Assembly: GCA_028871455.1 (NCBI GenBank)
Contig: JAGWNF010000004.1
Coordinates: 1 to 64,000, forward strand
Source of the DNA: Alphaproteobacteria bacterium
Lineage (GTDB): Bacteria; Pseudomonadota; Alphaproteobacteria; ATCC43930; CGMCC-115725
Direction: 5' to 3'
DNA length: 64,000 nucleotides
This document shows, piece by piece, positions 1 through 64,000 of this stretch. Position 1 is the stretch's first letter. The number at the start of each line of letters is the position of its first letter. A program made the translations under genes and the position numbers. The notes under the pieces were generated by a model. That model was not told the DNA's origin. It saw nothing but the letters and a program-made list of their open reading frames with translations, and did no database searches.

Positions 1-228
1 GATTGAGCTGATCAATCGGTCAGCGGCACACGGCCCGCCATGACCGACATGCCTGGAAAAAGGCCAGTAGCGTGGTCCAAAGTTGGGGAGCAGTTCACCG
101 AAGAACGGACCCTACCTCAAACCGAGGGCATTTCCGGGGAGCAGGTCAATTTCAATACCAATTTGGCGGTCCGCTACGATTACGAGCGTCCGGCGATCAT
201 CACACAAAGACGCCACACAAACAGTCAT
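1..228 (-). pseudogene. Possible remnant of a proteasome-like (Ntn-hydrolase type) protein
   Basis: Read from an ATG at 228, the first 25 or so residues (MTVCVASLCDD..LVIVADRQIG) resemble the start of stand-alone proteasome-like proteins, which begin MTVC-V/I-A-A and soon show an A/S-D-R/K motif. The frame meets TAG at 114-112 after 38 codons, then stays open to the window edge; another frame there reads GLFPGMSVMAG, a little like the Gly/Asp strand that follows in the family. Family members are normally well over 200 residues, so this would be a broken copy. The resemblance is from memory and short, so chance is possible. Confidence 0.3.
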
Positions 229-732
229 TAGGGCGGCTCGATAATATTGATGATAGCTAAGTATAGTATGCTTGAGCGGAAAAGCACAAGCTCTATGGAG
301 AGGCAGCATTTACCGCCCCTTGTACGCATGGGGCGGTGAAACTGAGACACCACCGTCAACCGGGTGGTGTTTCAGAGACGTCGCAATCAACCGCACGTTG
401 TCCTCGTCCCGGTCGCCGGTCGGAACCCATCCGACAACAGATGACCGTAGACAACTATTGGCCGTGCACCGCGGCGGCGCACGGTTTCGGCGTGCGTGCC
501 GCGCCCACCCTCCCCGGACAGCGGCAGTTGACGCCGTCGGCGGTACGCGTACGGAAAATTTCGTATTCTTTGCCGGCGATCGGCCGCGCTAACCTTGTGC
601 GCATGACGTGACGGTCAATTTCGGCCGTCGCCAGACCCGGGGAGTTCGGACCATCAAGCGGAAGGCGGAAGCGTGAGCGAAGGCCGGTGCGACGTGGTGC
701 GCGTTACGCCTTTCGACTGCGGAGGAAATACG
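229..732. other. About 500 bp without a convincing gene; contains two adjacent hairpins
   Basis: No frame here has a believable start, ribosome binding site and protein-like composition. The only structure I see is a pair of adjacent inverted repeats at 312-337 and 342-375, listed separately. The stretch lies between a probable gene remnant and the first well-supported gene at 733, so it may be the scar of an old insertion or deletion. Confidence 0.5.
312..375. repeat. Tandem stem-loops
   Basis: Hairpin one: ACCGCCCC (312-319) pairs with GGGGCGGT (330-337), loop 10 nt. After GAAA, hairpin two: CTGAGACACCACC (342-354) pairs with GGTGGTGTTTCAG (363-375) with one G-U/A-C type mismatch and an 8-nt loop. 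No T-tract follows either arm, so a simple terminator is not indicated. Sequences of the type GGTGTCTCAGTTTCACC are reminiscent of insertion-sequence ends, but I see no transposase. Function unknown. Confidence 0.55.
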
Positions 733-975
733 ATGTCATCTCAGCCGATGCCATTGGCGCGCGTCATCGATCTTCAGGGCAAAGGACCGTTTCAGCTGAC
801 CCGGATGAAGGGCGTGCTGTCGTTCGGGGGCGGACAGCCGGAATGGCCGACGTTGCGTCTCGAGACCGTCAACGGTCAGGAAGTCCTGATTCCGCTCGCG
901 GCCGAGACGGTCAACACGCTCAAGCTCTATATCCTGCAATGGCTGCGGCTGCCGGGAAACCCGGTCAGCGAGTAA
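733..975 (+). CDS. Small hypothetical protein, 80 residues
   Basis: A soluble 80-residue protein with no signal peptide or membrane segment. The ATG at 733 is preceded by GGAGG at 721-725, which decides this start over an in-frame GTG at 673. It has a short beta-rich look (LQGKGPFQLTRMKGVLSFGGG, then repeated V/L-x-V/L strands) and ends in a predicted helix (TVNTLKLYILQWL). I do not recognise the family. It stands alone, 58 bp before the next gene on the same strand. Confidence 0.7.
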   Translation: MSSQPMPLARVIDLQGKGPFQLTRMKGVLSFGGGQPEWPTLRLETVNGQEVLIPLAAETVNTLKLYILQWLRLPGNPVSE

Positions 976-1033
976 ACGATAAAATTCCCACGCCGCGCTT
1001 AAATCCGCGGTTGCGGCCTGCTAGATAAGGGCG

Positions 1034-1807
1034 ATGGAACGTCGGACGCAAGAAACGCTGGTCGGCGACCAGTTCGGAGCGCGCGCCAAAGCGTATCTCG
1101 CCAGCGCCGTGCACGCCCAAGGCGCCGACCTCGAAGCGCTGGCGGCGCTGGTGCGCGGCAAGGCACAGGCACGGGTGCTCGACCTCGGCTGCGGCGGCGG
1201 CCATGTCAGCTTCGCGGTCGCGCCGCAGGTGCGCGAGGTGGTCGCCTATGACCTGTCGCCGGAGATGCTCGAGGTCGTGGCGCGCGCGGCGCGCGAGCGC
1301 GGCCTCGACAACCTGACGACGCAGCGGGGCATGGCCGAGCGCCTGCCCTTTGCCGACGCCAGCTTCGATTTCGTGCTGAGCCGCTACAGCGCGCATCACT
1401 GGCGCGATCTCGACGCCGGCTTGCGCGAGACCGCCCGCGTCCTCAAACCCGGCGGCGTCGCCGCCTTCGCCGACGCGGTCGCGGCACCGGCGCCGCAGAT
1501 CGACACCTATTTCCAGGCGATCGAGCTGCTGCGCGATCCGTCGCATGTGCGCGACTACGCGCGCGGCGAATGGGAAGCCGCGATCGCGCGCGCCGGACTG
1601 CTGCCGACGGCGAGCGCGGCCTATCGCGTGCGGCTGGTTTTCCAGACCTGGGTCGAGCGCATGCGCACCCCGCCGGCGCAGATCGACGCCATCCGCGCGC
1701 TCATGGCGGCGATGCCCGACGACGTGGCGCGTCACTTGGCGCTCGAGGCCGACGGCAGCTTCACCATCGACACAGCGCTGTTCCAGGCCGCGAAACCGGC
1801 GGACTGA
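1034..1807 (+). CDS. Class I SAM-dependent methyltransferase (UbiE-like)
   Basis: A 257-residue methyltransferase of the UbiE/methyltransferase-11 type. Motif I, VLDLGCGGG, lies at about residues 48-56, followed by an acidic residue at the end of strand 2 (VVAYDLSPEML) and a motif II-like ADASFDFVLSRYSAHHW, then RVLKPGG near residue 137. These features mark the SAM-binding Rossmann fold; the acceptor substrate cannot be told from sequence. The ATG at 1034 is preceded by AAGGGCG. No operon partner: rpsU follows after 216 bp with its own promoter. Confidence 0.88.
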   Translation: MERRTQETLVGDQFGARAKAYLASAVHAQGADLEALAALVRGKAQARVLDLGCGGGHVSFAVAPQVREVVAYDLSPEMLEVVARAARERGLDNLTTQRGMAERLPFADASFDFVLSRYSAHHWRDLDAGLRETARVLKPGGVAAFADAVAAPAPQIDTYFQAIELLRDPSHVRDYARGEWEAAIARAGLLPTASAAYRVRLVFQTWVERMRTPPAQIDAIRALMAAMPDDVARHLALEADGSFTIDTALFQAAKPAD

Positions 1808-1855
1808 GCGGTTTCGCCGGCGGTCGCCGCCGGCACGGTATTTCGATACCATTAC

Positions 1856-1884
1856 TTGCCAAATCCGTAGGAATCCTCTAGGGT
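1856..1884 (+). promoter_or_regulatory. Probable sigma-70 type promoter of rpsU
   Basis: TTGCCA at 1856-1861 and TAGGGT at 1879-1884 are separated by 17 bp, in an AT-richer patch in the 216-bp gap between the methyltransferase and rpsU. Transcription would start about 130 nt before the rpsU TTG start. Inferred from spacing and position only. Confidence 0.45.
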
Positions 1885-2023
1885 TAGCTCCTAACGACCT
1901 GACGCGCCCCGACCGGTTCCGACCGATCTTGGCGCGCCTTCCGTTTCCGTCTTCGCCCATCGGCCCCGGCGGTTCGCGCCGGGTCGCTGGCTGTTCGACC
2001 GCAACCGGCTACTGGAGAGAGCA

Positions 2024-2227
2024 TTGCAAGTTCTCGTTCGTGACAACGACGTCGGCCAGGCGCTGCGCGTCCTCAAGAAGAAGCTGCAGCGCGAAGGCCT
2101 GCTGCGCGAGATGAAGCGCCGCCGGTCCTATGAGAAGCCGTCCGAGCGTCGCGCGCGCGAGAAATCCGAAGCTGTACGCCGCCAGCGCAAGGCCCTGCGC
2201 AAGCGGCTCGAGCGCGAAGGCTATTAG
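2024..2227 (+). CDS. rpsU: 30S ribosomal protein S21
   Basis: The 67-residue product matches S21 throughout: starts MQVLVRDN, has [19 protein letters not shown] in the middle, [12 protein letters not shown], and ends in the basic helix [13 protein letters not shown]21 joins the 30S subunit near the 3' end of 16S rRNA and helps initiation. The start is TTG (2024) with GGAGAGA 5-11 nt upstream; MQVLVRDN is the invariant N-terminus, so this start is secure. Single gene with its own promoter. Confidence 0.96.
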
Positions 2228-2291
2228 CCCAAGGGCTGGTTTCGCGGCCTCCGCGTCACCATATTATCAACGACAAAACCACAGGACTCCG

Positions 2292-2588
2292 ATGCAGTAC
2301 CGTCCCCGTACCAGTTTTCGCGCCGCCCCCGAATACGACACCGGCGAACGCTGGACCATCCGTTGGGAAATCCGCCGGCCGGACGGCGGCCGCTGGAGTG
2401 AGGTGGTGACGAACACGCGCGAATCCGCCGTCGAGCGCGCACGTCACATGCTCAAGCTCGGCTTCATCGTGCACAGCATCGTCGGCCCCGAAGGCGTCTA
2501 TCTCAACGAGAAGGACGCCTTGCAGCAGCTCGGCCCGGCGCCGGTCGCGCCCAAGCCGCGCGCGCCCGCGACCACCGACGCCGCCTGA
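2292..2588 (+). CDS. Conserved-looking hypothetical protein, 98 residues
   Basis: A soluble protein: a basic N-terminus, a WTIRWEIRRPDGGRW strand segment, then a helix (ESAVERARHMLKLGF) and a VYLNEKDALQQL segment, with a Pro/Ala-rich tail. The ATG at 2292 follows an AGGA-like site (acAGGActccg). It lies 64 bp after rpsU and 61 bp before the DJ-1/PfpI gene, all on the plus strand, so may be co-transcribed with rpsU. No family recognised; the layout (strand-turn-strand with Trp, then helix) suggests a small nucleic-acid or ligand-binding fold, but this is a guess. Confidence 0.7.
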   Translation: MQYRPRTSFRAAPEYDTGERWTIRWEIRRPDGGRWSEVVTNTRESAVERARHMLKLGFIVHSIVGPEGVYLNEKDALQQLGPAPVAPKPRAPATTDAA

Positions 2589-2649
2589 CCGTTCTCGACC
2601 TTCCCTGACCCGACCGAACCGGTTCGCGCGCAGTATCGGAGGTCCACGC

Positions 2650-3360
2650 ATGGCCATGACCGACACGCATCTGCAGATCGGCGCGCTGATCTTCGACGGC
2701 CTCGACCAGATGGATCTGACCGGGCCCTTTGAAGTGTTATCCCGGGTTCCGAATTCGACCTACCGCATCTTCGGCAAGACGACGACGGCGGTGCGCGACG
2801 GCCGCGGCCTGGTGCTCAAGCCGGACGCGACGCTGGCCGACGCGCCGCCGCTCGACGTCCTCCACGTTCCGGGCGGCACCGGCCAGGAAGGCGTGATGGA
2901 CGACGAGGACGTGCTCGGCTGGGTGCGACGCCAGGCGCAGGGCGCGCGGATCGTATTCTCGGTCTGCACCGGCGCGCTGATCCTCGGCGCGGCGGGCCTG
3001 CTCAAGGGACGGCGCGCGACGACGCATTGGAACTCGTTCCATCTGCTGCCGCTCTATGGGGCCATTCCGGTCAATCAACGCGTCGTCATCGACGACAAAT
3101 TCGTCTTCGCCTCGGGCGTGAGCTCGGGCATCGACGGCGCGCTCAGGGTCGCGGCGCTACTGCGCGGCGACGAGGCGGCGCAGGTGATCCAGCTCAGCAT
3201 GCAATACGCGCCGGAGCCGCCTTTCGCCAGCGGCACGCTCGCGACCGCGCCGGAAGCCGTGCTCGCCGCCGCGCGTCAATCGATGGGCGAGATCACGGAA
3301 AAACGCGAGCAAACCGCGCGCCGCGTGGCGCAGCGCCTCGGCATCAAAGCTCCGGCCTAG
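2650..3360 (+). CDS. DJ-1/PfpI family protein, isonitrile hydratase-like
   Basis: A 236-residue glutamine-amidotransferase-like protein. The nucleophile elbow is FSVCTGALILGAAGLL with Cys106; the following KGRRATTHWNSFHLL and the N-terminal FDGLDQMDLTGPFEVL segment match the isonitrile hydratase (InhA) branch, which hydrates isonitriles to N-formamides. The helical AraC-type domain of related regulators is absent, so it is an enzyme rather than a regulator. ATG at 2650 with GGAGG 8-12 nt upstream. The stop overlaps the stop of the convergent DUF952 gene by 4 nt. Substrate in this organism unknown. Confidence 0.85.
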   Translation: MAMTDTHLQIGALIFDGLDQMDLTGPFEVLSRVPNSTYRIFGKTTTAVRDGRGLVLKPDATLADAPPLDVLHVPGGTGQEGVMDDEDVLGWVRRQAQGARIVFSVCTGALILGAAGLLKGRRATTHWNSFHLLPLYGAIPVNQRVVIDDKFVFASGVSSGIDGALRVAALLRGDEAAQVIQLSMQYAPEPPFASGTLATAPEAVLAAARQSMGEITEKREQTARRVAQRLGIKAPA

Positions 3361-3719
3361 CTCCGCTCGTCGAGCGGCGGGAGGACGTGCGCGCCGTCGG
3401 CGCCGAGTGGCAACGGTTTCGCCCAGCGCGCCGCGCGCGGATCGAGCGCGCCATAAAGATGCGGAAACAGCGTACCGCCGCGCGATTTCTCCCAGCGCAA
3501 TGCCGGGCCGAGGCCGGTGTCGTCGAACGCGACCACCAGCAGATCGGCCTGGCCGGCGAAGTGCTTCGCCGCGGTCTCGGGCAGCTGCGAAGCGGCCGAG
3601 AGATGAATGAAACCGTCGCGCTCGTCGTCGGCCAAGCCGGTGAAGATGCCGGCGCGCTCGGCCGCGCGCCATTCCATGTTCGTCACGATCTTGAAGACGA
3701 GACTAGACACCCCGAGCAT
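3357..3719 (-). CDS. DUF952 family protein
   Basis: A 120-residue protein matching DUF952: [15 protein letters not shown] near the start, [20 protein letters not shown] in the middle, and [13 protein letters not shown] near the end. These proteins resemble a small ADP-ribosyltransferase-like fold but have no settled function. It is the third gene of queD-queE-DUF952, overlapping the end of queE by 17 nt, so translation is probably coupled. The link to queuosine synthesis may be merely operon hitch-hiking. Confidence 0.88.
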
Positions 3720-4434
3720 TGCCCCAGACGAGAACGTGAAGCTGCGGCAAGACCGTCGCATCGAACCAGCGGTCCGACGCGACCCGCTCGACGAGCCAGC
3801 GCGTCTTGCGGCGCCATGCATCGAAATCGGTTTCGCCGCCTGACGGATCGTCGCGGCCGAGCTCGGGCGCCGGATTGCCGGTCTGGAGATAGACCGGCAG
3901 GCGCGGATAGCGCGCGGCCGCTTCGCGCGCATAGGCATAGTCCACCTCGTCGAAGATCACGATCTTCAGCACGCCACGCGGCGCCCCGCCCGCCACTGCG
4001 AGACACGCGTCGAACGCCGCCCAATCGGTCGGCATGCCCGACGACGGCGGCTTGGGACTGAGAATCAGCCAGTCGAGCGCGGCGAACCAGTCGCGCGCGA
4101 TGCTGCCCTGCGTTTCGAGCGCGAAACGATGGCCGGCGCGCCGGCCCAGCTCGATGAGCGGTCCGAGCGGCTGCAACGCCGGATTGCCGCCCGATAACGT
4201 CACCAGGATCGGCCGGCCGGCGGACAACCCACCGATCCGGGCGGCGATTTCCTCGGCCGTCAGCGGCGTCCACTCGCCGCGATGCTCAAGCGATACCGCG
4301 TAGAGAGTGTCGCACCAGCGGCAGCGATAGTCGCAGCCTCCCGTGCGCACGAACACGCTCGGCCGGCCGATCAAAGGCCCTTCGCCTTGGATCGTCGGGC
4401 CGAAGATCTCGCTGACGGGAATGGTCTGCATCAT
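3703..4434 (-). CDS. queE: 7-carboxy-7-deazaguanine synthase QueE (radical SAM)
   Basis: QueE converts 6-carboxy-tetrahydropterin to 7-carboxy-7-deazaguanine for queuosine/preQ0. The 243-residue product has the N-terminal [13 protein letters not shown] substrate loop and the unusual cluster motif C34-x3-C38-x2-C41 (CDYRCRWC) that binds the 4Fe-4S cluster, then [11 protein letters not shown] for SAM binding. The ATG at 4434 overlaps the queD stop as ATGA; a second ATG at 4431 is also possible. Translation is probably coupled to queD. Confidence 0.94.
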
Positions 4435-4787
4435 GGCCGATATTCGGCCCAGCTTCGCGGCGTCTCGCTTACGCGTACGGCCGCGGTCTCGGGCCAGTGC
4501 GCTTTGCACCAGTCATAGAGCCACTTGGCCAATACTTCGGTGGTCGTGCGATCGTGGCCGAGTACGTCGTTGAGATGGCGGTGGTCGAGCGTCGCGTCGA
4601 TGAAGGACTTGAGCGCGGCCAACTCGTGAAAATCGCGCACGAAACCGGTTGCGTCGAGCGTTGGCTGCCGCAACTCGACCTCGACCTCGTAATTGTGGCC
4701 ATGCAGCCGGCCGCACGGATGGTTGGGTGCCAGGCCGCCGATGACATGCGAGGCGGAAAACGAGAAACGCTTGGCGATAACGTACAT
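4431..4787 (-). CDS. queD: 6-carboxytetrahydropterin synthase QueD
   Basis: QueD makes 6-carboxy-tetrahydropterin from dihydroneopterin triphosphate, the step before QueE. In the 118-residue protein, zinc ligands are visible as H14 (SASHVI) and H29/H31 (RLHGHNY), with catalytic C25 (HPCGR). RDFHELAAL and LDHRHLND further on are typical. First gene of queD-queE-DUF952. I looked for a preQ1 riboswitch in the 155 bp upstream and saw none. Confidence 0.95.
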
Positions 4788-4942
4788 GGCGTGTCAGGCC
4801 GCGGATGCAGCAAGCAGTACGCCCATAGGGCTGTCGTTCAATCAGGGCTCCTTGTTTTGACCGGGTAGGCTGCGACCGGATCGGCGTCATGCCGATGCAG
4901 TGGATATAGAGAAATCGCCGCCGGGAGACAAGCATCGACGCG

Positions 4943-5719
4943 CTATGTCTTCTTCGCCCGTCGCTTCCGTGGACCGACGAACGAGGTGACGACGCCGTGC
5001 AGAGTGCGCAGCTCCTGGTCGGTGCACTGCGCGCGTTGGAACAGGTTGCGCAGGTTGCGCACCATCGACGGCCGCTTCTCGGCGTTGCGCATGAAGCCGC
5101 TGTCGTCGAGCGCCTCCTCGAGATGCTCGAAGAAGGCGATCAACCGGTCCTTGGTCGCGGGCCTGGAATGGCCGAGGGCGAGCTGCGCCGGCGGCGTTTC
5201 GTCGCCGGCGGCGAACCACTCATAGCCGATCAGCAGCACGGCCTGCGCCAGATTGAGCGACGAGAACGCCGGATTGAGCGGCACCGAGATCACGGATTCG
5301 GCGAGCGCGATGTGCTCGTTGACGAGACCGGTGCGCTCCGGCCCGAAGAGGATGCCGCAGCCCTCGCCCGCCGCCATGAGCTGGCGCATCTCGGCGGCGG
5401 CGAAGCGCGGCGTCAGAATGCGCTTCACCATGTAGCGGTCGCGCGCGGTGGTGGCGTAGACGCGGCGAAGGCCCCCGATGGCTTCTTCGACAGTGTCATA
5501 GAGCCGCGCCTTGTCGAGCACGGTGTCGGCGCCCGAGGCGGCGGCGATCGCCTTCTTGTTGGGCCAGCCATCGCGCGGCTTCACCAGGCGCAAATCGGTG
5601 AGGCCGCAATTGTACATGGCGCGCGCCGCGGTGCCGATGTTCTCGCCGAGCTGCGGCTCGACCAGGACGATCGCGGGACCGCCCGAGAGCCGCGCGCGGC
5701 GCCGATCGGTGCCGGCCAT
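4943..5719 (-). CDS. trmJ: tRNA (cytidine/uridine-32-2'-O)-methyltransferase TrmJ-like
   Basis: A 258-residue SPOUT (TrmH/SpoU class) methyltransferase that would 2'-O-methylate nucleotide 32 in the tRNA anticodon loop. Typical blocks: VLVEPQLGENIGTAARAMYN at about residues 18-37, GILFGPERTGLVNEHI near 120, and VPLNPAFSSLNLAQAVLL near 145, which form the knotted SAM site. The C-terminal helical segment is that of TrmJ. The gene stands alone between queD and a gene-poor 440-bp stretch. Confidence 0.9.
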   Translation of the reverse strand: MAGTDRRRARLSGGPAIVLVEPQLGENIGTAARAMYNCGLTDLRLVKPRDGWPNKKAIAAASGADTVLDKARLYDTVEEAIGGLRRVYATTARDRYMVKRILTPRFAAAEMRQLMAAGEGCGILFGPERTGLVNEHIALAESVISVPLNPAFSSLNLAQAVLLIGYEWFAAGDETPPAQLALGHSRPATKDRLIAFFEHLEEALDDSGFMRNAEKRPSMVRNLRNLFQRAQCTDQELRTLHGVVTSFVGPRKRRAKKT

Positions 5720-6159
5720 CAGGCTGTCATCCGCGACCGCGGACCCGATTTATCGCCGTCCGCTATAGCGTCCCCGCCGGCCACTGCTACGCCGCGACCG
5801 CACTTTATGCCTACCCCGCGTTGCTGTTCGGCTTTGTCGAAGTGGCGGATACTCAAATCGAATGCGCCTAACATCGAACACGAGGGCGATTTCGTTTGCC
5901 ACGTCGCGTTCAGTGAAATGCGGTGAACGAGGCGAGGAATGACCGTAGTGCTTGTCATTGAAAATTTTGTACGTTTCGGCGCTCGTCTTATACACGCTGA
6001 AGCGACGTTCTTTTCCAGCACCGTCAATTCCATATGCGGTGCAAAGATATTCTTGTGTTGGCAGGGGTTTGCCTCGAGACAGGCGAGGAGCTCGAACGCG
6101 ATTGTGAGCGCAACTCGCAGCCCTACTTATTGCCATTGCTTGCCGGTTGGCAAGAGATT
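5720..6159. other. 440 bp of lower-GC DNA with no convincing gene
   Basis: Between trmJ and cimA, the part from about 5850 to 6150 is visibly less GC-rich than its surroundings and uses codons unlike the neighbours in every frame. Minus-strand frames of about 105 and 128 codons exist but have no good ribosome binding site, look low in typical protein patterns and share the same DNA. A short hairpin (CTTGCC 6139-6144, GGCAAG 6149-6154) sits just past the cimA stop and may help end cimA transcription, though no T-run follows. Possibly an acquired or decayed fragment. Confidence 0.4.
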
Positions 6160-7752
6160 CTACGCCCTCCGGCCTGAGCGCCAGAGCTTGTAGGTCAATG
6201 AGTCGTGCAGCGCGTTGTAGGAGGCGTCGATGACGTTGGTCGAGACGCCGAGGGTCGACCAGACCTCGCCATCCTTGTCGGTGGTCTCGATCATCACCCG
6301 CGTCACCGCGCCGGTGGCGTCCTGCGGCGTCAGGATGCGCACCTTGTAGTCGGTCAGCCGGATCTCGTTGAGCTCGGGATAGGCCTTGATCAGCGCCTGA
6401 CGCAGTGCGGCGTCGAGCGCATTCACCGGACCGTTGCCTTCGGCGACGGTCATGGTCGGCTTGCCCTTGACCGTCACCTTGATCGTCGCCTCGGAGAGCG
6501 TGATCAGGTCGCCCTTGGCATTCCAGCGTCTTTCGTCCAGTACACGGAAACTTTGCAGCCGGAAATATTCCGGCACGCTTTCGAGCGCGCGCCGCGCCAA
6601 CAGCTCGAACGAGGCGCCGGCGTCGTCATAGGAATAGCCCTGGAATTCGCGCTTCTTGACGTCCTCCAAGAGCGCGCCGAGCTTGGGATGATCCGGCTTG
6701 ACCTTGATGCCGATCTCCCGGAGCCGCGCCAGCAGGTTCGCCTTGCCCGCCTGATCCGAGACGACGATGTGGCGGTGGTTGCCGAGCAGTTCGGGATCGA
6801 TGTGCTCGTAGGAGCGCGGGTCCTTCTCCACCGCCGAGACGTGCAGGCCGCCCTTGTGCGCGAAGGCGCTTTCGCCGACATAGGCCGCGTGGCGATCGGG
6901 CGCGCGGTTGAGGCGCTCGTCGAGGAAATGCGAGACATGCGTCAACCGCTTGAGGCCGTCGGCGCCGACGCCGGTCTTGTAGTCCATCTTGAGCATCAGG
7001 TTGGGGATGATCGAGACCAGGTTGGCGTTGCCGCAGCGCTCGCCCAGGCCGTTGAGCGTGCCCTGGACGTGGCGCACACCGGCACGCACCGCGGCGAGCG
7101 AGTTGGCGACGCCGTTCTCGGTGTCGTTGTGGCAATGGATGCCGAGCTTGTCGCCCGGCACGGTCTTGAGCACCTCGCCGACGATGCGCTCGACCTCGTG
7201 CGGCAGCGTGCCGCCGTTGGTGTCGCAGAGCACGATCCAGCGCGCGCCCGCCTTGAGCGCCGCCGCAATGGCGGCGAGCGCGAATTGCGGATCGGCCTTG
7301 TAGCCGTCGAAGAAATGCTCGGCGTCGAAGATCACCTCGTCGAGCTTCTTGGCCGCGAGGCCGATCGAGTCCGCGATCATCGACCGGTTCTCCTCGGCGC
7401 TGACGCCGAGCGCGACCCTGGCATGGAAGTCCCAGCACTTGCCGACCAGCGTCGCGACCTTCGCGCCCGACGACAGCACGGCGGCGAGACCGGGATCGTT
7501 GGCGGCGCTGCGGCCGGAGCGCCGCGTCATGCCGAAGGCGGCGAGCCGCGCATGGGCGAGCTTCGGCGGCTTGGCGAAGAGCGCGTCGTCGGTGGGGTTG
7601 GCGCCCGGCCAGCCGCCCTCGATGTAGTCGATGCCGAGCTGGTCGAGCTCGCGGGCGATGGCGAGCTTGTCGGGCACGCCGAAATCGACGCCCTGGGTCT
7701 GCGCGCCGTCTCGGAGCGTCGTGTCGTAGAGATAGATGCGTTCGCCCGCCAT
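6160..7752 (-). CDS. cimA: Citramalate synthase CimA
   Basis: The 530-residue enzyme condenses pyruvate and acetyl-CoA to (R)-citramalate, feeding 2-oxobutanoate for isoleucine. The TIM-barrel HMGL-like domain opens with LYDTTLRDGAQ (residues 7-17) and includes VLCDTNGGTLPHEV and the metal site GIHCHNDTENGVANSL; LNGLGERCGNANL follows. The C-terminal LeuA-type regulatory domain (about 390-520) carries YKVRILTPQDATGAVTRV, where isoleucine feedback would act. Length and the early DGAQTQGVDF variant favour CimA over isopropylmalate synthase. Monocistronic. Confidence 0.93.
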   Translation of the reverse strand: MAGERIYLYDTTLRDGAQTQGVDFGVPDKLAIARELDQLGIDYIEGGWPGANPTDDALFAKPPKLAHARLAAFGMTRRSGRSAANDPGLAAVLSSGAKVATLVGKCWDFHARVALGVSAEENRSMIADSIGLAAKKLDEVIFDAEHFFDGYKADPQFALAAIAAALKAGARWIVLCDTNGGTLPHEVERIVGEVLKTVPGDKLGIHCHNDTENGVANSLAAVRAGVRHVQGTLNGLGERCGNANLVSIIPNLMLKMDYKTGVGADGLKRLTHVSHFLDERLNRAPDRHAAYVGESAFAHKGGLHVSAVEKDPRSYEHIDPELLGNHRHIVVSDQAGKANLLARLREIGIKVKPDHPKLGALLEDVKKREFQGYSYDDAGASFELLARRALESVPEYFRLQSFRVLDERRWNAKGDLITLSEATIKVTVKGKPTMTVAEGNGPVNALDAALRQALIKAYPELNEIRLTDYKVRILTPQDATGAVTRVMIETTDKDGEVWSTLGVSTNVIDASYNALHDSLTYKLWRSGRRA

Positions 7753-7871
7753 GGGCCGGCATCCTAGTGACCAGGATGCGGAAAGTCGAGCCGCCGGAAC
7801 GGGTTAACGAATAATCCTCAGGCGTTCAAAAGCGCCGGGCGCGGCGGAAATCGACGCCGACCGTCACGCGC

Positions 7872-8255
7872 TCACGGCCGCGCTTCGCTAGCGCAGGCCA
7901 GCAGCTTGGCCGCAAACAACGCCGGTGGGAACGGCGGATCGGCCGGCAGGAAATCGCCTTCGAGAGTCGCCTGCGCGCCTTCGCGGCAGGAGAAGCCTGC
8001 CGCCGGCATGACGACGAGGATCCCCTCGGTGCCGTCGTCGCTGGTGCGCAGATAGAAGCCGGCCTGCGGCTCGGCGTTCGCCTCCTGCTGCGACACGGCG
8101 AGCGATTCCACCTGGCCGGTGAGCACGACGTGGCGCGGCGTCACCGGCCGCCGCGGCGCGCGCGAATGCGAATCCTCGGCCCGTGCCGCCGACAGCAGTG
8201 CCGCGCTCACGACAGCAATCATGGCGATGCGCCTGGCGCGCACGGCCCGTATCAC
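7872..8255 (-). CDS. Small exported hypothetical protein
   Basis: The C-terminal 100 residues form a compact beta-rich segment (HVVLTGQVESLAV, GFYLRTSDDGTEGILVVMPAAGF) with two Cys. A signal peptide is visible: RAVRARRIAMIAVVSAALLSAARA followed by EDSHS. I place the start at GTG 8255 because it supplies the positive n-region; ATG 8222 is the alternative. The protein would be periplasmic. It is transcribed away from the YbjN-like gene; an FNR-type box lies 210 bp upstream. No family recognised. Confidence 0.6.
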   Translation of the reverse strand: MIRAVRARRIAMIAVVSAALLSAARAEDSHSRAPRRPVTPRHVVLTGQVESLAVSQQEANAEPQAGFYLRTSDDGTEGILVVMPAAGFSCREGAQATLEGDFLPADPPFPPALFAAKLLACASEARP

Positions 8256-8464
8256 GCCGATCGCCGGTTGTTCCCTTGTCGGATTCCCGCGCACCTTCCC
8301 CTGCCGCGCGCTTTCGCCCCCGCGAACCCGCGCGACCCTCCACCCGATGTTTGTAGCACAGGCACCCGCTGCCGGCCCAGCGCGGCCCGTCACCGCCAGG
8401 AATCCCCAAAAGCCGTCGAAAGCGGTGGATAAGCCGGCGAAACATACGGACAACCGGCGGCCGT

Positions 8465-8478
8465 TTGATCTGGATCAA
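8465..8478. promoter_or_regulatory. FNR/FixK-type box TTGATCTGGATCAA
   Basis: A perfect match to TTGAT-N4-ATCAA, ending 91 bp before the ATG of the YbjN-like gene at 8569 and 210 bp from the divergent gene at 8255. It lies in a 313-bp gap that holds no gene. The same CTGG centre recurs in other boxes of this window (37408, 38258, 52560). Likely bound by an FNR, FixK or DNR-type regulator; direct proof is absent. Confidence 0.6.
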
Positions 8479-8568
8479 AGTCATGGCCGGTTCGCCTGGC
8501 GCTCGGTTGTATTCGACACGGTTTCCGCCGATAGTCGCGCGAGAGTTTTGCGCACCCGGGGGAACACG

Positions 8569-9048
8569 ATGAAACGCCTATTCGCCTTCGCTGCCGTCGC
8601 CACACTGTTTCTGCTGACGGCGCCGCCGGTCTCGGCCGTGGTCACGTCGTCGCCGGTACCGGCACAGGGCATCAGCCGCGAGGAGATCGCCAAGCTGCTG
8701 ACCGAGCGCGGCTGGCCGGCCAAGATCGCCAACGACAGCAACGGCGCGCCGATCGTCTCGAGCCGCGTCGACGGCGTCAATTTCGACGTGTATTTCTACC
8801 AGTGCGAGAACGGCCTGTGCCGCGACATCCAGTTCGCCGCCGGCTGGTCCAACAGCACCGCCTCGCCCGACCGGATCAACCAGTGGAACACCACCAAGCG
8901 CTTCCTGCGGGTCTACTGGAAGCCGGGCAAGATCATCTGGGCGGAGATGGACGCGCGTATCGCGCGCGGCACGACCGCCAATATCGATGAGAACCTGGCG
9001 CTGTGGGCGGCGATGCTGAGCGAATTCAAGCAGTTTTTCAGGTTCTAG
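8569..9048 (+). CDS. YbjN-domain exported protein
   Basis: A 159-residue protein with an N-terminal signal peptide (MKRLFAFAAVATLFLLTAPPVSA). The mature part looks like the YbjN/type III secretion chaperone-like fold: GISREEIAKLLTERGWPAKI, NFDVYFYQCENGLCRDIQFAAGW, then a Trp-rich segment and a final helix. YbjN proteins are linked to stress and motility phenotypes without a defined mechanism. ATG 8569 is preceded by GGGGGAA. The next gene (cdh) starts 18 bp after the stop, so the two are probably co-transcribed. An FNR-type box lies upstream. Confidence 0.78.
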   Translation: MKRLFAFAAVATLFLLTAPPVSAVVTSSPVPAQGISREEIAKLLTERGWPAKIANDSNGAPIVSSRVDGVNFDVYFYQCENGLCRDIQFAAGWSNSTASPDRINQWNTTKRFLRVYWKPGKIIWAEMDARIARGTTANIDENLALWAAMLSEFKQFFRF

Positions 9049-9066
9049 ATCCGGGCCGGGCGGGCG

Positions 9067-9825
9067 GTGAACCGCGCCGGACGCGCCCTCGCCGCGCTGG
9101 TTCTCGTTCTGCTGTGGAGTGCGGGCGCGCGCGCCGATCCCTCGGCGCTGTGGCGTATCGTGCACGACCGCTGCGTGCCCAATCAGATGCGACATGACGA
9201 TCCAACGCCGTGCGCGTTGGTCGACCTGTCGCGCGGCGTGGCGCGCGGCTATGTCGTGCTCAAGGACCGGCGCGACGCGACGCAGTGCCTCGTGCTGCCG
9301 ACGGCGCGCCTCACCGGCATCGAGAGCCCCGCCCTGCCGGCGCCGAACGCGCCCGACTACATGCAGGATGCCTGGACGGCGCGGCGCTTCGTGCGCGCGC
9401 GGGCGCCGGCGACGCTGGCGCGCGACGACCTGTCGCTCGCGGTCAATTCGGTCTACGGCCGGACGCAGAACCAGCTCCACATCCACGTCGATTGCCTGCG
9501 CCGGGACGTGCGCGACGCGCTGGCGCGCCAGCGCGACGATATCGGCGACGAATGGCGGCGGTTTCCCGAGCCGCTCGTCGGACACACCTACATCGCCCGC
9601 CGCCTGATCGCGGCCGATCTCGCCGGCGTCAATCCGTTCCGGATGTTGGCCGATTCCGGACCGGATGAGCGCGCACACATGGGCGACTACACGCTGGTGA
9701 TCGCGGGCGTCGCATTCGGCGGCCGGCTGGGATTCATCCTGCTGGCCGACCGCGCCGACCTGCCGAACGGTGATTTCGGCAGCGGCGAGGAACTGCAGGA
9801 CCACGACTGCGCGGTGGCGCACTAG
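9067..9825 (+). CDS. cdh: CDP-diacylglycerol diphosphatase
   Basis: The enzyme hydrolyses CDP-diacylglycerol to CMP and phosphatidate at the membrane. The 252-residue product has an N-terminal membrane anchor/signal (LAALVLVLLWSAGARA), the Cdh landmarks GYVVLKDRRDATQCLVLPT and IESPALPAPNAPDYMQDAW, and the HIT-like active-site string NQLHIHVDCL (His-x-His) near residue 140. GTG start at 9067. Its stop overlaps the convergent MFS gene stop by 4 nt. Probably translated after the YbjN-like gene. Confidence 0.92.
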   Translation: MNRAGRALAALVLVLLWSAGARADPSALWRIVHDRCVPNQMRHDDPTPCALVDLSRGVARGYVVLKDRRDATQCLVLPTARLTGIESPALPAPNAPDYMQDAWTARRFVRARAPATLARDDLSLAVNSVYGRTQNQLHIHVDCLRRDVRDALARQRDDIGDEWRRFPEPLVGHTYIARRLIAADLAGVNPFRMLADSGPDERAHMGDYTLVIAGVAFGGRLGFILLADRADLPNGDFGSGEELQDHDCAVAH

Positions 9826-11096
9826 AAACGGCGCTTGTGGTCGGCGGGAACGCCGACGGCGATCCAGATTCCCGAGGCAGCGACCAGCGCGGCGGTGAGC
9901 CACAGCGCCGGCAGCGGCGCGCCTGACACCTGGGCTACCCCGCCCAATAGCAACGCACCGATGGCATAGCCGGTGTCACGCCAATAGCGATAGGTGCCGA
10001 GCGCCTTGCCGCGCCACAGCGGCGGCGTGCGGTCGGACATCGCGGCGATCAGGTTCGGATAGAGCAGCGCCATGCCGATGCCCATGATTACGGCAGCCGG
10101 CAGCCAAACGACCGCACTGCCGCCGAGTGCGGTCAGCGCGATGCCGGCCGCGAGCAGAAAGAAACCGGCGACGACCGGCGTCTTTCGGCCGATCCGGTCG
10201 GCAAGATGGCCAGTCCAGAGCTGCGCGAAGCCCCAGACCATCGCGTAGGCGCCGGTCAGCCAACCGATCTCGATCAGTCCTGCGCCGTGTGCCATGAAGA
10301 ACACCGGAAACATCACCCACACCAGCGCATCGGCGATCTTGTTGGCCGCGCCGCCCTGGCAAATGGCGCGGCCGGCCGGATCGTAGAACGAGATGCGCAG
10401 GAAGATCGTGCCGAGCGACGGCATATGATCCGGATGGTGTGGCGCAGCCGGAGTGGCTTCCGCGTGCTCGGCCTTGACCCAGGCCAGGGTATCGCGGGTC
10501 CACAGCACGCACGTCAGCGCACCAGCAATCGTCGCAAGCCCGAAGGCGAGCAATGCCGGCCGTGCGCCAACGTGATGCGCGAGCCAAGCCGCGCCGAAAC
10601 CGGCGAGGCCGACCGCGACGTAGCCGGTTGCCTCGTTGATGCCGACCGCCAAGCCGCGCTGATGGCTTCCGGCGAGGTCGATCTGGCTGGTCACCGTCAT
10701 GGTCCAGGTGAAGCCCTGGCTGACGCCAAGAAAGACGTTGGCGGCGACGATCCACCACCAGTTCGGCGCGAAGTAAATCAGCAGCGGGATCGGAATGCCG
10801 GCAAGCCATCCAGCGATCAGCACCGGCTTGCGGCCGAAGCGATCGGCGAGGCCGCCGGCGACAAAATTGAGCGCACCTTTCACCAACCCGAACGACACCA
10901 CGAAGCTCGCCAGGAACAGGAACGCACCCGGCGAGACACCGAACTGATGCGCCAACGTCGGCAGCACCGCCCGCTCCATGCCGATCACTAGGCCGACGAA
11001 GAAGACCTGGACGGCTTGCAGCGTGAACTGCTCGCGATTGGCCGCGATGCCGCGCCGATGGCGGGCGGGCAGCGGTGCGGAGGCGGTGACGGTCAT
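9822..11096 (-). CDS. MFS transporter
   Basis: A 424-residue major facilitator with about 12 membrane segments. The two cytoplasmic loops after helices 2 and 8 carry GGLADRFGRKPVL and GHLADRIGRKTPV, the classical MFS signatures. A long central loop (CVLWTRDTLAWVKAEH) separates the halves. It follows the DsrE-type gene with a 20-bp gap, and both are divergent from the ArsR-rhodanese regulator, so a sulfur-compound or metalloid export role is possible but unproved. ATG 11096 chosen because upstream in-frame codons overlap the DsrE gene. Confidence 0.9.
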   Translation of the reverse strand: MTVTASAPLPARHRRGIAANREQFTLQAVQVFFVGLVIGMERAVLPTLAHQFGVSPGAFLFLASFVVSFGLVKGALNFVAGGLADRFGRKPVLIAGWLAGIPIPLLIYFAPNWWWIVAANVFLGVSQGFTWTMTVTSQIDLAGSHQRGLAVGINEATGYVAVGLAGFGAAWLAHHVGARPALLAFGLATIAGALTCVLWTRDTLAWVKAEHAEATPAAPHHPDHMPSLGTIFLRISFYDPAGRAICQGGAANKIADALVWVMFPVFFMAHGAGLIEIGWLTGAYAMVWGFAQLWTGHLADRIGRKTPVVAGFFLLAAGIALTALGGSAVVWLPAAVIMGIGMALLYPNLIAAMSDRTPPLWRGKALGTYRYWRDTGYAIGALLLGGVAQVSGAPLPALWLTAALVAASGIWIAVGVPADHKRRF

Positions 11097-11116
11097 CCTT
11101 GTCCGCCGCCTGCCAA

Positions 11117-11470
11117 CTAGAAAACCAGGACTTTGTCGGCGGCCAAAGTGGCGGCCGCGAGCTCGTCCATCGAACTGCGGTGAGCGCCGTCGATCAGATC
11201 GGCTTCCGCCAATCCGCGCGCATCCATGCAGATGCCACACAACAGCAGCCGGTGGGGGCTGGCCGCAAATCGCTTCAGCATGCGTTCGACGTTGTAATAG
11301 CCGTCGGGTGTCTTCTGGCCCTTCCGGGCGCCAACGACCGAATCCGCCATCAGGAATACGGTGATCTCGGCCGCAGGGTCCCGCTTCGCGAGCGCGCCGG
11401 CGAGCCGCAGGGCGTTGTAGCAACGCTCGGTGCCATAGGGCGGATCATTGAGGATGAACAGTGTCTTCAT
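11117..11470 (-). CDS. DsrE/DsrF-like sulfur-transfer family protein
   Basis: A 117-residue DsrE-fold protein: starts MKTLFILNDPPYGTERCYNALRLA, continues ITVFLMADSVVGARKGQ, and has LLLCGICMDARGL with the conserved Cys region. DsrE-type proteins carry persulfide sulfur on a Cys. The ATG at 11470 is preceded by GAGAGA. It leads an operon with the MFS gene and faces the ArsR-rhodanese gene across a 101-bp promoter region, a pairing that suggests handling of reactive sulfur species. Confidence 0.88.
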   Translation of the reverse strand: MKTLFILNDPPYGTERCYNALRLAGALAKRDPAAEITVFLMADSVVGARKGQKTPDGYYNVERMLKRFAASPHRLLLCGICMDARGLAEADLIDGAHRSSMDELAAATLAADKVLVF

Positions 11471-11529
11471 TCTCTCGCGTCCCGCGACCGGCCGCAGCGA
11501 CGTCACACTTGACGCGCCCGGACCGATAT

Positions 11530-11551
11530 TATTCAATCATTCTATTGAATA
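11530..11551. promoter_or_regulatory. Perfect 8-6-8 palindrome, likely ArsR-type operator
   Basis: TATTCAAT (11530-11537), CATTCT, ATTGAATA (11544-11551). It is AT-rich, lies 20 bp before the ArsR-rhodanese start and 59 bp from the DsrE start, and resembles the AT-rich palindromes of the BigR/SqrR sulfur-responsive ArsR regulators. It probably lets the regulator control itself and the divergent DsrE-MFS operon. Confidence 0.65.
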
Positions 11552-11571
11552 TTCAAGCGTGAGGTCCGGCC

Positions 11572-12237
11572 ATGTCAAGCGGAAGTCCGAAGCGCGCGCT
11601 GTTCGCCGGCTTTGCCGAGGTCGCGAAGGCCCTCGGCCACGGCCATCGCCTCGAGATTCTCGAGTTGCTCGCGCAAGGCGAGCGCAGCGTCGAGGCCCTC
11701 GCCGAGCGCATCGGATTGTCGGTTGCCAACGCGTCGCAGCATCTGCGGCTCATGCGTCGGGCCGGCATATTGGTCTCGCGGCGGGACGGCAGGCGCATCC
11801 TCTATCGGCCGGCCGATCCGTCGGTGCTGGCGCTGACCGCCGCCCTGCGCCGCGTCGCCGAACGCAACGCCGCCGAGGCGCAGGCGGTCATCAGCGGCTA
11901 TTTCCACCGGCGCGACGCGCTCGAGGCGGTGACGCGACGCGAACTTGCCCGCCGGCTGAAGGACGGCCTGGTCACCGTGCTCGACGTGCGGCCGACGGAC
12001 GAGTTCGCCGCCGGACATCTGCCCCATGCGGTCAACATTCCGCTGCGCGAGCTGGCGCGCCGTCTGCGCGAGATTCCGAAGAGCCGCGCGGTCGTCGCCT
12101 ATTGCCGCGGCCCTTACTGCGTTCTCGCCTATGAGGCGGTGGCGCTGCTGCGCGGCCGCGGCTTCAAGGCGCGGCGCCTGGAAGACGGTTTTCCCGAATG
12201 GCGGGCCGCCGGCTTGCCCGTCGAGCGCAGGGCCTAA
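11572..12237 (+). CDS. ArsR-family regulator fused to a rhodanese domain
   Basis: A 221-residue fusion. Residues 10-95 form an ArsR winged helix (VAKALGHGHRLEILELLAQGE, then recognition helix SVANASQHLRLMRRAGIL). Residues 115-218 form a rhodanese domain with DVRPTDEFAAGHLPHAVNIP and the active loop CRGPYC (C178, C183). These are the only two Cys in the protein, so any persulfide or oxidant sensing must sit in the rhodanese loop, unlike BigR/SqrR which use Cys in the DNA-binding domain. Start ATG with GAGG upstream. Its stop overlaps the convergent egtD stop. Confidence 0.9.
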   Translation: MSSGSPKRALFAGFAEVAKALGHGHRLEILELLAQGERSVEALAERIGLSVANASQHLRLMRRAGILVSRRDGRRILYRPADPSVLALTAALRRVAERNAAEAQAVISGYFHRRDALEAVTRRELARRLKDGLVTVLDVRPTDEFAAGHLPHAVNIPLRELARRLREIPKSRAVVAYCRGPYCVLAYEAVALLRGRGFKARRLEDGFPEWRAAGLPVERRA

Positions 12238-13202
12238 GCCACCAGATAGTGCACGCTGAAGCGGTTCTCGGCGTCGGTCCAGCAGTCGAGCGGCTTGAAG
12301 CCGGCGCGCGCGGCGAGGCGGCGGAACTCGTCGACGGTGAACTTGTAGGAGTATTCGACGTGGACGCGCTCGCCGGCGGTGAAGGCGATGCACTCGCCGG
12401 ATATCGTGACGAGCTGATCCATCAGGCTCTCGACGTAGATCTCGATGCGACCGGCCTCCTCGTTGTAGAACGCCTCGTGGGCGAAGCGCTTGAGGTTGAA
12501 ATCGGCGCCGAGCTCGCGGTTCATGCGCGCCAGGATGTTGAGCGTGAACTGCGCCGTGACGCCGGCGGCGTCGTTATAGGCCGCATGCAGCGCCGCCGGA
12601 TCCTTCTTGAGATCGGCACCGACGATCATCGCGCCGCCCGGACCGATCAGCTCGCGGCAACCGCGCAGGAAGCGCACCGCCTCCTCGGGCATCAAGTTGC
12701 CGATGGTGGAACCCGGGAAAAATCCGACGCGGCGGTCGCGCGTCGACCGCACCAGCGTCGGCAGGCGCAGCGGGTCCATGTAGTCGGCGCAGACCGCGAT
12801 CACCTCCAGCGCCGGAAAATCGGCGGCGATCGCCGAAGCGGCGCTGTGCAGCATGTTGCCCGAGATGTCGATCGGCACGTAGGACGACGGCCGGTCGAGC
12901 GCGTCGAGCAGCAGCCGCACCTTGGTGCTGGCGCCGCTGCCGAATTCGATGAGGCGCGCGCGCGGACCGATGCGCGCGGCGATCTCGCCCGCGCGCTCGG
13001 CCAGAAGCGCGGTTTCGGCGCGGGTGACGTAATATTCCGGCAGCTCGCAGATGCGCTCGAACAGCTCGGAGCCGCGCGCGTCGTAGAGGAAGCGGCAGGG
13101 GACCGACTTGCGATGCCGCATCAGGCCGGCGAGCGCGACGTCGCGAAAGCTTTCCTCGCGCGGCGCGAAATCGAGATAGGCGGCGAGCGTTCCCTTCGGC
13201 AT
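12234..13202 (-). CDS. egtD: L-histidine N-alpha-methyltransferase EgtD
   Basis: EgtD trimethylates histidine to hercynine, the first step of ergothioneine synthesis. The 322-residue protein shows FLYDARGSELFERICELPEYYVTRAE near residue 40, the SAM motif LIEFGSGAST near 85, YVPIDISGNML, and FFPGSTIGN; the C-terminal YNEEAGRIEIYVES and EYSYKF segments build the histidine site. The ATG at 13202 shares one base with the egtB stop (TGATG), so the two are translationally coupled as egtB-egtD. Confidence 0.94.
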   Translation of the reverse strand: MPKGTLAAYLDFAPREESFRDVALAGLMRHRKSVPCRFLYDARGSELFERICELPEYYVTRAETALLAERAGEIAARIGPRARLIEFGSGASTKVRLLLDALDRPSSYVPIDISGNMLHSAASAIAADFPALEVIAVCADYMDPLRLPTLVRSTRDRRVGFFPGSTIGNLMPEEAVRFLRGCRELIGPGGAMIVGADLKKDPAALHAAYNDAAGVTAQFTLNILARMNRELGADFNLKRFAHEAFYNEEAGRIEIYVESLMDQLVTISGECIAFTAGERVHVEYSYKFTVDEFRRLAARAGFKPLDCWTDAENRFSVHYLVA

Positions 13203-14635
13203 CAGCCGTCCTCCGCGAGGCGAATGCCGCCGAAGCACCAGCGTGCGGCGGGCGGAAAGAAATTGCGGTAGCTGGCGCGCAGATGGCCGGCCGGCGTCAC
13301 CGCGCAGCCGCCTTTGAGCACCATCTGACCGGACATGAACTTGCCGTTGTATTCGCCGATCGCGCCTTCAACGGCGCGGAAGCCCGGATAGGGCGCGTAG
13401 GCGCTCTGCGTCCATTCCCAGCAGTCGCCGTAGATCTGGAGGAGCGGCACGAGGGAAGCGGATAAATCGCGATTAGCTCGGTCTGACGCATCAGCCGTCA
13501 CCCCCTCCCTAACCCTCCCCCCTCGAGGGGGAGGGTATGGGTGGGGGGCGTCTCGATCCGAGAGGGTTAGGGTGGGGGTGAGTCGGTCCGCGATTGGTGC
13601 GCTTGGATGCAGAATCCCGCCGTCGAGGAAGTTGCCGGCGACCGGCAAGTCCGCCGCGGCGGTTTCCCATTCCGCCTCGGTCGGCAGGCGGCGGCCGGCC
13701 CAGCGCGCGAAGGCGTCGGCCTCGTAGTGGCTGACATGGACCACCGGTGCGAAGGGATCGAGCGGCACCAAGCCGGCGAGCGTGAATTCGGACCAGCGCT
13801 CGTTCCCATCGGCTTTTTCAGGGGCGCGCCGCCAGTAGAGCGGCGCCTCCCAGCCTTGCGCCTGCACCGCGGCCCAGCCGTCGCTCAGCCAGAACTCCAG
13901 CCGGCGATAGCCGCCGTCGGCGATAAAGGCGAGATACTCGCCGTTGGTGACGAGGCGGGTCGCGAGGCGGAACCGCTCGAGCCAAACCTTGTGCCGCGGT
14001 CCTTCGTTGTCGAAGGCGAACCCCGCCCCGTCGTGGCCGATCTCGACCAGACCGCCGGCGAAGTCGCGCCACTCGAGCGCCGGCGCCGCGCGCGCCGGCC
14101 GGAGCGGCGCCGTCCGGTACGCCGGCGCGAGCGGGTTCTGCGCGAAGACGTGCTTGATGTCCATCAGGATCAGCTCCTGATGCTGTTCCTCGTGCGCGAG
14201 GCCGAGCTCGATCAGCGGCGCGATCGCGCGGAAGGTCGCGGCGTCAGCGGTGGCGATCAGCCGCTCCATCGCGGCGGTGACGTGCGCGCGATAACGCGCG
14301 ATCTCGGCGACGCCCGGCCGCGACAGCAGGCCGCGCGTCGGCCGCGGATGACGCGGCCCGACCGCTTCGTAATAGGAATTGAACAGATGATTGTAGGCCG
14401 GATCGAAGACGCGATAGCCGGCGAGACGCGGCAGGAGGAGAAACGTCTCCCAGAACCAGGTGACATGCGCGAGATGCCACTTGGTCGGACTGACGTCGGG
14501 CATCGACTGCACGACCTGATCCTCGGGCAGCAGATGCTGCGCGAGCGCCTCGCTGCGCGCGCGACAATCCGCGAAGCGCGGGCGCCACGCCTCGCGGTTC
14601 TCGACGTGGGCCAGCCGGCCGGCCGTCAGAGCCAT
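13202..14635 (-). CDS. egtB: Hercynine oxygenase EgtB (with an in-frame repeat insertion)
   Basis: EgtB is the iron enzyme that joins hercynine to a thiol donor (gamma-Glu-Cys or Cys) as a sulfoxide. The N-terminal DinB-like part carries SPTKWHLAHVTWFWETFLL and the His-x3-His metal motif HEEQHQE; the C-terminal formylglycine-type lectin fold has RRLPTEAEWE and YGDCWEWTQSAYAPYPGF. At 477 residues it is longer than usual because about 45 residues are inserted around 352-397; they come from a palindromic repeat (13498-13581) and flanks. No egtA or egtC is nearby. ATG 14635 follows GGGAGG; a TTG at 14647 is possible. Confidence 0.92.
   Translation of the reverse strand: MALTAGRLAHVENREAWRPRFADCRARSEALAQHLLPEDQVVQSMPDVSPTKWHLAHVTWFWETFLLLPRLAGYRVFDPAYNHLFNSYYEAVGPRHPRPTRGLLSRPGVAEIARYRAHVTAAMERLIATADAATFRAIAPLIELGLAHEEQHQELILMDIKHVFAQNPLAPAYRTAPLRPARAAPALEWRDFAGGLVEIGHDGAGFAFDNEGPRHKVWLERFRLATRLVTNGEYLAFIADGGYRRLEFWLSDGWAAVQAQGWEAPLYWRRAPEKADGNERWSEFTLAGLVPLDPFAPVVHVSHYEADAFARWAGRRLPTEAEWETAAADLPVAGNFLDGGILHPSAPIADRLTPTLTLSDRDAPHPYPPPRGGRVREGVTADASDRANRDLSASLVPLLQIYGDCWEWTQSAYAPYPGFRAVEGAIGEYNGKFMSGQMVLKGGCAVTPAGHLRASYRNFFPPAARWCFGGIRLAEDG
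13498..13581. repeat. 84-bp nested palindromic (REP-like) element inside egtB
   Basis: Outer arms of 20 bp, 13498-13517 and 13562-13581, are inverted copies with one mismatch (core CCCTAACCCTC / GAGGGTTAGGG). Inside is a second C-rich/G-rich palindrome around CTCGAG at 13513-13535. This C-run/G-run style is known from dispersed intergenic repeats in many proteobacterial genomes. The element is 84 bp, 28 codons, so it leaves the egtB frame intact and encodes a Pro/Arg-rich stretch (HPYPPPRGGRVREGV). Only one copy is seen in this window. Confidence 0.85.
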
Positions 14636-14815
14636 CGAGCCTCCCAATCCGCGCAGCGCCCGTTAGCGGGTTTCACGAATTAGTTTCATCTCGGGCGCAT
14701 TCTTGAAAACGATTATAGGCAGGACACGGTTGCGCGCCACCCACGATGATTCACGGCCGCGTGACGACGCGCCGAGCCGGCGGCGCGATCGATCGCTGTC
14801 ACGCGCGCCTCGACG

Positions 14816-15097
14816 TTACGAAACCTTGACGCCTTTCCAGAAGGCGATGCGGCCCTTGATCTCCGCCGCGGCCGGCTTGGGATCGGGATAGGTCCAGGCG
14901 GCGTCGGGATTTTCCTGGCCGCCGGCGACGACGGTGAAATAGCGCGCGTCGCCTTTCCACGGACAGGTATAGGTCGAGGCGCTCGGCTTGAGCGCGGATT
15001 GCTTCACCGCTTCGGCCGGGAAATAGTGATTGCCCTCGACCACCACCGTTCGGTCGCTCTCGGCGATGGTCTCGCCGTTCCACACTGCTTTGACCAT
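14816..15097 (-). CDS. DUF427 family protein
   Basis: A 93-residue protein matching DUF427: VKAVWNGETIAESDRTVVVEGNHYFP at the start, TYTCPWKGDARYF in the middle, AAWTYPDPKPAAAEIKGRIAFW near the end. The fold is a small beta-tent; function is not established. ATG at 15097 with GGAGG 6-10 nt upstream. Not clearly part of an operon: egtB ends 180 bp away on the same strand and the small paralogue pair lies 62 bp upstream. Confidence 0.9.
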   Translation of the reverse strand: MVKAVWNGETIAESDRTVVVEGNHYFPAEAVKQSALKPSASTYTCPWKGDARYFTVVAGGQENPDAAWTYPDPKPAAAEIKGRIAFWKGVKVS

Positions 15098-15159
15098 GGC
15101 AGCCTCCGTCAAGCCGGCAGCCTACGGCAGGCGGCGGCCGCGCGAAAGACCGGCGCGCC

Positions 15160-15330
15160 TCACTCCCGCCGGCCGCGCTTGTCGATGACCGCGAGCTTGC
15201 CGAGCTCGTCGGCCAAGAGCCGCTCGATTTCACGGCGGCGCTCGGGCGCGATCTCGCCTTCGAGCATGGCGCGGAACCGGGCGATGTTGCGCTTGATCAC
15301 CCAGCGATCGGTGGGCGCGTCGTCGCTCAT
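15160..15330 (-). CDS. Small hypothetical protein, 56 residues (paralogue 2)
   Basis: A basic, helical protein: WVIKRNIARFRAMLEGEIAPERRR then IERLLADELGKLA. It shares the pattern aromatic-V-I-x3-N-I-x3-aromatic-x-A-M-L and a following E-R-R-R-x-I/L-x2-L-L with the gene immediately upstream, so the two arose by duplication. Start ATG 15330 overlaps the previous stop as ATGA. Similar short proteins occur near regulators in alphaproteobacteria, but no function is known to me. Confidence 0.75.
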   Translation of the reverse strand: MSDDAPTDRWVIKRNIARFRAMLEGEIAPERRREIERLLADELGKLAVIDKRGRRE

Positions 15331-15503
15331 CGTCGGGTCCCGCCGGCGCGGTGCCGTTCCGCGCTTTCGGCGGCGGCGAGCCGGGCGTGCGCCTCGTCCA
15401 GCAGCTTCAAGAGCCGCCGCCGGCGCTCCTCGCCGCACGGCAGCTGCAGCATGGCCTCGTAGTGCCGGATGTTCAGTCGAATGACGTAGGGTTCGTCCTC
15501 CAT
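15327..15503 (-). CDS. Small hypothetical protein, 58 residues (paralogue 1)
   Basis: The product begins MEDEPYVIRLNIRHYEAMLQ and continues ERRRRLLKLLDEAHARLAAAE, two likely helices with a basic tail. It is the first gene of a two-gene operon of paralogues and is divergent from the Crp/Fnr-type gene at 15689 across 185 bp. The start ATG at 15503 follows GGGAGAGG. Could be a small helical regulator or adaptor; nothing more can be said. Confidence 0.78.
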   Translation of the reverse strand: MEDEPYVIRLNIRHYEAMLQLPCGEERRRRLLKLLDEAHARLAAAESAERHRAGGTRR

Positions 15504-15688
15504 GGCCTCTCCCGAGCTTGAAGCGGGGCGGTATGCCCGGTACCGTGTTGTGTGCTCATTGGCACGTTTGCCGCCGGAACGAGCCGCCTCTCGAAGGCTT
15601 CTTCCAAAAAATTGCCACCTGTGCACCGGCCGGTTCCGTTCGCTGCCGAACAGACGACACACCGGCGCAAAGGGGAGGAAGCCGACCC

Positions 15689-16393
15689 GTGAGACCGGAT
15701 CGAGCCGAAGGCAATCGTTTCATCGCCGCGTGGCCAGACGTCGTCTTCCGGCGGCTGGCGCCGCGGCTGAAGCCGGTGATGCTGCGGCACGGCATGGTGC
15801 TCGCCAACGGCGGACCAGCCGTCGAGCATGTCTATTTCCCGGATCGCGGCATGATTTCGCTGGTCAAGACCATGCACGACGGCCGCACCGTCGAGGTCGG
15901 CATCGTCGGCGCGGAAGGCATGGCCGGCATCGGCGCGGTGCTCGGGATGAGAGTCTCGTCCCTCGAAGCGATGGTGCAAGTGGACGGCTATGGCCAACGA
16001 CTAGAGACGGCGGCGCTGCAGGCGGAGATCGACAAGAGCCACGCGCTCAAGGCGCTGACTATGCGCTACCTGGCCTATCGCGTGACGCAACTGGCGCAGA
16101 CCGCCGCCTGCAACCGGCTGCACACGCTGCGGCAGCGCTGCTGCCGCTGGCTGCTGACCGCGGACGACAACGTCCAGGCGACGACCTTCACCCTGACGCA
16201 CGAGTTTCTGGCGCTGATGATGGGCGTCAACCGGCCGTCGGTGTCGCTGGTCGCGGCCGGCCTGCAACGCCGCGGCATGATCCGCTATCGGCGCGCCGCG
16301 ATCACCATCATCGACCGGCCGGCGCTGGAGCGCGCGGCGTGCGAGTGCTACGTCAGCCTCAAGCAGGAAGCCGATCGCGTCTATCAGCCATAG
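15689..16393 (+). CDS. Crp/Fnr-family transcriptional regulator
   Basis: A 234-residue regulator: a cyclic-nucleotide-like beta barrel (HGMVLANGGPAVEHVYFPDRGMISLVK, VEVGIVGAEGMAGIGAVLG) and a C-terminal winged helix (LTHEFLALMMGVNRPSVSLVAAGLQRRGMI). The N-terminus has no Cys cluster, so it is not an oxygen-sensing FNR. The recognition helix reads NRPSVS and lacks the Glu-x2-Ser-Arg pattern that FNR uses to read TTGAT, so it probably does not bind the FNR-type boxes of this window. GTG at 15689 follows GGGGAGG. Confidence 0.88.
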   Translation: MRPDRAEGNRFIAAWPDVVFRRLAPRLKPVMLRHGMVLANGGPAVEHVYFPDRGMISLVKTMHDGRTVEVGIVGAEGMAGIGAVLGMRVSSLEAMVQVDGYGQRLETAALQAEIDKSHALKALTMRYLAYRVTQLAQTAACNRLHTLRQRCCRWLLTADDNVQATTFTLTHEFLALMMGVNRPSVSLVAAGLQRRGMIRYRRAAITIIDRPALERAACECYVSLKQEADRVYQP

Positions 16394-16414
16394 CCCGCCG
16401 CGCGGCGGGGCCGC

Positions 16415-16687
16415 TCAATAAACGATCTGGGTGTCGGGACAGTGGGCCTTGACCCAGGCGCAGCGCTCGGCGCGCTCTTTGTCCCAGCCCGGCATGCAGT
16501 CGGCGACGGCCGGACATTTCCTCTGCAGGTACCACTCGGGCTGCGGCGGCGGCGGTGGCGGACCGCAGGCGGGCTCGGTGCCGTTGATGCAGCCGCCGGA
16601 CGGCGGCGGTGGACTCTGCGCCCAGGCCGGCAAAGCAAAGAGGATCGACGCCAGCACGAGCGCAACCCATGCGGCCCGATCGATCAT
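16415..16687 (-). CDS. Small exported Cys- and Pro-rich hypothetical protein
   Basis: A 90-residue protein with signal peptide [23 protein letters not shown], a Pro-rich linker, then a domain with six Cys in C-x7-C ... [12 protein letters not shown] ... [11 protein letters not shown], likely disulfide-bonded in the periplasm. Its ATG overlaps the cysS stop (ATGA), so it is translated from the cysS message, although its role is probably unrelated. No family recognised. Confidence 0.68.
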
Positions 16688-18123
16688 CTCGCCCTTCGCC
16701 AGGTGGTGCCGCCGGGTCCGTCCTCGAGCAGAATGCCGCGCGCGGCGAGATCGTTGCGGATGCGGTCGGCCTCGGCGAAGTCTTTCGCATTGCGCGCGGC
16801 GTTGCGCGCCGCGATCTGCGCTTCGATTTCCCGCTCAGAAATTTGATTCGTAGTAACAGTAACGGTGACCTGTCCTAAATCAGCCCTCATCGACGGAACA
16901 CCTGAAATTTGCGCAGACACCCCCTTGAGCCAGGCCTCCGGCTCTTGCTGCAACACGCCGAGCAGCGCGCCGGCATCGAGCAGCGCGCCCTTGAGGCGCG
17001 ATTTCTCCGCGCGCGTCTTTGCCTTGTTGAGCGCCGCCAGATCCTCGTGCAGGGCGACCAGAGCCAGCGGCGTGTTGAGGTCGTCGTCGAGCGCGCCGCG
17101 CACTTTCGCGCCCTGCCCTTTCGCCGGCACGTCCTCGACCGAACGCAGCGCCAAATAAAAGCGTTCGAGCGTGCGGTCGGCTTCAGTCAGGCGTTCGGCC
17201 GTCCAGTCGAGCGGATCGCGGTAATGCGCGGTCAGCATGGCGAGCCGCGGCGCCTCGGGCCGCGCCTGCGCCAGCACGTCGCGGATGGTGACGAAGTTGC
17301 CTTCGGACTTCGCCATCTTGGCGCCGTTGACGGTGACGAAGCCGTTGTGCAGCCAGTATTTGACGAACGGCTTGCCGTGATGGGCGCAGACGCTCTGCGC
17401 GATCTCGTTCTCGTGATGCGGAAAGATCAGATCGAGGCCGCCGCCGTGAATGTCGAAGCTCTCGCCGAGGTAGGCCTCGCTCATCGCCGAGCATTCGAGA
17501 TGCCAGCCCGGCCGGCCGCGGCCCCACGGACTGTCCCAGCCCGGCAGATCGGGCGGCGACGGCTTCCACAACACGAAATCGGCGGGATCGCGCTTGTAGG
17601 GCGCGACCTCGACGCGCGCGCCGGCGATCAACTCGTCGCGGTCGCGCCGCGACAGTATGCCGTAACCCGGCATGCTCGGCACATCGAAGAGCACGTGGCC
17701 TTCGGCGACATAGGCGTGGCCCGATGCCAGCAGCGCCTCGATCATCTTGATCATCTGCGGGATGTGCTGGGTCGCGCGCGGCTCGACGTCGGGCGTGAGG
17801 CAGCCGAGCGCCGCGACGTCCGCGTGGAAGACTTCGGTCGTGCGCGCGGTCAGCGCGGCGATCGGCTCATTGTTGGCCTTGGCCGCGGCGTTGATCTTGT
17901 CGTCGACGTCGGTGATGTTGCGCACGTACTTGACGTGGCCGGCGCCGTAGCGGTCGCGCAACAGGCGATAGAGCACGTCGAAGACGATCACCGGCCGCGC
18001 GTTGCCGATATGCGCCAGGTCGTAGACCGTCGGCCCGCAGACATACATGCGGACGTTGGCCGCGTCCAAGGGCGCGAATTCCTCCTTGCGGCGCGTCAGC
18101 GTGTTGGTGAGCGTCAGGGCCAT
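16684..18123 (-). CDS. cysS: Cysteinyl-tRNA synthetase
   Basis: The 479-residue class I synthetase has zinc-ligand C29 ([10 protein letters not shown]), the HIGH variant HIGN at 38-41, [11 protein letters not shown] with further zinc ligands, and KMAKSEGN as the KMSKS loop. The C-terminal DALR/anticodon part ends normally ([19 protein letters not shown]). Odd: residues about 405-426 ([20 protein letters not shown]) are an extra 22-residue block encoded by lower-GC DNA and bounded by two copies of CAAATTTC. The block sits in a surface linker, so the enzyme is probably active. Confidence 0.95.
16838..16911. repeat. 8-bp direct repeats bounding a 66-bp in-frame insert in cysS
   Basis: GAAATTTG occurs at 16838-16845 and again at 16904-16911, exactly 66 bp (22 codons) apart; on the coding strand both read CAAATTTC and both encode the start of Gln-Ile-Ser. 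The DNA between is much less GC-rich than the gene. This looks like a small insertion with a target-site duplication, or a template-switch duplication, tolerated in a linker. Confidence 0.6.
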
Positions 18124-18256
18124 GCGGCGGCGAATCTCGCGGTTTGCGCGTCACTCCTAACAAATCGCGCCCGCGCGGTCGATAGCCCGGCGCGGGCCGC
18201 CCGGCTTTGAACGATGCTCGGCTTCCGACCTATAATCGGCGCGGGAGGAAAACCGA

Positions 18257-18508
18257 ATGACAATCGACGCCGACCTGCATCGGCTGATCGATCTCGCGGC
18301 GCCCTTTTGGGCGGGCGAGACCGAGGTGGTGCGCACCTATTGGACATCGCCGAAGCGCACGCGCGCGACGGATCTTCTCTGGCTCCAGTGCCAGTGCTTC
18401 GAGGAATTCTGGGGCTCGGGCGTCGGCAAGTACGACAAGGGCGGCATCTTCCGCGGCGAGATCGAGCCGGTGGCGTTCGATGACCGCCGCGCGGGATTGG
18501 CGGCGTAG
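18257..18508 (+). CDS. Small hypothetical protein, 83 residues
   Basis: A soluble acidic/aromatic protein: LIDLAAPFWAGETEVVRTYW, then LLWLQCQCFEEFWGSGVGKYDKGG. GGGAGG lies 8-13 nt before the ATG. It sits between divergent cysS and the DUF4336 gene (59 bp downstream, same strand). The two Cys as CQC are the only ones. No family recognised. Confidence 0.7.
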   Translation: MTIDADLHRLIDLAAPFWAGETEVVRTYWTSPKRTRATDLLWLQCQCFEEFWGSGVGKYDKGGIFRGEIEPVAFDDRRAGLAA

Positions 18509-18567
18509 CGCCGCCGGACCGGCCACATCGCGGACGCGCTTCTCTGCCCGGTCTCCGAAATCCGCCC

Positions 18568-19263
18568 ATGGCGAATCTCCATCCCTTCGGTGAGGCGTTA
18601 TGGGTGGCCGACGGGCCCGTGTGTTCGTTCTACGGTTTCCCCTATCCCACGCGCATGGCCGTGATCCGGCTTGAGAATGGAGACCTCTTCGTCTGGTCGC
18701 CGATCTCGCTGGATGACGAACTGCGTGCCGCGGTGGACGGGCTGGGCCGCGTCGGCCATTTGGTCGAGCCCAACGCCCTGCACCATCTTTTCTTGCCGGA
18801 CTGGATCAAGGCCTATCCCGATGCCCGGACCTACGCGCCGCCGGGACTCAAAAACAAAAGGCGGGATATCCGGTTCGATGTCGAGCTCGGCGAGACCGCG
18901 GATCCGGCTTGGGCCGGACAGATCGATCAGATCGCGCTCAAGGGCAGCGTGGCGCTGACCGAACTATTCTTTTTCCATCGTCGAAGCCGCACCGCGCTGA
19001 TCTGCGATTCCATCCAGAGCTTCCCGCGGGACTGGTTCAAGGGCTGGCGGGGCCTGCTGGCGCGGCTCGACGGCATCGTCCAACCCGGCATCGGCGCTCC
19101 CCGCGAATGGCGCCTCAGCTTCCTGAACCGCAAGATCGCGCGGACCGCGGTCGAACGCCTGCTGGCGCTGGCACCGGACCGTGTGGTGCTCGCCCACAGC
19201 GCGTCGGCCGAGCAAAACGGCACCGATTTGATCCGCCGCGGTTTCGCTTGGCTGCTGCGCTGA
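18568..19263 (+). CDS. DUF4336 family protein (metallo-beta-lactamase-like)
   Basis: A 231-residue protein that follows the DUF4336 pattern: WVADGPVCSFYGFPYPTRMAVIRL, VWSPISLDDELRAAVD, HLVEPNALHHLFLPDW, YAPPGLKNKRRDI, and late ELFFFHRRSRTALICDSIQSF and RVVLAHS. The fold is a degenerate metallo-beta-lactamase with an H-H-x-F-x-x-D segment in place of the usual metal motif. Catalytic activity is not established for the family. No strong ribosome binding site is visible; possibly co-transcribed with the 83-residue gene. Confidence 0.85.
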   Translation: MANLHPFGEALWVADGPVCSFYGFPYPTRMAVIRLENGDLFVWSPISLDDELRAAVDGLGRVGHLVEPNALHHLFLPDWIKAYPDARTYAPPGLKNKRRDIRFDVELGETADPAWAGQIDQIALKGSVALTELFFFHRRSRTALICDSIQSFPRDWFKGWRGLLARLDGIVQPGIGAPREWRLSFLNRKIARTAVERLLALAPDRVVLAHSASAEQNGTDLIRRGFAWLLR

Positions 19264-19307
19264 ACGCGCATCGTTCGAGTTCGGGAGCGGTAATCGCGCG
19301 GTCGCGC

Positions 19308-19769
19308 TCAGCGCGCGGTCCACGACATGCCGGCCATCAGCATGTCGATGGTCACGCCGTCGGTGGCGAGCGGCAGCGCCAATACCTCGTATTCCCAGCG
19401 CTGACCGTCGGCGAAGATGCTCTCGGTCCGGCGCGCGACCGGCGCGCCCGTTTTCACCACCTGCTCGTATTGCGCGCGGACGCTGCCGGGGTCGATCGAA
19501 TTCGGCATCTGCGCCACCTCTTTGCCGGTGAGATCGACGCCCAGGCGCGCCGCATTGTTGCTGGCGTGAAGCCGGAACACGAAACGCAGCGGATCGCGCA
19601 GCACGTCGACCAGCGACAAATTGCCGAGGATGTAACGCAGCTCGAGCGGATCGAAATCGGCGCGCGCGGGAAAGGCGCGGCCGTTGCGGCGCGCGTTCCA
19701 GTCGCGATAGAGGCAGCGCAAGGACACTGCCTTGATATCCAGGCTGCCGGTGATCGTATCGTCAGGCAC
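19308..19769 (-). CDS. PAS-domain protein (short, single domain)
   Basis: The 153-residue product is one PAS domain of the type common in alphaproteobacteria: LYRDWNARRNGRAFPARADFDPLELRYILGNLSLVDVLRDPLRFVFRLHA, then VDLTGKEVAQMP and a C-terminal strand pair. No output domain follows, so it may sense or bind a ligand and act through a partner. Start taken as GTG 19769 because family members begin shortly before the LYRDW helix; an ATG at 19835 lacks a ribosome binding site. Confidence 0.75.
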   Translation of the reverse strand: MPDDTITGSLDIKAVSLRCLYRDWNARRNGRAFPARADFDPLELRYILGNLSLVDVLRDPLRFVFRLHASNNAARLGVDLTGKEVAQMPNSIDPGSVRAQYEQVVKTGAPVARRTESIFADGQRWEYEVLALPLATDGVTIDMLMAGMSWTAR

Positions 19770-20039
19770 GGATTGCCGTCTCTTGCCGTCAGGTCCGCCG
19801 CGCGCGGCCGCGCAAGCGACCCAGCGAACATGCAAGTACGCTGGTTAACCGCCGGTTGCGAACCGATTCAATTTTATCGGAGACGATGTCGCAGCGTCAG
19901 CGACGGGCGCCGGCCGGCGGCGCCTTCCGCGGTGCGCTGGCGCCCTGCCCGGCTTTCCGCCATGATCCGACAACGGCCGGCCGACAAGGCCCGGCCGCCG
20001 CGCCCGCGGGGGCAGGCGCGGCACCAGGGGAGGATCCTA

Positions 20040-20453
20040 TTGACCGCGAAGACAACCGGCCGTCTGGGCTGGGGCACGCTGTGGTTCTCGTTCACCGGGC
20101 GCGCGACGCGCTTCGACTACTGGGTGCGCTACGTCATTCCCTATGTCGCCGGCGCCCTGATCGCCGGATTTCTCGACGCCATGCTCGGCACCTACAATCC
20201 GGACACTGGCGGCGGCGTCATCACGCTGCTCTTCGTCATCGCCGCCATCTGGCCGAGCCTGGCGGTGGGCGTGAAGCGCTGTCACGACCGCGACCGTTCC
20301 GGCTGGTTCCTGCTGATCGGCCTGATTCCGATCGTCGGCGGCATCTGGCTGCTGATCGAGCTCGGCTTCCTGCGCGGCAGCCCCGGCAGCAACCGCTTCG
20401 GACCCGATCCGCTCGCCGGCGCCGCCGGTTCGGCGGCCGCGCTCACGACCTGA
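20040..20453 (+). CDS. DUF805 inner-membrane protein
   Basis: A 137-residue membrane protein with the DUF805 opening LWFSFTGRATRFDYWVRYVIPY, four predicted membrane segments, the SLAVGVKRCHDRDRSGWFLLIGLIPIVG motif and a C-terminal GSPGSNRFGPDPL tail. TTG start at 20040 preceded by GGGGAGG; a longer in-frame reading upstream is rich in Arg/Pro and unlike the family. Function of DUF805 proteins is unknown. Confidence 0.85.
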   Translation: MTAKTTGRLGWGTLWFSFTGRATRFDYWVRYVIPYVAGALIAGFLDAMLGTYNPDTGGGVITLLFVIAAIWPSLAVGVKRCHDRDRSGWFLLIGLIPIVGGIWLLIELGFLRGSPGSNRFGPDPLAGAAGSAAALTT

Positions 20454-20507
20454 CACAACCGGCAGCCGGGCCTTGAGGCCGGCCGGGAGCGCGCTACACT
20501 TCGCGGC

Positions 20508-20798
20508 ATGGAGACCGAAGCCGGTCACGTCGCGGCCCGCCGGACGGCGCGGCTGTGGTTACGTTGGGCGATCGTCGCCGCGGCCGTGATCGGCCTTGCC
20601 AGCTGCGAGAGCGCGGCCGAGGTCCGCGCGCAAGACGCCGCGCAGTGCTCGAGCTATGGCTTCAAGCCGGGCACCGACGCTTTCGCCAATTGCCTGCAGC
20701 AGGAGAGTCTGGCGCGGCGCCATCAGCTGTACCAGATGGAGACCTGGCCGGGACCGCCCTACTGGTGGTCGGTTCCGCCGCCACCGCTGCCGCGTTGA
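20508..20798 (+). CDS. Small lipoprotein, hypothetical
   Basis: A 96-residue protein with a hydrophobic segment ending in a lipobox-like LASC (residues about 30-33), so probably a lipoprotein. The mature part contains CSSYGFKPGTDAFANCLQQE, a short motif I have seen in small alphaproteobacterial envelope proteins, and ends in a Pro-rich PPYWWSVPPPPLPR. It starts 55 bp after the DUF805 gene, same strand. Role unknown. Confidence 0.7.
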   Translation: METEAGHVAARRTARLWLRWAIVAAAVIGLASCESAAEVRAQDAAQCSSYGFKPGTDAFANCLQQESLARRHQLYQMETWPGPPYWWSVPPPPLPR

Positions 20799-20950
20799 TC
20801 ACCGCGACGCGGCGACGGCGCACGATCGGCGCGCCGTCCATGGCTGGCCAGGCCTGATGAATTCGGCCAAGATGCGATCGGCGGGCCGGGGGTGCGGCCG
20901 GCCCGCGTCCGCGGGGACGGACGCGATCGATCGCTGATCCGGAGGAGATC

Positions 20951-21880
20951 ATGGGAAGAATATCCGGTTTCGCCGGCCTGGCCATGGCCGCGCTGCTGTT
21001 CGCCGGCGCGGCCGCAGCGCAGACCCGCGACGAGAACGCGGCGCGTTGCAAGGACGGCAGTCCGGACCTTGCCATCGGCGCCTGCACGGCGTTGATCCAG
21101 TCGGGCCAGGAGACCACCGAGGGCGTGGCGATCGCGTTCAACAACCGCGCCAACGCCTATCTCGCCAAGAATGACACGCGGCACGCCCTCGAGGATCTTG
21201 CCCAGGCGCTTAAGCTCAATCCGAATTACGCGACGGCGCATTACAACCGCGCCATCGCCTATGAGCGCCTGGACCAGACCCAGCAAGCCATCGACGAATA
21301 CAGCGCGGCGATCCGGATCAAGGCCGATTACGTCGCCGCCTACAACAACCGTGGCTCGGCCTATGACGATCTCGGCAAGGAGCGCGAGGCGATCGCGGAC
21401 TACGACAAGGCGATCGCCCTGCAGCCGGATTTCGGCATGGCGTACAACAATCGGGGCGTCGCCTATAAGAATCTCGGCGAGTACGCACGTGCGATCGCCG
21501 ATTACGACGTCGCGATCAAGCTCGACGGCAGCAAGGCCAACCGCTGGAACAACCGCTGCTGGGCTAAGCTGCTGGCGGACCAGCCGCGGTCGGCCCTGCC
21601 GGACTGCAACCAGGCGCTGAAGCTGAGGCCCGGCTATGGCGACGCCAATGACGGACTCGGAATCATCTACCTGAAGGCCGGCAAGCCGGCCGAGGCGCAG
21701 GCCAAATTCGATGCCGCCATCAAAGCCGACAAGACGGACGCCTGGGCGCTTTACGGCCGCGGCCTCGCGAAACACCGGCGTGGCGACAAGGCGGGCGGCG
21801 ATGCCGACATCGCGGCGGCGAAGAAACTCGGACCGAAGGTCGCCGAGGTCTTCGCCAGGGACTACGGCCTGCACGAATAG
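20951..21880 (+). CDS. Exported TPR-repeat protein
   Basis: 309 residues: signal peptide (MGRISGFAGLAMAALLFAGAAAAQ) then about seven TPR units from residue 55, e.g. AYNNRGSAYDDLGKEREAIADYDKAIALQP and its neighbours. A short N-terminal motif ARCKDGSPDLAIGACTALIQSG precedes the repeats and recurs in the TPR protein at 59183-60148. Likely a periplasmic scaffold. GGAGGAG lies 7-13 nt upstream of the ATG. Single gene. Confidence 0.9.
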   Translation: MGRISGFAGLAMAALLFAGAAAAQTRDENAARCKDGSPDLAIGACTALIQSGQETTEGVAIAFNNRANAYLAKNDTRHALEDLAQALKLNPNYATAHYNRAIAYERLDQTQQAIDEYSAAIRIKADYVAAYNNRGSAYDDLGKEREAIADYDKAIALQPDFGMAYNNRGVAYKNLGEYARAIADYDVAIKLDGSKANRWNNRCWAKLLADQPRSALPDCNQALKLRPGYGDANDGLGIIYLKAGKPAEAQAKFDAAIKADKTDAWALYGRGLAKHRRGDKAGGDADIAAAKKLGPKVAEVFARDYGLHE

Positions 21881-21989
21881 GGGCGCTCCGCGGCGGCGAC
21901 GCGTCACGGACACGCAGCGCGCGGTGCTATACCTCGCGCGCCGCATGCCCTATAAATCAAAAAACTTGGATCGCGCCGGGGGGATCGCG

Positions 21990-23003
21990 TTGCGACGAAA
22001 TATCGGGTCGTTTCTTTCCGTCCCCCTGCTTTCGCTCACGGCCGCCGCGTTCCTCGCGGCGTCGACGGCCGCCCGGGCCCAGCCGCCCGCCGATCCGGAC
22101 GGCATCTGGACGCTGCAGGACGAGAACTCGTCGATCTCGACCGCGCACCTCAGGGACAAATATTACGTCAACGGCCTGCGGCTCAGTTACACGTCGGCGA
22201 CCGACCGGCTGCCGACATCGTGGGAAAATGCCGAAAACTGGGTGTGGGGAGCAGGACGGAGCCGCTGGTCGCTCGACTTCGTGCAGTCGATGTACACGCC
22301 AGCGAACGTCAACATCACGCCGCCCGACCCGCACGACCGGCCCTATGCCGGCGTCCTGACGGCGACGTTTTCGCTGCTCCACGACACCGATTTCTCGCGC
22401 AGCGTCGTCGGCCTTCAACTCGGCGTCGTCGGACCCGCTGCGCTGGCCAAGCAGATGCAGAACGGCTTCCACAATCTCGTCGGCTACAACGCCAGCCGGG
22501 GCTGGAACTATCAGATTCCCAACGAACCGGTTTTCGACGTGCCGGTGACGAAGATCTGGCGCGTGCCCCTGATGGACGACGGATTGCAGATCGACATGCT
22601 GCCGGAGATCGCGGGCGGGGTCGGCAATCTGCGGGTCTACGGGCTGGTCGGATCGGCGGTGCGGATCGGCCAGGGCCTCGCTTCGGATTACGGCGTGGCG
22701 CGCGTCAGTCCCGGCTTGAGCGGCACCGACGTTTATCAGCCGACCCGCAATTTCGCCTGGTACTTCTTCGTCGGCGGCGATGGCCAATATGTGCTGCACG
22801 ACATCACCATCGACGGCAGCGACTTCCAGTCGAGCGCCCGCGCCAACCGGCAGCCCTATGTCGGCGAGTTCGAGGCCGGCCTCGCCTTCATCCTCGGCCG
22901 CGTGCGGCTCTCCTACACGCAGGTCGTGCAGACCGAAGAGATCAAGGGCCAGCAAGGCGGCCCGCATCAATTCGGCTCGCTGGCGCTGTCCGTTCGCTAC
23001 TGA
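21990..23003 (+). CDS. LpxR-like lipid A 3'-deacylase family outer-membrane protein (DUF2219)
   Basis: 337 residues. After a signal peptide (RRNIGSFLSVPLLSLTAAAFLAASTAARA) comes the LpxR opening: LQDENSSIST, DKYYVNGLRLSY, then DPHDRPYAGVLTATFSLLHDTD. The rest alternates strands as in a 12-strand barrel and ends in an aromatic residue (SVRY), the outer-membrane sorting signal. LpxR removes the 3'-acyloxyacyl group of lipid A. Start: TTG 21990 puts the Arg-Arg directly before the hydrophobic core; ATG 21945 is an alternative without a ribosome binding site. Confidence 0.85.
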   Translation: MRRNIGSFLSVPLLSLTAAAFLAASTAARAQPPADPDGIWTLQDENSSISTAHLRDKYYVNGLRLSYTSATDRLPTSWENAENWVWGAGRSRWSLDFVQSMYTPANVNITPPDPHDRPYAGVLTATFSLLHDTDFSRSVVGLQLGVVGPAALAKQMQNGFHNLVGYNASRGWNYQIPNEPVFDVPVTKIWRVPLMDDGLQIDMLPEIAGGVGNLRVYGLVGSAVRIGQGLASDYGVARVSPGLSGTDVYQPTRNFAWYFFVGGDGQYVLHDITIDGSDFQSSARANRQPYVGEFEAGLAFILGRVRLSYTQVVQTEEIKGQQGGPHQFGSLALSVRY

Positions 23004-23106
23004 ACGGCGGCGCGCGATCCGGCGGCAGATCAGGCGACACATCCCGTTGGCATTGGCCGCCCGGATGGGTCTAAAACATCCGGCAGAGCGATTGGGTGAG
23101 GTGGCC

Positions 23107-23928
23107 GTGAACACGCGCGTTTCCCTTGTCCTGCCGCTGCTCGCCGCGCTGCTGCTGCCGGGCACGGCGTCCGCCGCCACCCCGGCGAGCGTCCAGCACG
23201 CGCTCGCGCAGGCGATCGCCGGACCGCAGCGCTCGCCGGCCCATGTCGCGCGCGACCGCTACCGCCACCCGCTGCGGACGCTGGAATTCTTCGGCATCCG
23301 GCCCGATATGACCGTCGTCGAGGTGCTGCCGGGCGGCGGGTGGTACACCGAAATCCTCGCGCCGTTCCTGCGCGAGCACGGCACGTTGATCGAAGCGACG
23401 CCGCCGAGCGGACCGATGGCGGCACGGTTCAAGACCAAGCTCGCCGACGATCCCGCCGTCTATGACCGCGTGCGCACGACGCCGTTTGCGCCGCCGGATT
23501 CCATGGTGCTCGGTCCGCCCGATTCCGCCGACATGATTCTGACGTTCCGCAACATGCACGACTTCATGTACGAGAACGTCCACGGCGAGGAGACTGACGC
23601 GATCCTCATGCGCTTTTTCCGCAGCGCGTTCCACACGCTGAAGCCCGGCGGCGTGCTCGGCGTGGTGGCGCATCGCGCACCGACCGACATGGCGCCGCGG
23701 GACGCCTTCAAACTCGGCCGGCTGCCGCAGGCTTTCCTCGTTGCCGCGGCCGAACGCGCCGGCTTCAAGCTGGCAGCCGCCACCGAGATCAACGCCAATC
23801 GGAAGGATCCGCGTACCGAGCCGGTGTGGTTTCTGCCACCGACGCTGGCGCGCGGCCCCGCCGACCACTACGCCGCGATCGGCGAAGCCGACAACATGAC
23901 GCTGCGCTTCGTCAAGCCGCAGCGGTAA
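23107..23928 (+). CDS. Exported class I SAM-methyltransferase-like protein
   Basis: 273 residues with a clear signal peptide (VSLVLPLLAALLLPGTASA) and then a methyltransferase fold: RHPLRTLEFFGIRPDMTVVEVLPGGGWYTEILAPFL (motif I as VLPGGGW), DMILTFRNMHDFM, HTLKPGGVLGVV. This family occurs in several proteobacteria always with a signal peptide. SAM is not expected in the periplasm, so the protein may bind something else or act before export. GTG 23107 follows GGTGAGG; GTG 23101 and ATG 23065 are possible. Confidence 0.82.
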   Translation: MNTRVSLVLPLLAALLLPGTASAATPASVQHALAQAIAGPQRSPAHVARDRYRHPLRTLEFFGIRPDMTVVEVLPGGGWYTEILAPFLREHGTLIEATPPSGPMAARFKTKLADDPAVYDRVRTTPFAPPDSMVLGPPDSADMILTFRNMHDFMYENVHGEETDAILMRFFRSAFHTLKPGGVLGVVAHRAPTDMAPRDAFKLGRLPQAFLVAAAERAGFKLAAATEINANRKDPRTEPVWFLPPTLARGPADHYAAIGEADNMTLRFVKPQR

Positions 23929-23934
23929 GCGGCC

Positions 23935-24420
23935 TCAGTTCTTGGGAAACGAGCACGACCAGACCTGGATGCGGCAGTCGCCGCCACAGGCTTCCAGCGC
24001 CAGGCCTTCGGCGTCCATCTGGCTCGAACCGGCGCGGGTCGCGTAGCGGCCGTTGCCGTTGGCGGCAAGCGCCGCACAGGCGTCGTTGAACCTGATCACC
24101 ACGCCGCAATCGTCGGCGCCGCAGCCGCTGACGGCCTTCTGGTCGGCGGCGTCCTGCGTGTCGTAGGACGCGGCCCAGCCGGTCTGGCCCGTCTTGGGGC
24201 TGTAGGCGAGCGCGCCGAAGGCGGCGCTCGAATGCCGCTGGCAATAGGCTTGGCAGTCGCTCTGCATGGTCTCGCAATAACCGGAGACCTCGCCGGATTC
24301 GTATTGCGTGCCGCACCATTTCCGGATCATGCACGAATCCATGCAGTCGGCGCGCGCGGCATTCGCCGTCACGATCAGCGCCACCATGCCCAACAGCAGA
24401 CTCCAAAGCCGATTCCGCAT
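23935..24420 (-). CDS. DUF4189-domain exported protein
   Basis: 161 residues: signal peptide (MRNRLWSLLLGMVALIVTANAARA), a Cys-rich region (DCMDSCMIRKWCGTQ, GYCETMQSDCQAYCQ) and the DUF4189 part FGALAYSPKTGQTGWAASYDTQDAADQKAVSGCG followed by DDCGVVIRFNDACAALA. About ten Cys suggest disulfides in the periplasm. DUF4189 proteins have no known function. AGGGAGAAAG precedes the ATG. The 24476-25216 gene lies 55 bp upstream on the same strand. Confidence 0.85.
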   Translation of the reverse strand: MRNRLWSLLLGMVALIVTANAARADCMDSCMIRKWCGTQYESGEVSGYCETMQSDCQAYCQRHSSAAFGALAYSPKTGQTGWAASYDTQDAADQKAVSGCGADDCGVVIRFNDACAALAANGNGRYATRAGSSQMDAEGLALEACGGDCRIQVWSCSFPKN

Positions 24421-24475
24421 CGCTTTCTCCCTCGCCAAGACGCTCACGTGACTATCAGGACTCCGGCGCCGCGCG

Positions 24476-25216
24476 CTACTTGCCGGTTTTCGGATCGACG
24501 TAGCGCACGACGGCGTTCTTGTAATTCTGGAAGAAGCGCGAATTCACCACCTCGACGCTCGAGGCGCCGTTGCGCTGATAGAAGATGCCGTGGCCCTCGT
24601 ACACCGCGAAATGCACCGCGGTGTAGGAATTGCCATGAAAGATCTTCTGGAAGACGACAACGGCGTCGCCCGGCCGCGGCGTGGCGTGACCGATCGTCTG
24701 CGGCTTGTCGGTTCCGAACGGGCTGACGTTCCAGATGTTGCGCTCGCAGAGATAGGTGTAGCAGTAGCTGCCCCAGCCGCTCTTGGTGCCGGGGAACGAG
24801 CCGACGAATCCCGGCACGCCGGCATCGGCGGCGTCGGGATCGCCCCGCGCGACCGCGCCGGCCGGCAGCGTGCCGCCGCCCATCTGCGCCTTCGCCCTGC
24901 AGATGTCGTGTTGCGCGCTGGCATCCGCCTGCTGCTTGGCGATGTCGCGCTGGGTCGTCTCGTATTGCTTCTGCGCCGCCCGGATGCAGTCCGACTTGCC
25001 GTTGCAGTCGATCTTCGCCTTCTTGTATTGCGCGTCGTTGAGCATGCGCGCGGTGACGATCTGCCGCTGCCCGTCGAGATAGGTCTGCTCGCAGGGCCCG
25101 GCCGTGCCGCCGCCGGTGTTGGCGTTGAAGCGATCCTGGGCGCGCGCCGGCGCCGCCAGGACGACAAGCGGCATGACGCAGATTGCCGCCATGAACCACG
25201 CCCGTCCGGACCGCAT
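24476..25216 (-). CDS. Exported hypothetical protein, possibly NlpC/P60- or CHAP-like
   Basis: 246 residues: signal peptide ending VVLAAPARA, a helical linker rich in Gln/Ala/Lys with paired Cys (DCNGKSDCIRAAQKQY), then a C-terminal domain with SGWGSYCYTYLCERN, RPGDAVVVFQ and VHFAVYEGHGIFYQRNG. The last two strings look like the R-P-G-D and H-(F/V)-x-x-Y strands of cysteine-peptidase folds that cut cell wall peptides, but the assignment is tentative. Probably co-transcribed with the DUF4189 gene. Confidence 0.72.
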   Translation of the reverse strand: MRSGRAWFMAAICVMPLVVLAAPARAQDRFNANTGGGTAGPCEQTYLDGQRQIVTARMLNDAQYKKAKIDCNGKSDCIRAAQKQYETTQRDIAKQQADASAQHDICRAKAQMGGGTLPAGAVARGDPDAADAGVPGFVGSFPGTKSGWGSYCYTYLCERNIWNVSPFGTDKPQTIGHATPRPGDAVVVFQKIFHGNSYTAVHFAVYEGHGIFYQRNGASSVEVVNSRFFQNYKNAVVRYVDPKTGK

Positions 25217-25315
25217 CGGCTCCCCCTCGCCCGAGTCCAGTCAATGATTTCATTCCGGCCGCAGAGACGCAACCCGGACGCGCCGGCACGATCCGCGCCC
25301 GGCGCTAAGTCGAAC

Positions 25316-26980
<1,665 letters not shown>

Positions 26981-27051
26981 GGCGCGCCCAATTTAGCGGC
27001 TAACGCGCCACGGCGAAGCGAGAAAATGCGCGCGACCGCGCCGTGCCGGCC

Positions 27052-28770
27052 TCACTTCGAGGGCGCGGGGGTGGGCGCGCGCGGCGCCTCGCCGGGGTCG
27101 AACTCGATCGCGGCGGCGCTCGCGGTGAAGGCGTTGGTGATCGGATAGCGGCGGTCGCGGCCGAAGGCGCGGCGGGTGATCTTGACGCCGGGCGGCGCCT
27201 GGCGGCGCTTGTACTCGGCGCGGTCGACCATCGCCCAGACCTTGCGCACCGTCTCTTCGTCGAAGCCTTTCTTGACGACGTCCGCCACCGTCATCTCGTG
27301 CTCGATCAGGCATTCGAGGATGCCGTCGAGCGTCGCATAAGGCGGCAGCGTGTCCTGGTCGGTCTGGTTGGCCTTGAGCTCGGCGGTCGGCGCCTTGGTC
27401 AGCACGCGCTCGGGAATGGCGTCGCCGGCGGGACCGAGGAACTCGTCCGGCCGGTTGGCGTTGCGCCAGCGGCAGAGCGCATAGACCGTCATCTTATAAA
27501 CGTCTTTGAGCACGGAGAATCCGCCGCACATGTCGCCGTAGAGCGTGGCATAGCCGACCGACATCTCCGACTTGTTGCCGGTCGACAGCACCATCCAGCC
27601 GAACTTGTTGCTGAGCGCCATGAGCGTGATGCCGCGGGCGCGCGCCTGGATGTTTTCCTCGGTGGTATCGGGCGCGCGGCCCTTGAAGGACTCCGCCAGC
27701 GTCCTGTCGAAGGCCTTCATCACCGGCGTGATCTCGATCGCGCGCAGCTCGCAGCCGAGGCGCGTCGCCATCTCGGTCGCGTCCTCGACGCTCTCGGTCG
27801 AGGTGAAGGGCGACGACATCATCACGCCATGCACCTTGTCGGCGCCGAGCGCGTCGACTGCGACCGCGGCGGTGAGCGCGGAATCGACGCCGCCCGACAG
27901 GCCGATGACCACGCCGGGAAAGCGGTTCTTGCGCACATAGTCGCGCAATCCCAGCACCAGCGCGTGATAGATCGCGGCCGCGCCCTCCTCCGGCTTCTCG
28001 ATCGTCGCCGGCTCGACCGTCCAGCCCTTCGGTCCGCGCCGCCAGCGCGTCACCGGCTGCGCCTCGCGCCAGCTCGGCGCCTGAAAGCGCAGATTGAACG
28101 CGGCGTCGAGCGCGAACGAGGCGCCGTCGAACACCAGCTCATCCTGGCCGCAGACCTGGTTGACGTAGAGCAGCGGCAGGCCGGTCTCCCGGATGCGCGA
28201 CACCGCGAGCGATACGCGCTCGCCGAGTTTGTCGGTCTCGAAGGGCGAGCCGTTGATGACGATGAGAATTTCCGCACCGGACTCCTGGAGCGTCTCGGCG
28301 ACGTCCGGGAACCACATGTCCTCGCAGACCATGACGCCGAGCCGCACGCCCTTGAACGGGATCGGACCCGGCGGCGCGCCGGCGTCAAAGACGCGCTTCT
28401 CGTCGAAGACGCCATAATTCGGCAGCTCGTGCTTGAAGCGCAGCGCCGCAAGCTTGCCGTCGGCCAAAAGCGCCGCGGCGTTGTAGAGCTTGCCGTCCTG
28501 GCGCCACGGCGTGCCGAGCAGCACCGCCGGACCGTCCGCTGTCTCGCGCGCGAAGCGCGTCACCGCCGATTGGCAGGCGGCGACGAAGGCCGGCTTCAAA
28601 ATCAGATCCTCGGGCGGATATCCCGCGACGAAGAGCTCGGTCGCGACCACGAGATCGGCGCCCTGGCCGCGCGCCTCGGCGAGCGCGCGGCGCAGCTTTG
28701 CCAGATTGCCGGCGATGTCGCCGACCGTCGGATCGAGCTGCGCGGCCGAGATGACGAGCGAATCGACCAT
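27052..28770 (-). CDS. nadE: Glutamine-dependent NAD+ synthetase
   Basis: 572 residues. The N-terminal nitrilase-type glutaminase shows its triad: E45 (ATELFVAGYPPEDL), K113 (KHELPNYGVFDE) and C149 (VMVCEDMWFP). The C-terminal synthetase has the P-loop SGGVDS at 292-297 and STGNKSEMSVGYATLYGDM. It amidates nicotinate adenine dinucleotide to NAD+, the last step; the nicotinate phosphoribosyltransferase at 40738-41847 feeds the same pathway. Confidence 0.96.
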   Translation of the reverse strand: MVDSLVISAAQLDPTVGDIAGNLAKLRRALAEARGQGADLVVATELFVAGYPPEDLILKPAFVAACQSAVTRFARETADGPAVLLGTPWRQDGKLYNAAALLADGKLAALRFKHELPNYGVFDEKRVFDAGAPPGPIPFKGVRLGVMVCEDMWFPDVAETLQESGAEILIVINGSPFETDKLGERVSLAVSRIRETGLPLLYVNQVCGQDELVFDGASFALDAAFNLRFQAPSWREAQPVTRWRRGPKGWTVEPATIEKPEEGAAAIYHALVLGLRDYVRKNRFPGVVIGLSGGVDSALTAAVAVDALGADKVHGVMMSSPFTSTESVEDATEMATRLGCELRAIEITPVMKAFDRTLAESFKGRAPDTTEENIQARARGITLMALSNKFGWMVLSTGNKSEMSVGYATLYGDMCGGFSVLKDVYKMTVYALCRWRNANRPDEFLGPAGDAIPERVLTKAPTAELKANQTDQDTLPPYATLDGILECLIEHEMTVADVVKKGFDEETVRKVWAMVDRAEYKRRQAPPGVKITRRAFGRDRRYPITNAFTASAAAIEFDPGEAPRAPTPAPSK

Positions 28771-28848
28771 GGTTCCGGCACGCTAGGAGCCGGGTCGCGG
28801 GGTGTCAATCAGCCGGATGCGGAACCACGCGCCGGAAGCGGACCGGCG

Positions 28849-29049
28849 TCAGACGATTTCGAACTCGCGCTCAATCACCGCCATCGCCTCCTCGTAGGAG
28901 AAAGCGTCGCGGACTTCCTCGGTGAAATGGATGATGTCGTTCGGATGCCAGCCCTGGGCGCGCGCCACGACCTCACAGCTCTCGAGCCGCTGCCAAATAT
29001 TCGAACTGTCGAACGATACTCTGGGACGCCGCATCACAACGCCACTCAT
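28849..29049 (-). CDS. Small hypothetical protein, 66 residues
   Basis: A soluble acidic protein: FDSSNIWQRLESCEVVARAQGWHPNDIIHFTEEVRDAFSYEEAMAVIEREFEIV, a helix-turn-helix layout without an evident DNA-binding motif. Start ATG 29049 has GAGAAG 5-10 nt upstream, better than an upstream GTG/ATG in frame. It lies 78 bp upstream of nadE in the same direction. The patch around 28950-29100 is less GC-rich than average. Confidence 0.65.
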   Translation of the reverse strand: MSGVVMRRPRVSFDSSNIWQRLESCEVVARAQGWHPNDIIHFTEEVRDAFSYEEAMAVIEREFEIV

Positions 29050-29164
29050 CGTCTTCTCTATATAGTACGGACATAGACATCGTTCCATTCCCCCTAACGG
29101 TAAATAAAGATCCGGTTCGTGCCGCTCATCTGAGTCAATTTTGCGGTCACGGGCCGCGGCAAGA

Positions 29165-29353
29165 TCAAATTTTGGGCACGTGGGTCGCAGCGTTCCCGGT
29201 CAGCCGCGCTCTCAAACAAGCCGGACAGAGGCAGCCCTCGTCCTTCCGCTCCGGCATCGGCAGGCGCGACAGCTGCGCGCACCAGCAATCCGGACCCGGA
29301 TTGCATTCGAACGATGCGCCGCAGGTGGCGCAGCGGATTTCCGCGTCGGGCAC
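29165..29353 (-). CDS. Cysteine-rich CWC family protein
   Basis: 62 residues with seven or more Cys arranged as C-x2-C (RCATCG), then C-x4-CWC (CNPGPDCWC) and C-x-C-x2-C (CLCPAC). The PDCWC string names the family and a zinc-binding role is likely. GTG start at 29353 directly abuts the stop of the BNR gene (TAA then GTG), so it is the last gene of the MoaD-like/membrane/BNR/CWC operon and its translation probably depends on the upstream gene. Confidence 0.82.
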   Translation of the reverse strand: MPDAEIRCATCGASFECNPGPDCWCAQLSRLPMPERKDEGCLCPACLRARLTGNAATHVPKI

Positions 29354-30439
29354 TTAAGCCGCAAACCGCACGGCGTTGACCGGCGGCAGGCGGCCTTCGG
29401 GCGCGGTCCAGCTGTCGCCGCCGTCCGCCGAAATCCACAAGCCGCCGCTGGTCGAGCCGAAGGCGAGCGTCGTGCCGTCGGCGGCGACGTCGAGGCCGTG
29501 GCGCAGCACCAGGTCGTAGGCGTGGCGCTGCGGCAGACCCTTGTGCAGGACATCGAAACTCCGGCCGCCGTCGCGCGTGCGCGCGACCACGACCTTGCCG
29601 TCGACCGGCACGCGCTTCTCGTCCTTGATCGCCGGCACGAACCACGCGGTGTCCTTGTCGCGCGGATGCGCCGCCACGGTGAAGCCGAACTTCGACGGCT
29701 TGATCGCGGTGACCTCGCTCCAGCTCAGGCCGGAATCCGCCGAGCGGAAGACGCCGTTGTGGTGCTGGCACCAGACGGTGTCGGGATGCGCGGCGCAGCG
29801 CGCCAGGCGGTGGATGTCCATGGCGATCGGGTCCTCGCGCCGCTCGGGCGGCATGTATTCGTTGTACATGCCGCCGCGGTTCATCAGGCGCCACGACTTG
29901 CCGGCGTCGTGGCTCGCCCAGACGCCGGCGGTCGAGACACCGACGCGAATCTCGTCGGGCCGGCGCGGATCGACCAGCACGGCGCTGATGCCGGGCTGCT
30001 CGCCGCCGGCGACGCCCATCCATTGCTTGCGCTCGGGCATCGTCCACAGCGCTTCGATCAAATGCCAGCTCTCGCCGGAATCGTCGGAGCGGAACAAGCC
30101 GCCCGGCATGGTGCCGGCCCACAGCCGGCCCGGCACGAAGCCGGGCTCGAGCGACCAGATCTTGCCGAGCGACCAGGGATGCGGATCGTCGGTCGCGTTC
30201 TCCGGCTTCGGCGGGAACGCCGGCACGCCGAGCTCGCGCCAGGCGTTGCCTTCGCGCTTCCACAGATGCGTGCCGAAATGGCCGAGATCGAGCGCGGCGT
30301 AGAGCGCGCCGTCGAGCGGCAGCAGCGCCGAGACCGGATCGCCGAGGAAATGCACTTCGGCGATCTGCCACGCGCCTTTGCCGGCGCGCGCGATCTCGAA
30401 CAGGCCCTTGCGGGTTCCGACATAAACGCGATCGGTCAT
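29354..30439 (-). CDS. BNR/sialidase-like beta-propeller protein
   Basis: 361 residues forming a likely beta-propeller, with Asp-box (BNR) repeats of the S-x-D-x-G-x-(S/T)-W type: SDDSGESW, SHDAGKSW, SADSGLSW, ISADGGDSW and TRDGGRSF. It starts MTDRVYVGTRKGLFEI and has no signal peptide, so it is cytoplasmic, unlike true sialidases, and no catalytic Arg triad is evident. It follows a 71-residue membrane protein by 21 bp. Its partner may be the MoaD/ubiquitin-like protein of the same operon. Confidence 0.85.
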   Translation of the reverse strand: MTDRVYVGTRKGLFEIARAGKGAWQIAEVHFLGDPVSALLPLDGALYAALDLGHFGTHLWKREGNAWRELGVPAFPPKPENATDDPHPWSLGKIWSLEPGFVPGRLWAGTMPGGLFRSDDSGESWHLIEALWTMPERKQWMGVAGGEQPGISAVLVDPRRPDEIRVGVSTAGVWASHDAGKSWRLMNRGGMYNEYMPPERREDPIAMDIHRLARCAAHPDTVWCQHHNGVFRSADSGLSWSEVTAIKPSKFGFTVAAHPRDKDTAWFVPAIKDEKRVPVDGKVVVARTRDGGRSFDVLHKGLPQRHAYDLVLRHGLDVAADGTTLAFGSTSGGLWISADGGDSWTAPEGRLPPVNAVRFAA

Positions 30440-30460
30440 TTGGTCCTCCGGTTCACGCGC

Positions 30461-30676
30461 TCACCGACACAGTGCCTGCCAATGGGCGCACAGTCCGGGC
30501 GCGACGATGGTCGCGAGCTCGACCGGCCACAGAAAGACCAGCCACGCCGTCAGCTTGATCAGGTCCGCGGTCGAGATCATCGGGTTCGCCGCCGACCAGC
30601 CATACAGCGCATCGGCGAGTCCGATCGTGAGATAGATCGCGATGACGGTGCGGGGCTTGAACTTCAAAATCGTCAT
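30461..30676 (-). CDS. Small two-helix membrane protein, 71 residues
   Basis: Two hydrophobic helices (VIAIYLTIGLADALYGW and LIKLTAWLVFLWPVELATIVAPGL) with basic N-terminus MTILKFKPR. The ATG at 30676 overlaps the stop of the MoaD-like gene (ATGA). No family recognised. Position between a ubiquitin-like protein and a beta-propeller suggests it may tether one of them, but that is only context. Confidence 0.72.
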   Translation of the reverse strand: MTILKFKPRTVIAIYLTIGLADALYGWSAANPMISTADLIKLTAWLVFLWPVELATIVAPGLCAHWQALCR

Positions 30677-30942
30677 CCGCCGGTCAACGCCTGGAAGACA
30701 TAGATGCAGTCCGCCGCCGCGACCGGGTCGCTCAGCCGGACGCGGTCGCGCACCGGCTTGCCGTTGACGTAGCAGGCGACGTGCCGCCGCAAGCCGCCCT
30801 GATCGTCGAGTACGTAGCCCTTGAGCGCTGGCCGCGTCCCGAAGACCGCGCCGAGCGCCTCGCCCACGGTGGCGCCGCCGACCTCGGCCGGCGGCGCCTG
30901 GAGGAAGCGCTCGAGCGCGCGGGTGAAGGCGACGGTCGGCAT
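30673..30942 (-). CDS. MoaD/ThiS (ubiquitin-fold) protein with Gly-Gly end
   Basis: 89 residues: MPTVAFTRALERFLQAPP, GGATVGEALGAVFGTRPALKGYVLDDQGGLRRHVACYVNGKPV, RLSDPVAAADCIYVFQALTGG. The closing Gly-Gly and the strand order are those of MoaD/ThiS sulfur carriers and archaeal SAMPs. No moaE, thiG or E1-like gene is nearby; instead it leads an operon with a membrane protein, a BNR propeller and a CWC protein. Its target could be a sulfur-transfer pathway or protein conjugation. Confidence 0.87.
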   Translation of the reverse strand: MPTVAFTRALERFLQAPPAEVGGATVGEALGAVFGTRPALKGYVLDDQGGLRRHVACYVNGKPVRDRVRLSDPVAAADCIYVFQALTGG

Positions 30943-30974
30943 GCCCCTCGTATAGCGCCGATGGCGCCGCTTGC

Positions 30975-31424
30975 CTACGCCACCTGCTTCGCGCGGGTGC
31001 CGACCTTCGCCTCTTCGGCCGGCGCGACATAGACCATCCAGTTGACGCCGAACTTGTCGCAGACCATGCCGAAGCGCGGCGAGAAGAAGGTCTTGCCCAG
31101 CGGCATCACAACCTTCCCGCCGTCGAGCAGGCCGTTGAACATGCGGTCGGCCTCGGCCTCGTTCGCCACCGTCAGCGACAAGCCGAAGCCGTCGAAATGA
31201 TTCGTGCCGCGGCACATGCCGTCGCCGGCGAAGACCACGGTGTCGCCGATACGCAGTCGCGCGTGCATCACCTTGTCTAGCTGGACGTTGGGCGGGCCGT
31301 TCTGCGGTTCGGGATTGTCCTTGAAGCGCAGCAGCATCGTCACCTCGGCGCCGAGCGCCTTGGTATAGAAGGCCAGCGCTTCCTCGCAGCGGCCGTCGAA
31401 AAACAGATAGGGTTGGACGTTCAT
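30975..31424 (-). CDS. VOC-family (PhnB-like) protein
   Basis: 149 residues: VQPYLFFDGRCEEALAFYTKALGAEVTMLLRFKD, then HARLRIGDTVVFAGD, FGLSLTVANEAEADRMFNGLLDGGKVVMPLGKTFFSPRFGMVCDKFGVNWMVY. This is the DUF1428/PhnB-like glyoxalase-fold family, often annotated as 3-demethylubiquinone methyltransferase-like without activity. ATG at 31424 with GGAGAGG upstream. Divergent from a MarR regulator, which probably controls it. Confidence 0.88.
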   Translation of the reverse strand: MNVQPYLFFDGRCEEALAFYTKALGAEVTMLLRFKDNPEPQNGPPNVQLDKVMHARLRIGDTVVFAGDGMCRGTNHFDGFGLSLTVANEAEADRMFNGLLDGGKVVMPLGKTFFSPRFGMVCDKFGVNWMVYVAPAEEAKVGTRAKQVA

Positions 31425-31483
31425 AGCCTCTCCTCCGGTTTGGGGGTCACAGCGTGCGGGGTGTGCCCGGCGCCTGTCTACAC

Positions 31484-31512
31484 TTGACAAATACGTTGAT
31501 ATAAACATATTT
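31484..31512 (+). promoter_or_regulatory. Promoter with embedded 24-bp imperfect palindrome (MarR operator)
   Basis: TTGACA at 31484-31489 and ATATTT at 31507-31512 are 17 bp apart. The DNA from 31489 to 31512 is an imperfect palindrome: AAATACGTTGAT mirrored by ATAAACATATTT, 20 of 24 positions symmetric. It lies between the divergent MarR gene (ATG 31518) and the VOC gene (ATG 31424). If the plus-strand promoter is right, the MarR message would begin at or next to its ATG, i.e. be leaderless. Confidence 0.6.
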
Positions 31513-31517
31513 AAGCC

Positions 31518-31958
31518 ATGTCAAACACTGTTTCGTTCGCGACCACGGTGCACGTGCGGGATACTTGCCTCTGCCTGCATCTCCAGCGCGCGGCGCGCGC
31601 CGTGGCGCGGCGCTTCGACCAGGCGCTGCGGCCGCTCGGTATCACCAACGGCCAGTTCTCGCTGATGATGTCGCTCAACCGGCCGGAGCCGCCGACCATG
31701 GGCGACGTCGCGACGCTGCTGGCGATGGACCGCACCACCCTCACCGCCGCCTTGAAGCCGCTGGAGCGTCAGGGCCTAGTGACCGTCGGCGTTGATCCGG
31801 CCGACAAGCGCAGCCGCCGGCTGGCCTTGACCGCCGAGGGCCGCACCCGGCTCGCCAAGGCGGTGCCGATCTGGAAACGGACTCACGCCGCGCTCGACCG
31901 CGATCTCGGCTGGCCCAACGCGGCGCGGCTGCGGGCCGATCTGCGCGGGCTGTCGTAA
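31518..31958 (+). CDS. MarR-family transcriptional regulator
   Basis: 146 residues with a winged helix: FDQALRPLGITNGQFSLMMSLNR, TMGDVATLLAMDRTTLTAALKPLERQGLVTVGVDPADKRSRRLALTAEG, which contains the D-x-R-(S)-R wing of MarR proteins. An N-terminal DTCLCLHLQRAARAVARRFD segment with a Cys pair (C16, C18) could sense oxidants or metals. It is divergent from the VOC gene with a palindromic operator between. No ribosome binding site is seen before the ATG. Confidence 0.92.
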   Translation: MSNTVSFATTVHVRDTCLCLHLQRAARAVARRFDQALRPLGITNGQFSLMMSLNRPEPPTMGDVATLLAMDRTTLTAALKPLERQGLVTVGVDPADKRSRRLALTAEGRTRLAKAVPIWKRTHAALDRDLGWPNAARLRADLRGLS

Positions 31959-31967
31959 GCCGGCGGC

Positions 31968-32894
31968 CTAGGGGTGCTGATGATCGGGGCCGCCTTCGTG
32001 CGGCGGCGGGCCACCCGGACCGCCACCCTCATGATGCTGCTCGCCCGTCGGTTGCGGACCACCATGCGCTTCCGGATGGTAAGCCGGCGCTGGTCCGTGC
32101 GACATCGGCGCTTGCGGCGTCGGTCCGCTCGTGTGACGGACCGCCGGTTGCGACGGCGCGTGATGCTCCGGACGGTACGGCATCGAGCCCTGCGCATGGA
32201 CGACACCGCGGCCGGTGAACGCGCCTGGCCGCACCGTTGCCGCGATGTGCGGATGGCCGTGATTGACCGACGAGCGGAACGCCGGATTGCCGCGCGCCAT
32301 ATTGGCGTGGCGCTCCTGCACCGCGGTCGCATGGAAATGCGGCTCGCGCCCGAAGCGCTCCTCGTCCGCCGTCGGCCGCGCCTCGATGCCGCCGCGGCCG
32401 TTGAAGCTGGCGCGCGTCACGTTGTGCACGACCTCGGTGCGGTTATAGACGTAGGTCACGTGGACGTTGCGGATGTTGTTGTAGGCGCGGTTGTAGTGGA
32501 AGTGATCGTGGTCCCAGAAACCGCCGACATAGCCGGCGCCGAAATAGCCGAAGCCGTAATTGATGCCGCCGTAGAAGCCGACATGCGGCCCCCAGTACCC
32601 GACGTGCCAGAAGTAGCGGCCATCGTCCCAGCCCCACCAGCCCGGCGTCCATAGCAGGCCGACGCGCGGCGGCCACACCCAGGTGCCCGGCACCCAGTAG
32701 TAGCCGTAAGGTCCCCAGGCCCAGTAGCCGGGAGCCCAGATCCAGCCGGGACCGGGGATCGGCGGTTGTACATAGACCGGCAGCGGCGGCGGCGCCACGG
32801 TGACCGCGACCGCGACCTGGGCGTGGCCCGGCCGCGGCAGGGCGAAGGCGGCAATCAAGAGCAGGGGAAGCAGGAGGCGACGGAGTCTCGACAT
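31968..32894 (-). CDS. Exported YXWGXW-repeat protein
   Basis: 308 residues: signal peptide (RRLLLPLLLIAAFALPRPGHA), then repeats of the Y-x-W-G-x-W / W-x-P-G-x-W type (WIWAPGYWAWGPYGYYWVPGTW, WTPGWWGWDDGRYFW broken by Gly), an aromatic-Gly region (GGINYGFGYFGAGYVGGFW) and a His/Pro-rich tail. Such proteins are secreted or outer-membrane linked; function unknown. Its stop is 10 bp past the convergent MarR stop. Confidence 0.85.
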   Translation of the reverse strand: MSRLRRLLLPLLLIAAFALPRPGHAQVAVAVTVAPPPLPVYVQPPIPGPGWIWAPGYWAWGPYGYYWVPGTWVWPPRVGLLWTPGWWGWDDGRYFWHVGYWGPHVGFYGGINYGFGYFGAGYVGGFWDHDHFHYNRAYNNIRNVHVTYVYNRTEVVHNVTRASFNGRGGIEARPTADEERFGREPHFHATAVQERHANMARGNPAFRSSVNHGHPHIAATVRPGAFTGRGVVHAQGSMPYRPEHHAPSQPAVRHTSGPTPQAPMSHGPAPAYHPEAHGGPQPTGEQHHEGGGPGGPPPHEGGPDHQHP

Positions 32895-33173
32895 GCGCTG
32901 ATCCTATGTTTGCTGCAAATGACGGCCGCGACGGCGCGGCGGGAGACGTCGATCATTCTAGGCGGCGGAATACGGCGGCGCCGTGGCGCGGTCGGGGCGT
33001 TCCCGGGGCACGGCGGCCGCGAAGGGAACGGCGCCGCGGCCGAGCCGGCGCCGGTCTATCCCAACTGGTTCATCGACCGCCTGGCCGACCCGGCGACGGC
33101 GCAGGCGCTCGGCCGCGCGCGCCCTTAGCGAGCCCGCGCGGCCGTTACCCGAAGATTTAAACGCGTGGCGGCG

Positions 33174-33623
33174 CTAGTGCGTGCCGCCGTTCGGCATTCC
33201 GCCACCGCCCGCCGGCATATCGCCGCCTTGCGGCTCGCCCGTGGGCATGCCGCCGCCCGGCGCGCTGTTTCCCTGTTGCAGCTTCATTATCGTCGCGCGG
33301 TCGAGCTGTGCCGTCTGCTTCAGGCCATTCGCCTTCTGGAATTGCGCCACGGCGTGACGCGTCTGCGGTCCGAACTTGCCGTCGACCTTGCCTTTATAGA
33401 GGCCCTCCTGCTGGAGCGCCGACTGCGCCTGCTTGACGCGCACGGCCGATACATGCGCCGTGACCTGATGCGCGGGATGCATCGCGCCAGCGCTCGGGCC
33501 GGACGTGCCCGACGGCGGCATGGCCGGCGACGGCGCCGGCGATGAAGAATAGGAGTTCTGCGCGAAGGCGCCGCCCGACGTCAGCGCGAGAACCGACACG
33601 GCAAGCAACAAACGCTTCATCAT
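33174..33623 (-). CDS. Exported peptidoglycan-binding-domain protein
   Basis: 149 residues: signal peptide (MMKRLLLAVSVLALTSGGAFA), a Ser/Pro linker, one PG_binding_1 domain (VRVKQAQSALQQEGLYKGKVDGKFGPQTRHAVAQFQKANGLKQTAQLD) and a Gly/Met/Pro-rich tail. The Asp-Gly-x-Phe-Gly-x-x-Thr motif is canonical. It would bind the cell wall without visible catalytic domain. GGAGACCAGA precedes two tandem ATG codons (33623 and 33620). Confidence 0.87.
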   Translation of the reverse strand: MMKRLLLAVSVLALTSGGAFAQNSYSSSPAPSPAMPPSGTSGPSAGAMHPAHQVTAHVSAVRVKQAQSALQQEGLYKGKVDGKFGPQTRHAVAQFQKANGLKQTAQLDRATIMKLQQGNSAPGGGMPTGEPQGGDMPAGGGGMPNGGTH

Positions 33624-33754
33624 TCTGGTCTCCTTCTGCCCGGGATTCCGGGCCGGGCTTTCCGCCAACGACAACGTCCGGCCACGGCGCCTTGTTCCGT
33701 GGGAACGCCGCTTCGCGGCAACGCCACCGCTTTGTCACAGCAAGCGCCGCCGGC

Positions 33755-34168
33755 CTAGGCCAGATCGATGGCGTATTTCTTGAGATCGGCGAGCGCGCAG
33801 TCGTCGAGCGCGCCTTCGTGGGTGGCGCGCAGCACCACGCGCGGCGCCTTGCCGGCGTCGAGCGCCTCCTGCCAGCGCGGCGCGCACAAGCACCAGCGGT
33901 CGCCCGGCTTCAGACCGGGAAAGCCGAATTTCGGCATCGGCGTCGACAGATCGTTGCCGCGCGACTTGGAGAACGCCAGGAACTCGGCGGTGGCGACGAT
34001 GCAGACCGTATGGTTGCCGAAATCGTCGGGGCCGGTGTCGCAGCAGCCGTTGCGGTAGAACCCGGTCATCGGCTTGATCGAGCACGGCTCGAGCTTGCCG
34101 CCCAAGACATTGCGCGACGGCGCCCGCTTGCGCCGCTCGCCGCCGCCTTCATCGGGATCGAAGGGCAT
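33755..34168 (-). CDS. DUF2237 family protein
   Basis: 137 residues with the DUF2237 landmarks NVLGGKLEPCSIKPMTGFYRNGCCDTGPDDFGNHTVC (written here as adjacent motifs NVLGGKLEPCS, GFYRNGCC, DFGNHTVC), LKPGDRWCLCAPRWQEAL and VVLRATHEGAL. The invariant Cys pairs suggest metal binding. Family function unknown. A 35-codon reading frame with a good ribosome binding site lies 18 bp upstream on the same strand. Confidence 0.9.
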   Translation of the reverse strand: MPFDPDEGGGERRKRAPSRNVLGGKLEPCSIKPMTGFYRNGCCDTGPDDFGNHTVCIVATAEFLAFSKSRGNDLSTPMPKFGFPGLKPGDRWCLCAPRWQEALDAGKAPRVVLRATHEGALDDCALADLKKYAIDLA

Positions 34169-34186
34169 GCTTCTCCGTCGCGGGTT

Positions 34187-34294
34187 TCAAGTCAGCTCGA
34201 ATGTGTCGCTGGAGTAATTCAGGCGCAACGACACCGTGACTTCCTTCCGGCTCAAGGCGACGATCTCCTGGGCGCTCGGCTTGGTCTCCGACAT
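34187..34294 (-). CDS. Possible 35-residue microprotein
   Basis: MSETKPSAQEIVALSRKEV then TVSLRLNYSSDTFELT. The ATG at 34294 has GAGGGAG 7-13 nt upstream, and the frame ends 18 bp before the DUF2237 gene. Composition is protein-like (a helix, then strands). Too short for statistics, so it could be a leader peptide or a chance frame. Confidence 0.45.
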   Translation of the reverse strand: MSETKPSAQEIVALSRKEVTVSLRLNYSSDTFELT

Positions 34295-34442
34295 GGCGGC
34301 TCCCTCGACGGCTCGGCGGATCGACGATGACGCCATCGCCGCGGCTCGGCAACAGTTCCGTGCGATAACATCGCGGCCGGCGGGCGGCCGTGGCAACGCG
34401 CGCTTTGACAGCGCCGCGCCGCCGCTTTAGGTCATCGTCGTG

Positions 34443-35432
34443 ATGGACGGTGTCGGCGCGCAATCCCGGTCGGTGCCGTGGCCGCCGCGCGGCGGCCGCG
34501 ATGCCGCGGTCTATGGCGCCGCCGCGGCGCTGGGCGCGCTGCTGTTCTGGCTGTCGGACGCCTATCCGGCGCAGATGCCGGTCTGGGCGCCGTGGGATTT
34601 TTCACCGACGGTCTATCTGGCGACGGCCCTGGCGCTGATCTGGTTCTGGCGCGGTCTCGCCCTGTCGCCGCCGGACGCCCGACCGGCGACGTGGCGGCGC
34701 GTCGCGTTTCTCTGCGGCATCGCCCTCACCTACGCGGTGCTGCAGACGCGCTTCGAATACTGGTCGCAGCACATGTTCTTCCTCAACCGCACCCAGCACG
34801 TGGTGATGCATCACATCGGGCCGTTCCTGATCGCGCTCGGCGCCGCCGGCGGAACGGTGCGGCGCGGCATGCCGCGCTGGGCGCAGCGGGCGATCGAATG
34901 GCGCGCGGTCGTGGTCGCGGTCCGCATCGTCCAGCAGCCGTTCCTGGCGGCGTTCCTGTTCGTCGGCCTGTTCTATTTCTGGCTCATTCCGTCGATCCAT
35001 TTCCGCGCCATGATCGATCCGCGGCTTTACGCGGTGATGAACTGGAGCATGGTGATCGACGGCGTGCTGTTCTGGTGCCTGGCGCTCGATCCGCGGCCCC
35101 AACCGCCGGCGCGCGTGTCCTACGGGCTGCGCGCGGCCTTGGCGTTCGGCGTGATGTTTCCGCAGATCCTGCTCGGCGCCATCGTCACCTTCGCCAGCCA
35201 CGATCTCTATCCCTATTACGATCTCTGCGGCCGATTGTTCCCGTCGATCGACGCCATCGCCGACCAGCATCTCGGCGGCATCATCATGTGGATTCCGCCG
35301 TCGATGATGAGCGTGATCGGCCTGATCGTGGTGCTGAACGCCCTTCGGATTCACGAAGAAACCAAGCCGCAGGCGACGGACGAAGCGTCGGCGGCGATCG
35401 CGGCGCTGTCGCGCCGCTGGACCGGGCGCTGA
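34443..35432 (+). CDS. CtaG-like cytochrome oxidase assembly protein (caa3_CtaG family)
   Basis: 329 residues, about seven membrane helices. Histidine-rich loops typical of the family are visible: YWSQHMFFLNRTQHVVMHHIGPFLIALG, PSIHFRAMIDPRLYAVMNWSMVIDGVLFW, and ASHDLYPYYDLCGR, GGIIMWIPPSMMSV. These proteins assist copper delivery to oxidases, and some members work in copper uptake. The stop is 5 bp from the convergent SCO stop. ATG 34443 preferred over GTG 34440. Confidence 0.87.
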   Translation: MDGVGAQSRSVPWPPRGGRDAAVYGAAAALGALLFWLSDAYPAQMPVWAPWDFSPTVYLATALALIWFWRGLALSPPDARPATWRRVAFLCGIALTYAVLQTRFEYWSQHMFFLNRTQHVVMHHIGPFLIALGAAGGTVRRGMPRWAQRAIEWRAVVVAVRIVQQPFLAAFLFVGLFYFWLIPSIHFRAMIDPRLYAVMNWSMVIDGVLFWCLALDPRPQPPARVSYGLRAALAFGVMFPQILLGAIVTFASHDLYPYYDLCGRLFPSIDAIADQHLGGIIMWIPPSMMSVIGLIVVLNALRIHEETKPQATDEASAAIAALSRRWTGR

Positions 35433-35436
35433 CGCC

Positions 35437-36135
35437 TTACACCAGCCGCAGCAGCCGGGTGAACAGGCTCGGCGGATACTTTTCTTCGATCAGCCGCCGC
35501 AAATCGGCGGCGGTGCCGGCGAGGTCCGGCTTGGTCGTCGCGAGCGACGGGATCAGCAGCCGCGCCGCGCCGGTGCCGTCGAAGACGTAAGTCGCCGAGC
35601 TGTGCGTCACGTCGTAAGGGTGACCGCCGGCGGCGGGCGTCACCGCGTAGAGGATGCGATAGCGCCGCGCCAGCGCCGCGAGCTGGTCCGGCGTGCCGCG
35701 CAGGCCGTCGACCTGCGGCGCGAAGTTCTTCACGTATGGCGCCAGGACCGGCAGCGTGTCGCGGTCGGGATCGACGGTGACGAACAGCACGCGGACGCGG
35801 TCCGCCTCGGGACCGAGGCGCTTCAGGATGCCGGCGATGTTGGCGAGCGTCGTCGGACACTCGTCCGGACAGTGGGTGTAACCGAAATAGAGCAACACGA
35901 TATGGCCGCGGTAATCCGCCGGGGTGACTGTCTTGCCGTCGGCGGCGCGCGTCATGGTGAAGGCGAGCGGCAGCGAGCTGTCCGAGACGTCGATCGCATG
36001 CCATTTGGCGTCGTCGTTGCAGCCCGCGAGCAGCAGGGCGCCGGCCGCAACGCCGAGCAGGCCAACCGCTCGCCGTCGCGTCAGCGGGAAGGCCACGGCG
36101 CTTGCGGCGGGTTTCGTTTCAGACGTGCGCGACAT
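35437..36135 (-). CDS. SCO1/SenC copper chaperone (lipoprotein)
   Basis: 232 residues. An N-terminal helix ends in a lipobox (ALLLAGCND, Cys about 39). The thioredoxin-like domain has the copper site C-x3-C (GYTHCPDECPTTLANI) and the distal His in YDVTHSSATYVFD. SCO proteins load copper into the CuA centre of oxidase subunit II. The ATG overlaps the end of the upstream 46-residue gene by 17 nt, in the order coxB, small membrane protein, sco. Confidence 0.93.
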   Translation of the reverse strand: MSRTSETKPAASAVAFPLTRRRAVGLLGVAAGALLLAGCNDDAKWHAIDVSDSSLPLAFTMTRAADGKTVTPADYRGHIVLLYFGYTHCPDECPTTLANIAGILKRLGPEADRVRVLFVTVDPDRDTLPVLAPYVKNFAPQVDGLRGTPDQLAALARRYRILYAVTPAAGGHPYDVTHSSATYVFDGTGAARLLIPSLATTKPDLAGTAADLRRLIEEKYPPSLFTRLLRLV

Positions 36136-36259
36136 GCTGGATCGACGGATCGTGCAGGATCACCATCAGGCCGATCACGAATATGAATATGCCGACGGCC
36201 ACCGCGGCAAGGACGATCGCAAACAGCGAATTGGCCTGCCTCGACGGCGGCGGCGTCAC
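36119..36259 (-). CDS. Single-helix membrane microprotein, 46 residues
   Basis: One long hydrophobic helix (LFAIVLAAVAVGIFIFVIGLMVIL) with a basic Pro-rich N-end and a short tail HDPSIQHVAHV containing three His. GTG start at 36259 overlaps the coxB stop (GTGA) and its own stop overlaps the sco start by 17 nt, so it is wedged between two copper-oxidase genes with tight coupling. It may be a small oxidase subunit or an assembly aid. The His-rich tail could touch copper. Confidence 0.75.
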   Translation of the reverse strand: MTPPPSRQANSLFAIVLAAVAVGIFIFVIGLMVILHDPSIQHVAHV

Positions 36260-37149
36260 GAATGACCGCCGGCGAGCGCCGCTGGCGACGCGGGCCGAGC
36301 GGTCATCGCGGCGAATTGTGGCCGATTGTTGCCGGCGCTGGCGAACTTCTTCTTCGCCATCACCAGCCATTTGGCGAAATCCGCCGGCGACACGGCGTCG
36401 ACCTCGATCGGCATGAAGGGATGATTGATGCCGCAGATCTGGTTGCACTCGCCGTAGTAGACGCCGGGCTTCAGGATCTTGAACCAGGCATGGTTGACGT
36501 GGCCAGGCATGGCGTATTCCTGCACGCCGAGCGACGGCATGAACCAGCTGTGGATCACGTCGGTGCTCCGCACGTCGACGGCCACGACCTCGCCGACCGG
36601 CACCACCAGCGGATTGTTGACGCCGAGCAGCCGCGGCTTGCCCGCCGTCTTGTCCTGGGCGGCGGAGAGAATCATGCTGTCGAAGCTCAGATCGCCCTGC
36701 TGCGGATAGTCGTAGCTCCAGTACCACTGATGGCCGGTGACATTGACGGTCAGCTGCGGCTTCGGGCCATCGCCCTCGTAATACAAGAGCTTGAACGACG
36801 GCACGGCGATGAAGACCAGGATCAGCACCGGCATCATCGTCCAGACGACTTCGAGCAGCGTGTTGTGCGTCGTGCGCGACGGCGCCGGATGCCGCTTCGC
36901 GTTGAAGCGGACCATGACCGTGACCAACAGGCCCATCACGAAGAGGGTGATGAGCGTGATGATGACTAGCAGCTCGTTGTGCAGCGCGTCGATGCGCTCG
37001 CGCACCGGCGTCACGGCGGGCTGCATGGCGATCTGCCAGTCGTGCGCCTGCTCGGCCCAGGCCGGCAGCGCGCCGGCCAGCAGCAGGGAAAGTCCCAGCA
37101 ACCCGCGGCCACCGCGCCGCCAGGCTTTTCCGATCCAGGCCGCCGTCAT
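36256..37149 (-). CDS. coxB: Cytochrome c oxidase subunit II (CuA type), without its subunit I
   Basis: 297 residues: signal peptide ending AGALPAWA, two membrane helices (LVIITLITLFVMGLLVTVMV and WTMMPVLILVFIAVPSFKLL), then the cupredoxin domain. CuA ligands are visible: His in DVIHSWFMPSLG, C-x3-C as GECNQICGINHPFM with the final His and Met. Conserved GHQWYWSYDYP is present. No coxA or coxC is adjacent; downstream genes are the 46-residue membrane protein and SCO. ATG 37149 follows AGGTGAT. The 328 bp upstream hold an FNR-type box nearer to the divergent HiPIP gene. Confidence 0.93.
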   Translation of the reverse strand: MTAAWIGKAWRRGGRGLLGLSLLLAGALPAWAEQAHDWQIAMQPAVTPVRERIDALHNELLVIITLITLFVMGLLVTVMVRFNAKRHPAPSRTTHNTLLEVVWTMMPVLILVFIAVPSFKLLYYEGDGPKPQLTVNVTGHQWYWSYDYPQQGDLSFDSMILSAAQDKTAGKPRLLGVNNPLVVPVGEVVAVDVRSTDVIHSWFMPSLGVQEYAMPGHVNHAWFKILKPGVYYGECNQICGINHPFMPIEVDAVSPADFAKWLVMAKKKFASAGNNRPQFAAMTARPASPAALAGGHS

Positions 37150-37407
37150 CCGTATCACCTGCACCCCCGCTACCTCGCTCAGCTTCGATCGCCGCAAATT
37201 CCGCGGCCGGGCGCAGGGCACAACCGATCGCCGCGATCTGCAAATTAAAATTACGCAAGCCTTGGCCCGTGAGCCGCGGAATCGCGACGCTGCGCGGTGT
37301 CGGGTGACGCTTATACTCCGCGTGACCTTATGCCGCATGCCGGCGACACGGCATTTCCGGATTCGCGCGGCAACGTGCCGCCGCGGCCGGTCCGCGGTCA
37401 CAAAAAA

Positions 37408-37421
37408 TTGACCTGGATCAA
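37408..37421. promoter_or_regulatory. FNR/FixK-type box TTGACCTGGATCAA
   Basis: Matches TTGAY-N4-ATCAA and lies 56 bp before the HiPIP ATG, a distance suited to activation. It is in a 328-bp gene-free gap between coxB (258 bp away) and the HiPIP gene. The identical 14-mer recurs at 38258. Confidence 0.65.
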
Positions 37422-37477
37422 GATCGCCGCCACTGTCGGGGGGTAGCACAGTGACCGCTAGCGAAGGAGAGCATGCG

Positions 37478-37741
37478 ATGATTTCACGCCGGGAATGCGT
37501 CAAGTGGGCCTTGGCACTGCCAGCGACGGTCGGATTGGCGCGCGGCGCCATGGCGCAAGCCGGGCCGAAAGTGCCGCAGAAGGTCGCGCAGTATCAGGAA
37601 ACGCCGAAGGGCAACCAGAAGTGCGACTTGTGCAAGTACTTCATCGCCGGCAGTAGCCCGACGGCGAACGGCACCTGCCAGCTGGTCGAAGGCAGCATCA
37701 GCCCCAACGGCTGGTGCGCGCTGTTCGCCGCAAAGGCCTGA
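37478..37741 (+). CDS. High-potential iron-sulfur protein (HiPIP)
   Basis: 87 residues with a Tat-like leader (MISRRECVKWALALPATVGLARGAMA) and four cluster Cys: C49-x2-C52 (KCDLCKYF), C67 (GTCQLVEG) and C80 (GWCALF), the HiPIP pattern. HiPIPs are small periplasmic 4Fe-4S electron carriers, often to photosynthetic or terminal oxidases. GAAGGAG precedes the ATG. An FNR-type box lies upstream and a strong hairpin follows, so it is a single-gene unit. Confidence 0.93.
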   Translation: MISRRECVKWALALPATVGLARGAMAQAGPKVPQKVAQYQETPKGNQKCDLCKYFIAGSSPTANGTCQLVEGSISPNGWCALFAAKA

Positions 37742-37764
37742 GCGAGCCACACCCAACCCGACCG

Positions 37765-37806
37765 AACGTGGATCGGCGGCGGTTTTTATCGCCGCCGATC
37801 CACGTT
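37765..37806 (+). terminator. 17-bp perfect stem-loop after the HiPIP gene
   Basis: Stem 37765-37781 (AACGTGGATCGGCGGCG) pairs perfectly with 37790-37806; loop GTTTTTAT. It begins 24 bp after the HiPIP stop. No T-run follows the stem, but its length and position make transcription termination or 3'-end stabilisation likely. Confidence 0.75.
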
Positions 37807-37807
37807 A

Positions 37808-37821
37808 TTGACATGCATCAA
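37808..37821. promoter_or_regulatory. FNR/FixK-type box TTGACATGCATCAA
   Basis: TTGAC-N4-ATCAA, directly after the HiPIP hairpin and 88 bp before the ATG of the SHOCT protein. Third box in this 850-bp stretch of redox genes. Confidence 0.6.
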
Positions 37822-37909
37822 GGCGGGTTCGGCGACATTCCTTCATGAGAGGTGGAGGGAATGGCGCCGCGGCTGCGACATGCCGCCGCGGCCGGTGAAA
37901 GGATGAGTC

Positions 37910-38185
37910 ATGTTCGGTTCCGGACCCTATGGAATGATGGCTTATGGCTGGCAGGCCATGGGCGGAATGATGGCGATCTTCTGGGCGGTCGTCCTGGCCG
38001 CGGCGTTGATGGCGATCATCCTGGTCATGCGCGCGATGGCGAACGGCAGTCACGTCGCGCCGCAGCCGCACCGCCGCGCCGGCGGCCTCGACCGGCTCGA
38101 CGAGCGCTTGGCGCGCGGCGAGATCGATCGCGAGGAATACCAGCGGCGGAAGCACGCCCTGCTCGCGCATCGCCGCCGCGGTTAA
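37910..38185 (+). CDS. SHOCT-domain membrane protein
   Basis: 91 residues: a Met/Gly-rich N-terminus (MFGSGPYGMMAYGWQAMGGMM, split by aromatic residues), one membrane helix (FWAVVLAAALMAIILVMRAM) and a C-terminal SHOCT motif GGLDRLDERLARGEIDREEYQRRKHAL. The Met-rich leader may bind copper, in keeping with neighbours. AAAGGATG lies before the ATG. SHOCT modules are thought to mediate oligomer or nucleic acid contacts. Confidence 0.85.
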   Translation: MFGSGPYGMMAYGWQAMGGMMAIFWAVVLAAALMAIILVMRAMANGSHVAPQPHRRAGGLDRLDERLARGEIDREEYQRRKHALLAHRRRG

Positions 38186-38257
38186 CACCGCCACAAACCG
38201 CATCGCGCTTCCGACATCGCTGGCGATCGCCGCGTCCGCGCGGCAAATTGGAATTAT

Positions 38258-38271
38258 TTGACCTGGATCAA
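38258..38271. promoter_or_regulatory. FNR/FixK-type box TTGACCTGGATCAA
   Basis: Identical to the box at 37408. It lies 60 bp before the ATG of the cupredoxin gene at 38332, in the 146-bp gap after the SHOCT gene. The distance and identity to the HiPIP box suggest shared control. Confidence 0.65.
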
Positions 38272-38331
38272 TGTAACACCGCGATAAATTGATAGCCTCG
38301 ATCAATCAATTCGCCAGCGATCGAGGTTCCC

Positions 38332-39198
38332 ATGCAAGCGATGACTCGCCGAACCGCCTTCACCAGCGTCCTCGCCGGCACCGTCCTGGGCGGCGCCATC
38401 GGATCGTCGCTGGCCTTCGCCCAGATGAGCATGCCGGCCCCATCGAAGCGCGCGGCCGCGCCGGCCCGCTCGCGGATCACGTTTCACGGCCAGGGATTCG
38501 ATCCGATGACCTCGCATATCGTCGCGGGGGAAACGATCACCGTGGCATCGAGCGCCGCCCGTCCGCTGAAACTGGCGAGTGCGCCCGGCGCGCCCGAGAA
38601 GATCGAGCACGCGGTTGCGCCGCACGCCGCCGCTTCGCTGAAGTTCGCCAAGCCGGGCCTCTACGTACTCTACGACGCCGCGACGACGCGGTTCGACGAC
38701 AAGGTCGGCCAGGTGGTCGCCCGGCACGACGCCAAGCAGTTTCCGCTGCCGGCCTATACGGTGATCCTGGTCACCACCGCCAACGGCCGCGGCCTGGCGA
38801 CCACCGGCTCGCGCGTCTCGATTCCGGATTCCTACATGACCTTCGAGCCGTGGGCGATCGTCGTCAACGCGGGCCAGGAGATCACCTTCGTCAACAACGA
38901 CATGGATCCGCATATCGCGATGCCGTCGCCGGAGCCGATGCTGATGCCGAATCCGTCGGGCGCCGGCGGCGCGCTCAGCTCGGTGGTCTGGCTGGAGAAG
39001 ATGCAGTCGTTCGCGCCGATCGCGCTCGCCGCCAAGACCGGCAAAGGCGCGGTGACGCTTTCGCAGCCCGGCCTCCATCACTATTATTGCCCGATCCATG
39101 CGGTTTACGACTCAACGGCCTATACCTTCGCGCCGCTGAAGAGTTACGGCGGTTATCCGTTCATCATGGACGGAGTCATCGTAGTGCTGCCGACCTGA
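38332..39198 (+). CDS. Exported two-domain cupredoxin-like protein
   Basis: 288 residues with a leader (MTRRTAFTSVLAGTVLGGAIGSSLAFA) that has an Arg-Arg start, so Tat export is possible. Residues 48-150 form a first cupredoxin-like domain (ITFHGQGFDPMTSHIVAGETITVAS). Residues 170-288 form a second with copper ligands H194 (MDPHIAMP), C253 and H256 (HHYYCPIHAVYD); an axial Met at the usual place after H256 is missing. The Met-rich EPMLMPNP loop is notable. Probably a periplasmic electron carrier or copper-binding protein. Led by an FNR-type box. Confidence 0.85.
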   Translation: MQAMTRRTAFTSVLAGTVLGGAIGSSLAFAQMSMPAPSKRAAAPARSRITFHGQGFDPMTSHIVAGETITVASSAARPLKLASAPGAPEKIEHAVAPHAAASLKFAKPGLYVLYDAATTRFDDKVGQVVARHDAKQFPLPAYTVILVTTANGRGLATTGSRVSIPDSYMTFEPWAIVVNAGQEITFVNNDMDPHIAMPSPEPMLMPNPSGAGGALSSVVWLEKMQSFAPIALAAKTGKGAVTLSQPGLHHYYCPIHAVYDSTAYTFAPLKSYGGYPFIMDGVIVVLPT

Positions 39199-39236
39199 CG
39201 GCACCGTCGAGCTGAGTCATCAGCCGGAACTTGGGT

Positions 39237-39258
39237 CCTCGGAAGCGGTATTCCGAGG
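39237..39258 (+). other. Hairpin just before the porin ribosome binding site
   Basis: CCTCGGAA (39237-39244), GCGGTA, TTCCGAGG (39251-39258): a perfect 8-bp stem with a 6-nt loop. It ends one base before AAAGGG, the ribosome binding site of the OprB gene, in the 72-bp gap after the cupredoxin gene. It may stabilise the porin mRNA or modulate its translation. Confidence 0.5.
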
Positions 39259-39270
39259 AAAGGGTGAACC

Positions 39271-40728
39271 ATGCACTTCATTTCCAGAACACAACCTTCC
39301 ACCAATGGCACGGCGCGGCACCGCGGCGCTGGTTGCCGGTGCCGCCGGGCGATCGGCTTCGTCGCTCTGGCGCTCGTGCTCGGATGCGGCACCAATGCGG
39401 CGCTCGCCGACACGGACAACGCGCCGCAGGGATTCTGGCAGCGCGACACGTTGCTCGGCGACATGGGCGGCGTGCGTCCGTGGCTCGGCACATACGGCGT
39501 GACGTTCAGCCTGTCGGAGATCAGCGAAATCCTCGGCAACGTCACCGGCGGCATCCATACCGGCGCCGAGTACGACGGCCTGACGACCATGGGCCTGAGC
39601 CTCGACACCGACAAGGCGTTCCATTGGTCGGGCGGCACGTTCAACGTCAGCGCGTTGCAGCTCCACGGCCGCAACCTCAGCGCCGACAATCTCGACAACT
39701 TGCAGACCGTGAGCGGCATCGAGAGCAATCGCGCGACGCGGCTGTGGGAGCTCTGGTACGACCAGGCGTTCCTCGACGGCAAGGCGGACGTGAAGCTCGG
39801 CCAGCAGAGCATCGACCAGGAATTCATCGCCAGCCAATATTCCGCTCTGTTCGTCAACACGATGATGGGCTGGCCGATGGTGCCGTCGGCCGATCTCTAT
39901 GCCGGCGGGCCAGCCTATCCGCTGTCGTCGCCGGGCATCCGGCTTCGCGCGCAGCCGACCGACGCCGTGACGCTGCTCGCCGGCGTGTTTGACGACAATC
40001 CGCCCGGCGGTCCGTTCGCCAACGATTCCCAGTTGCGCGACGGCGAGGCTTCGGGCACGCGGTTCAACCTCGGCACCGGCGCGCTGTGGATCGGCGAGAT
40101 CCAATATGCGGTGAACCAATCGCCCGCCAAGACATGCGGCAGCGTGGTCTGCGGTCTGCCCGGCACCTATAAGCTGGGCGCCTGGTACGACACCGCCGGC
40201 TTTCCCGATCAGCGTTACGACAACACCGGCCTGTCGCTCGCCAATCCGGCGAGCAGCGGCACAGCGCGCACCGACCGCGGCAATTTCAGCCTCTACGGCG
40301 TCGTCGACCAGATGGTGTGGCGCCAGACCGGCGGGCCGCGCTCGATCGGTGTCTTCGCGCGCCTGATGGGCGCGCCGTCGGATCGCAACCAGATCGAGCT
40401 CAGCCTCAATACCGGCGTCGACGTGAAGGCACCGCTGCCCGGACGCGACGACGACACCTGCGGCATCGGCTACGGCCTGGCGCAGGTCAGCGACAGCGCC
40501 AGCGCGCTCGACCGCGATCAGGCCACGTTCGGCAATCCGGTGCCGGTGCGCGGCATGGAGCACTTCGTCGAGCTCACCTATCAGTATCAGGTGGCGCCGT
40601 GGTGGCAGCTGCAGCCGGATTTCCAGTATGTGATCAATCCCGGCGGCGGCATCCAGAATCCGCTCAATACGACGCAGACCGTCGGCGACGAGGCGGTGAT
40701 CGGGTTACGCACGACGATTACGTTCTGA
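39271..40728 (+). CDS. OprB-family carbohydrate porin
   Basis: 485 residues. After a long leader with an extended n-region and hydrophobic core (IGFVALALVLGCGTNAALA), the mature part matches OprB: FWQRDTLLGDMGGVRPWLGTYGVTFSLSEISE, LWELWYDQAF, KLGQQSIDQEFIASQYSALFVNTMMGWP, GMEHFVELTYQYQVAPWWQLQPDFQYVINPGG (given as partial strings), ending in an aromatic TTITF. It would form an outer-membrane pore. It is 72 bp downstream of the cupredoxin gene and may share its promoter. Confidence 0.9.
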   Translation: MHFISRTQPSTNGTARHRGAGCRCRRAIGFVALALVLGCGTNAALADTDNAPQGFWQRDTLLGDMGGVRPWLGTYGVTFSLSEISEILGNVTGGIHTGAEYDGLTTMGLSLDTDKAFHWSGGTFNVSALQLHGRNLSADNLDNLQTVSGIESNRATRLWELWYDQAFLDGKADVKLGQQSIDQEFIASQYSALFVNTMMGWPMVPSADLYAGGPAYPLSSPGIRLRAQPTDAVTLLAGVFDDNPPGGPFANDSQLRDGEASGTRFNLGTGALWIGEIQYAVNQSPAKTCGSVVCGLPGTYKLGAWYDTAGFPDQRYDNTGLSLANPASSGTARTDRGNFSLYGVVDQMVWRQTGGPRSIGVFARLMGAPSDRNQIELSLNTGVDVKAPLPGRDDDTCGIGYGLAQVSDSASALDRDQATFGNPVPVRGMEHFVELTYQYQVAPWWQLQPDFQYVINPGGGIQNPLNTTQTVGDEAVIGLRTTITF

Positions 40729-40737
40729 CGGACGCCC

Positions 40738-41847
40738 TCACCCGTCGGTCTTTTTCCGCAGCAGGAATTCGCGGCCGATCTTGATCAGCGGCACGCCATC
40801 GTATTCGACGATGTCGGATGTCGCGTAGGTCTCGGTCCAGTTCTCCGGCAAGTACGATCCGGTGCCGACGACATCGATGGGCGCGTCGGCGATCGACATG
40901 GCGCGGCACTTGGCCGGCGTGAAGCCCGACGAGACGACGATCTTGACCATCGGGAAGCCCGCCTGATCGAGCCGCGCGCGCACGTGCCAGACCGCCGCCG
41001 CCGAGACGCCGGTGCCGATGAGATGGCGCAGCTCGGCCTCGGTGCGATAGCCGCGGATGGCGTTGGGCGCGTGCGCCTCGAGCACGGCATAGGAGCGCGC
41101 GACGTCCAGTTCCTCGATATAGCGGCCGCCATGGGTGTCGAGACGCACGGCGAGCTGGCCGTCGGCGGCGAGATCGGGAAAGCGCCGGGCGACGGCGAGC
41201 GTGTCGCTGACTTCCTGGCCGAAATAATCGACCAGCACGGTCAAGGGCTCGTGCGGGAAAGTCTCGCGGAACATCTCGGCGGCGCGCAAGGTCGAGCCGG
41301 CATAGCCGATCAGCGCGTGCGGCATGGTGCCCTTGCCCAGCGCCTGGCCGAAATAATGCGCGGTGGCGTCGGTGGCGTTGCCGACGAAGCCGACGGCGCC
41401 GACTTCGCGCTTCGCCGCCGCCGAGCCGACCGCGGCGGCATAGGCCATCATCTCGGCCATCTCGGCGCCGGCGCAGTGGCGCGCATCCATCGCCAGGAAC
41501 GCCGCCTTGGGCAGGTCGACGCACATGGCATAGGCGTTGTAGGCGGCGACGCAGGGCGCGCCGAGCTTCTGGAGATAGAGCGTCTCGAGATCGACCAGGT
41601 GGAACAGCGAGCCGGATATATAGGCGAGCGGCTCGCCGGCGCCGACCCACTCGCCTTCCTTATATTGCAGATCGACCTGAAAATTCGTGCCGCGCGTCTT
41701 GGCCGCGGCGGCGAGGAAATCGACCATCAGGCGCAGCGTCGCGATCACCGGCCGGCGCAGGAACACGGCGTAGGTGACGCGCTTATCGCCGTAGCGGCGG
41801 ACGATTTCCTTGGTCTTGTTGAAATAGGCGTCGGTGAGCCGCGTCAC
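40738..41847 (-). CDS. Nicotinate phosphoribosyltransferase
   Basis: About 369 residues. Family landmarks: DPVTRLTDAYFNKTK at the start, GEPLAYISGSLFHLVDLETLYLQ, the reactive-His region MDARHCAGAEMAEM, GKGTMPHALIG and a DTHGGRY loop binding phosphoribosyl pyrophosphate, VDVVGTGSYLP-like DVVGTGSYLP at the end. It makes nicotinate mononucleotide from nicotinate in the Preiss-Handler route, later finished by NadE. GTG 41847 is the best start codon I see, though no ribosome binding site precedes it; the true start may lie a few codons upstream. The DAHP synthase gene lies 47 bp upstream. Confidence 0.88.
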   Translation of the reverse strand: MTRLTDAYFNKTKEIVRRYGDKRVTYAVFLRRPVIATLRLMVDFLAAAAKTRGTNFQVDLQYKEGEWVGAGEPLAYISGSLFHLVDLETLYLQKLGAPCVAAYNAYAMCVDLPKAAFLAMDARHCAGAEMAEMMAYAAAVGSAAAKREVGAVGFVGNATDATAHYFGQALGKGTMPHALIGYAGSTLRAAEMFRETFPHEPLTVLVDYFGQEVSDTLAVARRFPDLAADGQLAVRLDTHGGRYIEELDVARSYAVLEAHAPNAIRGYRTEAELRHLIGTGVSAAAVWHVRARLDQAGFPMVKIVVSSGFTPAKCRAMSIADAPIDVVGTGSYLPENWTETYATSDIVEYDGVPLIKIGREFLLRKKTDG

Positions 41848-41894
41848 CGGATCGTCCGGCGGCGGCGCGCGACCGGCGCGAAGCGGCGCGGTGG

Positions 41895-43298
41895 TCAGGA
41901 CGCCGCCCGCGCGCGCGCAGCGGCCTGGCCGGCGCGCTTCTTCTTCAGCTCTTCGGCGATCATGAAGGCGAGCTCGAGCGCCTGGCCGGCGTTCAAGCGC
42001 GGATCGCAATGGGTGTGGTAGCGGTCGGCGAGATCGGTCTCGCTCACCGCGCGCGACAGCGGCGTGGCGCCGCCGATGCATTCGGTGACGTCCTGCCCCG
42101 TCATTTCGAAGTGCACGCCGCCGGCATAGGTGCCTTCGGCCTCGTGGACGGCGAAGAAGCCGCGAACTTCACGCAGCACGCTCTCGACCTGGCGCGTCTT
42201 GTAGCCGGTCTTGGAGACGATGGTGTTGCCATGCATCGGATCACAGCACCAGACGACCTTGCGGCCGGATTTCTTCACCGCGCGCACCAGCGGCGGCAGC
42301 TTGGCGTCGACCTTGTCGGCGCCCATGCGCGCGACCAGCGTCAGACGGCCGGGCTCGTCCTCGGGATTGAGGATGTCGATGAGCTTCAACAGATCGTCCG
42401 CCGGCAGCGACGGACCGCATTTGAGGCCGATCGGATTCTTGATGCCGCGCGCGAACTCAATATGCGCGCCGTCGGGCTGGCGCGTGCGGTCGCCGATCCA
42501 CAGCATGTGCGCCGAGCAGTCGTAACAGTCGCCCGTGGTTGAATCGACGCGGGTGAGCGATTGCTCGTAAGGCAGCAGCAGCGCCTCGTGCGAGGTGAAG
42601 AGGTCGGTCTCGCGGATCTGCGGCGTGGTCTCGCTGGTCAGGCCGCAAGCGGCCATGAAGTCGAGCGTCTCGGTGAGCCGGTCGGCCAATTCCTGATAGC
42701 GCGCGCCCGCCGGGCTCTGGGCGACGAAGCCCTGCGTCCACGAATGGACGCGGTGGAGATCGGCGTAGCCGCCTTGCGCGAAGGCGCGCAGCAGGTTGAG
42801 CGTCGCCGCCGACTGGCTGTAGGCCTGGAGCATGCGCTGCGGATCGGGCTGGCGCGACGCCGCGGTGAACTCCATGCCGTTGATGATGTCGCCGCGATAG
42901 GCCGGCAGCGTGACGCCGTTCTGGGTTTCGGTGTCGGCGCTGCGCGGCTTCGCAAATTGCCCGGCCATGCGCGAGACCTTCACGACCGGACAGGCGGCGC
43001 CGTAGGTCAGCACCACCGCCATCTGCAAGAGGACGCGGAAAGTGTCGCGGATGTTGTTGGGGTGGAACTCGGCGAAGCTTTCCGCGCAGTCGCCCCCTTG
43101 CAGCAGAAAAGCCTTGCCGGCGACGACCTCGGCCAGCGCGGCCTTCAAGCGCCGCGCCTCGCCGGCGAAAACCAGCGGCGGATAGCGCGTCAGCGTCGCC
43201 TCGACGGCAGCGACCGCCTTGGCGTCGGGATAATCGGGCGCCTGCTTGACCGGCTTCGACCGCCAGCTATCGGGCGTCCATTTCGCTTTGGTGACCAT
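41895..43298 (-). CDS. Class II 3-deoxy-7-phosphoheptulonate (DAHP) synthase
   Basis: 467 residues, the plant-type class II enzyme that starts the shikimate pathway from PEP and erythrose 4-phosphate. Clear blocks: [13 protein letters not shown] (metal Cys), [68 protein letters not shown] and [18 protein letters not shown]. Other class II enzymes are called AroF, AroG or AroH, so no symbol is given. Forms an operon with the nicotinate phosphoribosyltransferase, a functionally odd pairing. Confidence 0.96.
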
Positions 43299-43387
43299 GG
43301 GTTAGCGCCGCGTGTTAGCGCAATAAATAGCGACTTCCGGGCGGGATTGAAAGAGAGACCGAAGTCAGCGGTTCTGGACCGTTGGGC

Positions 43388-43576
43388 CTAACTTTGGCCA
43401 AAACGGAAATAGCTCAACGGCCGAGCGGCTCCGAATACGACCACCCCGCACGGATCGTTCATCGTCCTCAGTCGAGGACAAACCGCGAGCTCGTTCAGTA
43501 GAGTTGGCAGCGGCATCTCGGGACCGAACCGCTGCAACAGCGCCTCGCGGAAGGCCGAACTGTCGTCTGTGCTATA
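43388..43576 (-). pseudogene. Start-less reading frame, probable gene remnant
   Basis: A minus-strand frame open from 43576 to a TAG at 43390-43388 reads AFREALLQRFGPEMPLPTLL, then NELAVCPRLRTMNDPCGVVVFG. This looks like the small alphaproteobacterial proteins with an R-F-G-x-x-(M)-x-L-P-x-L helix followed by a Cys-bearing strand region, but there is a stop just upstream and no ATG at the N-end. The 309-bp gap 43299-43607 otherwise holds nothing clear. Likely a truncated copy at the edge of the low-GC patch. Confidence 0.4.
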
Positions 43577-43607
43577 TTAAGAAGTAGGATCTTGCTGGGA
43601 GTACTTG

Positions 43608-43826
43608 ATGTCTTATCGCGTAACGATTTCACATCCCGATCCGCAACGGTTGGAGATTATTCCAGACCTCACTTTTGAGGATGCGCGTGCACTCGCATAC
43701 GGCCGCCTGAGCCGCGGAGAAGCCGTGACAATCAGTGACAACAGTGGCCATTCCATCTCAGGTGAAGAACTAAAGACGTGCTACGAAGACCGCAAATCAC
43801 TAACTCCGAACCTGAGACCGGTTTAG
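43608..43826 (+). CDS. Small hypothetical protein, 72 residues
   Basis: MSYRVTISHPDPQRLEIIPDLTFEDARALAYGRLSRGEAVTISDNSGHS.. : a strand, a helix (TFEDARALAYGRL) and a strand pair (AVTISDNSGHSIS), ending EELKTCYED. The layout recalls small DUF2188-like folds but I do not recognise it. GGGAG lies 8-12 nt before the ATG at 43608. Codon use is less GC-biased than in the flanking aro and hic genes. It starts a two-gene set with the HNH-type gene. Confidence 0.65.
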   Translation: MSYRVTISHPDPQRLEIIPDLTFEDARALAYGRLSRGEAVTISDNSGHSISGEELKTCYEDRKSLTPNLRPV

Positions 43827-43885
43827 CGCAATGCTCGGTAGCTTTCACGAGCGCCAGGCCACCGCGCAACTTCGATGACGACGCT

Positions 43886-44563
43886 ATGACGCCCGACCAG
43901 CTACGCGAGTTCTTCCAGCAGTTTCAGGACCATTTGGCACCGAAACTCGATACTTACGAACAGGCAGTGTACCTGTACATCTTCAGACATTCCCGATTCA
44001 TAGGGCAGGATGAGGCGGTACTAAGTTTCAAATCCGCCCGAGCGAGGTTAGCGACCGGGATTGGAGAGCGCGGGAAGCCGATGTCCGAAAGTTCAGTCTA
44101 CAAGCGCCTAGACTCTCTTGAGCAGAAGCACTGCATCACCGTCGTGCAAACCGAGCACAAGGGGAAGCGGATACGGCTTCATCTACCCGGCGAGATCGTC
44201 GGCGTAATCCCTTCCAAGCCGACCACACCGGAGGAAATCGATATAGAGAAAATCGATTTCTTCGACCCTGAGAATAGGTTGGCGATCCTGCAACGAGAAG
44301 GGTTTCGATGCTTCTACACGCTGAAGAAGATCGACGCGAATTCGTTCGTCGTGGATCACGTTGTCTCAAGGCCCGAGGGCAACAATAGCTACCGGAATCT
44401 GGTCGCGGCGTCCCGCGAGGCAAACAACCGAAAAGGTAGTATGCCTGCAGATGACTTCATCAGGCTCCTCTATCGAGACGGCGATCTCAACGAACGGGAG
44501 TTTCGCGGTCGCCTAAAGGCGCTGACCGACCTCAAGCTGGGCCTTCTCAAGCCTGTGCTATAG
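43886..44563 (+). CDS. HTH/HNH-nuclease-like protein
   Basis: 225 residues. N-terminal part (residues 1-105) looks like a winged-helix primase- or replication-type domain: TYEQAVYLYIFRHSRFIGQDEA, SESSVYKRLDSLEQKHCITVVQ. The C-terminal part resembles an HNH nuclease: LQREGFRCFYTLKKID, D157-H158 (FVVDHVVSRPEG), NNSYRNLVAASREANNRKGS with the second His position as N. The usual paired Cys are incomplete (only C142). Codon use is less GC-rich than neighbours. It might be a phage or island remnant with restriction-like defence role; unproved. ATG 43886 lacks a clear ribosome binding site. Confidence 0.75.
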   Translation: MTPDQLREFFQQFQDHLAPKLDTYEQAVYLYIFRHSRFIGQDEAVLSFKSARARLATGIGERGKPMSESSVYKRLDSLEQKHCITVVQTEHKGKRIRLHLPGEIVGVIPSKPTTPEEIDIEKIDFFDPENRLAILQREGFRCFYTLKKIDANSFVVDHVVSRPEGNNSYRNLVAASREANNRKGSMPADDFIRLLYRDGDLNEREFRGRLKALTDLKLGLLKPVL

Positions 44564-44711
44564 GGGAGGTTTCGTGCAGAATTTGCTTCGAGCCAGTCCG
44601 AAAATTCAGTTCGGCTTGATCAATTCGATCAAGGCTTGCTGAGCGGCGAAACTGAAAACAGCGACGGCGTGGTTTGTCTGTTCGCTCCCCCCCTCGCGGT
44701 CTTCCGGACGA

Positions 44712-44879
44712 TTAACGACGCGCGAAGAACCTGAAATAGAAAGCGGCGAACACCAGGACGATCCCGATATTGACCGTCAGCCGCTCCCAGAACCGGTGCT
44801 TGAAGAACACCAAATCGACGCCGACGATCATGGCGATCATTGCCGCCACGTAAAGCACGACAGCAATCTGTCTTGTCAT
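44712..44879 (-). CDS. Small two-helix membrane protein, 55 residues
   Basis: MTRQIAVVLYVAAMIAMIVGVDLVFFKHRFWERLTVNIGIVLVFAAFYFRFFARR: two membrane helices linked by a basic loop (KHRFWERL). GGAAGACGCGAG precedes the ATG at 44879. It sits 46 bp after hicA on the same strand, at the far side of the accessory patch. This form of short membrane protein is common in alphaproteobacteria. Function unknown. Confidence 0.68.
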   Translation of the reverse strand: MTRQIAVVLYVAAMIAMIVGVDLVFFKHRFWERLTVNIGIVLVFAAFYFRFFARR

Positions 44880-44925
44880 CTCGCGTCTTCCGCGTGCGTC
44901 GATGGGTTGGGGTTGATTGTCGAAA

Positions 44926-45162
44926 TCAGAGAAATTGCCTGAACTCCTCGACGGTGAAGCCAGCCTGTTTGATGATGGCGCGGAGCGTTCCAGGTTTGAG
45001 GTCGCGACTGCCGTGGAACGGCACGGTAACGGTTCGCGACGGATCGCCGGGAAGCGTGAGCACATGGTGGCTTCCGACGACGCGGTCGACGACAAAGCCG
45101 GCCCGTTCCAGTGCGCGAATGACTCGTTTTGCGTCGACGACCGAGAGCCGTCCGCCGCTCAT
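44926..45162 (-). CDS. hicA: HicA-family mRNA interferase toxin
   Basis: 78 residues: AKRVIRALERAGFVVDRVVGSHHVLTLPGDPSRTVTVPFHGSRDLKPGTLRAIIKQAGFT covers the HicA double-stranded-RNA-binding-like fold with the catalytic His in GSHH. HicA cleaves mRNA unless bound by HicB. The ATG overlaps the hicB stop as ATGA, so the antitoxin is made first. The toxin motif is intact. Confidence 0.92.
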   Translation of the reverse strand: MSGGRLSVVDAKRVIRALERAGFVVDRVVGSHHVLTLPGDPSRTVTVPFHGSRDLKPGTLRAIIKQAGFTVEEFRQFL

Positions 45163-45392
45163 GCGGAGGCGACGACGGTCACGCGGCGAATTTCAGGCGG
45201 CGTATCGGCGGGAATGTCCAGACGGTGATCCCGGCGAAAATCGAGCACCGCCCGGATCGCTTCTTCCGCGTGAGCGAGCGCCTCTTCCTTGGTGTCGCCT
45301 TCCGTCACCACTTCGGGCAGCGCCGGAACCAGCGCCGTGAAGCCGCCGCCTGCCTGCGGCTCGAGAACGACGGAGAAGCTGTATTGGCGCAT
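45159..45392 (-). CDS. hicB: HicB-family antitoxin (short form)
   Basis: 77 residues: YSFSVVLEPQAGGGFTALVPALPEVVTEGDTKEEALAHAEEAIRAVLDFRRDHRLDIP, the partial RNase H-like HicB fold. The C-terminal DNA-binding domain (HTH or ribbon-helix-helix) found in many HicB is absent, so autoregulation must work another way. First gene of hicB-hicA. Confidence 0.9.
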   Translation of the reverse strand: MRQYSFSVVLEPQAGGGFTALVPALPEVVTEGDTKEEALAHAEEAIRAVLDFRRDHRLDIPADTPPEIRRVTVVASA

Positions 45393-45430
45393 TGGCCGGA
45401 CCTCAATTTGCCGGACGCCAATATAGCACG

Positions 45431-45823
45431 TTACCGCGCCGGCTGCGTCGGCACCTGCTCCCAGGCCTGCGGGCAAGTCCTCACGTACGGGTAATACGCT
45501 TTCTTGGAGCGGCAGTAGTACCAGATGGACGACGGTGCCGGCGGCGCGGCCGGCGCCGGCGCGGTGTAGGGAGCCGGCGTGGCGTACTGAGGCGCGACGT
45601 AAGGATAGGCGTAGGCGTTCGGATACGCGTAGGGATACGGATACGCGTAGGCGTAGGGATAATAGTAGTCGTAGGGATAGCCCCACCACGGACCGAAGCC
45701 GAGCGTGACGCCCCAGCCCCAGCCGCCATGTCCATGGTGCCAGCCGCGCGCGGCCGCGGGATTGACGCCCAGCGACAGGCCGGCTAAAGCGGCGACGGCA
45801 ATCACGGCGCCAAGTTTCTTCAC
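45431..45823 (-). CDS. Exported Tyr/Pro/Gly-rich protein
   Basis: 130 residues: signal peptide (KKLGAVIAVAALAGLSLGVNPAAA), a Gly/His/Trp part (RGWHHGHGGWGWGV), then a tract of Tyr-Ala-Tyr-Pro units (YYYPYAYAYPYPYAY-type) and a C-terminal Cys pair domain (SIWYYCRSKKAYYPYVRTCPQAWEQVP), the end of a family often found in secreted alphaproteobacterial proteins. The DNA of the Tyr-Pro tract is a degenerate 6-bp-unit tandem (about 45595-45665). GTG 45823 follows GGAGG. Confidence 0.78.
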   Translation of the reverse strand: MKKLGAVIAVAALAGLSLGVNPAAARGWHHGHGGWGWGVTLGFGPWWGYPYDYYYPYAYAYPYPYAYPNAYAYPYVAPQYATPAPYTAPAPAAPPAPSSIWYYCRSKKAYYPYVRTCPQAWEQVPTQPAR

Positions 45824-45873
45824 GCGCGCCTCCACCGATCGGACAAACCATAGGCAGGCTGCGCCGGCGGCCC

Positions 45874-45887
45874 TTGATGCAGATCAA
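45874..45887. promoter_or_regulatory. FNR/FixK-type box TTGATGCAGATCAA
   Basis: A perfect TTGAT-N4-ATCAA between divergent genes: 104 bp before the Spy-like gene start and 50 bp from the PY-rich gene start, so it could serve either. Confidence 0.58.
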
Positions 45888-45991
45888 GGCCCGGCGGCCG
45901 CCGACCTCCCTACCCTTGCAGCGGCCCGGATGCCGCGCGGCGCGAACACCGTCCGGCCCGCCGTGCAACCGTCACCGCCCGAGGGATCGCC

Positions 45992-46507
45992 ATGAAGCGC
46001 ACACGTGCAAGCTCGCGAACCATACCGGTCATCGCCTTAAGTCTCGTCGCGGCCGTCGCCTTCGCGGCACCGGCGGCGCTGGCGCAGACCGCCGCGCCGA
46101 CGGCGACCCATGCGGCGCCCAAAGCCGGTCCCGATCCCTATATCGAGGGCCAGATCGCGTTCCTTAAAGCCGCGCTCGAAATCACGCCGGCGCAAGAGGC
46201 GCAGTGGGATAAGGTCGCGGCGGTGATGCGCGAGAACAATCGCGAGACCCAGCAGGTCTACGACAAGCTCCAGTCAACACCGGAGCCGACCGAAACCGCG
46301 GTGCAGCGGATCGAATCCCATGTGCGGCTGGCCGAGCTGAGCGTCCGCGAAGGCAAGCGGTTCCTCGAGGCGTTCCGGCCGCTCTATGCCAGCCTGTCCA
46401 AGGACCAGAAGGCCACCGCCGACGAGCTCATCAGCCAGACGGGGAACCCGGGGGCGAACACCGCCGCGCCGCCGCCGCCGAACGAGCCGCCGCCCGCGGC
46501 GCGCTAG
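45992..46507 (+). CDS. Spy/CpxP-like LTXXQ-motif periplasmic protein
   Basis: 171 residues: signal peptide (TIPVIALSLVAAVAFAAPAALA), then a long alpha-helical part DPYIEGQIAFLKAALEITPAQEAQWDKVAAVMREN (partial) whose L-x-I-T-P-A-Q-E-x-x-W matches the LTXXQ family, a second helix with RLAELSVREGKRFLEAFRPLYASLSKDQKATAD, and a Pro-rich tail. Spy-like proteins are periplasmic chaperones or stress sensors. GAGGGAT precedes the ATG. May be oxygen-controlled via the adjacent FNR-type box. Confidence 0.85.
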   Translation: MKRTRASSRTIPVIALSLVAAVAFAAPAALAQTAAPTATHAAPKAGPDPYIEGQIAFLKAALEITPAQEAQWDKVAAVMRENNRETQQVYDKLQSTPEPTETAVQRIESHVRLAELSVREGKRFLEAFRPLYASLSKDQKATADELISQTGNPGANTAAPPPPNEPPPAAR

Positions 46508-46636
46508 CGCGCGCCGGCCGCCGCCCGGCTCCGTGACATTGCTGTGGCCGACTCCGGCGCGGCGAGTCGTCATTTACGCCGAGGCCGACTCACTATAAGG
46601 CAAGAGCGTTCGTCACCAGCATATGAGGTCTCAGCC

Positions 46637-46909
46637 ATGAACAAGCAGGGCTTGATCGAGGCCGTCGCGTCGAGCACGCAACTGAAGAAGGTGCGAGCCG
46701 AAGGCGCGGTCGATGCGGTGCTCGACTGCATCAGCGGCGCCTTGAAGAAAGGCAACGACGTGCGGCTCGTCGGTTTCGGCACTTTCCGCGTCGCGCAACG
46801 CGCGGCGAGCGAAGGCCGGAACCCGCGCACCGGCGAGACGATCCAGATCGCCGCGCGCAAGGTGCCGCGCTTCCGCGCCGGCAAAGAGCTGAAGGAAGCC
46901 GTCGGCTAG
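46637..46909 (+). CDS. HU-family DNA-binding protein
   Basis: 90 residues, full length: MNKQGLIEAVASSTQLKKVRAEGAVDAVLDCISGALKKGNDVRLVGFGTFRVAQRAASEGRNPRTGETIQIAARKVPRFRAGKELKEAVG is the HU fold with the GFGTF and RNPRTG motifs of the DNA-bending arms (first and last blocks quoted in short form here: NKQGLIEAV, GRNPRTGETIQI, PRFRAGKELK). It packages chromosomal DNA. The ATG at 46637 is preceded by AGGTCTCAGCC. Single gene. Confidence 0.94.
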   Translation: MNKQGLIEAVASSTQLKKVRAEGAVDAVLDCISGALKKGNDVRLVGFGTFRVAQRAASEGRNPRTGETIQIAARKVPRFRAGKELKEAVG

Positions 46910-46993
46910 CATCAGCCGCGCCTTCCGGCCGCTTGATTCAAGGCGCGCGTCTGCGCGCCGGGGGGATTTGATTCGCGATCGTTCCGCCGCGCG

Positions 46994-47749
46994 TCAAGGT
47001 GTCGACGTATGGCTTTTGATCCAGCCGACGACGATGGGCACGACTTCGTTTTCGACGCCGTAATAGCCGTGCGCCGAAAGGCCGCCGCAGGGATTGCCCT
47101 TGGTCATGCCGCCCGCCACGAAGACAAGCTGTTTCTCCGGCGCGGCGGCGAGCAACGCCAGCGCCGGCGCGGCGCCTGACGGTGGACTTTGGTGGCACCC
47201 GTCATCGCGGTTGTGCACAATCAGCGTCGGCACCGCGATCAACTCCAGCGACACGCGATCCATGCCGTTGTTCCAGACCGACGACGTCAGCACTACGCCG
47301 GCCAACGACGCCAGGCCGAGCCGAGCCGCGCCGTTGGCGGCGGAGATCGAGCCGTGGTTGGTGCCGACCAACCAGACCGGCACCGGCGCCTTGGACTTGA
47401 GGAAGGCAACGACAGCGGCGAGATCCTGGGCGGCATCGGCGCCCGCGCGATAGCCAGTCGACAGGCCGCTGGCTTGGTCCGACGGCGCGTCGATCACCGC
47501 CACGCTGATGCCCTGCGCCGCGAATTCGCCGCGCACGCGCAGCAGGAAATTGCCCTGCGTCATCGCGATGACGCCGACGTCGCCGGGAAACAGCACGGCG
47601 CTAGCCACCGGCGACGCTGCCGGCTGGAACAGGATCGGCACCGTGACGCCGGGCCGGCTTTGCAACTCGACGCGGTCCTCGGCGGCGGCATGGCCGGCAG
47701 CGACGACCGCCAAGACGGTGACAAGCGGAACGGCGGCGCGGAAACGCAT
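46994..47749 (-). CDS. Exported alpha/beta-hydrolase-like protein with altered nucleophile
   Basis: 251 residues: signal peptide (RFRAAVPLVTVLAVVAAGHAAA) then an alpha/beta-hydrolase fold: AVLFPGDVGVIAMTQGNFLLRVRGEFA, VAVIDAPSD, VPVWLVGTNHGSISAANGAARLG, PTLIVHNRDDGC. The nucleophile elbow G-x-S-x-G reads G-T-N-H-G, so Asn replaces the Ser; relatives have GTSRGT at this place. The Asp of the acid loop is present. It may be inactive or use a neighbouring Ser. ATG 47749 follows AAGGGG. Confidence 0.8.
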   Translation of the reverse strand: MRFRAAVPLVTVLAVVAAGHAAAEDRVELQSRPGVTVPILFQPAASPVASAVLFPGDVGVIAMTQGNFLLRVRGEFAAQGISVAVIDAPSDQASGLSTGYRAGADAAQDLAAVVAFLKSKAPVPVWLVGTNHGSISAANGAARLGLASLAGVVLTSSVWNNGMDRVSLELIAVPTLIVHNRDDGCHQSPPSGAAPALALLAAAPEKQLVFVAGGMTKGNPCGGLSAHGYYGVENEVVPIVVGWIKSHTSTP

Positions 47750-47843
47750 GACCCCTTCCCCTTTTCCCCGGCTCATCCTAGCGGGCGGCGCGCCGGCCGG
47801 CGAGAGCGACGCGGTTCACGCCACCTTGTGGCGGAACATCTCT

Positions 47844-48590
47844 CTAACCGGCCGGTGCGATGACGGTCTCGCCGTCGATTTGCTCAATTGCCTCGATGCG
47901 GCCGTCGCGTAGGCTGACCAGCCGGTCGAAACGGCGAAAGATCGATTCGTCGTGCGTCACCACCAGAACGGCCGCCTCGTGATCGCGGGCGATGCGGCTA
48001 AGCAGATCCATCACCACGTGTGCGCGTGCAGAATCGAGCGGCGCCGTCGGCTCGTCTGCCAAGATAATGCGCGGACCGTTGGCCAGCGCGCGGGCGACTG
48101 CGACGCGCTGCGCCTCGCCGCCCGACATCTCGCCCGGATAAGCATGGCGGCGATGGCCGACCTCCAGATAGTCCAGTAACCCGTCGGCGCGAGCGCGCGC
48201 CTGCCGCCATGGCACGCCGGCGAGCTCCATCGCCTCGACCACGTTCTCCGTCGCATCGAGAAACGGCAGCAAGTTGTGGGTCTGGAAGATGAAGCCGATC
48301 TTGGTCAGTCGCAGCCGGCGCAGGTCGCGCCGCAGCCAGTGGCCGTCATAGACGAGGTCGCCGTCGAGGCGCATCCACCCGGCGCTCGGCTCGCTGACGC
48401 AGGCGATCAGATTCAGCAAAGTGCTCTTGCCCGACCCCGACGGTCCCCGAAGACCGATGATCTCGCCGGCATACACGTCAAGCTCGACATCGACCAGCGC
48501 GTCGACGCGGGCCGTGCCCGTGCCGAAATGCTTGCTGACGCCGCGCAGTTCGACGCGCCGCCGTCGATCGGTCTGCAGCGTATCAGCCAC
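47844..48590 (-). CDS. ABC exporter ATP-binding protein (MacB/LolD type)
   Basis: 248 residues with Walker A GPSGSGKST, Q-loop FQTHNLLPFLDA, signature MSGGEAQRVAVARAL, Walker B IILADEPTAPLD (S replaced by P before LD), and H-loop VTHDESIF. The D-A-L-x-x-V-x-L start and short length place it with LolD/MacB-type exporters. GTG start overlaps the FtsX-type permease stop by 8 bp. Last gene of a four-gene efflux operon. Confidence 0.92.
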   Translation of the reverse strand: MADTLQTDRRRRVELRGVSKHFGTGTARVDALVDVELDVYAGEIIGLRGPSGSGKSTLLNLIACVSEPSAGWMRLDGDLVYDGHWLRRDLRRLRLTKIGFIFQTHNLLPFLDATENVVEAMELAGVPWRQARARADGLLDYLEVGHRRHAYPGEMSGGEAQRVAVARALANGPRIILADEPTAPLDSARAHVVMDLLSRIARDHEAAVLVVTHDESIFRRFDRLVSLRDGRIEAIEQIDGETVIAPAG

Positions 48591-49725
48591 TGGCGAGCGC
48601 CTCCGCGGGATCGACCTTCACCGCCGCCCGCACGCCGAGCACCGAGCCGGCAAGACAAACCGCGATAACGATGAGGAACACGATCATGAGATCGCGCGGC
48701 TCGAGCTGAACGCGCCGCGGAAAATGATTCTTGGTCAGCTCGATCAGCGTCAAGCCGATCCCATAACCGACGACGCCCAGCGTAAGCGCCTGCTGGATGA
48801 TCAGCGCGACGATCGTGCGGTCGGGCGCACCGATGAACTTCAGCGTGGCGATCGACCGCAGTTTATCCATGGTCAACGTATAGATGATGAGCGCGATGAT
48901 GACCGCCGAGACGGTGATCAAGATCACCATGAACAGGCCGATCTGGCGCTGCATCTTTTCAATGACGAATTGGGTGAGATAGCTCTCCTCCTGGGATTCG
49001 GGCACAGCCGCGAGGTGCTTCCAGCGGCTGATGTCCTGCGCCACGGTCCGCGCCGAAGCGCCGGGCTCGAGCCGCACCAGAACCGCATTGATGTCGGTGG
49101 TCGTCGGTGGATTGCGCTTGGCCGCGTGTTCCCGCCGCTCGAGGGCCGGCGGCACGGCGAATTGCAGCGCCTGGGCATCGAGCAGATTGATCCATGCCAT
49201 CGGATCGCCGGCCGAGTTCACCATGCCGCGCGTCAGCCCGACGACGGTATAGGGATCGCGGTAAGGTCCGAGTGGAATGCGCTCGCCGAGCCTCAGGCCC
49301 GAAGACGCATCGACGACGATCTGATAGTGGCTTTCGGTCAGGCCGTGGCCGGCGGTCAACGCGCGCGGTCCGCCGGGCCGGCCGGGCTCATAGCCCTCGA
49401 GATAGAGCCGCACCGGCTTGCCACCGACGGTGGTCTGCGCCGTCTGGAAGGTGACGGAACCGGCCGCCGCGACGCCGGGAATGCGCCGGACGAGATCGCG
49501 TGTATCGCGCGGAATGCGCGACGGCTCGGCAAAGGGACCGAAGGTGCGCGGCTGAACCACCCAGAGCGTCGCCCCCTCGGCGCGCGGCAGCGCCAGGGCG
49601 TCGGCCAGCGCGCCTTCGTAGATACCGGTCATGACGATCACCACGCCAAGCAGCAGACCGATGCCGAACACCGTCAGCGCGAAGCGCAGTTTATTGCGGC
49701 GGACGTCGCGCAGCGCAAGGTTCAT
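48583..49725 (-). CDS. FtsX/MacB-type ABC permease
   Basis: 380 residues: N-terminal membrane helix (RFALTVFGIGLLLGVVIVMTGIY), a large periplasmic domain to about 250, then three helices (LFMVILITVSAVIIALIIYTL, VALIIQQALTLGVVGYGIGLTLI, LMIVFLIVIAVCLAGSVLGV), the MacB/DevC layout. ATG overlaps the HlyD gene stop. It couples with the ABC protein downstream to power export. Confidence 0.9.
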   Translation of the reverse strand: MNLALRDVRRNKLRFALTVFGIGLLLGVVIVMTGIYEGALADALALPRAEGATLWVVQPRTFGPFAEPSRIPRDTRDLVRRIPGVAAAGSVTFQTAQTTVGGKPVRLYLEGYEPGRPGGPRALTAGHGLTESHYQIVVDASSGLRLGERIPLGPYRDPYTVVGLTRGMVNSAGDPMAWINLLDAQALQFAVPPALERREHAAKRNPPTTTDINAVLVRLEPGASARTVAQDISRWKHLAAVPESQEESYLTQFVIEKMQRQIGLFMVILITVSAVIIALIIYTLTMDKLRSIATLKFIGAPDRTIVALIIQQALTLGVVGYGIGLTLIELTKNHFPRRVQLEPRDLMIVFLIVIAVCLAGSVLGVRAAVKVDPAEALASG

Positions 49726-50981
49726 GGCGCGCTCGTCGCGGCGCGGGCGCGCTCCCCGACGCGCAGGTTCGATTGCGGCAGCACGACAGATGCGCCGTCA
49801 GGCACGCCCGCCAGCACCGGCAAGCCGCCGTTCAGGAGTTCCGGCCCGAACGTGACCGCATGTTTGGCGAGCCTGCCGTTCTCGAGCGTCCAGACCACAC
49901 CCTTGCCGTCGGCGAGATTGGCGACGGCGGTCTGCGGCACGACGACGGCCCGCGCTACCGTGCCCGTGGTGATATAGACTTCGGCTTGCTCGGCGAGATG
50001 GATGCGGGCGGGAATTTGGTCGAAGGTCACGTCGACCAGCCGCTCCTCGTTCACGGCGTCGCTCTGGATCTCGATCCGGGCGACGTGGCCAGAAAAGCGC
50101 TTGCCCGAATCAGAACGCAGCGCGATCTCCGCCGGCTGGCCGACGTGCAGGCGGCCAGCCAGCCGCTCGTCGACGTAGCCCACTGCCCAGACCGTATTCG
50201 CCTCGACCAGCGTGAATACCGATTGGCCCGGATTGACGCCGCTGCCGAGCTCCAGATTACGCGAGATCACCCAGCCGTCGTAGGGCGCGGTGAGCATATA
50301 ATTCGCCAGCGTGGCTTCTTCGAAGGCCTGTTGCGCCTCGGCCGATTGCAGCGCCGCTTCGGCCTGCGTCAGCTCGCTGCGGGCGACGGCGACGTTGGCG
50401 GTACCGACGCGGACGGCGGCTTCGTCGGTCTGCGCCGCTTCGGTCGACACCACGCCGCTCTTAACAAGGCGCGCATCGCGCGCACTGATGCGCGCCGCAT
50501 TGGTCAGGTTGGCCGTCGTACTGGCGATGTCGGCGTTCGCCTTCACGATGGCGGCTTGTGCCTGGGCGACGTTGGCTTTGGCCACAGCGACCTGCGCCGC
50601 GACGTCGCGGGCATCGAGCCGCGCGAGAACCTGGCCGGCATGAACCCGATCGCCCTGGTCGGCATCGAGCCCGACCAGCACGCCGGCAACCTTGAAGCCG
50701 ACATTCGATTCGACGCGCGCGCCGACCACGCCGAGGCCGAAGACCTGCTCTTGCACGTTCGACTGCACCGGCGCCAACGCCACCGTGACCGGACTGAAAA
50801 ACGCACGCCAGAGCACGAAGGCAAGAACGAGGATGACGGCAACGATCACGGCGATCCAGAGCTGCCGGCGGCGTTCCGGTGATCTCCACCCGGTCGGCGG
50901 CGCCTCCGGTTTCGTGGCTTTGTCGGTGACCGGCGCCAGGCTCGGCAACGACGGCAGTATCTTTTTGACGATCGTTTCCAT
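49722..50981 (-). CDS. Periplasmic adaptor (HlyD/MacA-type, ABC efflux)
   Basis: 419 residues: cytoplasmic Lys/Pro-rich N-end, one membrane helix (IAVIVAVILVLAFVLW, about 43-60), then lipoyl, hairpin and barrel parts: VAGVLVGLDADQGDRVHAGQVLARLDA, a long helical hairpin (VAKANVAQAQAAIVKANADIASTT), NYMLTAPYDGWVISRNLELG and the C-terminal VVVPQTAVANLADGKGVVW. It connects the MacB-like pump to the TolC-type channel. It starts 12 bp after the TolC-like gene. Confidence 0.92.
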   Translation of the reverse strand: METIVKKILPSLPSLAPVTDKATKPEAPPTGWRSPERRRQLWIAVIVAVILVLAFVLWRAFFSPVTVALAPVQSNVQEQVFGLGVVGARVESNVGFKVAGVLVGLDADQGDRVHAGQVLARLDARDVAAQVAVAKANVAQAQAAIVKANADIASTTANLTNAARISARDARLVKSGVVSTEAAQTDEAAVRVGTANVAVARSELTQAEAALQSAEAQQAFEEATLANYMLTAPYDGWVISRNLELGSGVNPGQSVFTLVEANTVWAVGYVDERLAGRLHVGQPAEIALRSDSGKRFSGHVARIEIQSDAVNEERLVDVTFDQIPARIHLAEQAEVYITTGTVARAVVVPQTAVANLADGKGVVWTLENGRLAKHAVTFGPELLNGGLPVLAGVPDGASVVLPQSNLRVGERARAATSAP

Positions 50982-50993
50982 CGGATGACTCCT

Positions 50994-52499
50994 TCAGGGC
51001 GCCGGATTACCGGCAGCCCGGCGGCCGCCGGCGAGCGCCTGTTCCTCCGTCCAGCCGCCGCCCATGGCGACGAAGAGCTGCGCCGTATCGAGATCGCGTT
51101 GCGCGACGGCGCGCGCGTAACCGATGCGCGCCTGTTGATAGCTGCGCTCGGCATCGATCAGCTTGAGGATGTCGACCTTGCCGGCGTCGTAGCCCAGCCG
51201 CTGGAGCGAGCGCGACGTGTCGGCGACGGTGAGCGCCTGGCGCTGCGCCTCGACGAGCCGGGCATCGTGATCGAGCGCGCGCAACGCATCGGCGACCTGG
51301 CCGAAGGCCTGTACCACGACCTGCCGGTACGTGGCCGCCGATGCGCGGAATGCGTCGACCGCGCCCTGCTTCTGCGCTTCGAGCGCGCCGCCGTGGAAGA
51401 TCGGCGCGGTGATGCCGCCCAGCATGGACCAGACCAGACCACGCTGATTGAACAATGAATCGGGATCGACGGCGGCGGTGGCGAGCGACGCGGAGAGATT
51501 GACGCTCGGATACATCTGGCCGGTCGCGACGCCGATGGCGGCGCTGGCTGCGTGAAGCTGCGCTTCGGCGGCGAGGATGTCCGGCCGCTGATGGACGAGC
51601 GCCGAGGGCACGCTGATCGGCAAGTCGGCCGGCAGCGTGAAATCGCTCAAGACGAACGCGGGCGGCGACCATTCCGCCGGATACTTGCCGATCAGCGTGG
51701 TTAAGGCGTCCTCGGCAACCGCGAGCTGCTGCTGGAGCGGCGGCAGCAGCGCTCGATCACCGGTGAGCTGGCTTTCGGCGATCAGCACGTCGGTGCGTGG
51801 CGCGCGGCCGGCGGCGAACTTCTCGCGCACCAGCGCGAGGTTCTTCTCGTCATCGGCGACGATGTCGGCGACGGCATCGGCCTGAGCGCGGTCGGACGCC
51901 ATCGTCAGCGCTTCGGTGACGACGTCGCCGGTGATCGTGAGCTGCGCCGCCGCCAGCTCGTAGGCCTGATACTGCGCCAGCGACGCCGCCTGCTCAACAC
52001 GCCGGGCGGTGGTACCGAACACGTCGGGTGAGAAGCTCGCAAGCGGACCGACAGTGTAGAGATTGTAGACCGGCAGATGCTTCGTCGGCTGCTGGCCGAG
52101 CAGGTTCGCCGGTCCCTGCTGGCGCTCCGCGGTTGCGGAAAGATCGAGCTGTGGGTAATAGGCGCCGCGCGTCTGTGCCACGGATTCTTGCGCTTGTGCC
52201 AGCGTCGCCTGGGCCGCTGCGATCGTAGGACTGTCTGCGACCGCTTGGCGGACCACTTCGTCGAGCGCCGGCGCGTGAAAGAGCTGATACCACGCGGCAG
52301 GAACGGCCGCGCCGCTCACCAGGCGTTGCGCGGGTTCGTTCTTGCCCGGCGCCAGGTCGAGGCTGACCTTTTGCGGCGTGTAGGCCGTGACGGTCGGCGG
52401 CGGCGGACGCACAAAATCCGGTCCAACTTCGCAGCCCGCCAACAGAACGGCAGCGGCGAGCGCGACACACCGCGAAAGCTGCGGCAGGTTCGAAATCAC
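50994..52499 (-). CDS. Outer-membrane efflux lipoprotein (TolC/NodT type)
   Basis: 501 residues with a lipobox VLLAGCEVGPDF. Two TolC-type repeats follow: PAAWYQLFHAPALDEVVRQAVADSPTIAAAQATLAQA and LPISVPSALVHQRPDILAAEAQLHAASAAIGVATGQMYPSVNLSASL, typical of NodT-type outer-membrane channels. GTG start at 52499. First gene of the operon TolC-HlyD-FtsX-ABC; an FNR-type box with one changed base lies 61 bp upstream. Confidence 0.92.
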   Translation of the reverse strand: MISNLPQLSRCVALAAAVLLAGCEVGPDFVRPPPPTVTAYTPQKVSLDLAPGKNEPAQRLVSGAAVPAAWYQLFHAPALDEVVRQAVADSPTIAAAQATLAQAQESVAQTRGAYYPQLDLSATAERQQGPANLLGQQPTKHLPVYNLYTVGPLASFSPDVFGTTARRVEQAASLAQYQAYELAAAQLTITGDVVTEALTMASDRAQADAVADIVADDEKNLALVREKFAAGRAPRTDVLIAESQLTGDRALLPPLQQQLAVAEDALTTLIGKYPAEWSPPAFVLSDFTLPADLPISVPSALVHQRPDILAAEAQLHAASAAIGVATGQMYPSVNLSASLATAAVDPDSLFNQRGLVWSMLGGITAPIFHGGALEAQKQGAVDAFRASAATYRQVVVQAFGQVADALRALDHDARLVEAQRQALTVADTSRSLQRLGYDAGKVDILKLIDAERSYQQARIGYARAVAQRDLDTAQLFVAMGGGWTEEQALAGGRRAAGNPAP

Positions 52500-52559
52500 A
52501 GGCGGAATCCACAGGTTGTTGGCCTGACGGATACGCTATCTCTCGATGGCCTCGGTACC

Positions 52560-52573
52560 TTGATCTGGCTCAA
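52560..52573. promoter_or_regulatory. FNR/FixK-like box with one mismatch
   Basis: TTGATCTGGCTCAA on the plus strand; minus-strand reading TTGAGCCAGATCAA. It differs at one base from the consensus and lies 60 bp before the TolC-like start, in the 141-bp gap to the YbhR-like gene. Possible control of the efflux operon. Confidence 0.4.
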
Positions 52574-52640
52574 TCCGCCGGCGTGATCCGTATTCGCCCC
52601 TACCCGCCATGGGCCATTTTCCTCGCTTTTCCGCCCACGC

Positions 52641-53768
52641 TCACGCCACCTTGTGGCGGAACATCCAGGTCGCGGCGGCGAGCGTCACCGCGGCGATGAT
52701 GACCATTGGCCATAGATCCGGGATCAGCAGGCCGATCCCCGCGCCTTCGAGATAGACGCGCTGGGCGATGGTGATGGCGTAGCGCAGCGGATTGGCCAGC
52801 GTCAGATATTGGAAGCCCAACGGCATGTTGTCGATCGGCGTCGTCAGGCCCGACAGCAGCGTGAACGGCATGATCACGACGAAGATGTAGATCATCGCCT
52901 GCTGCATGGTGCCGGCGATCGACGAGACGAAGAGGCCGATGCCGACCGCGGCGATCAGGAACAGCGTCAGGCCGGCATAGAGCGTGAAAACCGAGCCCTG
53001 GAACGGGATGCGGAACCAGAGCTGCGCCACCAGCAGAATCATCGTCGCCTGGGTCAGGCCGATGAGCATCGCCGGCACCGCCTTGCCGATCATGATCTCG
53101 GCCGGACGGTAGGGCGTCACCAGCAGCTGGTCGAAGGTGCCGTTCTCGCGCTCGCGCGCCACCGACATCGCCGCCAGGTTCATGGTCATCAGCATCACGA
53201 TGGTGCCGATGATGCTGGGGATCATGTGCCAGCGGGTCTCGAGCTCGGGATTGAACCAGGCGCGCATGGTCGCGGCGATCGGCGAACCGGTCTGGCCGTG
53301 ATCCGCCTGCCATTGGGTATTGAAGGCGTCGACGATGGTGGCGACATAGCCGCCGGCGATGGCGGCGGTGTTGGAGTTGCGGCCGTCGGCGATCACCTGC
53401 ACCGGGGCCGGCCGGCCGAGCGCGAGGTCGCGGCTGAAATCCTGGCCGATCTGGACGACGAGCAGCGCCTTCCGGTCGTCGATGACGGCGCGGATCTGGG
53501 AGGCGTTGTCGAGATTGGCGACGCGGTCGAAAATGCCCGAGCCGTCGAAGCGCGCCAGCAGATCGCGCGACGCCGCGCCGCGGTCCTGATCGAGCACCGC
53601 GTAGGGCACATGATTGAGATCGTAGGTCGCGGCATAGCCGAAGATGAGGATCTGGAGGATCGGCGGCACCAGCAGGCTGTAGCGGATCTTCGGGTCCTTG
53701 AGGACGGCGAGCAGTTCCTTGCGCACCAGGGCCAGGACGCGCCAGACGCTATCGGCCAGAGCGGTCAT
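52641..53768 (-). CDS. ABC-2 permease (YbhR-like)
   Basis: 375 residues, six helices with a large periplasmic loop between helices 1 and 2: VRKELLAVLKDPKIRYSLLVPPILQILIFGYAATYDLNHVPYAVLDQD near the start (cut here), ARERENGTFDQLLVTPYRPAEIMIGKAVP in the middle, and GLTTPIDNMPLGFQYLTLANPLRYAI near the end, the ABC-2 hallmark. Last gene of CecR-YbhG-YbhF-YbhS-YbhR order; ATG overlaps the upstream permease stop. Confidence 0.92.
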   Translation of the reverse strand: MTALADSVWRVLALVRKELLAVLKDPKIRYSLLVPPILQILIFGYAATYDLNHVPYAVLDQDRGAASRDLLARFDGSGIFDRVANLDNASQIRAVIDDRKALLVVQIGQDFSRDLALGRPAPVQVIADGRNSNTAAIAGGYVATIVDAFNTQWQADHGQTGSPIAATMRAWFNPELETRWHMIPSIIGTIVMLMTMNLAAMSVARERENGTFDQLLVTPYRPAEIMIGKAVPAMLIGLTQATMILLVAQLWFRIPFQGSVFTLYAGLTLFLIAAVGIGLFVSSIAGTMQQAMIYIFVVIMPFTLLSGLTTPIDNMPLGFQYLTLANPLRYAITIAQRVYLEGAGIGLLIPDLWPMVIIAAVTLAAATWMFRHKVA

Positions 53769-54897
53769 GCGAGCTTCTTCCGCGTGACGAAGCGGTTGGC
53801 GGCGACCAGCGCCAGCACCATGAAGAGCAGGATCGCCGCCTCGGGCAGCACCAGCGGCCAGATGTCGCCGGCGAGGAAGACCGTCTGCAACAGCGAGACG
53901 AAATAGCGCGCCGGAAAGACGTCGGCGATCGCCTGCACGGCGAGCGGCGTGCTGCGCAGGTCGAAGATGAAGCCCGACAGCATCAGCGCCGGTATGAAGG
54001 TCGCGATCAGGGTGAGCTGGCTCGCCACCAGCTGGCTCTTGACCGCCGACGAGATGAACAGGCCGATGCCGAGCGCGACCAGCAGATAGAGCATCGAGGC
54101 GCCGGTCAGCACCCAGAGCGAACCGCGGAACGGCACGAAGAACATGAACTTGGCGGCAAGGAAGCAGAGCGCCAGGCCGACCATGCCGATGGCGAAATAA
54201 GGCAGCGTCTTGCTCCACAGGATCTCGTCGACGCGCGCCGGCGTGACGAACAGCGCCTCGAGCGTGCCGCGCTCCCACTCGCGCGCCATCACCATGGTGG
54301 TGAGGAAGGCGCCGATCAGCGTCATCACCATGACGATGAGGCCGGGCACCAGGAACCAGTGGCTGTCGTTGGCCTCGTTGAACCAGACGCGGCTTTGCAC
54401 CGCGACGGGTCCGACGGCGACCGCCGCGCCGGTCGCGGCCTGGCGCGCGCTCCATTGCGCGATGGCGCCCTGGGCGTAGCCCTCGATGAGACGCGCGCGA
54501 TTGGCGTCGCTGCCCTGGACGATCACCTGCACCCGGGCGTCGCCGAGCGACAGCCGCCGGGCGAAATCCGGCCGGATGCGGACGATGCCGTCGACGCTGC
54601 GGTCGCGCATCATCCGCTCGGCCGCGACCATCGACGTCGTGTAATGCACGTCGAAATAGCGCGACAGCCGGAAGCCGGCGGCGAGCTCGACCGCCTTCGG
54701 CGTCGGATTCTCGATGACGACGGCGACCGGCACGTTGGTGACGTCGAGCGACAGCGCGAAGCCGAACAGCAGGATGAGCAGCGCCGGCATGATGACGCCG
54801 ATGATGATGCTGCTGGGATCGCGCACGATCTGGAAGCTTTCCTTGCGCACCAGCGCGCGGATGCGGCGCAGCTTGGCGGCGAGGCCGGCGGTCTGGT

Positions 54898-54901
<4 letters not shown>
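53765..54901 (-). CDS. ABC-2 permease (YbhS-like)
   Basis: 378 residues with the ABC-2 pattern: VRKESFQIVRDPSSIIIGVIMPALLILLFGFALSLDVTNVPVAV, REWERGTLEALFVTPARVDEILWSKTLPYF, SGFIFDLRSTPLAVQAIADVFPARYFV (strings shortened in order). It would pair with the YbhR-like protein as the membrane dimer of the exporter. Its ATG overlaps the fused ATPase stop by 4 nt. Confidence 0.92.
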
Positions 54902-56672
<1,771 letters not shown>

Positions 56673-56676
<4 letters not shown>

Positions 56677-57530
56677 CCGCCGGCTTTCGCCGGCGCGAGC
56701 GTGATGTGCACCGTCGCCGGCATGCCGAGGCGCAGATCGTCGCCCGGATCCTTGACGAAAACGCGGACCTCATAGACGAGACTCGGACGCAGATCGGTGG
56801 TCTCGACCGTCTTGGGCGTGAACTCGGCGACCGAGGAGATGAAGCCGACCCAGCCGGCGAAGCGCCGATCGGGGAAGCTGTCGACGGCGACTGTCGCCGT
56901 CATGCCGGGATGCAGCCGGCCGAGATCGGGTTCGCCGACATAGACGCGCACCCATTTCGGATCGGTGATCGCCAGATCGAGCACCGGCTTGCTCGGCGAC
57001 GCCATGTCGCCGGGCTCGAGCAGCCGCGAGCGCACCGTCGCGTCCATCGGCGCGACCAGCACGGCGTCGGCGAGCTCCTGGCGCAGCAGCGCGAGCTGCG
57101 CCGCGTTCGCCTGGACCTGGGCGAGCGCGCCGTCGAGCGTCGCCTGGGCGTTGTCGACGTCCTGGCGGCTGATGCCGCGGCCGTGGGTCGAACTCCATAC
57201 CGCCTGGACGCGGTTGTACTGCACGCGGTCATTGGCGGCGTTGACCTTGGCGAGATCGAGATTGGCCGCCGCCTGATCGACCTGCGGCGCCAGGCGGCTG
57301 GTATCGACGCGCGCCAGGACCTCGCCCTTCCTGACGTGATCGCCCTCCTGGACCAGCACCTCGCTGATGCGCTCGTTGTTGTTGAAGGCGAGATCGACCT
57401 CGCGCAGATCGACGTTGCCGTAGAGCGTGAGTTCGTGCGGCGCCGACCCGGCGCGGTAGTGCCACCACGCCCAGCCGCCGGCCGCCGCCAGCGCGACGAC
57501 CAGCGCCGCGACGATCGAGATGCGTTTCAT
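56673..57530 (-). CDS. HlyD-type adaptor (YbhG-like)
   Basis: 285 residues: an N-terminal anchor (RISIVAALVVALAAAGGWAWW), then LTLYGNVDLREVDLAFNNNERISEVLVQEGDHVRKGEVLARVDTSRLAPQ, a helical hairpin, and VLVAPMDATVRSRLLEPGDM and the C-terminal barrel. YbhG links the exporter to the outer membrane. Overlaps TetR gene by 4 nt and the ATPase gene by 4 nt. Confidence 0.92.
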
Positions 57531-58252
57531 GCCGGCCTTTCCCCGCTCCGCTCGCCGAGCGACGCCGCGATGTTTTCGTGCAGCGCGCCCTTCAGAAAAT
57601 CCAACCGCCGGCCGCGAAAATCGCGCCAGCCGAGCAGCCGCAGCGACGCCTCGCGCGCGGTGCGGAAGAACAGCACGCCACCGAACAGCATCAACGTGCG
57701 CGCCAACACGCGCGGATCGTCGGGCGGCAGCCCCATCAGGCCGCCGACCAGCGCGGTGGCGGTGCGCGCGAAACGCTGCATCACCCGCTCGAACAGGATG
57801 TCGAAGGCGGCGGTCGGCGACGCCTGCTCGCGGATGATGAACAGCACCCAGTGGTCGGGCTCGCGGCCGCCGATCAGCAGATCGGCGAAGGTGTCGAAGA
57901 AGGTCTGCAACAGCGCGAGCCGCCGGGCGCGCGACAGCGACGGCTCGGCCAGCGCGCCGCGGATGCGCTCGACCGTCGGGCCGAGATGAGCGGCGAGCCG
58001 CTCGGCGATGTGCTCGGCGCAGGCGCGGTAAATCCCCGCCTTGTCGCCGAAATAGTACTGCAGCGCCGGCAGGTTGACCCGCGCGCGGTCGGCGATCATC
58101 CGGGTCGAGGCGCCGTCGAAGCCGCAGGCGCCGAAGATCTCGAGCGCGGCGGCGACGATCTTGGCGCGCGTCACGCGGCCGCGCGCATAACCGCCGCTCG
58201 CCGGATGGCGGCGCGCGGGAGCGGCGGGACTGCGCAGGGCGGCGCCGGGCAT
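57527..58252 (-). CDS. TetR-family repressor, CecR-like (DUF1956 C-terminal)
   Basis: 241 residues: TetR HTH (TRAKIVAAALEIFGACGFDGASTRMIADRARVNLPALQYYFGDKAGIYRACAEHI) and a C-terminal ligand domain of the DUF1956 type (LIGGREPDHWVLFIIREQASPTAAFDIL, FRTAREASLRLLGWRDF). In E. coli CecR regulates ybhGFSR and responds to cefoperazone and chloramphenicol; here it heads the same gene order. A perfect palindrome lies just upstream of its start. Confidence 0.92.
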   Translation of the reverse strand: MPGAALRSPAAPARRHPASGGYARGRVTRAKIVAAALEIFGACGFDGASTRMIADRARVNLPALQYYFGDKAGIYRACAEHIAERLAAHLGPTVERIRGALAEPSLSRARRLALLQTFFDTFADLLIGGREPDHWVLFIIREQASPTAAFDILFERVMQRFARTATALVGGLMGLPPDDPRVLARTLMLFGGVLFFRTAREASLRLLGWRDFRGRRLDFLKGALHENIAASLGERSGERPA

Positions 58253-58267
58253 CGGCGATCCTCTCTG

Positions 58268-58289
58268 ATGTATATCGGACGATATACAT
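58268..58289. promoter_or_regulatory. Perfect 22-bp palindrome, probable CecR-type operator
   Basis: ATGTATATCG (58268-58277), GA, CGATATACAT (58280-58289). It lies 15 bp before the TetR start codon at 58252, where it would block the promoter of the TetR-efflux operon. No mismatch between arms; AT-rich within GC-rich surroundings. Confidence 0.8.
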
Positions 58290-58346
58290 TCTCGCGGCCA
58301 CGGTCAACCGCCACGGCGAATTCGCACCGCCACGGCCGTCGCCGCC

Positions 58347-58360
58347 TTGATTCAAATCAA
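58347..58360. promoter_or_regulatory. FNR/FixK-type box TTGATTCAAATCAA
   Basis: A perfect TTGAT-N4-ATCAA, 94 bp before the start of the TetR gene and just past the stop of the convergent-side SRPBCC gene. Possible activation of the YbhGFSR-like operon when oxygen is low. Confidence 0.5.
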
Positions 58361-58388
58361 CCGCAAACCCGCCGCCGGAGCGGCGGCG

Positions 58389-58799
58389 CTACAGCAATTT
58401 CGCCACGACGCCGTCGAGCGCGGTCAGGAATTTCGGCCAGCCGTATTTGGCGCCCTGATAATACTGCGGCTGATCCGGCGGGAAGCCCGTCTGCGCCATG
58501 CGCAGGTGGGTCCCCTTCGGCGTCGGCGTGAGAGTCCAGGTGACGACACTCTCGAGACCATAAGCCGCCCAGGTGTAAGACAGCGTCTTGTTCGGCTCGA
58601 TCGTCAGGACCTGACAGTCAACGGCGCCCCAATCGGCGCGCAGGTTGAAACGGTGGCCGATGACGGGCTTGAAGTCGTTCTTCATCAGCCACGCCTCGAT
58701 CAGGTGCGGTTGCGTGAGCGCGCGCCAGATTTTTTCCGGCGGATAAGGCATCTCACGTTCGACAACGACGGAAAGCGTTTCGGTCGCGGTATTGGTCAT
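58389..58799 (-). CDS. SRPBCC/AHSA1-like lipid- or ligand-binding protein
   Basis: 136 residues: LSVVVEREMPYPPEKIWRALTQPHLIEAWLMKNDFKPVIGHRFNLRADWG, LTIEPNKTLSYTWAAYGLESVVTWTLTPTPKGTHLRM, KFLTALDGVVAKLL. This is the START-like AHSA1 family. It follows an ArsR-type gene with ATGA overlap, the common ArsR-SRPBCC pair in which the regulator controls the second gene. Confidence 0.92.
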   Translation of the reverse strand: MTNTATETLSVVVEREMPYPPEKIWRALTQPHLIEAWLMKNDFKPVIGHRFNLRADWGAVDCQVLTIEPNKTLSYTWAAYGLESVVTWTLTPTPKGTHLRMAQTGFPPDQPQYYQGAKYGWPKFLTALDGVVAKLL

Positions 58800-59113
58800 T
58801 GATCCATCCTTTTGAGCAGATCTTCGAGGCGATCGAAGCGGTCGCGCCAGAAGGCGCCGTAGAAATTCATCCAGTCGACCAGCGGCTTGAGTCCCTGCGG
58901 CCGGACGCGATAGTGGGTCTCGCGGCCGGCACGTCGGCCGCGCACCAGGCCGGCCCGCGCGAGAACCCGCAAATGCTTGGACACCGCCGGCTGCGACACG
59001 CCGGCCCGCGCGGTCAGCGCCCAGACAGTCTGCTCGCCGTGCCGGCTCAGCCGCTCGAAGAGCGCGCGGCGCGTCGGATCGGCGAGAGTCTGGAGAACCG
59101 CGGCGGCTGGCAT
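58796..59113 (-). CDS. ArsR-family transcriptional regulator
   Basis: 105 residues: LADPTRRALFERLSRHGEQTVWALTARAGVSQPAVSKHLRVLARAGLVRGRRAGRETHYRVRPQGLKPLVDWMNFYGAFW, a winged helix with recognition helix SQPAVSKHLRVL. No Cys at all, so it is not a metal sensor. A perfect 10-4-10 palindrome lies 6 bp before its start, so it likely represses itself and the SRPBCC gene. Confidence 0.93.
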   Translation of the reverse strand: MPAAAVLQTLADPTRRALFERLSRHGEQTVWALTARAGVSQPAVSKHLRVLARAGLVRGRRAGRETHYRVRPQGLKPLVDWMNFYGAFWRDRFDRLEDLLKRMDQ

Positions 59114-59118
59114 GCGCT

Positions 59119-59142
59119 ATTCATAACCCACCGGTTATGAAT
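59119..59142. promoter_or_regulatory. Perfect 10-4-10 palindrome, ArsR-type operator
   Basis: ATTCATAACC (59119-59128), CACC, GGTTATGAAT (59133-59142). It is 6 bp upstream of the ArsR start at 59113 and the only AT-rich stretch there, so it probably covers the promoter. Confidence 0.75.
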
Positions 59143-59182
59143 CAGTCAAGCCGCCGCCGGGTTTACGCGCCGCCGCAGCCGA

Positions 59183-60148
59183 TCAGCGCGCCGGCGCCGC
59201 GTCGCCGGTGCCGGCGACCAGGCGGATTTGCGGATCGAGCTGCCGCGCCTTGGTGAGGTCGGCCTTGGCGGCGGCGGCGTCGGTCGGCTGACGCGCCAAG
59301 CCGCGATTATAGAAGGCGGCGGCATAGTTCGGATCGAGGGCGATGGCCTTGTCGTAATCGGCGACGGCGCGATCGGCGTGACCCTGCGCCGCCTCGGCGA
59401 GGCCGCGATTGTTGAAGGCGAAGGCCGAGCGCGGATCGAGCGTGATCGCCTGGGTATAGTCGGCGATGGCGCGGTCGGCGTGGCCCTGCGCCGCTTCCGC
59501 GAGGCCGCGATTGTTGAGGATCGCGGCGCTCGGCCCGAGCTTGAGCGCTGCGTCGTAATCGGCGATGGCGCGGTCGTAGCGAAGCTGCGCGGCATAAGCA
59601 TTGCCGCGGTCGTAATAGGCAATCGCCGTCGGCGCCAGGGCGATGGCCTTGTCATAGTCGGCGACGGCGCGGTCGAAGCCGCCGCCGGCGGCTTCGGCGA
59701 GACCGCGGGCGTCGTAGGCGACGGCGTCGTTGGGATCGCGCTTGAGCGCCTGGTCGTCGGCGGCGATGGCGCGGTCGTAGCGGCCCTCGCCGGCATAGGC
59801 GAGGCCCAGATTCTCGTAGGCCTTGAGATCGTCGGGATTGACCTGGATCGCCTGGGCATAATCGGCGATCGCCTGATCGAAATGGCCCTGGGCGGCCTCG
59901 GCGGCGCCGCGGTTGTCGTAGGCCGCGGCGAGATTGGTCGGATTGAGCCCGCCCGACGCGATCAGCGCGCTGCAGGCGACGAGGCGCGCATCGGCGGCGG
60001 TGCCGTCGGCGCCGGCGCATTGCGCGAACTGTTGTTCGGTTGGCGCCTGCGGTTCGGTTGTCGCCGCCGCGTCGGTTTGCGCCCGCGCCGCGCCGGCCGC
60101 CAGCGCGAAAGCCAGAGCGACGAAGGTTATGGAGCGGAGCGGAAGCAT
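59183..60148 (-). CDS. Exported TPR-repeat protein (paralogue of 20951-21880)
   Basis: 321 residues: signal peptide (RSITFVALAFALAAGAARA), the short motif AQCAGADGT..ARLVACSALIASGG (same kind as in the 20951 gene), then seven or eight TPR units such as YDNRGAAEAAQGHFDQAIADYAQAIQVNP. Repeats at 170-290 are nearly identical to each other (GHADRAIADYTQAITLDP and similar), showing recent internal duplication. Periplasmic scaffold likely. Confidence 0.9.
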   Translation of the reverse strand: MLPLRSITFVALAFALAAGAARAQTDAAATTEPQAPTEQQFAQCAGADGTAADARLVACSALIASGGLNPTNLAAAYDNRGAAEAAQGHFDQAIADYAQAIQVNPDDLKAYENLGLAYAGEGRYDRAIAADDQALKRDPNDAVAYDARGLAEAAGGGFDRAVADYDKAIALAPTAIAYYDRGNAYAAQLRYDRAIADYDAALKLGPSAAILNNRGLAEAAQGHADRAIADYTQAITLDPRSAFAFNNRGLAEAAQGHADRAVADYDKAIALDPNYAAAFYNRGLARQPTDAAAAKADLTKARQLDPQIRLVAGTGDAAPAR

Positions 60149-60184
60149 GGCGGCGCGAGCGCGAACGGCATCATGCCGCGCGCG

Positions 60185-60694
60185 TCAGCGATTGGCGACC
60201 GAATTGGCGGCCGTCGGCCGGGAATCATTGCTGACGATCTCGATCGCGACCGGCGCCAAGCCCCTGTATTTCATGTGAAGCTTCTCGGCCGCCTCAGGCG
60301 TGAGATCGATCATCCGGCCGCGCACGTAGGGACCGCGGTCGTTGATTCGCACCACGACCGACCGGCCGTTGCGCAGATTAGTGACGCGGACGCGGGTGTT
60401 GAACGGCAGCGTGCGCGACGCCGCCGCCATCCGGTTGTCGTGGAAGGTCTCGCCGTTGGCGGTGACGTGGAAGATCGGGCCGCCATACCAGGAGGCGATG
60501 CCGTGGACGACCTTGGGCCGCGCCCGCGCCTGTTTCGACGCCGGCAGCGGCGGCAGGCTGACGATGACGCTGTTCTGGGGCATGCGGCCGCTCCGCACCA
60601 CGTCGAAGACGCCCACCGCCGAACTGCCGAGGACGGCAACCAGCGAGCACGCGAACGCCAACCCTGCGACCAGCGGTTTCTTGGTCATCGCCAT
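60185..60694 (-). CDS. RlpA-like septal-ring lytic transglycosylase family protein
   Basis: 169 residues: anchor/signal (KPLVAGLAFACSLVAVLGSSAVG), then a double-psi barrel: HGIASWYGGPIFHVTANGETFHDNRMAAASRTLPFNTRVRVTNLRNGRSVVVRINDRGPYVRGRMIDLT, with the catalytic Asp in NDRGPY. The SPOR domain of long RlpA is absent, so this is the short form. ATG 60694 chosen; ATG 60688 and TTG 60709 are options. It would cut or bind glycan strands stripped of peptides. Confidence 0.87.
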   Translation of the reverse strand: MAMTKKPLVAGLAFACSLVAVLGSSAVGVFDVVRSGRMPQNSVIVSLPPLPASKQARARPKVVHGIASWYGGPIFHVTANGETFHDNRMAAASRTLPFNTRVRVTNLRNGRSVVVRINDRGPYVRGRMIDLTPEAAEKLHMKYRGLAPVAIEIVSNDSRPTAANSVANR

Positions 60695-60765
60695 AGGCCG
60701 GTGGTGCAACGCGGCGGTCCCGAAAAGGTTCCGGACGGCGGCGCTCTTGCGACAATGCGCGCCGC

Positions 60766-60939
60766 TCAGCGGGTGGGCTGCGCGGCCGGTCGATCCGTCG
60801 GTGTCGCGGCGAAATCGGCCAGCCGGTCGTAGCGATCGGCGGCGGCGTAGAGTTCGACGCTGATGGCGAAGTTCGTGGCCTCTTGGGCGGCTTCACGCAG
60901 CCGCGCGGCCTTTTCACGGTAGATTTCTCTTGGGCTCAT
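60766..60939 (-). CDS. Small helical hypothetical protein, 57 residues
   Basis: MSPREIYREKAARLREAAQEATNFAISVELYAAADRYDRLADFAA.. : two amphipathic helices, like the alphaproteobacterial short proteins with the pattern Y-x-x-x-A-x-x-L-x-x-x-A found in many copies in rhizobia. GGGAG lies 9-13 nt before the ATG at 60939. Divergent from the 61124 gene. Function unknown. Confidence 0.72.
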   Translation of the reverse strand: MSPREIYREKAARLREAAQEATNFAISVELYAAADRYDRLADFAATPTDRPAAQPTR

Positions 60940-61053
60940 TTTTCGATCTCCCACCCCGCGGTGAGCGGAAGGGAAAATAACCAAAACCCTCGGCCGAATA
61001 TTGTGATTCTTCTGTGACCCGGCGGGATCGTCGGCCGGCGCCGGCCGATCGGG

Positions 61054-61088
61054 CCCTAGGTACAAACCCCTAGGTGTGACCTATGTCA
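61054..61088. promoter_or_regulatory. Direct repeats CCCTAGGT and palindrome TGACCTATGTCA
   Basis: CCCTAGGT occurs at 61054-61061 and 61068-61075 (14-bp period), each containing the palindrome CCTAGG. It is followed by TGAC-N4-GTCA at 61077-61088. All lie between the divergent small genes starting at 60939 and 61124, so they look like regulator sites. The regulator is not known. Confidence 0.45.
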
Positions 61089-61123
61089 AAGCCATGACGC
61101 CGCGACCGGCGCAGTTTGCGGGC

Positions 61124-61291
61124 ATGGAAAGCGAAACCGACAATCTGCTGCACGATCTCAAGCGCTACCGCTTCCTGCTGCAAAACTTCCAGCACGACGA
61201 GCGCCTGGCGCGCGTGCTGCTACAGCTTATCGCCGAGACCGAGGAACGCCTCCGCGCGCTCGACGCCGCGATCCCTTACGCCGTCGTTTAG
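61124..61291 (+). CDS. Small helical hypothetical protein, 55 residues
   Basis: MESETDNLLHDLKRYRFLLQNFQHDERLARVLLQLIAETEERLRALDA: a helical coiled-coil-like protein with mixed charge. A GTG at 61076 and ATG at 61094 are also in frame, but the GTG overlaps a palindromic site and none has a clear ribosome binding site. The 3' end overlaps the low-confidence gene 61227-61490 on the other strand by 65 bp. Confidence 0.62.
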   Translation: MESETDNLLHDLKRYRFLLQNFQHDERLARVLLQLIAETEERLRALDAAIPYAVV

Positions 61292-61490
61292 TCAACGCGC
61301 CGGCACGCCGACGCGGTCGCTTGATCGCCTCCTTGCGGTCGGCGGTTTGGCGGGCGACACGCCGCGCCAGCTTCTCGAGCTTGGCGGCGGCGGTGAGGGT
61401 GCGGCGCACCACGGCATCGGCGACGCGTGCCGCCTCGCGGCGCATCCGGCGCACCTCGCGCAGGACGCGCGTTACGTCGGGATGATTCAA
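61227..61490 (-). CDS. Possible small Arg-rich protein, 87 residues
   Basis: TTG start at 61490 overlaps the stop of the upstream 66-residue gene (TTGA). Reads NHPDVTRVLREVRRMRREAARVADAVVRRTLTAAAKLEKLARRVARQTADRKEA in helical Arg/Ala style, then a very basic tail KRPRRRAGALTKRRRK. May be a DNA- or RNA-binding helper or an artefact of GC-rich sequence; overlap with the plus-strand gene lowers confidence. Confidence 0.4.
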   Translation of the reverse strand: MNHPDVTRVLREVRRMRREAARVADAVVRRTLTAAAKLEKLARRVARQTADRKEAIKRPRRRAGALTKRRRKGSRRRARGGVPRSRR

Positions 61491-61687
61491 GTCTCACCTC
61501 CCGATGGTCTGTCCGACGGATAGCGATAAAGGAAGCGGGCGCGGTCCCAGACCTCGAAACCCGAAAACTGGGCCTTGCGCGCCGCGAACAGGGTCTCCGC
61601 TTCCTTGATCGCAGCCTTGTCGTCCGTCCTCGATTTCAAAACCTCCACCGCAGCGATATGGCCATCGCGCATGAAGTAGCACCGCAC
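61487..61687 (-). CDS. Small hypothetical protein, 66 residues (alphaproteobacterial family)
   Basis: VRCYFMRDGHIAAVEVLKSRTDDKAAIKEAETLFAARKAQFSGFEVWDRARFLYRYP: the RCYFMRDGHI start and F-E-V-W-D-R-A-R-F end are typical of a short protein found in many rhizobia and relatives. GTG start at 61687 has GAGAGG 5-10 nt before. Function unknown. It probably shares a transcript with the next frame. Confidence 0.8.
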   Translation of the reverse strand: MRCYFMRDGHIAAVEVLKSRTDDKAAIKEAETLFAARKAQFSGFEVWDRARFLYRYPSDRPSGGET

Positions 61688-61875
61688 GAGAACCTCTCTG
61701 TCCAAAAATATACGGCAAAGAACAACGACGGCCGCGGCGCTCCGGCGAGGCGCGGCCGTGCATGGCAAGGCTGGTTACATAGCACGGCGGCGGCCGGGAG
61801 TCGCGCTTGTCGGAATCGGCGAGATCGCGGGTTTTGGCATCCGCGACGGCGCCGAGCCGGCCGGCAGGTGTCGCC

Positions 61876-64000
61876 TTACCCCTCGCCGACGGCGCGCTCG
61901 CGCGCCGCTTCGCCGCCCGGCGGCATGTCGGTCACCACATGGACACGCGGCCGGCTGCCGCTCGGCTCGTCGCCGTCCTGGTCGAGCAGGGCGCGGATGC
62001 GCGCCGCCAGATCCTCGCGCTCGAACGGTTTCTGCACCAGCTCGATGCCGGGCTCGGCGCGGCCGCGATCGACCACCACGTCCTGCGGATAGCCGGTCAT
62101 GAACACCACCTTGAGGTCGGGCTGAAGCACGCGCGCCTGATCGGCCAGATGCCGGCCGTTGATGCCCGGCATCACCACGTCGGTGAGCAGCAGATGGACG
62201 CGCCGTCCGGGCTCGGCGACGAGCTCGAGCGCGCGGGCGGCGTTGTCGACCTCGATCACGTGGTAGTTGAGCTCGCGCAGGATCTCGGCGACGTAGCCGA
62301 GTACGTTGAGGTCGTCCTCGGCGACCAGGACGGTCTCGCCGTGACCCGGTTGCGCCGCCGGCATCGCCGACGGCTTGACGCGCGCGGTTTCGGGCACGGC
62401 GGCGGCGATGAAATGCGGCAGCATCAGCCGGATGGTGGTGCCGCGGCCGACGACGCTGTCGATCGCGATCGAGCCGCTCGACTGCCGCGCGAAGCCGTAG
62501 GCCATGCTGAGGCCGAGGCCGGTGCCCTTGCCCGACGGCTTGGTGGTGAAGAACGGCTCGAAGGCGCGCGCCACCGTCTCCGGCGCCATGCCGATGCCGC
62601 TGTCGCTGACCGCCAACATGACGTAGGGGCCGGGCGTCAGGTTGCTGGCACGCGCGGTCTCCTCGTCGAGCACCACGTTCGCCGTCTGGATCTCAAGCCG
62701 GCCGCCGCGCGGCATCGCGTCGTGCGCGTTGATGACGAGGTTGAGGATCACGGTCTCGAGCTGGTTGGCGTCGCAGAAGCACGGCGGCACGTTCTCGCCG
62801 AGCACGAAATCGTAGCCGATGGTCTCGCCCTGGGTACGGCGGATCAGGTCGGTCATGCCGGCAACCAGCTTGTTGACGTCGACCGCCCGTGGCCGCAACG
62901 GCTGCTTCTGGCCGTAGGCGAGCAGGCGCTGGGTCAGCGTCGCGGCCCGGCTCGCGGCGGCCGTGGCGGCGGTGACGGCGCGGCGGGCGCGGCTCTCGTT
63001 CGAACCGAGCGCGCGGCCGGTGATCTCAAGATTGCCGATGATGGCGGTGAGCAAATTGTTGAAGTCGTGGGCGATGCCGCCGGTGAGCCGACCGATCGAT
63101 TCCGTCTTCTGCAGCTGGTGCAGATTCTCCTCGGTCTGGTGGAGGACGCGCGCGGCTTCGCGCTCGGCGGTGATGTGGCGGCCGCTGACATAGATGAGGC
63201 CATCCTCGGCAGTCATCGTCCAGGCGATCCAGCGGTAGGAGCCATCCTTGTGGACGAAGCGGTTCTCCATGCGCACCGTGCCGGCGCCTTCCGCGAGCCG
63301 GCGGCGGCCTTCGATCGCCGCCGCCGCGTCCTCGGGATGGCGCAGCTTGCCGACATCGATCGCCTTGATCTCGTCCTCGCTCCAGCCGAGCGTGCGCGTC
63401 CAGGCCGGGTTGAGGCTGATGAAATAGCCGTCGAGGGTGGTGACGCCGAGCAAATCCTCGGAGACCTGCCAGATGCGGTCGCGCTCGCGCGTGCGGTGCG
63501 CCGCGAGCCGTGCGAAGCGCTGGCGCTCGCCGGTGCCGAGCATCAACAGCGCACCGAGCAGGCTGGTGCTGAGCACGCCGGCGATCAGCACGGCGACGCT
63601 CTGCCAGTCGCGATGCTGGCTCAAATAGAGCGCGGTCGGCGTGGTCTCGAGGAGATAGTGGCGGCCGCCGAAGGCGAAGCTCTGGCCGTAAGGCGTGGCC
63701 CCCAAGCCGGTCGAGAGCTGATCGAACAGCGCCTGCTTGGCGTCGCGATCGACCAGGCGGACGGCGAGCTGGTCGTGCACCAGGCCAAGCAGCGCGTCCA
63801 TCAGCGCATCGGCCCGCAGCGCCAGCGCCAGCACGCCGGCGCCATTCGGTCCGCGCGGCACCGCGACCGCCAGCAGCAGGCCGGTCGGATTGCCCGCCTG
63901 CTCGACCAGCGCCAGCGGCGCGGTCGCAGTGACGGCGCGGCTCTCGACGGTCTGGTCGATGGCAGCGCGGCGCACCGGATCGGCGGCGAGATCGAAGCCG
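61876..64000 (-). CDS. Hybrid sensor histidine kinase (CHASE-PAS-HisKA-HATPase-REC), 5' end beyond window
   Basis: The gene runs off the right edge; what is seen is about 708 residues. Order: part of an extracytoplasmic CHASE domain ([44 protein letters not shown]), a membrane helix ([21 protein letters not shown]), PAS ([24 protein letters not shown]), HisKA with H in [19 protein letters not shown], HATPase ([34 protein letters not shown]), then a receiver with Asp in [16 protein letters not shown]. It senses an external signal via CHASE and may phosphorylate its own receiver or an off-window regulator. Confidence 0.92.

Follow-up and report, generated by a model that had tools for sequence, protein, structure and literature searches.

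In the 64,000-nt stretch of alphaproteobacterial DNA analysed here (the window), a small ubiquitin-like protein (UBL) ending in Gly-Gly is encoded together with a seven-bladed Asp-box (BNR) propeller. The pairing is solid and, as far as the sequences tell, the two proteins are probably a sulfur delivery or modification pair. At a probability of roughly 0.4 we favour a dedicated Gly-Gly sulfur carrier that would be charged by MoeB and would serve an acceptor propeller with a conserved top-face site.

Four genes follow each other on the minus strand. The UBL (30942-30673) is an 89-aa ThiS/MoaD-fold protein ending in ...QALTGG, assigned by Pfam (ThiS PF02597, 27.7 bits, cut-off 22.5) and by our alignment A1. 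It overlaps by 4 nt (ATGA) with a hydrophobic, membrane-type ORF of 71 aa (30676-30461), which lies between the UBL and the propeller and ends 21 nt before the latter. The propeller (30439-29354, 361 aa) is assigned by its BNR match (PF02012, 28.7 bits, cut-off 27) and by homology to the solved structure 3B7F; no signal peptide is visible in the window protein. With 0 nt spacing it is followed by a CWC-type Cys-rich protein of 62 aa with a GTG start (29353-29165), which scores 23.5 bits against PF14375 Cys_rich_CWC, just short of the cut-off of 24. Upstream of the UBL a VOC/PhnB-like gene assigned by Pfam (31424-30975, minus strand, start taken at ATG 31424) is probably the first gene of the transcription unit, and a Pfam-assigned MarR-family regulator (31518-31958, plus strand) is divergent to it. 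E1, moaE and thi genes are not found near the pair in the window; the copies of the genome are located on other contigs. The preliminary description of the locus had listed the same four products with junctions of 4, 21 and 0 nt and had reported no molybdopterin, thiamin or E1 genes nearby, all of which is confirmed here.

The same description had proposed to check whether the order of the four genes is conserved, which is not borne out. The membrane ORF is absent from all 80 related loci analysed (the best 80 of 403 relatives), and a search of 61 genomes returned only its own match and one weak match (E=0.003, 34%). Among the same best 80 of 403, a CWC gene follows the propeller in just two loci, both congeneric. 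Moreover, in two congeners other material occupies the gap between UBL and propeller in place of the 71-aa ORF. The 71-aa ORF is a local addition outside the conserved unit and the CWC gene a genus-level addition. Since neither is kept across loci, the finding is a two-gene module with local additions, and the absence of the membrane ORF together with the rarity of CWC in relatives rules out the four-gene operon as a unit. As to the content of the two gaps, one (L028 6280-6390) holds an inverted-repeat-like intergenic element (ATGCCCGCGGAAGCGGGCATCC...) and no gene, the other (L026 6293-6607) an ORF which by eye we take to resemble a small EthD-type protein.

The pair itself is strongly conserved. 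In a genus-to-class sample of 61 genomes the UBL was matched in 21, and a propeller adjoins it in 19 loci outside the genome of the window; 19 of 19 relatives match ThiS PF02597. A one-motif scan of 84,980 genomes yielded 403 encoded UBL relatives, the best 80 of which were analysed as loci. A propeller is located directly downstream of the UBL in every one of these 80, mostly less than 100 nt apart, with a partial propeller match in two (contig end or divergent ends). Judged by record titles, the loci come among others from Pseudomonadota, Myxococcota and Planctomycetota isolates and from MAGs titled Verrucomicrobiales and Acidobacteria. The adjacency of UBL and propeller exceeds chance. The tail is equally constant, with ALSGG or ALTGG in 80/80 UBLs of this type (type A, best 80 of 403). 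It forms the exact C-terminus in 76 of the 80, while 1-4 residues follow in three and an extension of ~65 residues in one, a MAG. Gly88-Gly89 is invariant in alignment A1.

No third gene family is common to most of the 80 loci. Six of the 80 have a VOC gene no more than 1 kb upstream of the UBL, and in 17/80 a MarR gene lies upstream of and divergent to the pair. In alphaproteobacterial loci close to that of the window, MarR, ArsR, SRPBCC, VOC or YciI genes adjoin the pair (the names ArsR, SRPBCC and YciI are presumptive and follow our own reading of the sequences), which is seldom the case in other lineages. On a Pseudomonas aeruginosa plasmid the order is YciI, RNA polymerase sigma factor, VOC, 'MoaD/ThiS family protein' and 'exo-alpha-sialidase', the pair being annotated under separate generic names. 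For defence and phage families PADLOC gave no match and PHROG a single weak one of unknown function.

The nearest solved structure of the propeller is 3B7F (phmmer 2e-39, homology across the whole propeller). Structural models of two type-A relatives of the window protein superimpose on it with Z of 48 and 47.7 (rmsd 2.0-2.2 Å, 351 residues); the seven blades were counted from the model strands and place the protein with the 3B7F-type propellers. GH74 propellers (xyloglucanase) are structural neighbours only, with Z about 27. The score against the F510_1955 glycosylhydrolase family (NF045728) is 54.3 bits at a cut-off of 175, and 'exo-alpha-sialidase' (cf. sialidase GH33) is a database label on the propeller. 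3B7F itself is Reut_B4987 of Ralstonia eutropha JMP134, a seven-bladed Asp-box propeller of the 'YP_299179.1 family'. It is a structural-genomics entry labelled only as putative glycosyl hydrolase, for which we found no ubiquitin-like partner described, and it is nearer to the propellers of reversed gene order treated below (type B) than to type A.

Apart from the Asp-boxes and structural Trp/Gly/Pro positions, which were left out, Lys11, Trp140, His210, Gln225, His227, Arg276 and usually Arg313 are invariant in both types. By the model strands the polar ones sit in loops of the B-C or D-A kind or at the strand ends beside these loops, which in the models is the top face, opposite the Asp-boxes. 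A study of the Asp-box (PMC2716378) names this face as the functional one in such propellers. Six of the seven residues are kept in 3B7F, where Arg313 aligns with Asp. A conserved cysteine is not found in the propeller. The top-face residues are also retained in propellers without adjacent UBL, hence the site is more than a receptor for this UBL.

In a phylum sample the propeller is found in 26 of 299 genomes, that of the window counted. Nine share at least 49% identity with the window propeller (type A) and 17 share 33-38% (type B). The UBL lies upstream of the propeller in 9/9 type A and downstream in 8/17 type B, all in Proteobacteria. This reversed order is also seen in Arthrobacter (Actinomycetota), whose UBL ends in AGG, and Gly-Gly is likewise present in the UBLs of type-B pairs. 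Adjacency that is kept in two gene orders argues for a joint function. For the remaining nine type-B propellers, of which eight belong to the single family f33, no UBL was detected within 1.5 kb, and a genome-wide profile search of these nine genomes revealed no clear UBL of this kind; the weak matches seen in three of them could come from other ThiS/MoaD proteins. A Streptomyces propeller has no adjacent UBL either, and a Nonomuraea UBL (L138 5081-5392) adjoins its propeller with Gly-Gly lost (...VLPALA*). The UBL-less cases show that the propeller can manage without this UBL.

Four top-face residues of the propeller (54, 208, 226 and 314; window 29354-30439) switch between the types, for example Asp208 in type A to mostly Cys in type B, and the switch tracks gene order and UBL tail sequence. 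The UBL-less propeller of Rhodobacter sp. CZR27 adjoins egtB and egtD of ergothioneine biosynthesis (L137). A link to ergothioneine was discarded, as egtB/egtD stand beside this one Rhodobacter propeller and elsewhere only a weak EgtB-like match was seen. The UBL-less propellers share no convincing common neighbours.

A physical interaction was evaluated in silico. In-frame loci allowed read-through fusions in which the UBL stop is read as Gly, with linkers of ~34 and ~20 residues. Fusions of two species were folded using AlphaFold2, with paired rows supplied by the remaining in-frame loci. The pTM is 0.86 in both models, at pLDDT 90-92. With the UBL misplaced by 20 Å and the rest perfect, pTM could not exceed 0.849 and 0.837, respectively. 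The observed value is above the ceiling for an unplaced UBL, which suggests that the UBL is placed; with realistic core and linker terms we estimate an implied UBL error of ~4 and ~7 Å. The pTM of the two fusions thus lends moderate, indirect support to a UBL that docks on the propeller. UBL residues 88-89 are disordered in both models. The top mutual-information couplings of UBL Phe13 point mostly to top-face loops (83 pairs, ~51 effective), but were calculated with no null for shared ancestry and were set aside. The proposal of the preliminary description that the Gly-Gly protein acts together with the propeller is well supported by the adjacency in 80/80 loci, the second gene order and the fusion models; its operon of four does not, as the additions are local.

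Docking of this kind also fits the main rival of the carrier reading. Here the UBL would be a non-catalytic or regulatory subunit which stabilises or gates a propeller acting as enzyme or binding protein, and the tail would serve docking alone or be a relic. UBL-less propellers keep the same top-face residues, the tail-less UBL of Nonomuraea still adjoins its propeller and the models imply docking without an ordered tail, all in line with such a subunit. However, Gly-Gly is kept in the 80 type-A loci and in the type-B pairs, beyond what docking needs, and we consider this explanation rather unlikely.

The UBL belongs to the ThiS/MoaD superfamily, based on a profile score above the cut-off and the C-terminal Gly-Gly. 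It does not pair with MoaE, which is absent near the pair in all 80 loci, and moaD-moaE lie elsewhere. Neither does it have a thiG/thiO context, thiO-thiS-thiG-thiE being located on another contig. The genome thus holds a moaD-moaE pair and a thiS of its own, separate from the locus. As in CysO or E1-JAB operons an E1 would be adjacent, these do not apply either; a MoeB-like gene is near 1/80 loci. The only full-length, clear E1 homolog of the genome is MoeB (259 aa), on another contig, which makes it the sole candidate found, should the UBL be E1-activated. MoeB is probably the activating enzyme of the UBL. Among the 39 genomes with a propeller that were screened, 38 also encode E1 homologs. 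The only MoeB gene of the genome and the end of a gene resembling cysteine synthase overlap (contig C10, L003 455-2229), possibly a link of E1 and sulfur supply.

The favoured carrier reading can be put as a series of steps. The UBL would be a dedicated sulfur carrier, distinct from MoaD and ThiS. Housekeeping MoeB would adenylate it in trans and probably convert it to the thiocarboxylate. The charged UBL would then dock on the cytosolic seven-bladed Asp-box propeller, the top-face site of which may accept the sulfur or else process a small anionic substrate. The model parallels ThiS serving ThiG and MoaD serving MoaE; by this analogy a Gly-Gly carrier beside one protein, with the E1 in trans, is most simply read as sulfur carrier plus acceptor. 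Counting against a strict carrier model are the nine type-B propellers and the one of Streptomyces without UBL as well as the tail-less UBL of Nonomuraea. That the propeller conserves no cysteine, and keeps its top-face residues where the UBL is missing, likewise weighs against the carrier reading.

Sequence alone does not discriminate between a sulfur carrier and a protein modifier. In the latter case the UBL would form conjugates with lysines, as SAMP1 does in archaea, and the propeller would be its substrate adaptor or chief target. Propellers are common adaptors. SAMP1 is moreover the closest characterised sequence relative: the UBL scores 43.7 bits against NF041918, and SAMP1 chains are the best PDB matches of its profile (E 1.6e-9). 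Nevertheless the family score is under the cut-off of 60, the match to Prok-JAB PF14464 in the genome is partial and sub-threshold (21.6 bits, cut-off 25), and the pair is not accompanied by an E1 gene (MoeB near 1/80 loci). Hence a modifier appears improbable to us.

A spare small subunit of molybdopterin synthase that backs up MoaD, with the propeller as molybdoenzyme accessory, is very unlikely: MoaE does occur in 39/39 propeller-bearing genomes searched, yet it is present in 258/299 genomes (86%) of the phylum sample regardless, so that this co-occurrence tells nothing about a role in molybdopterin synthesis, and moaD-moaE is intact and separate from the pair. For the same reason, the genome having its own moaD-moaE and thiS, the ordinary moaE partnership that the preliminary description had named as the case against its proposal is unlikely. 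A mere accident of position on a shared housekeeping transcript, with the two products doing unrelated work, would agree with VOC, YciI, SRPBCC and regulator neighbours that differ between lineages, but is hardly credible in view of the 80/80 adjacency across phyla and the second gene order.

Bacterial ubiquitin-like carriers are known from a handful of pathways, each of which is defined by the partner of the carrier. MoaD-MoaE and ThiS-ThiG likewise combine a small Gly-Gly beta-grasp carrier with an acceptor encoded beside it, and their E1 is often encoded elsewhere. In contrast to these, the acceptor here would be a propeller without conserved Cys, and both canonical pairs are present separately in the genome. 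SAMP1 of Haloferax volcanii resembles the UBL in sequence and Gly-Gly tail but is archaeal, and we know of no link of SAMP1 to a propeller. ThiS/MoaD-like proteins outside cofactor operons are also known from bacterial operons that encode E1 and often JAB (Iyer et al. 2006, PMC1779556), unlike which the UBL-propeller pair has as a rule no adjacent E1. The terms 'propeller' and 'BNR' are absent from the main text of that study, and we found no description of the pair in the open-access literature. The idea of an undescribed ubiquitin-like system widespread in bacteria, in which the MoeB-charged UBL would form a stable complex with the propeller as a new sulfur acceptor enzyme or E3-like platform, is tentative and somewhat doubtful.

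In the present case the partner is a cytosolic propeller that carries the database label sialidase. The pair turns up again and again in different phyla, with Pseudomonas aeruginosa and Burkholderia among the bacteria that have it. Because the partner is defined, the carrier chemistry becomes directly testable. The 'sialidase' label, in turn, may mislead for hundreds of genomes.
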